A stretch of 32,704 nucleotides of DNA, taken from positions 1-32,704 of the forward strand of contig JAGWLV010000005.1 in NCBI GenBank assembly GCA_028864875.1. Direction: 5' to 3'. The translations under genes and the position numbers were made by a program. A model generated the notes under the pieces. It saw only the letters and a list, made by a program, of their open reading frames with translations. It was not told the origin of the DNA and did not search any database. Below are positions 1-32,704 of the stretch, one piece after another. Every line of letters begins with the position of its first letter. Positions within the stretch are counted from its first letter, which is position 1. The DNA comes from Patescibacteria group bacterium (GTDB taxonomy: Bacteria; Patescibacteriota; Minisyncoccia; Phycocordibacterales; SBAW01).

Positions 1-1
1 G

Positions 2-145
2 AAGCGCGGCTTCTCCTCCAAGCGCAAATTCCTCCTCAACAACCTTGGAAAAGAATACTCCAACATTCTCAAGAATGTTGGAGTATCTGTACAAGCGCGG
101 GCGGAGGATGTGCCGCTTGAAGTGTGGCTCGAACTCAGCCGCTAG
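2..145 (+). CDS. rsmA: 16S rRNA (adenine-N6,N6)-dimethyltransferase RsmA/KsgA, C-terminal fragment (truncated at window edge)
   Basis: Frame 2 reads KRGFSSKRKFLLNNLGKEYSNILKNVGVSVQARAEDVPLEVWLELSR*, matching the KsgA C-terminal pattern (GFsqRRKxLxNNL ... RaEdlsvexwxxLar). Confidence 0.72.
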   Translation, partial: KRGFSSKRKFLLNNLGKEYSNILKNVGVSVQARAEDVPLEVWLELSR

Positions 146-528
146 ATCCCCAGACTACTGAGCCCCACATCAAGCGGCGAAGATGCGCCGCCATAGAGCA
201 CCTGGAAGCCCGCCCACACCGGCGGATGGAGTCCAAAACCTATACAGAGGATAGGTATGGGTGCCGCGAGGCCGAGCACTTGCTGACCCGGGTGGATGAG
301 CGGTGCCGGAGGGACAGAAACCGTTGTCGGACCCCATACGTAGGAGATAGGGAAAAACCCGGCGGGCTTGATGATGATGTTGATGGCTCCATGGATGCAA
401 AAATTCTCGGTAATCACCGTCCCGCCGAAAGAAAATATCGGCGAAACTTGCGCCGACGCGACCGCGGGCATCAAAAACCCCGCTACGCCAATCAAAAGTA
501 CGAGGGTGAGCCGAAAAGTGCGTTGCAT
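142..528 (-). CDS. Small exported hypothetical protein with signal peptide
   Basis: N-terminus MQRTFRLTLVLLIGVAGFLMPAVASAQ is a classic signal peptide; a TATACT hexamer sits 6 nt upstream of the ATG. Confidence 0.7.
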   Translation of the reverse strand: MQRTFRLTLVLLIGVAGFLMPAVASAQVSPIFSFGGTVITENFCIHGAINIIIKPAGFFPISYVWGPTTVSVPPAPLIHPGQQVLGLAAPIPILCIGFGLHPPVWAGFQVLYGGASSPLDVGLSSLGI

Positions 529-548
529 ATATACAGTATAATTTACTT
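529..548. promoter_or_regulatory. Divergent overlapping -10 elements, both apparently leaderless
   Basis: cat|atatacagtataatttactt|atg: plus-strand TATAAT (537-542) ends 6 nt before ATG 549; minus-strand TATACT (540-535) ends 6 nt before ATG 528. Confidence 0.55.
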
Positions 549-1433
549 ATGAGCCTGCGCGCCTACTTGCCCTCCACGCAATTCGGCTCTATGGCGTTCT
601 CCGTGGTCGCAGCCGGAGGGCTCGTGCTCGGCGCCTGGGCGCTCACACGCCCTATTGTGCCGGGGAGCCTTGCATCGACCGATACCCCTGGTGCGGCCGC
701 AAGTAGCGACTGGCAAAATTCGCTAGAAGACGTGCAGGCCCAAGCGCCCAACTTGCCCCAAGCGCCCGACCAATCGACGACCGATGCACTGCTGACCGCC
801 GCACAGAGCCACAACCTGACCTCGAGCGTCTCGCGCAGTCTCCTTGTAAACCTCTCCGCGGCAAGTGCGCAAGGATTGGGGCAGGATTTGCCTACGCAAG
901 ACAAACTCATCAGCTCCGCGCTCTCCCAAATCGACTCAACCGCGCCCGCACCCCCCTACACGCAGGCGGACATAACGGCTGCGGCGGCCTCCAAAGACAC
1001 CATGCGCGCGTGGGGCAACGGTGTGATGCGCATCATCGCCGCCCACCCACAAGCGAGCGCGCAAGACACGTACCTGTCGGTCGGCTACGCGGTCGACTAC
1101 CAAGACACCGGTAAGCTCGACCCCCTGAAGCCTATGGCGGCGGCGTACAAAGACATCGCCGCGCAAGTTATAGCGCTCCCCGTGCCCACAACGCTCGCTC
1201 CGCTCGCACTCTCCATCGCCAACAACTTCGCCGCGATGAGTGCGACGTACGCGGACATGCTCGCGGTCACGAGCGACCCACTGCGCGGGCTCGCAGGGCT
1301 CCAGCACTACGAGCAGCTGCAAACCCAGACACAGAGCGAATTCACAACAGTGGCGCAGCAGTTTAATAAGGACGGTATACTTTTTAGCAAGGACGAGCCG
1401 GGTGCCTCGTGGGCTCTTTTCCTGTCGCAATGA
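549..1433 (+). CDS. Hypothetical protein with N-terminal TM segment, first gene of T4SS-like locus
   Basis: 294-aa ORF; N-terminal hydrophobic segment (FSVVAAGGLVLGAWAL); stop overlaps the next start (ATGA). Confidence 0.7.
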   Translation: MSLRAYLPSTQFGSMAFSVVAAGGLVLGAWALTRPIVPGSLASTDTPGAAASSDWQNSLEDVQAQAPNLPQAPDQSTTDALLTAAQSHNLTSSVSRSLLVNLSAASAQGLGQDLPTQDKLISSALSQIDSTAPAPPYTQADITAAAASKDTMRAWGNGVMRIIAAHPQASAQDTYLSVGYAVDYQDTGKLDPLKPMAAAYKDIAAQVIALPVPTTLAPLALSIANNFAAMSATYADMLAVTSDPLRGLAGLQHYEQLQTQTQSEFTTVAQQFNKDGILFSKDEPGASWALFLSQ

Positions 1434-3415
1434 CCAAACGAATACTCATCATAGTCCTCTCCGCGCTGGCGCTTGTGCTCCTCGTGGGGGTGTTGTGGTG
1501 GATGTTTTTCTCGGGCGCGGCGCCCTCGGCACAGCAAACCGGCACCTTCGGACAGGGCGCCAACCGCTCTATAAGTAGTGGCGGCGGGGGCACGACGGGG
1601 GGCAACATCCCTGCACCGGTCGGGCAAGAAACCGGCACCAATGGTTTGGGCACCGGAGGAAACGTAAGCCTCGGCGGCGGGAGCGTACCGCTCCCCACCA
1701 TCCAGGTTGCCTCGAGCACCGGCGCACAGTGGCTCGACACAACAACCGGCGGGGGCGCGGTCGGCGGAGGAGGGGCCTCCTTCAACCCCAAAGCCATCAA
1801 TCAACTCAACAACGGCTCGATAGGCGGCACGGTGTCGGTGCTCGGCAGCGGTGGGGGTGCCTCCGCGGGCAACTCAAACAGCGGTGCGGGGATAGGCGCG
1901 GCGCTCGGGGTCGTCGGCATCGGCACCGCGCTGTGCACCGCGGGGTTGCTCTCCAGCTCGCTCACGGGCGGAGCAACCGGCGGCATTCTCAGCAGCCTCC
2001 CCACCGCGATTGCCGCGGTGCAGGTCAACTCTGTGGCGGGCAACGCCATTGCGAGCGCACAACTCACCGACGAAGCGGTGCGCAATAACTTCCTCAACTG
2101 CATCGCACGCACCATTGCCAAGGCCGCGCTCCAGCAAATTACCGCAAGTGTGGTCAACTGGATTAACTCCGGCTTTAACGGGAGCCCCTCCTTCGTGCAA
2201 AATTTCAATAAGTTCTTTACGAACGTCGCCGACCAGGCGGCGGGCGAGTATATCCGCGGCTCGGCGCTCTCCTTCCTGTGCTCGCCGTTCCAAACGCAAA
2301 TACGCATCGCCATCGCACAAAGTTACGCGCGGCGCAACGCAATGACTTGCTCGCTCACCGGGGTCATTAAAAACGCGAACGCGTTTATCAACGGCAACTT
2401 TTCCGCCGGCGGCTGGGGCGGGCTTCTGCGCTTTACGACCGTGCCGACCAACAACCCCTACGGTGCCTTTGCATATGCGCAAGCGGGGCTCGTGTACGCG
2501 CAGCAACAAGCGGTCGGTCAAAAGCAGCAGGAGCTCAATTATGGCAAGGGCTTCCTCTCCTACACCCAAGACAGCAACTGCACCACCGAAAGCGCACCGC
2601 CCTCCAACACGCAGGGCAAGTCGGTTACGGCAGTGCCCGACAACTCCGGCACAGTGGGTACCGGACTCTTCCGGGTATGTGACAGCAAAATTGTGACCCC
2701 AGGCGCGACCATCCAGGACTCTATTTCAAATACACTCAAGGTTTCGCAAGACACGCTCTCCGCCGCGGGCGTGTCGGGGAGCTTCGATGCAATTATTTCG
2801 GCGCTCATCACTCAGCTCATGGTGCGCACGCTCTACGGCGGACTCTCCAACCTCTCGGGGCAGGGCGGGTATTCGGCCAACTTCCTCACCCCCGACCAAC
2901 AACAGGCGCAGTCTTCGGGTCAAGCACTGCTCACCGACATGCAGGGCAAAGGCCAGCTCGCACAGCAGTTCGGACAAATCGCGCAGGGGAGCATCCAAGA
3001 CATCGAGAGTATGCAGAGCCAACTGCAGAGCACGGCCAACTGCTGGAGCACGCTCGCGTCCTCGACCTCGAGCTCTCAAAAGCAGGGGGCAGCGCAGACA
3101 CAGGCGCAGCAAATGCTCCTCAATCTCCACTCCTTTGACGCGCAAATAGACACGCTCAACAACGACATCATGCGCGCCAACGCCTCTATCGCGCTGCTGG
3201 AAACTCTGCAAAACCGCGTGCTGAACATCTCTTCGACCGCCACCGTGCAAGCTGTGGCCGCAGACTACACGGCCGCGCAGAACTCGGGCAAGCTCATCCT
3301 CCAAATCGACGTGACGACCGAGCAGCAAAACCGCACGACGCTCCAAGCACAACTCAGTGGTCTCAACGCCTCTGCAACCGACAGTCTCAGCCAATGCTAC
3401 GCCACAACGCCATGA
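1430..3415 (+). CDS. Large Gly/Ser/Gln-rich membrane-anchored protein of T4SS-like locus
   Basis: Preferred start ATG 1430 (MTKRILIIVLSALALVLLVGVLWWMFF) overlaps the upstream TGA as ATGA; the ORF-track start at 1409 is an upstream GTG. Gly-rich linker, then Gln-rich, probably coiled C-terminal part. Confidence 0.75.
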   Translation: MTKRILIIVLSALALVLLVGVLWWMFFSGAAPSAQQTGTFGQGANRSISSGGGGTTGGNIPAPVGQETGTNGLGTGGNVSLGGGSVPLPTIQVASSTGAQWLDTTTGGGAVGGGGASFNPKAINQLNNGSIGGTVSVLGSGGGASAGNSNSGAGIGAALGVVGIGTALCTAGLLSSSLTGGATGGILSSLPTAIAAVQVNSVAGNAIASAQLTDEAVRNNFLNCIARTIAKAALQQITASVVNWINSGFNGSPSFVQNFNKFFTNVADQAAGEYIRGSALSFLCSPFQTQIRIAIAQSYARRNAMTCSLTGVIKNANAFINGNFSAGGWGGLLRFTTVPTNNPYGAFAYAQAGLVYAQQQAVGQKQQELNYGKGFLSYTQDSNCTTESAPPSNTQGKSVTAVPDNSGTVGTGLFRVCDSKIVTPGATIQDSISNTLKVSQDTLSAAGVSGSFDAIISALITQLMVRTLYGGLSNLSGQGGYSANFLTPDQQQAQSSGQALLTDMQGKGQLAQQFGQIAQGSIQDIESMQSQLQSTANCWSTLASSTSSSQKQGAAQTQAQQMLLNLHSFDAQIDTLNNDIMRANASIALLETLQNRVLNISSTATVQAVAADYTAAQNSGKLILQIDVTTEQQNRTTLQAQLSGLNASATDSLSQCYATTP

Positions 3416-5460
3416 AGAAAATCCTGACAATCATAACACTTTTCCTTTTGCTCTCGCCGCTCGTGGCGTACGCAGCAGATGTGCCTGTGTTTGCAGAGCC
3501 TTCAGGCAGCTTTACCGTGGGCTCTGGTATAAACGCTGGTACACCAAACAACACTCCAGTTACAACAGTCAGCACACCTGATTTCTGCAGCAACATCAGT
3601 AGCTGCATCACCGGGGTTGTATACCTCGTCATGGTCGGCATCTTTGGCTCTATCGCGTATGTGTGTGCACTCTTCTTTGACGTTGCGGTGCAAGTGGCGC
3701 TGAATACCGCCGCGTACGCGCAGAGCTTTTTATCCCTCGGGTGGACGCAGGTGCGCGACATCGCCAACATGCTCTTTGTCTTTATTCTGCTCTACTTGGG
3801 GTGGACGGTGATGCTCAAAGCCGAGACGGTCAACACGACCCGCATGCTCGCGATGGTCATCGTGATGGCGCTTTTGGTGAACTTCAGCTTCTTTGCAACA
3901 CGCATTGTGATAGACGCGGGGAATATTATGGCGGTGCAATTTTATAACGCCATCCCTTCGACGGGATCTGCGGGAGCGATTACTTCTGGTGCAGGATTCG
4001 TCAACAATCAACTTGGCAATGCGCTTGCAAACGCGCAGGCTAAAGACCTCACCGGCGCCATCATGCAAAGTTTGGGCATCCAAACGCTCTTTAGCACGGG
4101 TGGTTTCCAGCAGTTTGCTCAGACAAATGCCGCACTCGCAGGACAAAGTGTTATCGCGACGTCGTTCCTCTATATTATGGCGGGCATCATGTTTGCACTC
4201 CTTGCGGCATCGTTCCTCTTTGCGGGGGCGAAGTTCATCATGCGGGTTGCGGGGCTGTGGTTCCTGCTTGTGGCTTCGCCCTTGGCGTTTGTGGCCAAGG
4301 CGACACCGCACTTCGAAGAATATTTTGACCGCTGGCTGCAGTTGTTGGTGCGCTACTCGGCGTACCCGGCAGTGTTTCTCTTCTGCTTCTGGCTCCAGAC
4401 GATATTCCTCACCAAACTCAACGCTTCTAACCCTTTTAGTGTCGGCTCTTCGGCAGATTTCGTCGTTACTCTCGGCGCAAATGTCGCCAACATGGGTATT
4501 CGCATGGGTTTTATACTCGCGACGACATACATCGCGCTCTCGGCCGCCGACCACGTGGTCAAACAGGGCGCCACGGCGGCGAGCGCCTTCCAGAAGTGGG
4601 GTCTCGGCGCCATCACCGGCGGGGTGGCCGGCTTGGCGGGGCGTTTGACTCTGGGACTCGGCGGCAATATCACTAACCGCTTTACGGGCGGTCCGCGCTC
4701 CGAATATCTGGCCAACCGCACGTACGATCCGCGCAATATTCCGGTATTGAGTACGCTCTGGAGAGGCACCGCCAAGGAACTTAAGCGCGGCGGGGAAGCC
4801 GCGCGCGCTGTGCTCCCGCAAGGAGTTCCACTCGACTACACCCGCCGGCCTATGAAAGAGAGCCGCTTTGCGGTGCAAACCAGACAACAACCGCAAGCCG
4901 CAACAGTAGGCGCGGCACAAAACGCGGGCCAACAAGGTCAGCAGGGTTCCGCGGGCGCGCAAGCTCAAGGGCAACAGCAAGGTCAGCAAGCGCGGCCGGT
5001 AGTGGTGCAACAGTCGGTGCGCCTCCCGCAGCGCCCGCCGCAACCGGTAGCGCCTCCCGCTACGGCGCCGGCGCCGATGGCTCCGCGCGCGACCGGTATC
5101 GACACCTCGGCGACCGACCGCATACTCAAGTACCTCAAGGAGCAGAAGAAAAATGTAAAGCAGATGGCGCGAGACACGAGCGCAGAATTTTCGGCACTCC
5201 GCAAACAAAACGGGAACGGGCCGATAAAAGACGCCGTGCTTAAAGCGGCCGAGCAAATCCGCGCCGGCGCGGTCGCGACCAAACTCGCTACGACCGAGCC
5301 CTCATTGCCCGCTGACCGCGCGGCGCGCTTTGAGGACCGCAGCAAGATGGTCACCCCGAACAACGACAACACCACTCCGCCGCCGCCCGCCGCACCCGCA
5401 GCCGCAAAACCCGCGCCGCCGAAAGAAGAGGACTACCCGTACCGCGAAGCGGCGGAGTAA
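3412..5460 (+). CDS. VirB6/TrbL-like polytopic membrane protein with long Gln/Pro/Ala-rich C-terminal tail
   Basis: Start ATG 3412 overlaps the upstream TGA (ATGA). Signal peptide, multiple TM segments including VRDIANMLFVFILLYLGWTVML, then a low-complexity tail. Confidence 0.75.
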   Translation: MKKILTIITLFLLLSPLVAYAADVPVFAEPSGSFTVGSGINAGTPNNTPVTTVSTPDFCSNISSCITGVVYLVMVGIFGSIAYVCALFFDVAVQVALNTAAYAQSFLSLGWTQVRDIANMLFVFILLYLGWTVMLKAETVNTTRMLAMVIVMALLVNFSFFATRIVIDAGNIMAVQFYNAIPSTGSAGAITSGAGFVNNQLGNALANAQAKDLTGAIMQSLGIQTLFSTGGFQQFAQTNAALAGQSVIATSFLYIMAGIMFALLAASFLFAGAKFIMRVAGLWFLLVASPLAFVAKATPHFEEYFDRWLQLLVRYSAYPAVFLFCFWLQTIFLTKLNASNPFSVGSSADFVVTLGANVANMGIRMGFILATTYIALSAADHVVKQGATAASAFQKWGLGAITGGVAGLAGRLTLGLGGNITNRFTGGPRSEYLANRTYDPRNIPVLSTLWRGTAKELKRGGEAARAVLPQGVPLDYTRRPMKESRFAVQTRQQPQAATVGAAQNAGQQGQQGSAGAQAQGQQQGQQARPVVVQQSVRLPQRPPQPVAPPATAPAPMAPRATGIDTSATDRILKYLKEQKKNVKQMARDTSAEFSALRKQNGNGPIKDAVLKAAEQIRAGAVATKLATTEPSLPADRAARFEDRSKMVTPNNDNTTPPPPAAPAAAKPAPPKEEDYPYREAAE

Positions 5461-5464
5461 GAGC

Positions 5465-5475
5465 AGCCTTCGGCT
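5465..5475. repeat. Short hairpin AGCC-TTC-GGCT (extended by GAG/CTC around a bulged C)
   Basis: Sequence gagcAGCCTTCGGCTctc immediately after the stop at 5460. Confidence 0.5.
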
Positions 5476-5479
5476 CTCA

Positions 5480-5538
5480 TATCACCGTCGCTCGCTCGGA
5501 AAAGAAAGTTTTCTTTTCGCTCGCTTCGCTAGGTGATA
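5480..5538. repeat. Nested inverted repeat: TATCACC...GGTGATA around an 8-bp GAAAAGAA/TTCTTTTC hairpin
   Basis: TATCACC 5480-5486 pairs with GGTGATA 5532-5538; GAAAAGAA 5499-5506 pairs with TTCTTTTC 5511-5518. Confidence 0.7.
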
Positions 5539-5548
5539 GCATACAAGT

Positions 5549-6082
5549 ATGGAGCAAGATATCGAACAAAAAATAATGACCCGGATGGCACAGCTTCCGC
5601 AAAACGTGCGCGACGCTATCGCCTCGGCCGACATGAGCACAAAAATCCGGGAGATAGGTACACGCAACCGCCTCCACATCGACCAAATAGGGGAGCTGGA
5701 GGATGAAGTGCTCATGGTCATGCTCGGCTTCACGCCGCTAGACACCTTCCCCGCGCACTTGAGCGAGAAGCTCAACACCCCCAAAGAGATGAGCGAAACG
5801 CTCGCCAAAGAACTCAACGACACCGTCTTCCTGCCCATCCGGGAAAATATGAAGAAGCCGGCAGAAGGCGCTGCACCCACGGAGCCCCTCAACGCGACTC
5901 CGCAGGAGGCAGTGAGGAGCGGAGTGGGTGCAGCGCCCGTAGCCCCCACGCCCAAAGTGGCCATTGTGGGGCCCACAACCGCACTCCCCAAAGCACCCGC
6001 CTCGCCGCTCGCACAAGAAATGCTTACGCAGAAGACTGCCACATACGCGACTGACCCGTATCGCGAGCCCGTCGAGCCGTAG
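5549..6082 (+). CDS. Hypothetical protein (177 aa), soluble, within T4SS-like locus
   Basis: Intact ORF MEQDIEQKIMTRMAQLPQNVRDAIASADMSTKIREIGTRNRLHIDQIGELEDEV...; TGATAGCAT extended -10-like motif 6 nt before ATG. Confidence 0.75.
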   Translation: MEQDIEQKIMTRMAQLPQNVRDAIASADMSTKIREIGTRNRLHIDQIGELEDEVLMVMLGFTPLDTFPAHLSEKLNTPKEMSETLAKELNDTVFLPIRENMKKPAEGAAPTEPLNATPQEAVRSGVGAAPVAPTPKVAIVGPTTALPKAPASPLAQEMLTQKTATYATDPYREPVEP

Positions 6083-6100
6083 CATCGACTTTCACACTTT

Positions 6101-6121
6101 GTTTCCGCCTACGGCGGAAAC
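6101..6121. terminator. 9-bp hairpin GTTTCCGCC-TAC-GGCGGAAAC between two T4SS-like genes
   Basis: Perfect 9-bp stem, 3-nt loop; lies just upstream of TATAAT at 6128-6133. No U-run follows, so terminator function is not certain. Confidence 0.5.
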
Positions 6122-6141
6122 GCCCTGTATAATTTAGGGTG

Positions 6142-6564
6142 ATGCAGTACCAAGTCCCTCAATTTATAGAAGTAGAGGACAAGATCTTCGGACCGCTCAC
6201 GCTCAAGCAGTTTATCTATCTCGCGGGCGGGGGAGGGTTGCTGCTGCTGTTTTTTACCCTCCTGCCATTCTATCTGACGGTTATTTTGGGGATACCGGTC
6301 ATAGCGTTTGCGCTCGCGCTCGCCTTCTACCAGGTCAACGGCCGCCCGTTTATTGTGGCGCTCGAGCACGCTATCTCCTACACGCTCGGCAACAAGCTCT
6401 ACCTCTGGAAGCAGCGCGAGCAGAAGGCCACACAAGCGGCTCAGGCGCCCGCCCCGCTCACCCAGCTTGTGCCGCGGCTCTCGCAGAGCAAGCTGCGCGA
6501 CCTTTCATGGTCGCTCAATATCAAAGACCAAGAAAACCGGTCACGCGGCGGGCTCGCTATTTGA
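6142..6564 (+). CDS. PrgI-family protein
   Basis: MQYQVPQFIEVEDKIFGPLTLKQFIYLAGGGGLLLLFFTLLPFYLTVILGIPVIAFALALAFYQVNGRPF: characteristic PrgI N-terminus plus two TMs. GTG 6139 is an alternative start. Confidence 0.88.
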   Translation: MQYQVPQFIEVEDKIFGPLTLKQFIYLAGGGGLLLLFFTLLPFYLTVILGIPVIAFALALAFYQVNGRPFIVALEHAISYTLGNKLYLWKQREQKATQAAQAPAPLTQLVPRLSQSKLRDLSWSLNIKDQENRSRGGLAI

Positions 6565-6579
6565 TGTACGGAAAATTGT

Positions 6580-7239
6580 ATGGCTGATCAAGCACCAAAA
6601 TCAAAAGGCACGCAGGACTTCGTCCCTATCAAAGAGGTGCGCGACGGCATCATCATCCTCAAGGACGGCTCGCTGCGCGCGCTCCTCATGGCCTCGTCCA
6701 TCAACCTCGCACTCAAAAGCGTCGACGAGCAGGCCGCGATAATTGCGCAGTTTCAAAACTTCCTCAACTCGCTTGAGTTTGCGGTGCAATTTTTTATCCA
6801 GAGCCGCGAGCTCGACATCCGCCCCTACATCGCGCTCTTGGAAGGCCGGCTCGCCGCAGAGCTCGACGACCTGATGAAGATCCAGATACGCGAGTACATC
6901 GCGTTCATTAAAGATTTTACGCAGCGCGCGGATATTATGGCCAAAAACTTCTTCATCGTCGTGCCCTACGACCCGGCGCCCATTGCGCGCGGCGCGCTAT
7001 CCTCCCTCATCCCCGGCAACGAGTCCTCGCAAAAGCCGGTGACTGACGAGCTCTTCGAGCAGTACCGCACACAACTCGAGCAGCGCATCAGTGTCATCGA
7101 ACAGGGTTTGGTGCGCACCGGCGTGCGCGTCGTCAACTTGGGCACCGAGGAGGTCATTGAACTCTTCTACAAACTCTTCAATCCCGGCGAGCTCGAAAAG
7201 CCCCTACAGGTCCAACAGGCCGCCGCAGCTGCACACTAG
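6580..7239 (+). CDS. TraC-like / VirB4 N-terminal-domain protein, encoded separately from the ATPase
   Basis: FVPIKEVRDGIIILKDGSLRALLMASSINLALKSVDEQAAIIAQFQNFLNSLEFAVQFFIQSRELDIRPYI resembles TraC/VirB4 N-terminal domains; located directly before the VirB4 ATPase. Confidence 0.75.
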   Translation: MADQAPKSKGTQDFVPIKEVRDGIIILKDGSLRALLMASSINLALKSVDEQAAIIAQFQNFLNSLEFAVQFFIQSRELDIRPYIALLEGRLAAELDDLMKIQIREYIAFIKDFTQRADIMAKNFFIVVPYDPAPIARGALSSLIPGNESSQKPVTDELFEQYRTQLEQRISVIEQGLVRTGVRVVNLGTEEVIELFYKLFNPGELEKPLQVQQAAAAAH

Positions 7240-7241
7240 CC

Positions 7242-9053
7242 ATGGCACTCCTCGATATATTTAAATCCGCACCCAAGCCCGCGCCCACCTTGGCGCCCAT
7301 TTTGCCCGAGCAGATATACAAGCAGGGAGTGCTCGAGCTGCAGGACGTTATCGCGCCCTCCGCGCTCAAAATTACGCCGCGGGAGCTCAATTTAGGCGAC
7401 AAAATCGCGCGGACGTTCTTTGTTATGTCTTACCCGCGCGTGCTCTCCGACTCATGGTTTGCGCCGGTTATCAATCTCGACCGCGTGCTCGACATCTCTA
7501 TATTCGTGCACCCTATAGACTCCTCGGAAATCCTCCGCAAGTTCCAAAAAAAGGTCGCCGAGGTGCAGAGTCAGATTATGAGCAGGGAGGAGAAGGGTCT
7601 CGTGCGCGATCCGGTCCTCGACACCGCGTACCGCGACCTCGAACAGTTGCGCGACCAGCTCCAACAGGCCCAGGAGCGCATCTTCGACGTCGGTGTGTAC
7701 ATCACCATCTACGGGCAAGACCTCGAGGAGCTCAATAAACTTGAAAGCGAGATAAAGTCGATGCTGGAAAGCCGCCTCGTGTACGTCAAGCCGGCGCTCT
7801 TCCAGCAAGAGCAAGGCTTCCGCTCGGTGTTGCCGCTCTCGCAAGACGAACTGAAAGTGCACTCAAAACTCAACTCATCGCCGCTCTCCTCAATCTTCCC
7901 GTTTGTGTCCTTTGATCTCACCTCCGACAAAGGCATTCTCTACGGGGTCAACCGCCACAACGCCTCGCTCGTGTTGTTTGACCGCTTCTCGCTCGAAAAC
8001 TACAACTCGGTCATCTTTGCCAAGTCGGGCTCCGGCAAGTCATATGCGACCAAACTCGAAATTTTGCGTACGCTCATGTTCGACACCGAGGTTATCGTCA
8101 TCGACCCCGAGCGCGAGTACGAGTTTTTGGCGCAGACGGTCGGCGGCCGCTACTTCAACATCTCTTTGAACTCCGAGCACCACATCAACCCGTTTGACCT
8201 GGCCGCGCCGCGGGAGGACGAGTCGGCCGCCGACGTGCTGCGCTCCAACATTGTCGCGCTCGTCGGACTCTTCCGCATTATGCTCGGCGGTCTCACGCCC
8301 GAGGAGGACGCCATCATCGACAAAGCCATCACCGAAACCTACGCGCTCAAAGATATTACGGTCGACTCCAACTTTGCCGAAATAGAGCCGCCGCTCTTAA
8401 GCGACTTTGAGCTCGTGCTCGCAGGCATGCAGGGGAGCGAGTCCTTGGTGCAGCGCCTCAGCAAGTACACCAAGGGCACATGGTCGGGCTTCATCAACCA
8501 GCCGACCAACGTCGACCTCAACAAACGCTTCGTCGTCTTCTCGGTGCGCGACATGGAGGACGACCTCAAGCCGGTTGCGATGTATCTTATTACCCACTAC
8601 ATCTGGAACGCCGTGCGCAAAAATCTCAAGAAGCGCTTGTTGGTCATCGACGAGGCGTGGTGGATGATGAAGAGCGAGGACACCGCGAGCTTCCTCTACG
8701 GGATGGCCAAGCGCGGCCGCAAGTACTACCTCGGCCTTGCGACGATTACGCAGGACGTCGACGACTTTTTGAAATCACCGTACGGCTTGCCGATGATTAC
8801 CAACTCGTCGATACAAATTTTGCTCAAACAGTCGCCGACCTCTATCGACAATGTGCAGAAAACATTTAACCTCTCGGACGAAGAAAAGTACCTCCTCCTT
8901 GAGAGCGACGTGGGGGAGGGTATCTTCTTCGCGGGGCTCAAACACGTCGCGATTAAAGTCATCGCATCCTACACCGAAGACCAGATAATCACGAGCGACC
9001 CGAGCCAGGTGCTCGCAATCCGCCGCGCCAAGCAAGAAGGCTACGCACAATAG
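7242..9053 (+). CDS. virB4: VirB4-like type IV secretion ATPase
   Basis: Walker A FAKSGSGKSYATKLEIL, VIDPEREYEFL, Walker B RLLVIDEAWWMMKSED, GLATITQDVDDF. Confidence 0.92.
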   Translation: MALLDIFKSAPKPAPTLAPILPEQIYKQGVLELQDVIAPSALKITPRELNLGDKIARTFFVMSYPRVLSDSWFAPVINLDRVLDISIFVHPIDSSEILRKFQKKVAEVQSQIMSREEKGLVRDPVLDTAYRDLEQLRDQLQQAQERIFDVGVYITIYGQDLEELNKLESEIKSMLESRLVYVKPALFQQEQGFRSVLPLSQDELKVHSKLNSSPLSSIFPFVSFDLTSDKGILYGVNRHNASLVLFDRFSLENYNSVIFAKSGSGKSYATKLEILRTLMFDTEVIVIDPEREYEFLAQTVGGRYFNISLNSEHHINPFDLAAPREDESAADVLRSNIVALVGLFRIMLGGLTPEEDAIIDKAITETYALKDITVDSNFAEIEPPLLSDFELVLAGMQGSESLVQRLSKYTKGTWSGFINQPTNVDLNKRFVVFSVRDMEDDLKPVAMYLITHYIWNAVRKNLKKRLLVIDEAWWMMKSEDTASFLYGMAKRGRKYYLGLATITQDVDDFLKSPYGLPMITNSSIQILLKQSPTSIDNVQKTFNLSDEEKYLLLESDVGEGIFFAGLKHVAIKVIASYTEDQIITSDPSQVLAIRRAKQEGYAQ

Positions 9054-9054
9054 T

Positions 9055-9450
9055 ATGAAAGGATTGTTTATTATCACGAGCGGAGTGGTGCTTGATGTTA
9101 TGAAAGGATTTTTCTTTCTTGTCCTCAGCGCAGGCATCATGGGCAGCACGTTTGCCATCGGTTGGATTCCGATTGTGGGGACATTAGTCGCGGGTGCACT
9201 CGCCGTCACAGGCGGGGGGCTCAGCGAAGTGATAAATGTTGCGCTCGATTTGGGCGGCGGCGCATTTTTGGGCGGGCTGTGGTTTTATAGCGGCTCATTC
9301 TACCCGTGGGCCGTGGGGGGCGCTATCCTCGGCGGGGTTCTGCCGTTTCTTCCGACGTGGACCGGAGCCGCGGTGTACACATGGTGGCAAGACCGCAAAA
9401 CACAACGCGCTCTCGAAGAAGCGGGCGACGCTGAAATGCAGTATGCGTAA
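9055..9450 (+). CDS. Small polytopic membrane protein, T4SS-like locus
   Basis: 131-aa Gly-rich hydrophobic ORF starting directly after virB4; its end overlaps the next start. Confidence 0.75.
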   Translation: MKGLFIITSGVVLDVMKGFFFLVLSAGIMGSTFAIGWIPIVGTLVAGALAVTGGGLSEVINVALDLGGGAFLGGLWFYSGSFYPWAVGGAILGGVLPFLPTWTGAAVYTWWQDRKTQRALEEAGDAEMQYA

Positions 9451-10456
9451 CACTCTTTACATACTTCTATTGGTGCTCGGCCTCGTGCCGGCGTATGCGC
9501 TCGCGCAGGCGGTGCCCGACCCGGTGCAGTACGTCGTCGCACCCGAAACGCCCCTGCCCAACCAGACAGTCGAGATAGAAGTGCAGGGTGTGGGCGGCTT
9601 TGTCGGCGACGCTAACATTACGTGGCGGCAAAACGGTACCGTTGCAAGCCAGGGGATAGGGCAGAGCACGTATACCTTTGCGGTCGGACCCTTGGGTACG
9701 CGCACCGTCATTGATGTGACCGTCGACTCCGCAACGCAGGGCACTATCGTACATGAATTTGTCTTCAACCCGTCGCAAGTCAACCTGCTGTGGGAGGCAC
9801 AAACGACCGTGCCACCGTTTTATCGCGGCAAGGCGATGTACTCGGCGGGCTCGACCCTGCGGGTCGTCGCGTATCCGATTGTGTTTGAGGGGAGCAGCCG
9901 CGTGCCTTCAAACCAACTTTCCTACCACTGGAGCGAGGGCGATACGCCGCTCACCGCATCCTCCGGCACGGGGCGCAGCACGCTTGTGCTCGCGGGCGAC
10001 GAGCTCCAAGCACAGGAGGATATCAGCGTCGACGTCTATGACGGCACACTCAAAGTCGCCCGCGGCGAGATTTCTATCCCCGCACAAAACCCTGCGGTGT
10101 ACATATACGAGAGCGACGCGCTGCGCGGCGTGGTCTACGACCGCACCATCCCGGCAAACATCGCGCTCAATGCAAAAGAAATTACGGTCAAGGCCGAACC
10201 CTTCTACTTTGACAGCGCCTCCGCGCGCGGGGGTGCGCTCTCGTACGATTGGCAGCTCAACAGCGAGCCTATTTCCGGGCCCGACGCACAACGCGGCATA
10301 CTTACCTTGCGTCAAAGTGGCGCCGGCGCCGGGCAGGCCCAGCTGAGTGTTGCGATACAGAACACGCGCAGCAATCAGTTTGTCCAAAACGCCTCCGCGG
10401 CGCTCACCATACTCTTTGGTCAAACCAACGGCCTCTCCTCATTCTTCGGTATATGA
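9443..10456 (+). CDS. Exported protein with predicted Ig/PKD-like beta-sandwich repeats
   Basis: Start moved from 9236 to ATG 9443 (MRNTLYILLLVLGLVPAYALAQ signal peptide). Repeating ITWRQNG / YHWSEGD / YDWQLNS motifs. Confidence 0.72.
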   Translation: MRNTLYILLLVLGLVPAYALAQAVPDPVQYVVAPETPLPNQTVEIEVQGVGGFVGDANITWRQNGTVASQGIGQSTYTFAVGPLGTRTVIDVTVDSATQGTIVHEFVFNPSQVNLLWEAQTTVPPFYRGKAMYSAGSTLRVVAYPIVFEGSSRVPSNQLSYHWSEGDTPLTASSGTGRSTLVLAGDELQAQEDISVDVYDGTLKVARGEISIPAQNPAVYIYESDALRGVVYDRTIPANIALNAKEITVKAEPFYFDSASARGGALSYDWQLNSEPISGPDAQRGILTLRQSGAGAGQAQLSVAIQNTRSNQFVQNASAALTILFGQTNGLSSFFGI

Positions 10457-11190
10457 AAAAATTTCTCCCACTTCTTATAGCGCTCCCGTTGCTTATTCCG
10501 CTTTCGGCAAGCGCCGACGCATGCACGGGCTTCACCTGCCCAAGCGGCACATCATGTGTTGTGCTCGACAATTCAGCATTTTGCCAATCATCAACCGCCC
10601 CTTCTACGCCCGCGAGCACAAACATTACTATTTATAAAGCAAGCGGCAATGGCACCACCCCTCTCAACACCAACAACTGCCAGGGGGGCACGTGCACCTA
10701 CACGGCGCTCGAGCCGCTGCCCGGCGCACCCGCGCAATACTCCTCGGCCGCCGAGTATCTCTCCTTTGCCTTCAAGTGGGGAGTGATAGTGATGGCGATA
10801 TTTGCGGTCGTCATGCTCGCGGTCTCCGGCGTGCGGATTTATCTCTCGAGCACGTCTATCACGAGCCACGACAAGGCGTGGGCGCGTGTACGCTCGGTAT
10901 TTTGGGGCCTCGCTATCGCGGTGACACCCTTCATCGTTCTCTACACTATCAACCCCTCCATACTTTCCTTCAACCAGGCGCTCGGTTCGCCGAGCGGAAC
11001 TACGGTGGGGCAACCTGCATCCGGGGGGCAGAGTTCCAGCAACAACACAACTCCCACGAACAATACTGTGAATGTCCCCGCCGGTTCGCTCCCGACCCAA
11101 CAACAACAGGACGCCTGCAAGGGGACTATCCGCGTGACCGGCTCCGACCAAAACAACAACCCCATCTTTATGTGTGTCACTTCAAACTGA
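10453..11190 (+). CDS. VirB2/pilin-like two-TM protein with Cys-rich N-terminal segment
   Basis: Start ATG 10453 overlaps upstream TGA (ATGA). Signal peptide, CTGFTCPSGTSCVVLDNSAFC, then TMs YLSFAFKWGVIVMAIFAVVMLAVSGVRIYL and VFWGLAIAVTPFIVLYTI. Confidence 0.68.
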   Translation: MKKFLPLLIALPLLIPLSASADACTGFTCPSGTSCVVLDNSAFCQSSTAPSTPASTNITIYKASGNGTTPLNTNNCQGGTCTYTALEPLPGAPAQYSSAAEYLSFAFKWGVIVMAIFAVVMLAVSGVRIYLSSTSITSHDKAWARVRSVFWGLAIAVTPFIVLYTINPSILSFNQALGSPSGTTVGQPASGGQSSSNNTTPTNNTVNVPAGSLPTQQQQDACKGTIRVTGSDQNNNPIFMCVTSN

Positions 11191-11191
11191 T

Positions 11192-12400
11192 ATGAACCGC
11201 ATCCCGACATATGTTTGGTGGATACTCGGCGCCGTCGTCGTCGGCGCGGCCGTGCTGCTCGGCGTACTATCCTCGATGGGCCGCTCTTCACCCGCGCAAC
11301 AACAGAATTCCTCCTTCGGCAGCGGCGCCCAAAGCGGCGGCACCGTGGGCACGGTCAACGAGCAGCCGGGGAGTGCCAACATCCCCACTGCGTCCAACTC
11401 AACCGACAGGATATTCAAACTCAGCGGCGGACCGGTCGCCGCGGTTGTGTCGATAGAAACGCTCCATCCTACAACAACACTCGCGCGCTTTGTGATGCAA
11501 GACAGCGGCCACGTATTTGATCTCATGCTCGACTCCCAAGGCGCGCTCCCCAAGGCGGTATCGAACACCACTATCCCGGGCATTGAGCGCGCGCTGTTTG
11601 CGCACGGCGGCACGCAGGCACTGCTCCAGTACTTCGACGGCGGTACCATCAAAACGGTCTCGGTCGGGCTCGCCATCCCGGGTGCCACAACGAGCGCGCC
11701 CACCAGGCTCCAGTTCCTCCCCGACAATGTGCTTGATGTGGCACTTTCGCCCTCCGGAGTGCAAGCCGCCTACCTGCTGCGCACAAATGCGGGCGCGGAC
11801 GGCTACATTGCAAACTACGACGGCACCTCGCCCAAAAAACTCTTCTCGCTCCCGCTCACGCAAGTACTCCTTTCTTGGCCCGCAGCGGGCACGCTGCTCG
11901 TGGGCACGAACTCAGCGGCCGGAGTGCCGGGGATGCTCTTCTCCGTCGATGCCAAAGCGGGCACCGTGCGCTCGCTGTTGTACGCGCCGGGGCTCACGGG
12001 GGCGGGGGCGCCGGATTTCAGCGAGGTCGTGTACCAAACAGACGCCGGCGGCGGCCCCATCACCTATGCGCACAACACTAAAACAGGCCGCGACACCGAG
12101 CTTTCCTTCGACCCCTCGCCCGAGCGGTGCGTGTGGAGCCCCGCCAACACACTCTGGTGCGCGGCGGCGCTCACCTATACTACGGGGAGCTTCCTCGACC
12201 TTTGGCACATCGGGCTCATCGCGCCCATGGACTCGATTGTCTCCTACGATGTGTCGATGCGCACAACACTCACCACGCCCGGCAAAGACGGCGGCGACCC
12301 GGCAAGTATCGCGTCGGTGGCGCTCTCACCGGACGGGCGATATCTTCTCTACATAACAAGCGGCGACCGCGCGCTGTGGGCGGTGCGTATAACACAATAA
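11192..12400 (+). CDS. Single-pass membrane protein with beta-propeller (TolB/WD40-like) ectodomain
   Basis: N-terminal TM (YVWWILGAVVVGAAVLLGVL); repeated blade-like segments ending ...SVALSPDGRYLLYITSGDRALWAVRI. Confidence 0.65.
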   Translation: MNRIPTYVWWILGAVVVGAAVLLGVLSSMGRSSPAQQQNSSFGSGAQSGGTVGTVNEQPGSANIPTASNSTDRIFKLSGGPVAAVVSIETLHPTTTLARFVMQDSGHVFDLMLDSQGALPKAVSNTTIPGIERALFAHGGTQALLQYFDGGTIKTVSVGLAIPGATTSAPTRLQFLPDNVLDVALSPSGVQAAYLLRTNAGADGYIANYDGTSPKKLFSLPLTQVLLSWPAAGTLLVGTNSAAGVPGMLFSVDAKAGTVRSLLYAPGLTGAGAPDFSEVVYQTDAGGGPITYAHNTKTGRDTELSFDPSPERCVWSPANTLWCAAALTYTTGSFLDLWHIGLIAPMDSIVSYDVSMRTTLTTPGKDGGDPASIASVALSPDGRYLLYITSGDRALWAVRITQ

Positions 12401-12404
12401 CGAA

Positions 12405-12503
12405 GCAAAAGTAGGTACGAAGGGGCTTCGCAGGCGCGACTGGCGCCGAGACTGAGCAAATTTTCAGCAGAAAATTATGCGTACCCTGAGTGCCTACTTT
12501 TGC
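12405..12503. repeat. Multibranched inverted-repeat element (14-bp outer stem enclosing three hairpins)
   Basis: GCAAAAGTAGGTAC 12405-12418 vs GTGCCTACTTTTGC 12490-12503 (one U-G in plus-strand RNA); inner GAAG/CTTC, GGCGC(GACTG)GCGCC 12433-12447, AATTTTC(AGCA)GAAAATT 12459-12476. Confidence 0.75.
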
Positions 12504-12946
12504 GTAGTGTATTTCAAAACAATGTGGCGGAACTTGCCTTCGCCGCGGCTCTCGGTCGCAATTTCTGGGTCCTCCGCAAACAACTCGTGCACGACAAGGC
12601 GCTCGTAGGCGCTCTGGGGCGGCATCTCCACCTCGTGTTTAAACAGCCGCGCGCGCTGTGCCAACATGCGCGCGCTTTGACGCAGCACTTCGAGCTTCTT
12701 TTCCTGATACCCGTTGATGTCGACGATGAAGTTCGCCGCCTCTTCGCCGTGCTTAAGTTCAACAAGCTTGCGTGCAAGCAGATTGAGCGCGCGCAGCGCC
12801 TCGCCGCCCGCGCCGATGAGCCGCTCGGCTGAAGTTGTTGAAACATCAACAACGGTGCGCTTATCGGCGCGCACAGAAACTTCCGCCTCCTCGCCCATCG
12901 ACGAGAGGAGCCGCTCGATACAGGTCTTGAGCGCGCCGGGGTCCAT
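12494..12946 (-). CDS. jag: KH-R3H domain RNA-binding protein (Jag/KhpB)
   Basis: KH-type segment (AERLIGAGGEALRALNLLARKLVE) and R3H-type segment (MPPQSAYERLVVHELFAEDPEIATESRGEGKFRHIVL); next to yidC. Confidence 0.9.
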   Translation of the reverse strand: MDPGALKTCIERLLSSMGEEAEVSVRADKRTVVDVSTTSAERLIGAGGEALRALNLLARKLVELKHGEEAANFIVDINGYQEKKLEVLRQSARMLAQRARLFKHEVEMPPQSAYERLVVHELFAEDPEIATESRGEGKFRHIVLKYTTQK

Positions 12947-12976
12947 GCGCCCATACTAAACTAGAAGTATGGGCGC
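12947..12976. repeat. 11-bp perfect inverted repeat (8-nt spacer) between yidC and jag
   Basis: GCGCCCATACT 12947-12957 and AGTATGGGCGC 12966-12976; contains a TAGTAT -10-like motif for jag. Confidence 0.75.
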
Positions 12977-12978
12977 GA

Positions 12979-13689
12979 CTAGTTTATTTGGATCTTAAAA
13001 TGTCGCCTGATTATCCACTCCTGGAGGACCGAAAAGAGGTTGGTCACAACGAAGTAGAGCCCCACCGCCCCGGGGAAGGAGAAGGAAATGACGCCGATGA
13101 GGACCGGCATGCTCCAGAGCATAAAGCCGCTCTGGAGTCTGCGTACCTGCGCTTGCTCCGGCGCAACCGGCCCCGTGTTGGTGCGCTTGAGGGTCAAATA
13201 AATCGCCGCCCACTGCGTGGCGGCGACGAGCACGGCGAGCAAAAGGTCGCGGGGTGCGAGCAAGTTGAGCCCGAAGAATGCTGTGTTCACCGCCGAGGGC
13301 GCGTGCACGAACGAGTAGAGGAGCGTTTGGTTGATGGTGGGGAAGCCCTCGCGGAAGAGCGCCCAGTACAAAGAGATGAGGAGGCCAAATTGCACGATGA
13401 GTGCAAAGACCGCCGAGAGCGGGCGGACTTTATAGCGGCGCATAAGCTCGATGCGCGCGCGGGTGAGCGCCTCGGTGTCGTCTTTGTACTTTTTGTTGAC
13501 CGCGTCCATCTCGCCCTGCATCGCCTGCATGCCCATTTGTGTGCGTATGGACGAAGCAAACAGCGGATAGAGCACGATGCGCATGAGGAGCGTGAGCGCA
13601 ATTATGGCGAGCCCGGCGCTCCCGCCCGGCACGACCGAGAGAAGAAAGACAAACAGGTTGTAGAGAGGGGTGATAAGTACCGTCAGCAT
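12979..13689 (-). CDS. yidC: Membrane protein insertase YidC
   Basis: YidC core (GSAGLAIIALTLLMRIVLYPLFASSIRTQMGMQAMQGEMDAVNKKYKDD ... ALFREGFPTINQTLL); located between rnpA and jag. Confidence 0.95.
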   Translation of the reverse strand: MLTVLITPLYNLFVFLLSVVPGGSAGLAIIALTLLMRIVLYPLFASSIRTQMGMQAMQGEMDAVNKKYKDDTEALTRARIELMRRYKVRPLSAVFALIVQFGLLISLYWALFREGFPTINQTLLYSFVHAPSAVNTAFFGLNLLAPRDLLLAVLVAATQWAAIYLTLKRTNTGPVAPEQAQVRRLQSGFMLWSMPVLIGVISFSFPGAVGLYFVVTNLFSVLQEWIIRRHFKIQIN

Positions 13690-13695
13690 GAAGAG

Positions 13696-13956
13696 TTACT
13701 GGTTTTTGCGCACAAAGAGGACGAGTGAGCCGCCGCGGGGGAGTGTGAACTCTGCGATGCGCCTGTATGCCGCGCGCCGTAGTCGGTTGCGCTCTACCGC
13801 GGAGCGCGCAACACCCTTAGATACTACCACCGCGAGCCGCAGCGGCGGCTCGCCCTGTACATGGCGCGCAGCAAACGGTCCTACGGAGAGCCGGGAGCCT
13901 CTCTGTAGCGCTTCTTTGACGCCCGCAGAGCCCAAACGCAGCCGCTTGGGGAGCAT
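13696..13956 (-). CDS. rnpA: Ribonuclease P protein component
   Basis: LAVVVSKGVARSAVERNRLRRAAYRRI matches the RnpA signature; downstream of rpmH. Confidence 0.93.
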   Translation of the reverse strand: MLPKRLRLGSAGVKEALQRGSRLSVGPFAARHVQGEPPLRLAVVVSKGVARSAVERNRLRRAAYRRIAEFTLPRGGSLVLFVRKNQ

Positions 13957-13959
13957 ACG

Positions 13960-14094
13960 CTACGCCGAGAGACGCGTGCGGCCCTTGCGGCGGCGGCGCG
14001 TGAGTGTCGCGCGGCCGCCGGCCGTTGACTTTCGTTTAAGAAAACCGTGTGATCGCGCGCGTTTGCGCTTTTTGGGCTGGTAGGTTCGCTTCAT
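13960..14094 (-). CDS. rpmH: 50S ribosomal protein L34 (not in supplied ORF track)
   Basis: Hand translation: [53 protein letters not shown] extended -10-like motif 8 nt before ATG. Confidence 0.96.
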
Positions 14095-14270
14095 ACCCCA
14101 CTACCATACCACGCTATCGCCCGTGCGCAATAACCAATTGCCGCTCATGGGGTTTTGGGCGAATTTGCAACTGTGCACAAGGTGTGGACAGGCTGTGCGC
14201 AAGGGTGCTGTTTTTGGATTTTTTGACGTGACGGGCAGGGGCGAGTATCCTTACAGGGAAATTTCTTATC

Positions 14271-15608
14271 ATGACAACCACGAAGGAGCTTTGGGAGAAC
14301 GCACTGACCGAACTGGAGCTCACTATTTCGCGGCCGAACTTCAATACGTGGTTTAAAGACACCCACATCGTGCGCATCGAGGATGGGGTAGTGTACCTCG
14401 GCGTGCCGTCGCAGTTTGCCCGCGACTGGCTCTCGCGCAAATTCCACAAAGACATCCTTCGCAGCCTCCGCATGCTCTCCGAGAGCGTGCGCTCGGTCGA
14501 GTACGTCATCTCCCGCGGCAAGCGCGCGCAGGAAGAGACCCGTGCGGTGCCTCCGCCGCCGTCTGAATTGCCGCTTGAGACCGTCCACGCGCAGACCAAT
14601 CTCAATCCGCGCTTCACCTTCGGCTCGTTTGTAGTCGGACCCTTCAACGAACTTGCGCACGCGGCGGCGCAAGCCGTTGTGCGCAAGCCCGGCATCGCGT
14701 ACAACCCGCTCCTCGTGTACGGACCGACTGGGTTGGGCAAGACACACCTCATTCAGGCAATCGGGAACTACTTCCGCGCGCAAGCGCCCGAGCGCAAGGT
14801 GTACTACTGTACGTCGGAAAAGTTTTCGATGGACTACGTGTCCTCGCTCCAGTCCGGCAAAGTGCACAGTTTTAAAGAAAAGTACCGCCAGTATGACCTG
14901 CTCATCATGGACGACGTACAATTTTTGGCAAAAATGGAAAAAACCAAGGAGGAATTCTTCCACCTCTTCAACTACCTCCACGACGGCAACAAGCAACTCG
15001 TCTTTACCTCCGATGTGCATCCCAATCTCATCCAGGGTATCGAGGACCGCCTCAAGAGCCGCTTCAACGCGGGCATGATTGTGTCGGTCACCCAGCCGGA
15101 CTACGACTCGCGCTTGGCAATAGTGCGCTCCAAGGCGGCCGCGCACAACTTTATTCTCCCCGACGAGGTACTCGAGTACCTTGCGACGACCATCGAGGGT
15201 AATGTGCGCGAGCTTGAGGGGGCGCTCAACACGCTCATGATCCAGTTCGAGATGCGCGGACAGCCCATCGCGCTCGCGGATGCCAAAAACTTCCTGCGCG
15301 GCGCGGGTGCCGCGGTCAAAAAGGCGGTGTCGGTACAGGAAGTCGTCAAAACCATCGCCAACTTCTACGGTGTGGATGAGAGCAGCATCTACGAAAAGAC
15401 CCGGCGCAAGGAGGTGGTGCGCCCCCGACAGGTCATCATGTATTTGCTGCGTGAGGATTTTAGAATTTCCTTCCCTACGATCGGCGAAAAACTTGGTGGC
15501 CGTGACCACACGACAGTTATCCACTCCTGCGACAAGATAAAAGGTGATTTACGTGCGGATAGCGTGTTGAGTAACGAGCTCTACCAAATCCGCATGATGC
15601 TCAAGTAA
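14271..15608 (+). CDS. dnaA: Chromosomal replication initiator DnaA
   Basis: NPLLVYGPTGLGKTHLIQAIGNYF, LLIMDDVQFLAKMEKTKEEFFHLFN, C-terminal FPTIGEKLGGRDHTTVIHSCDKI. Confidence 0.98.
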   Translation: MTTTKELWENALTELELTISRPNFNTWFKDTHIVRIEDGVVYLGVPSQFARDWLSRKFHKDILRSLRMLSESVRSVEYVISRGKRAQEETRAVPPPPSELPLETVHAQTNLNPRFTFGSFVVGPFNELAHAAAQAVVRKPGIAYNPLLVYGPTGLGKTHLIQAIGNYFRAQAPERKVYYCTSEKFSMDYVSSLQSGKVHSFKEKYRQYDLLIMDDVQFLAKMEKTKEEFFHLFNYLHDGNKQLVFTSDVHPNLIQGIEDRLKSRFNAGMIVSVTQPDYDSRLAIVRSKAAAHNFILPDEVLEYLATTIEGNVRELEGALNTLMIQFEMRGQPIALADAKNFLRGAGAAVKKAVSVQEVVKTIANFYGVDESSIYEKTRRKEVVRPRQVIMYLLREDFRISFPTIGEKLGGRDHTTVIHSCDKIKGDLRADSVLSNELYQIRMMLK

Positions 15609-15732
15609 CTATGTTGTCCACCTCATCAACATTTCAGACAAGTATTCTGTGGGTGGTTTCGTAGTGCTGTGTATGAATGTTTGATGAATATCCACTAATC
15701 CACACCCCTAGTAGTAATAAATTGGTTTATAT
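15609..15732. other. Candidate oriC (dnaA-dnaN intergenic region)
   Basis: DnaA-box-like sites TTGTCCACC 15614-15622, ATATCCACT 15688-15696, TAATCCACA 15696-15704, and weaker reverse TGTGGGTGG 15648-15656; then AT-rich agtagtaataaattggtttatat. Confidence 0.6.
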
Positions 15733-16827
15733 ATGAAATTTGAAACAACCACCGAACAACTAGGCGGTGCAGCCGCGACAGCGGCACGGTTCAGTGAGCG
15801 CAGACCGAACCTCCCAGTGCTCGCGACACTTTTGTTGGCGCTCAAAGGCAACGGACTGACCATCCGCGCGACCAATCTTGAGTGTGGTGTTGAAGTTACA
15901 CTCACAGTCAAAGGACAGGGCGACGGCACAGTAGCGGTACCGGCACATGTGGTGACCGGATTTTTGGGCAATGCGCGTGGAAAGCTTATGGTTGCGCTCG
16001 AAGGCGAGGTGTTGAAGCTTAAAACCGAGCGCGCGAGTGCGACCATCAAGACCGTGCCGCACGCGGACTTCCCCGTATTGCCCCGCGTGTCGGCCACCAC
16101 ATCGTTTGTAGTCAAAGCGGGCGACCTTGTGCGGGCGATACGCTCGGTTGCGTACTGCGCCAGCCTCAGCGCCGTTAAACCCGAATTACAGAGTGTCCTC
16201 CTCTACGGCGAGGCGGGCAAGCTCACCGCCGTTGCAACCGACTCGTTCCGCCTGGCGGAGAAGACCGTACCGCTCAAAAAAGGCGGCAGCGTGCCGCAAC
16301 TCCTCATCCCGGCGCGCAATGCGGCCGAGTTGATGAAAATCCTCGAGGGGGAAGGCGGCGACGTCGAGCTCTACTACAACGAACACCAGCTCTCAACCCA
16401 GGTCGAGGGCGTGTATTACACGAGCCGCCTGCTGGACGGCGCATTCCCCAACTACAAACAAATAATCCCCAAAAAATTCGAGACCGAGGCGATGGTGCTG
16501 AGGGACGACTTCTCTCAAGCACTCAAGGCACTCTCGGTATTTGCGGATAAATTCTCCCAAGTGCTGCTTGCGGTCGAGCCCAAGCACAAAGCGGTGCAGC
16601 TGACCTCGCGCAACCCCGATGTTGGCGAGCAAGTGTCGACCGTCAAAGCGACCGTCGACGGCGGCCAGGTCAACGTCTCCTTCAACGGCCGCTACCTCGC
16701 CGACTCGCTCCAGGCAATCGGTGGTGCGAGCGTGCGGCTGTATTCCAACGGCCCGGGCAAAGCAATGTTGATTAAAGACGCGGGCGACGACTCCTTCCTC
16801 TACCTGGCCATGCCGATGAACCGGTAA
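15733..16827 (+). CDS. dnaN: DNA polymerase III subunit beta (sliding clamp)
   Basis: MKFETTTEQL...RRPNLPVLATLLLALKGNGLTIRATNLECGVEV...LLDGAFPNYKQIIP...YLAMPMNR. Confidence 0.96.
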   Translation: MKFETTTEQLGGAAATAARFSERRPNLPVLATLLLALKGNGLTIRATNLECGVEVTLTVKGQGDGTVAVPAHVVTGFLGNARGKLMVALEGEVLKLKTERASATIKTVPHADFPVLPRVSATTSFVVKAGDLVRAIRSVAYCASLSAVKPELQSVLLYGEAGKLTAVATDSFRLAEKTVPLKKGGSVPQLLIPARNAAELMKILEGEGGDVELYYNEHQLSTQVEGVYYTSRLLDGAFPNYKQIIPKKFETEAMVLRDDFSQALKALSVFADKFSQVLLAVEPKHKAVQLTSRNPDVGEQVSTVKATVDGGQVNVSFNGRYLADSLQAIGGASVRLYSNGPGKAMLIKDAGDDSFLYLAMPMNR

Positions 16828-16852
16828 TTATAATTAATTTTTCCTAAAACAA

Positions 16853-17044
16853 ATGCGCTGGTGGAGGTTGTTTGGTTTGAATCCGAGCTTCAAAGATTTT
16901 ATTGAAAAGCACCCAGACAAAACAATGCTCGGTATGGTTTGGGCTTTCTATTGGCGCATGTTCCTTTTTGTTCTAGGGATTGAATTGATTGTTGTTATCC
17001 TAGTCTCGCTATTAGTTGGTTTAGTCGATATTTTTAGTCACTAG
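16853..17044 (+). CDS. Small membrane protein (63 aa)
   Basis: MRWWRLFGLNPSFKDFIEKHPDKTMLGMVWAFYWRMFLFVLGIELIVVILVSLLVGLVDIFSH*; one long hydrophobic stretch; visibly more AT-rich than its neighbours. Confidence 0.6.
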   Translation: MRWWRLFGLNPSFKDFIEKHPDKTMLGMVWAFYWRMFLFVLGIELIVVILVSLLVGLVDIFSH

Positions 17045-17045
17045 A

Positions 17046-19304
17046 TTACTGCGGAGTCTGGGGGATGATGGAGCCGCCCATGGGGTTGTAGACCGGCTGC
17101 GGGTTGTTTTGCACGGGCACCGGCTGCTGCGGCGCAGGTGCGGAGTAGTTTGAGGCGAGCCAATTGCGCACGGGGACGTCCCAACGCAAGTACTGTGGGT
17201 CTTGGGTCGGGTCGCTCGGCGGAGGGCCGAGCGGGTCGCCCTTGTCTATCCAATACAAGATTTCGTGTATCTGCCCGTCGCTGCCCGGCGTCTGCCACGC
17301 GCCGTTGAGTATGGGTTTGGGCGAGGGTGTGTAAGTACCCCGGCTGAAGGAGTCATTGGGGAAGCGCGTAATGGCGTACGTCATAAAGTCGTGCCACATG
17401 GGCCCGACGATGAATCCGGACACTTTTTTGACCATGGGGCTGTTGTCGTTGTTGCCCGCCCACATGCCGACCGCGATGTCGGGCGTGTAGCCGATGGTCC
17501 ACGCGTCGCGGTAGTCGTTGGTGGTGCCGGTTTTCACCGCGACGTCGTGTCCGGGGAAGTAGACCAAATCGTTTTCTCCAAGCGGCGCGCGTGCGACAGG
17601 GTCCGAGAGCACATCGTTTATTTTTTGCGCGACGTCGGTCGGCACCACTTGCACGCCGCCTTGTTGTGAGTTGTCTTCAATCACATTGCCGGCATTGTCG
17701 GTGATTTTTAAGACGGGCGTGTCGGGGACGCGCACCCCGTCGTTGGCGAAGGCGCCGTACGCGTTCGTCATATCGACCAGCGTCACCTCGCCGCCGCCGA
17801 GTACCAAGGTCAACCCGTACTGGTCGGCGGTGCCGAGCGTTGAGATGCCCATCGACTTGGCCAACTGGAGCGTGTCGCTGAGCCCCGCAAGGTAGAGCAC
17901 TTTGATTGCGGGGATGTTTATAGATTGGGCGAGCGCGTCGCGCAGGGACATCGGCCCGCGGAACTTGTTGTCGTAGTTGCTTGGAGCGTAGCAGGGCGAC
18001 GTGTTGTTCCCCGTGTCGCTCGCGGAGCACACCGTCGAGAATTGGGTGGGGACGTCAAATACCACCGTGCTCGGCTCGTAGCCTTTTTCAAACGCCTCCG
18101 CATACGCAAAGGGCTTGAAGGCCGAGCCCGGCTGGCGGGCCGCCACCGCAATGTTGTACGCGCCCGGGATTTGGGTATCAAAGTAGTTGCGCGAGCCGAC
18201 CATCGCCAAAATTTGCCCGGTCTTCGGGTCGACGGCCACCAACCCGGCGTTGCTAGCATTGAATGTTGTCGCGTTCTTCAGGGCGCCCGCACTCACGATG
18301 TCCTCGGCCTTGCGCTGGAGGTCCATGTCGATGGTCGTCGTCACCACCCATCCGCTCTGTGCAAGCGCATCGGTGCCGTACTTTTGCTCCAGGTACTGCT
18401 CGACGTAGAACACAAAGTGCGGCGCCTCAATCCCGCCCGGGGCTGCGGCCTGGAAGTCGACCGCCACAGCTTTGTCCGCAGCGGCCTCGTCTTGCGTGAT
18501 GTAGCCGTGCTCGGCCATCTTGTCGAGCACAAGGTTTTTGCGAGCATCGAGTTCGTCTTTGTGGTTGCCGTACGGGCTGTAGTAGGAGGGGGCGGGGAGT
18601 ACCGCGGCGATGTACGCCGCCTCCGGCACCGAGAGATCGGATGCATGCTTGTTGAAAAAGGCTTCCGAGGCCGCCTCAACGCCGTAGAGTCGCCCGCCCA
18701 TCGGCACCTGGTTGAGGTAGAGCTCGAGAATCTGGTCTTTGGTCAACTCGCGCTCGAGCTTGAGCGCCAAGACCCACTCTTTGAGTTTGCGGGTGATGGT
18801 TTTGTCGTTCGTGAGTACCGAGCCTTTGATAACCTGCTGCGTGATGGTCGAGCCGCCCTGCTCGGAGGACAGCGACGTGAAGTCGACCCATATCGCGCGC
18901 AGAATTGCCTGCACTTCGACCCCGCGGTGTTCGTAGAAGTTGGGGTCTTCTATCGATATAATCGCGTCCTGGATGTTGGGCGATATGGCCGAGAGCGGCA
19001 CGATGGTCCGCTGCACGTTGTGAGAGAGGTCATAGAGCAACACCGAGCCCGTGCGGTCATAAATTTGGAGCGACTGGGAGATTTTACTCGTCTTGAGTGT
19101 CGAGAGGTCGGGCAAGGGGATTGTGGCCGCCCAAATAAACACGAGCCCCAGCACGACCAACACCCCGCCGATGACCCAGAGCACGGTCGCCCACTTGTGG
19201 CGCATGGCGGCGCGCCACGCCCGGCGAGCCGTGCGCACGCCGAGCACCCAGGCGCTCCAGAGGTCGCGGGTGAAGAGTCTAAAAAGTCGCCCGAGGCGGC
19301 GCAT
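17046..19304 (-). CDS. Class A penicillin-binding protein (PBP1A family)
   Basis: Transglycosylase motifs (ISIEDPNFYEHRGV, GGSTITQQVIKG) and transpeptidase motifs (RQPGSAFKPFAY, SLRDALAQSINIPAIKVL, VKTGTTNDYRDAWTIGYTP). Start moved to ATG 19304 because of TGCTAAAAT-N7-ATG; 19313 is the alternative. Confidence 0.93.
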   Translation of the reverse strand: MRRLGRLFRLFTRDLWSAWVLGVRTARRAWRAAMRHKWATVLWVIGGVLVVLGLVFIWAATIPLPDLSTLKTSKISQSLQIYDRTGSVLLYDLSHNVQRTIVPLSAISPNIQDAIISIEDPNFYEHRGVEVQAILRAIWVDFTSLSSEQGGSTITQQVIKGSVLTNDKTITRKLKEWVLALKLERELTKDQILELYLNQVPMGGRLYGVEAASEAFFNKHASDLSVPEAAYIAAVLPAPSYYSPYGNHKDELDARKNLVLDKMAEHGYITQDEAAADKAVAVDFQAAAPGGIEAPHFVFYVEQYLEQKYGTDALAQSGWVVTTTIDMDLQRKAEDIVSAGALKNATTFNASNAGLVAVDPKTGQILAMVGSRNYFDTQIPGAYNIAVAARQPGSAFKPFAYAEAFEKGYEPSTVVFDVPTQFSTVCSASDTGNNTSPCYAPSNYDNKFRGPMSLRDALAQSINIPAIKVLYLAGLSDTLQLAKSMGISTLGTADQYGLTLVLGGGEVTLVDMTNAYGAFANDGVRVPDTPVLKITDNAGNVIEDNSQQGGVQVVPTDVAQKINDVLSDPVARAPLGENDLVYFPGHDVAVKTGTTNDYRDAWTIGYTPDIAVGMWAGNNDNSPMVKKVSGFIVGPMWHDFMTYAITRFPNDSFSRGTYTPSPKPILNGAWQTPGSDGQIHEILYWIDKGDPLGPPPSDPTQDPQYLRWDVPVRNWLASNYSAPAPQQPVPVQNNPQPVYNPMGGSIIPQTPQ

Positions 19305-19340
19305 GGAGCGCATTTTAGCACACGTGGTAGAGTGTGAGAC

Positions 19341-20540
19341 ATGGGTTTTTGGGGCACGCCAAAAATAAACACCGACCGCGCCGCAGTCGACGAACTCCTC
19401 ACCCGGGCGGTTGCAAGCGTCATTCCTAAAGAGCTCGCAATAAAAAAGCTAACCTCCGGCGAGCGGCTGCGTGTGTACCTCGGTATAGACCCGACCGGCG
19501 CCAAGCTCCACCTGGGGCACAGCGTACCGCTGCGCAAACTCAAAGCGTTTTCTGACCTTGGCCATGAGGTGATTTTCCTCGTTGGGAGCTTTACCGCGAT
19601 GATAGGCGACCCGTCTGGGCGCGACGCGATGCGCGAGCCGCTCACGCGCGAGAAAATCCGGGAGAATTTTAAAGACTACAAACGCCAGGCGAGCAAAATT
19701 TTGGATTTTTCAAAGATAACCGTGCGCTACAACCACGAGTGGCTCGAAAAGCTCGGATTTGAGGATATTGTAAAGCTTGCTGGAAATTTTACAGTACAAC
19801 AAATGCTCAAGCGCGACATGTTCCACAAGCGCATCGAAGAGGGCAATCCTATCGGCCTGCACGAGTTTCTCTACCCGCTCATGGTCGGCTACGACTCGGT
19901 GGTGCTCGATGTCGACGCCGAACTCGGAGGCTCTGATCAAGAGTTCAATATTTTGGCCGGCCGCCACCTGCAACAAGCAATGGGCAAGCGCGACAAGTTT
20001 GTACTCACAACGCGGCTTATTGAGGGATCGGATGGCCGCAAGATGAGCAAAACATACGGCAATTGCGTGTACTTTGATGACGAACCGAGCGAAATGTTTG
20101 GCAAAGTCATGTCTATTAAGGATGAATTGATGAAGCTCTACTTTGAGACACTCACCGATGTACCGATGCAGGAGGTTGAAGCAATTACATCTCACCACCC
20201 CAAGGATGCAAAGTTTTCTCTCGCAAAAGATCTAGTGACTATATATCACGGAAGGAAAGCGGCGATGAAAGCCGCCGAAGATTGGATAAATACCTTCAGT
20301 AAAGGTGAGGTGCCAATGAAAGTAATGATTATTGAAAAGCTTCCAGAGGAGACTTTTATGGCCTCCGCTGTCTCTTCCGGCATTGTGAAATCGAATACAG
20401 AGTTTAGACACTTGATTGTAAGTGGGGCAGTCTCCTCTGTCTTGTCTGGAGAAAAAATCTTAGACCCAAATTACAAAGGGCAAGATAAAGAGGTTATTAG
20501 AATCGGAAAACACCGCTTCGCAAAGATAAAAGAAAAGTAA
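19341..20540 (+). CDS. tyrS: Tyrosyl-tRNA synthetase
   Basis: HIGH-type motif PTGAKLHLGHSVPLRKL, KMSKS-type GRKMSKTYGN, C-terminal S4-like part. Confidence 0.95.
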   Translation: MGFWGTPKINTDRAAVDELLTRAVASVIPKELAIKKLTSGERLRVYLGIDPTGAKLHLGHSVPLRKLKAFSDLGHEVIFLVGSFTAMIGDPSGRDAMREPLTREKIRENFKDYKRQASKILDFSKITVRYNHEWLEKLGFEDIVKLAGNFTVQQMLKRDMFHKRIEEGNPIGLHEFLYPLMVGYDSVVLDVDAELGGSDQEFNILAGRHLQQAMGKRDKFVLTTRLIEGSDGRKMSKTYGNCVYFDDEPSEMFGKVMSIKDELMKLYFETLTDVPMQEVEAITSHHPKDAKFSLAKDLVTIYHGRKAAMKAAEDWINTFSKGEVPMKVMIIEKLPEETFMASAVSSGIVKSNTEFRHLIVSGAVSSVLSGEKILDPNYKGQDKEVIRIGKHRFAKIKEK

Positions 20541-20566
20541 AAACTCCCGCTGGTGCAGGAGTTTTT
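20539..20566 (+). terminator. Rho-independent terminator for tyrS
   Basis: AAAAACTCC-(10 nt)-GGAGTTTTT. Confidence 0.75.
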
Positions 20567-20567
20567 G

Positions 20568-20705
20568 TTATATCGCTTCTTCCTCTTCCCCGTCGATTTT
20601 TAAGGGGTCGTCGTCTTCCTCGTCATCGCCCTCCATGGGGAGGTCGTCGGCCTCTTCCTCGGTGCCTCCCTCGGCGGCGGACTCGGGCTCGAACTCGTCA
20701 AACAT
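20568..20705 (-). CDS. Highly acidic 45-aa protein (not in supplied ORF track)
   Basis: Hand translation MFDEFEPESAAEGGTEEEADDLPMEGDDEEDDDPLKIDGEEEEAI*, about half Asp/Glu; occupies the tyrS-ruvC gap. Confidence 0.6.
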   Translation of the reverse strand: MFDEFEPESAAEGGTEEEADDLPMEGDDEEDDDPLKIDGEEEEAI

Positions 20706-20757
20706 ACCGTCTGTAGTTAGTTTTTAAACGTGTGTGTAAAGGAACACCCCCGTTGTA

Positions 20758-21234
20758 TCAAGCGGGCCGTGTACTTGCAAGACATGTAATCCCCACCGCA
20801 ATGGCATCGAGCTCGTCATCCAAACGCTTGCGCGCGGGCAGCACGACCAAACGCGCCACCATGGCCGCAACGGCGCGCTTGTCGGCGCTTCCGCTCCCCG
20901 CTGTGGCGACCTTAACCTCCCCGGGCGTGTACTGGTGGAGCGGCACATCGTGAAGGGCGGCAATATAGGTGAGCATCCCGCGCACCTCGGCGACCTGCAT
21001 GGCGGTTTTGGCGTTGTTTTTGAAGTACACCTCCTCGAGTGCCACGGCGTCGGGCTTCCACTTTTTGATTAAGGCTTCAGCTTCTTGTCCCAATATCTTG
21101 AGCCGCTGCGGGAAAGGGAGCGTTTTTGAAGTCCGGAAACACTGGGAGTAGAGCAACTCCTCTTTGCCTTTCTGTTTTTCCAATATCGCAACACCAAGTC
21201 GCTCGTACCCCGGGTCAAATGCGAGTACCCTCAT
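20758..21234 (-). CDS. ruvC: Holliday junction resolvase RuvC
   Basis: MRVLAFDPGYERLGVAIL ... AVALEEVYFKNNAKTAMQVAEVRGML ... KRLDDELDAIAVGITCL. Confidence 0.93.
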   Translation of the reverse strand: MRVLAFDPGYERLGVAILEKQKGKEELLYSQCFRTSKTLPFPQRLKILGQEAEALIKKWKPDAVALEEVYFKNNAKTAMQVAEVRGMLTYIAALHDVPLHQYTPGEVKVATAGSGSADKRAVAAMVARLVVLPARKRLDDELDAIAVGITCLASTRPA

Positions 21235-21761
21235 GCTGCACTAGTATAAACCTCGCTGACGTCGTCGTGCTCCTCGAGCGCATCGGAGAGGTCGGCCATT
21301 TTTTGTGCGTCTTCGTTCGAGAGTTCTGTGGGCGCCGTCGGCTCAAGCTTGCCCTCGGCGTTTTTGGCGAACGCCCACATCGCAGCGCCCGGGTTGGCCA
21401 GTGTCGCACCGTGTTGGCTCAATAAGTGCTTGAGCTCGGCCGAAGTACGATTGCGCGAGTCGGTGTAGGCCTCGATGACCATCGCGCAGCCGCCGGGGCC
21501 GTACGCTTCGTACACAATGCGCTCGCTTTGTGCGCCGTCGCCGCTTGCTTTTTGGAGTGCGCGCTCGATATTGTCCGCGGGCATGTTGGCCTCCTTAGCT
21601 TTTTGAATCGCGACGCGCACGCCGGGCGCGTTGCGGTCGCCCTTGGCGGCCTTGGCCTCGATAGAAATTGCGCGCACGAGTTTGGAAAACAGCTTTGCGC
21701 GCTGCGCGTCAGTCTTGCCTTTGGTGTGTTTGAGTTTCGCCCACTTGCTGTGCCCGGCCAT
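21231..21761 (-). CDS. yebC: YebC/PmpR-family protein, short form
   Basis: MAGHSKWAKLKHTKGKTDAQRAKLFSKLVRAISIEAKAAKGDRNAPGVRVAIQKAKEANMPADNIERALQKASG; only 176 aa. Confidence 0.92.
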   Translation of the reverse strand: MAGHSKWAKLKHTKGKTDAQRAKLFSKLVRAISIEAKAAKGDRNAPGVRVAIQKAKEANMPADNIERALQKASGDGAQSERIVYEAYGPGGCAMVIEAYTDSRNRTSAELKHLLSQHGATLANPGAAMWAFAKNAEGKLEPTAPTELSNEDAQKMADLSDALEEHDDVSEVYTSAA

Positions 21762-21776
21762 GGAAGACAGGATACG

Positions 21777-22778
21777 CTACAAAAGTTTTTGGTTCAAATT
21801 GTCCGGGGCGGATTTGCCCAGGTGGATGTAGGCGGCTTTGGTGGCGACGCGCCCGCGCGGCGTGCGCTCTATTAATCCAAGTTGGAGGAGGAAGGGCTCA
21901 TGCACTTCTGAAATTGTTTCAGGCTCCTCGCTGAGCGCTGCGGCGAGCGCGCCCACGCCCGCGGGCCCGCCCCCGAAGCGCTCGATGAGCGCGCCGAGCA
22001 GTTTGCGGTCGAGCGGGGTGAGGCCGAGTTCGTCCACCTCGAGCATGCCGAGCGCCTCGCGCACCACCGGTGCCGAGAGCGGCACTTTTTTAAGTTGGGC
22101 GACGTCGCGCGCGCGCTTCAAAAGATAGTTTGCAGTGCGCGGCGTGGCGCGGCTGCGCTTCGCGATTTCTTGTATACCTTCTGTATCAATCTTGACCCCC
22201 AAAATTTTTGCCGAGCGTTTGATAATCTGCTCGATATCTTCTTGTCTATAAAACTCCAAGCGGAATGTCCCGCCCGAGAATCGGCTCCGGAGCGGCGCCG
22301 AAAGGTCGGCCACGCGCGTGGTCGCTGCAACAAGCGTAAAGGGCGGCAGCGGCAGCTCTATGGTGCGTGCGCTCGGGCCCTTGCCGATGATGATGTTCAA
22401 AACTCCCGACTCCATCGCGGGGTAGAGCACCTCTTCAATCGTGCGGGGGAGCCGGTGGATTTCGTCTATAAAAAGGATGTCGCCCGGACCGAGGTTGTTT
22501 AAAAGTGCGGCGAGGTCGCCAACCTTTTCTATCGCAGGGCCCGAAGTCGAGCGCAGTGCACCGCCGAGTTCGTGGGCGATAAGGTGGGCCAGGGTGGTTT
22601 TGCCCAAGCCCGGCGGGCCATAAAAGAGCACGTGTTCAGGCGGCGTCGCGCGCTCTTTGGCGGCGCTTATCAAAATATGAAGGTTGTTTTTGACCGAGTT
22701 CTGCCCGATGTACTCGTCCCAGCTTGCTGGCCGCAAGGTGGCGTCGAGGCTCGGGGAGCCTTCTGGTGTGCTTGACAT
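21777..22778 (-). CDS. ruvB: Holliday junction branch migration helicase RuvB
   Basis: [59 protein letters not shown]. Start set to ATG 22778 ([17 protein letters not shown]) rather than 22913. Confidence 0.96.
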
Positions 22779-22800
22779 ATAAACAATACTATGATATCTT
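22772..22800 (+). promoter_or_regulatory. Sigma70-type promoter for the ncRNA divergent from ruvB
   Basis: TTGACA (22772-22777), 17-nt spacer, TATCTT (22795-22800). Overlaps the ruvB start codon. Confidence 0.7.
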
Positions 22801-22805
22801 GTATG

Positions 22806-23017
22806 CAGGTCGGGCGCAGACATCTCTAAGCAACATACCGGTCTTGCAGTAAGGACGCTCCGGCGGTCAGCCTTGTGCTGATTTGCTGGGGCTATCCTCA
22901 GCAGCAGGGCCACTTTTCACTAGTTTGAAATGCTGTTGCTTAGGGATGCCTGAACCCGAACTCCACATAGAACTGTACACCCGCACCGGTGCCACGCAAC
23001 GTTGCGGTTTTTGTTTT
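22806..23017 (+). ncRNA. Candidate structured ncRNA (6S-RNA-like rod; family unconfirmed)
   Basis: Strong promoter upstream; CATCTCTAAGCAACA 22821-22835 pairs with TGTTGCTTAGGGATG 22934-22948, extended by CAG/CTG and TCGGG/CCCGA; apical TGCTGGGG-CTAT-CCTCAGCA; GC-rich repeat plus TTTTTGTTTT at the 3' end. Confidence 0.62.
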
Positions 23018-23080
23018 CTGGTGGTACTTTGCAAAAGGCTGAATTGAGTCACATGTCGCCGCATTCCATGGAGGGAACCA

Positions 23081-23389
23081 ATGGCGAAGAGCTTACAACA
23101 CCACATCGCTCAAGGCGCTGCGGACTTTCTTGAAAAGAACCCGCACCGTTGGACGACCCACGTCCAAGCCAGAACATTTTTTAGTCTGCCATGGTCGGTG
23201 CACTGGTTCGGTGTCCGCAGCGTTTGCGCTTATGGTGCTCTGCGTGTCGTTGCGCGTAAAGTGACCGGCAGTTCCCGCAAAGGTGACGAGCTGGTCGGGC
23301 GCATGAACGTCGGCAGTCTCATTTTAGACAACGACAGTTGCGGTCGCGAAGCCGCTATCGCTAAATTGCGCTCGCTTGCGATGGCCTGA
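23081..23389 (+). CDS. Hypothetical protein, resembles DUF6197-like small proteins (tentative)
   Basis: GGAGGGAACC-ATG ribosome-binding site; AADFLEKNPHRWTTHVQAR...VCAYGALRVVA...DNDSCGREAAIAKLRSLA; bounded by a strong terminator. Confidence 0.6.
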   Translation: MAKSLQHHIAQGAADFLEKNPHRWTTHVQARTFFSLPWSVHWFGVRSVCAYGALRVVARKVTGSSRKGDELVGRMNVGSLILDNDSCGREAAIAKLRSLAMA

Positions 23390-23406
23390 CTTTATCGTGC
23401 CAACTT

Positions 23407-23434
23407 AAAAGCGCGCCCGTTGGGGCGCGCTTTT
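23407..23434. terminator. Bidirectional intrinsic terminator
   Basis: AAAAGCGCGCCC-GTTG-GGGCGCGCTTTT, perfect 12-bp stem between convergent genes. Confidence 0.9.
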
Positions 23435-23435
23435 G

Positions 23436-25115
23436 TTATTGCACGTCGAGGTCGACGACGCGGCGCAACTCCTCGAGCGATGTGACGCCGCGCAGCACTT
23501 TCAAAATCCCGTCTTGCGGCATGGTCGGTGTGCCCTGCGGGCGCGCGGCGTTGGCTATCTCGCGCTCGCTCGGCTTCTCCCGCAAAATTGTTTCTATCGC
23601 GCCGTCCATAAACACCGCTTCAAAAATACCTATGCGCCCTTTGTAGCCGCGCCCGCGGCACGCCTCGCAGCCCTTCGGGTTGGCATCCCACACTTTGTCT
23701 TTGGTGGGCGGCAGGAGCGACTTATCCACCAACTCGCCGAGGTGCCGCTCGATCAACTTTTTTTCATCGTCGGTCGGCGCGCGGGCAACTTTGCACTTCT
23801 CGCATAGCTTGCGTATGAGGCGCTGCGCCATAGCGACAGAGACCGCCGAGGAAATCACTTTTTCGTCGACTCCAAGATCGATGAGCCTGGGGAAGGAGCC
23901 CGGCGCGTCGTTGGTGTGCAATGTTGAAAAGACGAGGTGCCCGGTCAAGGCGGCGTTGACCGCCACTTCGGCCACCTCGCCGTCGCGGATTTCGCCGACC
24001 ATGATGATGTCCGGGTCCTGCCGCAGTGCCGAGCGCAGCCCCGAGGCGAAGGTGTAATTTTTCTTGTCGACCTGCGTTTGCACGATGCCCTGGAGGTGGT
24101 ACTCGATAGGATCTTCGATGGTGATTATTTTAGTTTCGGGCTTGTTGACCCGGCGCAAAAAGGCGTAGAGTGTCGTCGTCTTGCCGCTCCCCGTCGGGCC
24201 GGTCGTGAGTATCATGCCGTTTGGCTTCTCTATTTCTTTGTTGACGCGCGCGAGGAGCTTGGGCTCGATGCCGAGCGCCTCGAGCGGGACACCAATCGAC
24301 TCGGGATTCAAAATACGCAGCACCACCGTCTCGGCGTAGTTGCCTGGGAGTATCGAGGTGCGCAACTCGATTTCCGCGCCTTTTTGTTTGATGGAAAAGC
24401 GGCCGTCTTGCGCCTCGCCTTCGATGTTGAGTTTCAGCCCCGAGAGGAGTTTCAGCCGGCTGAGCAGAAGTTTGTACGTCTCGCTGTCGAAGGTGAGCAC
24501 GTCTACAAGCACGCCGTCGAGCCTGTAGCGCAGGCGCACGGCCGCCTCCTCCGGCTCGAAGTGGATGTCGCTCGCACTCGTCGAAAGCGCACCCGCCAAA
24601 ATAATTTCAAGGATGCGCGTAATGCGATACGCGCGCTTGAGCGCGACCGCCTCCTCTATCATTTTCCCGACGTCGCCGAAGGTGCTCACCTTGCCGGAGA
24701 GCTCCTCGAGTTCTTCGTTGCTGAGTTCAAACACGCCCGCCTTTGTTTCGGTGGCGTAGGAGAGCTCCGCGTAGCGCAGGAAGGCGCGCTTAAGCGACTC
24801 CTGCGAACACATAAACAGCACCACGTCGTATCCTTGTTCGGTGAGGTGTACCACGAGCGCTTTGACCTTGTCGCTCTGCGGCGCGCGCACGGCGAGGGAG
24901 AGCCGCTTGCCCACCTTGCCGAAGGCGGCGGCCTCGGCCTCGCGCGCCTGCGCTTCCGGCACCACGCGCAGCGCGTCGGTGTTTATTGCGACGAGCGAGA
25001 GATCGACGTACTCGACGCCGTACTTGTGCGAGAGGGTCGATGCGAGCTCTTCCTCTTCGCGACGGCGAAGAAACTCGAGCCGCTTTTGTTGCTCTTCGTC
25101 GGCAAAGACCACCAT
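23436..25115 (-). CDS. pilB: Type IV pilus / type II secretion ATPase PilB/GspE family
   Basis: GPTGSGKTTTLYAFLRRV, RQDPDIIMVGEIRDGEVAEVAVNAALTGHLVFSTLHTNDAPGSFPRLIDLG, zinc-site CEKC...CEAC. Confidence 0.93.
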   Translation of the reverse strand: MVVFADEEQQKRLEFLRRREEEELASTLSHKYGVEYVDLSLVAINTDALRVVPEAQAREAEAAAFGKVGKRLSLAVRAPQSDKVKALVVHLTEQGYDVVLFMCSQESLKRAFLRYAELSYATETKAGVFELSNEELEELSGKVSTFGDVGKMIEEAVALKRAYRITRILEIILAGALSTSASDIHFEPEEAAVRLRYRLDGVLVDVLTFDSETYKLLLSRLKLLSGLKLNIEGEAQDGRFSIKQKGAEIELRTSILPGNYAETVVLRILNPESIGVPLEALGIEPKLLARVNKEIEKPNGMILTTGPTGSGKTTTLYAFLRRVNKPETKIITIEDPIEYHLQGIVQTQVDKKNYTFASGLRSALRQDPDIIMVGEIRDGEVAEVAVNAALTGHLVFSTLHTNDAPGSFPRLIDLGVDEKVISSAVSVAMAQRLIRKLCEKCKVARAPTDDEKKLIERHLGELVDKSLLPPTKDKVWDANPKGCEACRGRGYKGRIGIFEAVFMDGAIETILREKPSEREIANAARPQGTPTMPQDGILKVLRGVTSLEELRRVVDLDVQ

Positions 25116-25205
25116 ACATATGTAAGTATACTCCTACAAAAACTTTCAGATTTCTTAATGATTCATTGCCCTTTGGGCAAAAAGCGCTAGACTACAGTTT
25201 CGAAT

Positions 25206-25676
25206 ATGACCACCGTGCCTCTCTCCGAGTTGCCCGAATTTGTGCGCAACGTGCGCAGCGTACTTAAGCTCCTGCCGCAGCAAAATCGCGCCGCGGTCGT
25301 GTGGCTGCGCGGAGATTTGGGCGCGGGCAAGACGACGTTCGTGCAGTGCCTCGCGCGCGACTACGGGATAGAGGAAGACGTGACGAGCCCCACGTATGTG
25401 TTGATGCGCAGCTACGACATCCCGGGCGCGCGCCTCCCAAGTGGTACCTTGCGCCGCTACAAGCGCCTCGTACATATTGATGCGTACCGGTTGGAGGATC
25501 CAAAAGAGTTTTTGACCTTGCGGCCTGAGCAGTTTTTGGAAGACAAAGATGCCGTCGTGCTCATCGAGTGGCCGGAGAAGCTGGGGCACTACGCGCCGAA
25601 GCCCGACGTGTGCGTGGATTTTAAAATGGACGGGGGTGAGAGCGAGCGCACCATCAACATGAGCAAAGAAAACTAA
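25206..25676 (+). CDS. tsaE: tRNA t6A biosynthesis ATPase TsaE
   Basis: VWLRGDLGAGKTTFVQCLARDYGIEEDVTSPTYVLMRSY ... LVHIDAYRL ... VVLIEWPEKL. Confidence 0.93.
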   Translation: MTTVPLSELPEFVRNVRSVLKLLPQQNRAAVVWLRGDLGAGKTTFVQCLARDYGIEEDVTSPTYVLMRSYDIPGARLPSGTLRRYKRLVHIDAYRLEDPKEFLTLRPEQFLEDKDAVVLIEWPEKLGHYAPKPDVCVDFKMDGGESERTINMSKEN

Positions 25677-25677
25677 A

Positions 25678-25699
25678 CGCCGCCGGAGTACCGGCGGCG
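25678..25699. terminator. Strong hairpin between convergent tsaE and XRE gene
   Basis: CGCCGCCGG-AGTA-CCGGCGGCG; no clear U-run. Confidence 0.6.
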
Positions 25700-25706
25700 C
25701 TTGATG

Positions 25707-26012
25707 TTACTTGAGCCAGTGGCCGACATCTTTTTGAGCTCGTTTCATCGCGTGAATGATACGGCTCGCATAGAACGCCGCAGCGACAAGCGAAATCTCC
25801 TTACCGGTCGCTTTCGCTATGGCGGGCAAGAGCCGGGCAACTGGCAGTTGGGTCCCTTTTTCCCAGGCGCTCACCCGCACCTGGCATGCCCGGCGCGGAA
25901 GATTCTCAAAAATTTTTTCCCCTAACGCGGCCTGTGTGAGATGCTTTCTCCTGCGGGCCCTGTAGAGCAGCTTGCCGAACGGCTCGGTCGGACGCATTTC
26001 TTTTCGTGCCAT
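25707..26012 (-). CDS. XRE-family helix-turn-helix transcriptional regulator
   Basis: FGKLLYRARRRKHLTQAALGEKIFENLPRRACQVRVSAWEKGTQLPVARLLPAIAKATG; SD GAGGAG 6 nt before ATG 26012. Confidence 0.78.
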   Translation of the reverse strand: MARKEMRPTEPFGKLLYRARRRKHLTQAALGEKIFENLPRRACQVRVSAWEKGTQLPVARLLPAIAKATGKEISLVAAAFYASRIIHAMKRAQKDVGHWLK

Positions 26013-26085
26013 AGGCGACTCCTCAAGATGTGTCTCAGCCGCGGAGTACCCTATCACAAAAGTAGGTCAGGAGTACAATGTCTCC

Positions 26086-28491
26086 ATGGCTAAAAAGGGC
26101 ACCAAGCGCCTCGTCATTCTCGACACGCACGCGATACTCCACCGCGCGTACCACGCGCTGCCGGAGTTTTCCTCGAGCAAGGGGGTCCCGACCGGCGGGC
26201 TCTACGGACTCTTGTCGATGTTGGTCAAAATCATCAATGAGTTCGGTCCCGACTACATCGCCGCGGCGGTCGACCTCCCCGAGGCCACTTTCCGCGAGGC
26301 CGCGTACAAAGACTACAAAGCGACCCGGCAAAAAACAGAAGACGCGCTCGTCGAGCAGATTAAGCGCACCCCCGCAGTCCTGCAGTCCTTCGGCATCCCG
26401 GTGTACTCGGCCAAAGGATATGAGGCCGACGATATCATCGGCACCATGGTCGAGCGGCTCAAAAAAAATAAAAATCTCGAAATTATCATCGCCTCGGGCG
26501 ACAAGGACGCGCTCCAACTTATTGACGGCTCGCGCGTGCGGGTCTTTACGCTGGGGCGGGGGCTCAACGACACTATTATTTATGACGAGGGCAAGGTGGA
26601 GGAGCGCTACGGCTTTGGCCCCGAAGCGATAGTGGACCTCAAGGGCATCGCGGGCGACCCGTCCGACAATATTAAAGGGGTGCCCGGTGTGGGCGAGGGG
26701 AGCGCGCTGAAGCTCCTCCAGACGTACGGCTCACTCAAAGGCATATACGCGGCGCTCAAAAAAGACGGTATAGAAAAGGTGGCCGAAAAATCGGGCGTAC
26801 AAAAACGCTTTGCAGAGCTGATGGCCAAAAATAAAAAAGAAGCGGAGTTCAGCAGGGAGCTCGCGACCATACACCGCAATGTGCCCATCGACTTTGCACT
26901 CCCCGCGCACTCGTGGCGCGAGGGCGCCGAGCCGGGAGCGGCACTCAATATGCTCGCGGAGTTTGAGTTCCGCGCTCTCGTACCGCGGGTAAAGAAAATA
27001 TTAGGCGTCGACTCCGGCGAAGAGCCCCCTCGAAAAGTCCTCGGTTCTCCCGTATCGGCCGAGGGCGGCCTCTCGGGCCAGACTATTTCTCAAGGGCTCC
27101 TCGCCTCCGCCGTTCCCGCAGAGTTGTTTCAGCGGGCACAGGTTGCGGTGTCGGTGCTCGACAGCGGCATATCCGAACCGACACAGGAAGACATTGCACG
27201 TATGGGCCGCTCGGAGGACTTTGCCGAGGCGTTCACATATCTGGAGAAAGAGATTAAAGAAAAAAATCTCACCTTCGTGTACGAGCACATAGAGCTCCCG
27301 CTCTCGCCTGTGTTGCGTTCGATGGAGCACCGCGGCATCAAGCTCGACAGAACATTTTTGAAAAAGCTTTCGAGCGAGTATTCCGCTGAACTTAAAAAAA
27401 TTGCCGCGCGCATCTACAAGCACGCCGGAGGCGAGTTCAACATCAACTCGCCCCGGCAGCTCGGCGAAGTGTTGTTTGACAAGCTGGGGCTGACAACAAA
27501 AAAGAAGACCGCGGGCGGGCAGCGCTCGACCCGCGAGAGCGAGCTTCAAAAACTTTCCGGCGAGCACGCAATAGTCGCGGACATCTTGGCCTATAGGGAG
27601 CTAAGCAAGCTCCTCGGCACGTATATTGATGCATTGCCCGCGCTCTTAGACGCCAACGACCGGGTGCACACGCGCTTTGTGCAGATGGGTGCGGCGACCG
27701 GCCGCATGGCCTCGCTTGACCCAAACCTGCAAAACATCCCGGTCAAAACAGAACTCGGGCGCGCGATACGCCACGCGTTTGTGGCCGACAAAGGATCAAA
27801 ACTGGTGTCCTTCGACTACAGCCAAATCGAGCTGCGGCTCGCGGCGATACTGAGCGGTGATGCGGGATTAATGGAGATATTTAAAAACGGGCGCGACGTG
27901 CACACCGAAGTCGCGGCGCGCGTGTTCGGGGTGAGCGCACATAACGTCGACTACGAGCAGCGCCGGCGGGCCAAAGTCATCAACTTCGGCATCCTCTACG
28001 GCATGGGGGTCAACGCGCTTCAACAAACGCTCGGCACCAACCGCAAGGACGCGCAGGAATTTTATAATCAGTACTTTGCCACCTTCCCCCGGCTGGCGGA
28101 GTATCTCGAGGAGGTCAAGGCGCAGGCGCACAAGCGCGGCTATACCGAAACATTGTTTGGCCGCAGACGCTACTTCGAGGGCATCAAGTCGCCGATACCC
28201 TACATAGCCGCGGCGGCCGAGCGTATGGCCATCAACGCGCCCATGCAAGGCACACAAGCGGACATCATCAAGCTCGCGATGGTCGAAATAGACAAGCGCC
28301 TCCCCGGGATACTTCTTTTGCAAGTGCACGACGAGTTGGTGTTTGAAGTTGAAGAAAAAAAGGTACAAGAGTACGCGCCTATTATTCGCGGGATAATGGA
28401 GAGCGTGCTCCCCAAACAAAAAACCCGCGGCGTGCCCATCACGGTCGAGGGCAAAGCGGGAGACAACTGGGGGGACATGGAGAAAATATAA
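26086..28491 (+). CDS. polA: DNA polymerase I (5' nuclease + polymerase; 3'-5' exonuclease domain apparently lost)
   Basis: 5' nuclease (LVILDTHAILHRAYHALP, GYEADDIIGTMVERL, GVPGVGEGSALKLL); polymerase (RMASLDPNLQNIPVKTELGRAIRHAF, SFDYSQIELRLAAILSGD, VHDELVFEVEE). Start moved to ATG 26086. Confidence 0.95.
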   Translation: MAKKGTKRLVILDTHAILHRAYHALPEFSSSKGVPTGGLYGLLSMLVKIINEFGPDYIAAAVDLPEATFREAAYKDYKATRQKTEDALVEQIKRTPAVLQSFGIPVYSAKGYEADDIIGTMVERLKKNKNLEIIIASGDKDALQLIDGSRVRVFTLGRGLNDTIIYDEGKVEERYGFGPEAIVDLKGIAGDPSDNIKGVPGVGEGSALKLLQTYGSLKGIYAALKKDGIEKVAEKSGVQKRFAELMAKNKKEAEFSRELATIHRNVPIDFALPAHSWREGAEPGAALNMLAEFEFRALVPRVKKILGVDSGEEPPRKVLGSPVSAEGGLSGQTISQGLLASAVPAELFQRAQVAVSVLDSGISEPTQEDIARMGRSEDFAEAFTYLEKEIKEKNLTFVYEHIELPLSPVLRSMEHRGIKLDRTFLKKLSSEYSAELKKIAARIYKHAGGEFNINSPRQLGEVLFDKLGLTTKKKTAGGQRSTRESELQKLSGEHAIVADILAYRELSKLLGTYIDALPALLDANDRVHTRFVQMGAATGRMASLDPNLQNIPVKTELGRAIRHAFVADKGSKLVSFDYSQIELRLAAILSGDAGLMEIFKNGRDVHTEVAARVFGVSAHNVDYEQRRRAKVINFGILYGMGVNALQQTLGTNRKDAQEFYNQYFATFPRLAEYLEEVKAQAHKRGYTETLFGRRRYFEGIKSPIPYIAAAAERMAINAPMQGTQADIIKLAMVEIDKRLPGILLLQVHDELVFEVEEKKVQEYAPIIRGIMESVLPKQKTRGVPITVEGKAGDNWGDMEKI

Positions 28492-28516
28492 GTCTCGAAA
28501 GAATTTTTTGCTACGT

Positions 28517-29065
28517 ATGTTAAAGGTGTATGTAAATAAGCGCGGGCATGGCGAGGAGCTGAAGTGGGAGCAGCTTACGCCCGAAGAGCTCGGCTCTTTG
28601 GCGTCCACGTCGGCGCTCTTCGGCGGATCGCGGACGTTTGTGCTGAGCTCTGTGCTCTACAGCGAGCGCGGCGAGGAGCTTTTGGAATTTGCAGACGCGC
28701 TGGCGGAGTCGCCGCACACGTTTATTGTCGAGGAAGAAAAGTTGCTCAAAGCCGAGCGCATAGCGCTCGAAAAAGCGGGGGCGAAAATTGAGGAAGAGAA
28801 AAAAGTTAAGAGCGAATACAAGTTTGATAATTTTGGTGTTGCAACCGCGCTCGGAACTAAAGACCGCAAAAAATTGTGGCTCGCGTTGACCGCAGCCTTG
28901 CGCGCGGGGGAGAAGCCGGAGGCGCTCGCGGGGCTCATGGCCTGGAAGGCGCGGCAGATGCGCGATGTTGCACTCTCGCGCGCTCTGACATTTATGTATC
29001 ACGACGCCCATCGCGGCCTCGGCGACCTCGAACTCCTCCTCGAAAGATTTGTACTGACGCTCTAG
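28517..29065 (+). CDS. Short DNA polymerase III delta (HolA)-like protein
   Basis: ALFGGSRTFVLSSVLYSERGEELLEFADALAESPHTFIVEEEKLLKAERIALEKAGAKIEE and C-terminal LAGLMAWKARQMRDV resemble delta; located after polA. Confidence 0.6.
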   Translation: MLKVYVNKRGHGEELKWEQLTPEELGSLASTSALFGGSRTFVLSSVLYSERGEELLEFADALAESPHTFIVEEEKLLKAERIALEKAGAKIEEEKKVKSEYKFDNFGVATALGTKDRKKLWLALTAALRAGEKPEALAGLMAWKARQMRDVALSRALTFMYHDAHRGLGDLELLLERFVLTL

Positions 29066-29138
29066 TCCGCCCGGATGGACTCGAACCATCAACAAACGGC
29101 TTAAAAGGCCGCTGCTCTACCAATTGAGCTACGGGCGG
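29066..29138 (-). tRNA. tRNA-Lys (anticodon UUU)
   Basis: Minus strand CCGCCCGTAGCTCAATTGGTAGAGCAGCGGCCTTTTAAGCCGTTTGTTGATGGTTCGAGTCCATCCGGGCGGA folds as a cloverleaf; loop CUUUUAA; 3' CCA not encoded. Confidence 0.95.
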
Positions 29139-29170
29139 ATTGACAGCACTATAACAGAATAGCGCTATTT

Positions 29171-29581
29171 TTACAGCGGGAGGTCGTAGGCGAGTGCACC
29201 CGCGCCTGAAATGAGGAGCGAGAGGCAGATGACGAACATGAGTGCGATAGTGCTCGCAGAGAGGGGAATGTAGGCCGCGCCGGCGCCGGGCCAGAAGCGG
29301 CGGTAGATGGCGTATTTTATTGCGACGAGCACTCCCACGAGCGCGGCAATCTGTGTGTGCCAGCCCACGGCAAACATCACCGCAAGCGCGCACTCAACAA
29401 GTGCGACGAACGCGGGCATCCACTGCTGCGCGCCTACGACGGGCAACACAATGCCGCCGGTGTATTTTTGGTGGCGCCACGTGTGCATCGCCAGATAGAA
29501 AAAAGTGGCTGCTACTGCAATACGCAGCAGTGTCGGAGCAAAGAATCCGTACGTCAGTAGGTTGGGGAAGGTGTTAAGCAT
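29171..29581 (-). CDS. DoxX-family membrane protein
   Basis: LLRIAVAATFFYLAMHTWRHQK..., four TM-like segments, small polytopic protein. Confidence 0.65.
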   Translation of the reverse strand: MLNTFPNLLTYGFFAPTLLRIAVAATFFYLAMHTWRHQKYTGGIVLPVVGAQQWMPAFVALVECALAVMFAVGWHTQIAALVGVLVAIKYAIYRRFWPGAGAAYIPLSASTIALMFVICLSLLISGAGALAYDLPL

Positions 29582-29583
29582 AG

Positions 29584-29796
29584 TTATTGATTAGAGTAAT
29601 CAGTGGTGGTGCCCAGCTGCGGACCGTACGCGCCGCCGGAGCCGACAGGCGGTGGCGGGGCGAGGAAGAGCCCGCGCAGGTCCGCCTTGCCGGGCCCGCC
29701 GGCATAGAGCCACAGCACCACAAGTGCCGCGAAGGCGCCAAGCACCCACAAAAAGTGGGTGAAGGGGTGTGTGCCTTCGTCTTTCTCGTCCGCCAT
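29584..29796 (-). CDS. Small single-pass membrane protein (70 aa)
   Basis: MADEKDEGTHPFTHFLWVLGAFAALVVLWLYAGG...; TACAAT 8 nt before ATG; just upstream of the DoxX gene on the same strand. Confidence 0.68.
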   Translation of the reverse strand: MADEKDEGTHPFTHFLWVLGAFAALVVLWLYAGGPGKADLRGLFLAPPPPVGSGGAYGPQLGTTTDYSNQ

Positions 29797-29820
29797 TAGC
29801 TTTTATTGTAGCCCACTATT

Positions 29821-31062
29821 TTATTTGGCTTGGGCGTAACCAAGCCGCGCGAGCTCTTCCTGCGCAACGCGCGCGTCGCTCCAGGGCTCTTTCTGGCCGC
29901 GAGGGCCCATGATGTAGGGGTCGGTACCCTTGCCTGTAATAAGTACGACGTCGCCCGCTTTGGCGAGGCGCAGCGCGTCGGCTATAGCGGTGCGCCGGTC
30001 GAGGACGATTTTGGGCGTGTGCTTTTTAAATCCCCGCTGCATTTCGGTGAGGATTTTCTTCGGGTCCTCGTCGTACGGGTCTTCGTTGGTGAGTATGGCA
30101 AGGTCGGCGTACTCGTCGGCGAGCGCGCCCATCAAAGGGCGCTTCCACTGGTCGCGCCCGCCGCCGGTGTTGCCCAAGACCGCGATGATGCGCGAGGGTG
30201 TGTACGTTTCGTAGAGCGCGCGCAGCGAGTCTGCGGTGTGCGCGTAGTCGACGACGACGGCGAAGGGCTGCCCGCACTCGATGCGCTCGGCGCGCCCCGC
30301 CACTGCGGGCGTGTGCTCGAGCGCTCTGCGCATGACTTCAAGAGGCACTCCCATCGCTTCGCACAGCGCGACGACGGCCAAGGAGTTGTAGAGGTTGAAC
30401 ATGCCCGGCAAGGGTACCGCAAAAAGTATGTCTCTCCACACAAAGCGTACGCCCGCATCGTCGGCGTTGTACGAGCGCGCCTGCGCGAGGGGAAAGGGGA
30501 CCTTCTGTTCGACGTCCGCCGCCAAAAAATCTTTGCCATGCTCGTCGTCGAGGTTGGCGGCCACGAAGCGCGGGCGCTTAGGCGAGCGCTCGAGCGCGCG
30601 CGCGAGGCTCAATTTTGCCTTGAGATAATTGTCGAATCCGCCGTGGCTCTCGATGTGCTCGGGCGCGATGTTGGTAAAGACGAGCGCATCGAGTGCTATC
30701 CCTTTGTGGCGGAACTGGCGCGCGCCCTCGCTCGTCATTTCGATGACCGCGTGCGTGCAGCCCTGGTCGACCGCGCCGCGCAAAAACTTTTGGAGGTGCC
30801 CGCGGCCGGGCATGGTCATTTTAAACAGGTTCGGTTCGGCCTTGTCGCCTATAACAAAGTGGATTGTTGAAGCAAGAGCAGTCTTGTGCCCGGCCGCGGT
30901 GAGCACGCGATAGGTGAGTTCCGACACGGTCGACTTGCCCTTGGTGCCGGTGACCCCGATGACAACGAGCTTGCGGGAGGGGAAGCCGTATCGAAGTGCC
31001 GCTTCCCACGCAAAAAGCCAGTGATAGAGCTGCATGAGAGGTTGGGGGATATACTGCTTCAT
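29821..31062 (-). CDS. murE: Mur ligase family protein, MurE-like
   Basis: VIGVTGTKGKSTVSELTYRVL, AVIEMTSEGARQFR, VFTNIAPEHIESHGGFDNYLKAK, VVDYAHTADSLRALYETY. Start ATG 31062 overlaps the ruvA TGA (ATGA). Confidence 0.85.
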   Translation of the reverse strand: MKQYIPQPLMQLYHWLFAWEAALRYGFPSRKLVVIGVTGTKGKSTVSELTYRVLTAAGHKTALASTIHFVIGDKAEPNLFKMTMPGRGHLQKFLRGAVDQGCTHAVIEMTSEGARQFRHKGIALDALVFTNIAPEHIESHGGFDNYLKAKLSLARALERSPKRPRFVAANLDDEHGKDFLAADVEQKVPFPLAQARSYNADDAGVRFVWRDILFAVPLPGMFNLYNSLAVVALCEAMGVPLEVMRRALEHTPAVAGRAERIECGQPFAVVVDYAHTADSLRALYETYTPSRIIAVLGNTGGGRDQWKRPLMGALADEYADLAILTNEDPYDEDPKKILTEMQRGFKKHTPKIVLDRRTAIADALRLAKAGDVVLITGKGTDPYIMGPRGQKEPWSDARVAQEELARLGYAQAK

Positions 31063-31652
31063 TTCTTCCCGCAAGACTGTCTACCTAGCCGCTTGAGCGC
31101 GGCGCCGAGGCGCGCGCGCACGTCGCCGCGACCCTCCTCGCCGAGGCCCTTGAGCGCCTCGCGGCTCTCCTCGAGCCGGTAGCCGAGGCTCGTGAGCGCT
31201 TCTATCACTTCGGCGTCGGTGCCGGGGGCGCCCTTTTGCCCGGCCGCGCCTGCGGCAAACTTGTCGCGCAGTTCAACGACAATGCGCTCGGCCGTCTTTT
31301 TGCCCACGCCGTATATTTTGTGGAGTGCTTGCCCGTCGCCCAAACCTATCGCGCGCTCGAGCCCGCGTATGTCGGCGGTGTTCAAAATCGAGAGCGCGGT
31401 TTTGGGGCCCACGCCCGACACGCCGGTGAGCAGTTTAAAAAAGGCGAGCTCTTCTTCCGCCCCAAACCCGTAGAGGTCTATTGCATCGTCGCGCACGGCG
31501 GTGTGTATATAGAGCGCGGTCGTGGCGCCCGGCGCAAAGCGCTGTACCAAAGACAGCGGTACACGCACCGCGTACCCCACACCGCCCACGTCGATGAGCA
31601 CGGTACCCTCCACAGACACTCCCGCGAAGGTCCCCGTGAGCTTGCCTATCAT
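31059..31652 (-). CDS. ruvA: Holliday junction branch migration protein RuvA
   Basis: MIGKLTGTFAGVSVEGTVLIDVGGVGYAVRVPLSL ... FKLLTGVSGVGPKTALSIL ... IYGVGKKTAERIVVELRDK. Start set to ATG 31652, not 31982. Confidence 0.93.
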   Translation of the reverse strand: MIGKLTGTFAGVSVEGTVLIDVGGVGYAVRVPLSLVQRFAPGATTALYIHTAVRDDAIDLYGFGAEEELAFFKLLTGVSGVGPKTALSILNTADIRGLERAIGLGDGQALHKIYGVGKKTAERIVVELRDKFAAGAAGQKGAPGTDAEVIEALTSLGYRLEESREALKGLGEEGRGDVRARLGAALKRLGRQSCGKK

Positions 31653-31676
31653 ATAGACATAGCGTACACTCTCGCC

Positions 31677-31919
31677 ATGGCAATTACCACTTCGGCCAAG
31701 AAAGCGCACCGCGCGAGCCTCCGCAAGCGCGCGCAAAATGACACGCGCCGCTCCGCCCTGCGCGGTGCCCTTAAAGCTGTACGCACTGCGGGCAAGGGGG
31801 ACAAAACGGCGCTCGCCGCGGCCTACAAGGCGATAGACAAGGCGCTCAAGCGCGGTCTCATTAAGAAAAACACCGCCGCGCGCCGCAAGGCCAAGGTTTC
31901 CAAACTTCTCAAGGCGTAA
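31677..31919 (+). CDS. rpsT: 30S ribosomal protein S20
   Basis: MAITTSAKKAHRASLRKRAQNDTRRSALRGALKAVRTAGKGDKTALAAAYKAIDKALKRGLIKKNTAARRKAKVSKLLKA. Confidence 0.93.
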   Translation: MAITTSAKKAHRASLRKRAQNDTRRSALRGALKAVRTAGKGDKTALAAAYKAIDKALKRGLIKKNTAARRKAKVSKLLKA

Positions 31920-31933
31920 TTTCTTACACTGCA

Positions 31934-31967
31934 GAATTGTTCGGAGTTGTTTTTCTCCGAACAATTC
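31934..31967 (+). terminator. Strong hairpin downstream of rpsT
   Basis: GAATTGTTCGGAG-TTGTTTTT-CTCCGAACAATTC, perfect 13-bp stem; T-run is in the loop. Confidence 0.65.
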
Positions 31968-32017
31968 GCTAATCTTCACCATGGAAGCATGAAGGCCGCA
32001 GCAACTTGGAGGTCACT

Positions 32018-32704
32018 ATGGCCGCGACTCAGGGCAGTACTACACAACGGAGTGGTTTATATAACCGCTTCAATACCCCTCCGTCTACCGATGCCGCCCG
32101 CCAGCGCCTCGGTGAAGTAGAAAGTGTCGTCACACTTATCGAGCTTCAGCTTAAAACTGAAAAGCCTTATGAGTGGGCGAGCGAAGACGAGTTCAACTCA
32201 TGGCACAATGCCGCAGTCAAAGCCTGCGCAGGATTTCAGACAGAAAAAAATTTCATCGAGAAGTGGCTGTCGGCTCAGACTCAGCCACACATCGCAAAGA
32301 AAATATTTGCTGTCTCTGAAGCTCACCGCTTGTCCGCTCGGGAAATACTTCAGCAGGATATAGCGGATGCCGCCCACAGACTCGAAGAAAAGCTGGAACC
32401 TCTTGCCAGTATGTCCGCAGCAAGCTTGGGGGTAGTAGAAAAAGAACTGCGCGCGCGGGAATTGACCAAACTTCTAAAAGAAGTGGGTAGGGCTTTGGGA
32501 GAAGCAAACAATCGCGCCCAAACACTCTATGTGGGCAAAGCTTCTTTACCGGAGCTTCGCAAACCTCTGACTGTCCTACAGGGTAAAATCCGGGATGTGT
32601 TGTATCCCCAAGGTCAAGAAAAATTCGGAGACTTTTTGATGCGGCTAGTGGAAAGAGCTGTACAAAAAGGTTTTCAACTTACGCCGGAGGAATCAGCTCA
32701 AGTG
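32018..32704 (+). CDS. Hypothetical, probably helical protein; truncated by window end
   Basis: Open to the window end from ATG 32018 (MAATQGSTTQRSGLYNRFNTPPSTDAARQRLGEVESVVTLIELQLKTEKPYEWASEDEF...); SD TTGGAGG upstream. Absent from ORF track because no stop lies inside the window. Confidence 0.7.
   Translation, partial: MAATQGSTTQRSGLYNRFNTPPSTDAARQRLGEVESVVTLIELQLKTEKPYEWASEDEFNSWHNAAVKACAGFQTEKNFIEKWLSAQTQPHIAKKIFAVSEAHRLSAREILQQDIADAAHRLEEKLEPLASMSAASLGVVEKELRARELTKLLKEVGRALGEANNRAQTLYVGKASLPELRKPLTVLQGKIRDVLYPQGQEKFGDFLMRLVERAVQKGFQLTPEESAQV

Follow-up and report, generated by a model that had tools for sequence, protein, structure and literature searches.

Group IIC introns target terminators, and bcr1 is a palindromic MITE-like repeat of about 100-150 bp with a transcribable fold, no ORF and family-wide arms. 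CGTC-tagged REPs carry stems of 8-9 bp, loops of 4-5 nt and a terminal CGTC tag (PMC3733652). Together with the Rickettsia palindromic elements they are the nearest published kind to the repeat reported here, with which they have in common that they are short dispersed palindromes, have no dedicated transposase and are reported to vary in number between related species (PMC3733652). The GTAG REP/BIME sequences that go with RAYT proteins resemble it in being intergenic hairpins for which a folded single strand is proposed as the mobilised form.

The repeat lies in the window, a stretch of 32,704 nucleotides from a Patescibacteria genome. Patescibacteria genomes are very small, yet some devote tens of sites to this folded element, and relatives of it follow many of their tRNA genes. 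In the papers searched on structured RNAs or dispersed palindromes of Parcubacteria/Patescibacteria we found no description of it, and this family of ~100-letter strand-specific folded repeats, spread through many tiny genomes, is apparently undescribed. Our preferred reading, to which we give a probability of about 0.6, is that the window copy belongs to a palindromic element of Patescibacteria that is dispersed, non-autonomous and probably mobile, and that may here serve as a bidirectional terminator.

The window copy folds into a closed three-way junction

On the plus strand, positions 12405-12503 fold at −47.7 kcal/mol (z = −6.4), a value reached by 0 shuffles; the minus strand (−38.8 kcal/mol, z = −4.7) is also stable beyond shuffles, less so than the plus strand. 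The first-pass annotation had drawn a 14-bp closing stem with one U-G pair around three hairpins. The closing stem was borne out: GCAAAAGTAGGTAC (12405-12418) pairs with GTGCCTACTTTTGC (12490-12503) over 14 pairs, one of them U-G. Beyond these pairs GA stands opposite GA and the stem resumes as AGGG/CCCT, and the inverted repeat reaches 12400-12424/12484-12508 at 80%. The parts of the element and the genes that it adjoins are as follows.

11174..12400, plus strand: convergent ORF of 408 aa without Pfam match; its stop lies 4 nt before the element, and orthologues end S-LWGVR
12405..12418, plus strand: P1b, 5′ arm of the long closing stem, 14 pairs with 12490-12503; sequence unrelated in most other copies
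12419..12420, plus strand: GA of the tandem GA/GA interrupting P1; GA/GA 10 versus TC/TC 0 among type-A copies (12 versus 0 in another count)
12421..12424, plus strand: P1a, inner closing stem, 5′ strand (AGGG); run of at least 4 pairs in 54/58 copies, versus 53% in shuffles
12428..12429, plus strand: P2, 5′ strand, pairing with 12450-12451; CG, UA, AU or GC across copies
12430..12432, plus strand: GCA, forming one side of an internal loop (G[G/C]A opposite GA); kept in alignment A2
12433..12447, plus strand: P3 hairpin, GGCGC-GACTG-GCGCC; 4/4 modelled pairs changed on both sides
12448..12451, plus strand: GA on the other side of that loop, followed by P2, 3′ strand; from alignment A2 and covariation
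12456..12480, plus strand: P4 hairpin, GCA-AATTTTC-AGCA-GAAAATT-(bulged A)-TGC; 10/10 pairs changed on both sides in a sequence set mostly not picked by the P4 motif
12484..12487, plus strand: P1a, 3′ strand (CCCT), pairing with 12421-12424
12488..12489, plus strand: second GA of the tandem GA/GA, from the same count against TC/TC
12490..12503, plus strand: P1b, 3′ arm, overlapping the last codons and stop of jag
12494..12946, minus strand: jag/khpB (R3H and KH domains; Pfam R3H 4.7e-13, KH_2 1.3e-4), with its stop codon inside the element

The second and third hairpins of the annotation, P3 and P4, proved real and covarying. The first, GAAG-GGG-CTTC, did not hold: a 4-bp version is present in 7/58 copies versus 8% in shuffles, and its plus-strand bases form P1a instead. 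The two compete, and P1a replaces this hairpin in the fold. The family fold is a three-way junction core, made of P2/P3 and of P4 with its bulged A and conserved AGCA loop, closed by the long P1; the unit spans P1 end to P1 end, about 100 bp.

The core covaries and the plus strand is the one that folds

All 16 core pairs are changed on both sides among 94 model matches (92 distinct), most of which come from loci not chosen by the P4 motif. Doubly changed cells at core pairs number 312 versus 72, and the covariation score is 0.607 against 0.174 ± 0.009 when shuffled and at most 0.100 when slid. Pairing is seen in 98.4% of core cells, a fraction inflated by the fitting of the 94-match alignment to the model; in the independent MAFFT alignment A2, covariation was 0.219 versus 0.090. 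P2 varies between CG, UA, AU and GC, and P3 and P4 vary throughout. The AGCA loop is kept across copies, as is the internal loop on its GA side.

Mismatches discriminate between the two strands. Isolated non-Watson-Crick pairs in P1 are G-U in 24 cases versus A-C in 6 (p = 0.0014), tandem mismatches in P1 are GA/GA in 10 versus TC/TC in 0 (p = 0.002), and in the core G-U outnumbers A-C by 25 to 5. The folding molecule is therefore the core-sense (plus) single strand, an asymmetry that fits RNA and ssDNA alike.

Copies are dispersed through Patescibacteria

Another copy exists in the genome of the window (588,602 bases in 57 contigs), at C39:12956-13042; over positions 14-98 its identity is 93%. 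A third candidate, C49:3219-3279, is weak with an unconvincing fold and was excluded from the counts. By DNA search, 81/99 relatives gave a match at E ≤ 10, the matches clustering in the core, away from the outer arms. With a covariance model of the core (R1), copies were found in 74/99 relatives at E ≤ 0.1, in numbers from 0 to about 50 per genome; for the genus of the window the range is 0 to 32. Of 287 genomes sampled across the phylum, 29 had an R1 match at E ≤ 0.001, and some of these belong to other classes. The exact core motif occurs at 73 loci or contigs of the GTDB collection; every named one is from Patescibacteria (some titles say only ‘bacterium’), and they cover Kaiserbacteria, Nomurabacteria, Adlerbacteria, Taylorbacteria, Zambryskibacteria, Azambacteria and Wildermuthbacteria besides unnamed MAGs. 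Nested and tandem copies exist. Matches in viral contigs were limited to two, both confined to the P4 hairpin, and a viral origin was rejected. Among distant genomes (G169 and G358, loci L222-L229) a subfamily has conserved outer ends, AGCGAGG...CCGAGCG, which yield a second tandem GA/GA in the stem.

Membership of the window copy in a dispersed family is near certain. The annotation had offered a dispersed repeat among its options and had named the absence of covariation and of further copies as refuting; since both are abundant, that option was right and the fold is under selection. In Rfam 15 the window gave 0 matches at E ≤ 10, and at the loci of other copies Rfam returned only tRNA, RNase P and weak sub-threshold matches.

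Placement was scored for 56 type-A copies whose stem is clear: 32 have a stop as the closer gene boundary and 16 a start (p = 0.03), 24 copies lying within 10 nt of a stop and 11 within 10 nt of a start. In one genome, G066, copies in tandem gene pairs are mostly sense (12 versus 2); outside it, copies take varied orientations to genes, 19 being antisense, 12 sense, 10 convergent and 9 divergent.

The outer stem is private to most copies

P1 is a terminal inverted repeat of 10-39 paired bases (median 19), as MITEs have, and its sequence is private to most copies. Four copies in GWA1_40_21 share their arms with an identity of 0.95; there the whole unit, P1 end to P1 end, is shared between unrelated flanks, and no target-site duplication was seen by eye. 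Three copies in MGR_bin410 do not share arms (0.58 versus 0.62 shuffled). A third copy of the P1 arms near type-A copies showed no excess over controls, which confines the support for target-templated stems to the tRNA and rplK copies described below. Over 39 copies the arms are A-rich in 5′ and T-rich in 3′. In the genus of the window, most copies have a T-run where the outer 3′ arm ends; outside this genus, just 18-22/56 stems have a T-rich end, and the T-run is not general in the whole set.

The unit was gained at the jag junction

As annotated, the right arm of the element overlaps the 3′ end of jag, whose minus-strand stop codon occupies 12494-12496; the C-terminal codons CAA AAG TAG sit in this arm. 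The tail of jag differs from relative to relative, so the present tail and stop probably came from the element. The 408-aa ORF, with its C-terminus LWGVR, is conserved and convergent with jag across the genus, and a neighbour ending in LWGVR is present in most of the 28 loci where jag was read.

In 23 relatives the orthologous neighbour is present without the element, and there the two stops lie −17 to 43 nt apart. The distance is 93 nt for the window. It is 112 nt for G029, a relative whose jag junction also carries a copy, in the same orientation; the perfect 24-bp stem of that copy is unrelated. The added length is essentially the element, and the P1 arms therefore arrived with it. The window copy was thus gained at the jag junction as a unit overlapping the last jag codons. 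Nearly every syntenic relative lacks the unit there.

Relatives at tRNA, tmRNA and rplK genes repeat the gene end

Of the 48 model matches in G066, 15 are found no more than 350 nt downstream of a same-strand tRNA or tmRNA gene, where 0.5 would be expected at random. Starting from the 3′ part of the tRNA (X), the order at these copies runs through a terminator hairpin, inverted X and the core to X again. On contig C7 of this genome (loci L181-L214), tRNA and tmRNA genes are followed, past the terminator, by an element relative with a stem copying the 3′ part of its own tRNA; examples are L199:8706-8900, L192:3344-3520 and 6039-6260, L202:575-776(-) and L195:7183-7731(-). The 3′ end is repeated downstream over at least 12 nt directly in 14/40 tRNAs, inverted in 11/40 and upstream in 0. 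These copies lie 12-333 bp downstream of their own tRNA, leaving aside matches to other tRNA genes and their flanks, and apart from the latter there are no distant copies of tRNA 3′ ends.

The same X, inverted X, core and X order is found after the stop codon of rplK (L11), where a relative of the element repeats the gene end in several genera (L052, L063, L083, L090, L092, L096, L105), L090 having two tandem units. Two near-identical head-to-tail units follow tRNA-Arg in another class of the phylum (L234, G295:C43:8729-9330). Nested arrangements were also observed, with a tRNA-type copy within the P3 loop of a type-A copy (L196:10850-11000 and L212:8111-8179(-)). The annotation's tRNA-like fold does not apply in the window, though paralogous copies adjoin tRNA genes.

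Discussion

Copy number that varies widely and a unit missing from nearly all syntenic jag junctions make mobility likely. The core would be recognised single-stranded, as ssDNA or RNA, by a putative factor, which would let the unit be inserted or copied beside gene 3′ ends; the element would thus move in trans via a folded single strand, transposition itself not having been observed. The P1 arms would be kept complementary, or re-made by hairpin-templated (template-switch) synthesis, giving each copy a near-perfect private stem. At the jag junction the A-rich/T-rich stem may now act as a bidirectional intrinsic terminator between genes whose stops would otherwise nearly touch. Counting against mobility, no target-site duplication was visible by eye in the GWA1_40_21 copies, and a single old copy that other relatives lost could be the ancestor of those at both occupied jag junctions.

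A cellular RNA function is the main rival, and the conserved covarying core could equally reflect it: as a structured 3′ mRNA element or small RNA, the junction would be bound by a conserved protein or ligand and the copies would stabilise or regulate transcripts. Strong covariation, G-U tolerance, tandem GA/GA motifs typical of RNA, proximity to gene 3′ ends and the sense bias in G066 all fit. Set against them are the mixed orientation elsewhere, a copy number of 0 in many relatives, tRNA-linked copies that lie past the terminator and a window in which no promoter-like site was found, and we consider this rival rather unlikely. The plain mRNA 3′ element suggested at first has lost ground because copies stand in both orientations to genes. 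It is doubtful, if a serious possibility, that the element is essentially a decorated bidirectional intrinsic terminator with P1 as its stem and the core as a loop insertion. The pair AAAAGTAGG...CCTACTTTT in the window, the A6/T6 flanks in G029, the A-rich and T-rich arms and the adjoining stop codons are what such a terminator would show, but the window tail is short (TTTTGC), a terminator scan gives just a minor match inside the element, many copies elsewhere are without a T-run and the conservation of the core is left unexplained. The remark of the first-pass annotation that the fold is more elaborate than a terminator requires was apt, the core being a conserved junction. With only 18-22/56 stems T-rich at their end outside the window's genus, a terminator role is not general.

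The partner enzymes searched for were of the Y1 and RT families, and neither yielded a partner. Mobilisation as a GTAG REP by RAYT (Y1) transposases, which small dispersed intergenic hairpins bring to mind, was rejected as barely credible: Y1 genes do not track copy number, G014, G058, G050 and G053 having 7-34 copies and no Y1 gene and G033 nine Y1 genes and no copy, and no conserved GTAG was found beside P3 or P4 in alignments A1 and A2. The window genome does have two adjacent Y1 (RAYT-like) genes, at G000:C45:865-1820, unlinked to the element. A SINE-like retroposon, copied by reverse transcriptase or tRNA-primed synthesis, would account for the RNA-like fold and for stems copying the 3′ part of the adjacent tRNA; it is highly improbable, RT genes being without correlation to copy number and the copy-rich G066, G028 and G051 having no RVT_1 gene. 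The chance of an accidental palindrome is negligible, refuted by the z-score of −6.4, hundreds of homologues and covariation, its sole plea being that short repeats are common.

A variant of the preferred reading, a mobile dispersed element, is that in this phylum-wide family only the junction core is inherited, templated synthesis building the closing stem anew from local sequence at each site. Its clearest case comes from the copies at tRNA and rplK genes, which, with X, inverted X, core and X again, suggest stems templated locally; the window copy offers no such evidence, and as a general account we hold the variant unlikely. If true, stem re-making would give bacterial repeats a way of spreading that has not been described among the REP, MITE or intron families. 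The family is a testable entry to repeat spread in host-dependent cells without a resident transposase, and also to transcript ending between tightly packed convergent genes.

Several described systems share single features with the element. It differs from group IIC introns in having no intron RNA domain in the Rfam scans and in needing no reverse transcriptase, and from GTAG REP/BIME in having neither the GTAG tag nor an association with Y1. Whereas CGTC REPs are single stem-loops, it is a three-way junction of ~60 nt that a long private stem closes. Its only CGTC is the complement of the P3 loop (GACG), with no 8-9 bp stem-loop ending in CGTC. In the window's genus it resembles intrinsic terminators by its long A-rich/T-rich stem after stop codons, and departs from them by its conserved covarying junction and by a T-run that is not general. 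Like the ERIC/IRU and Correia elements (PMC2229807), it is palindromic, of ~100-150 bp, with a transcribable fold and no ORF. Their arms are family-wide, whereas here the arms are private to most copies and it is the core that is conserved; no target duplication was seen.
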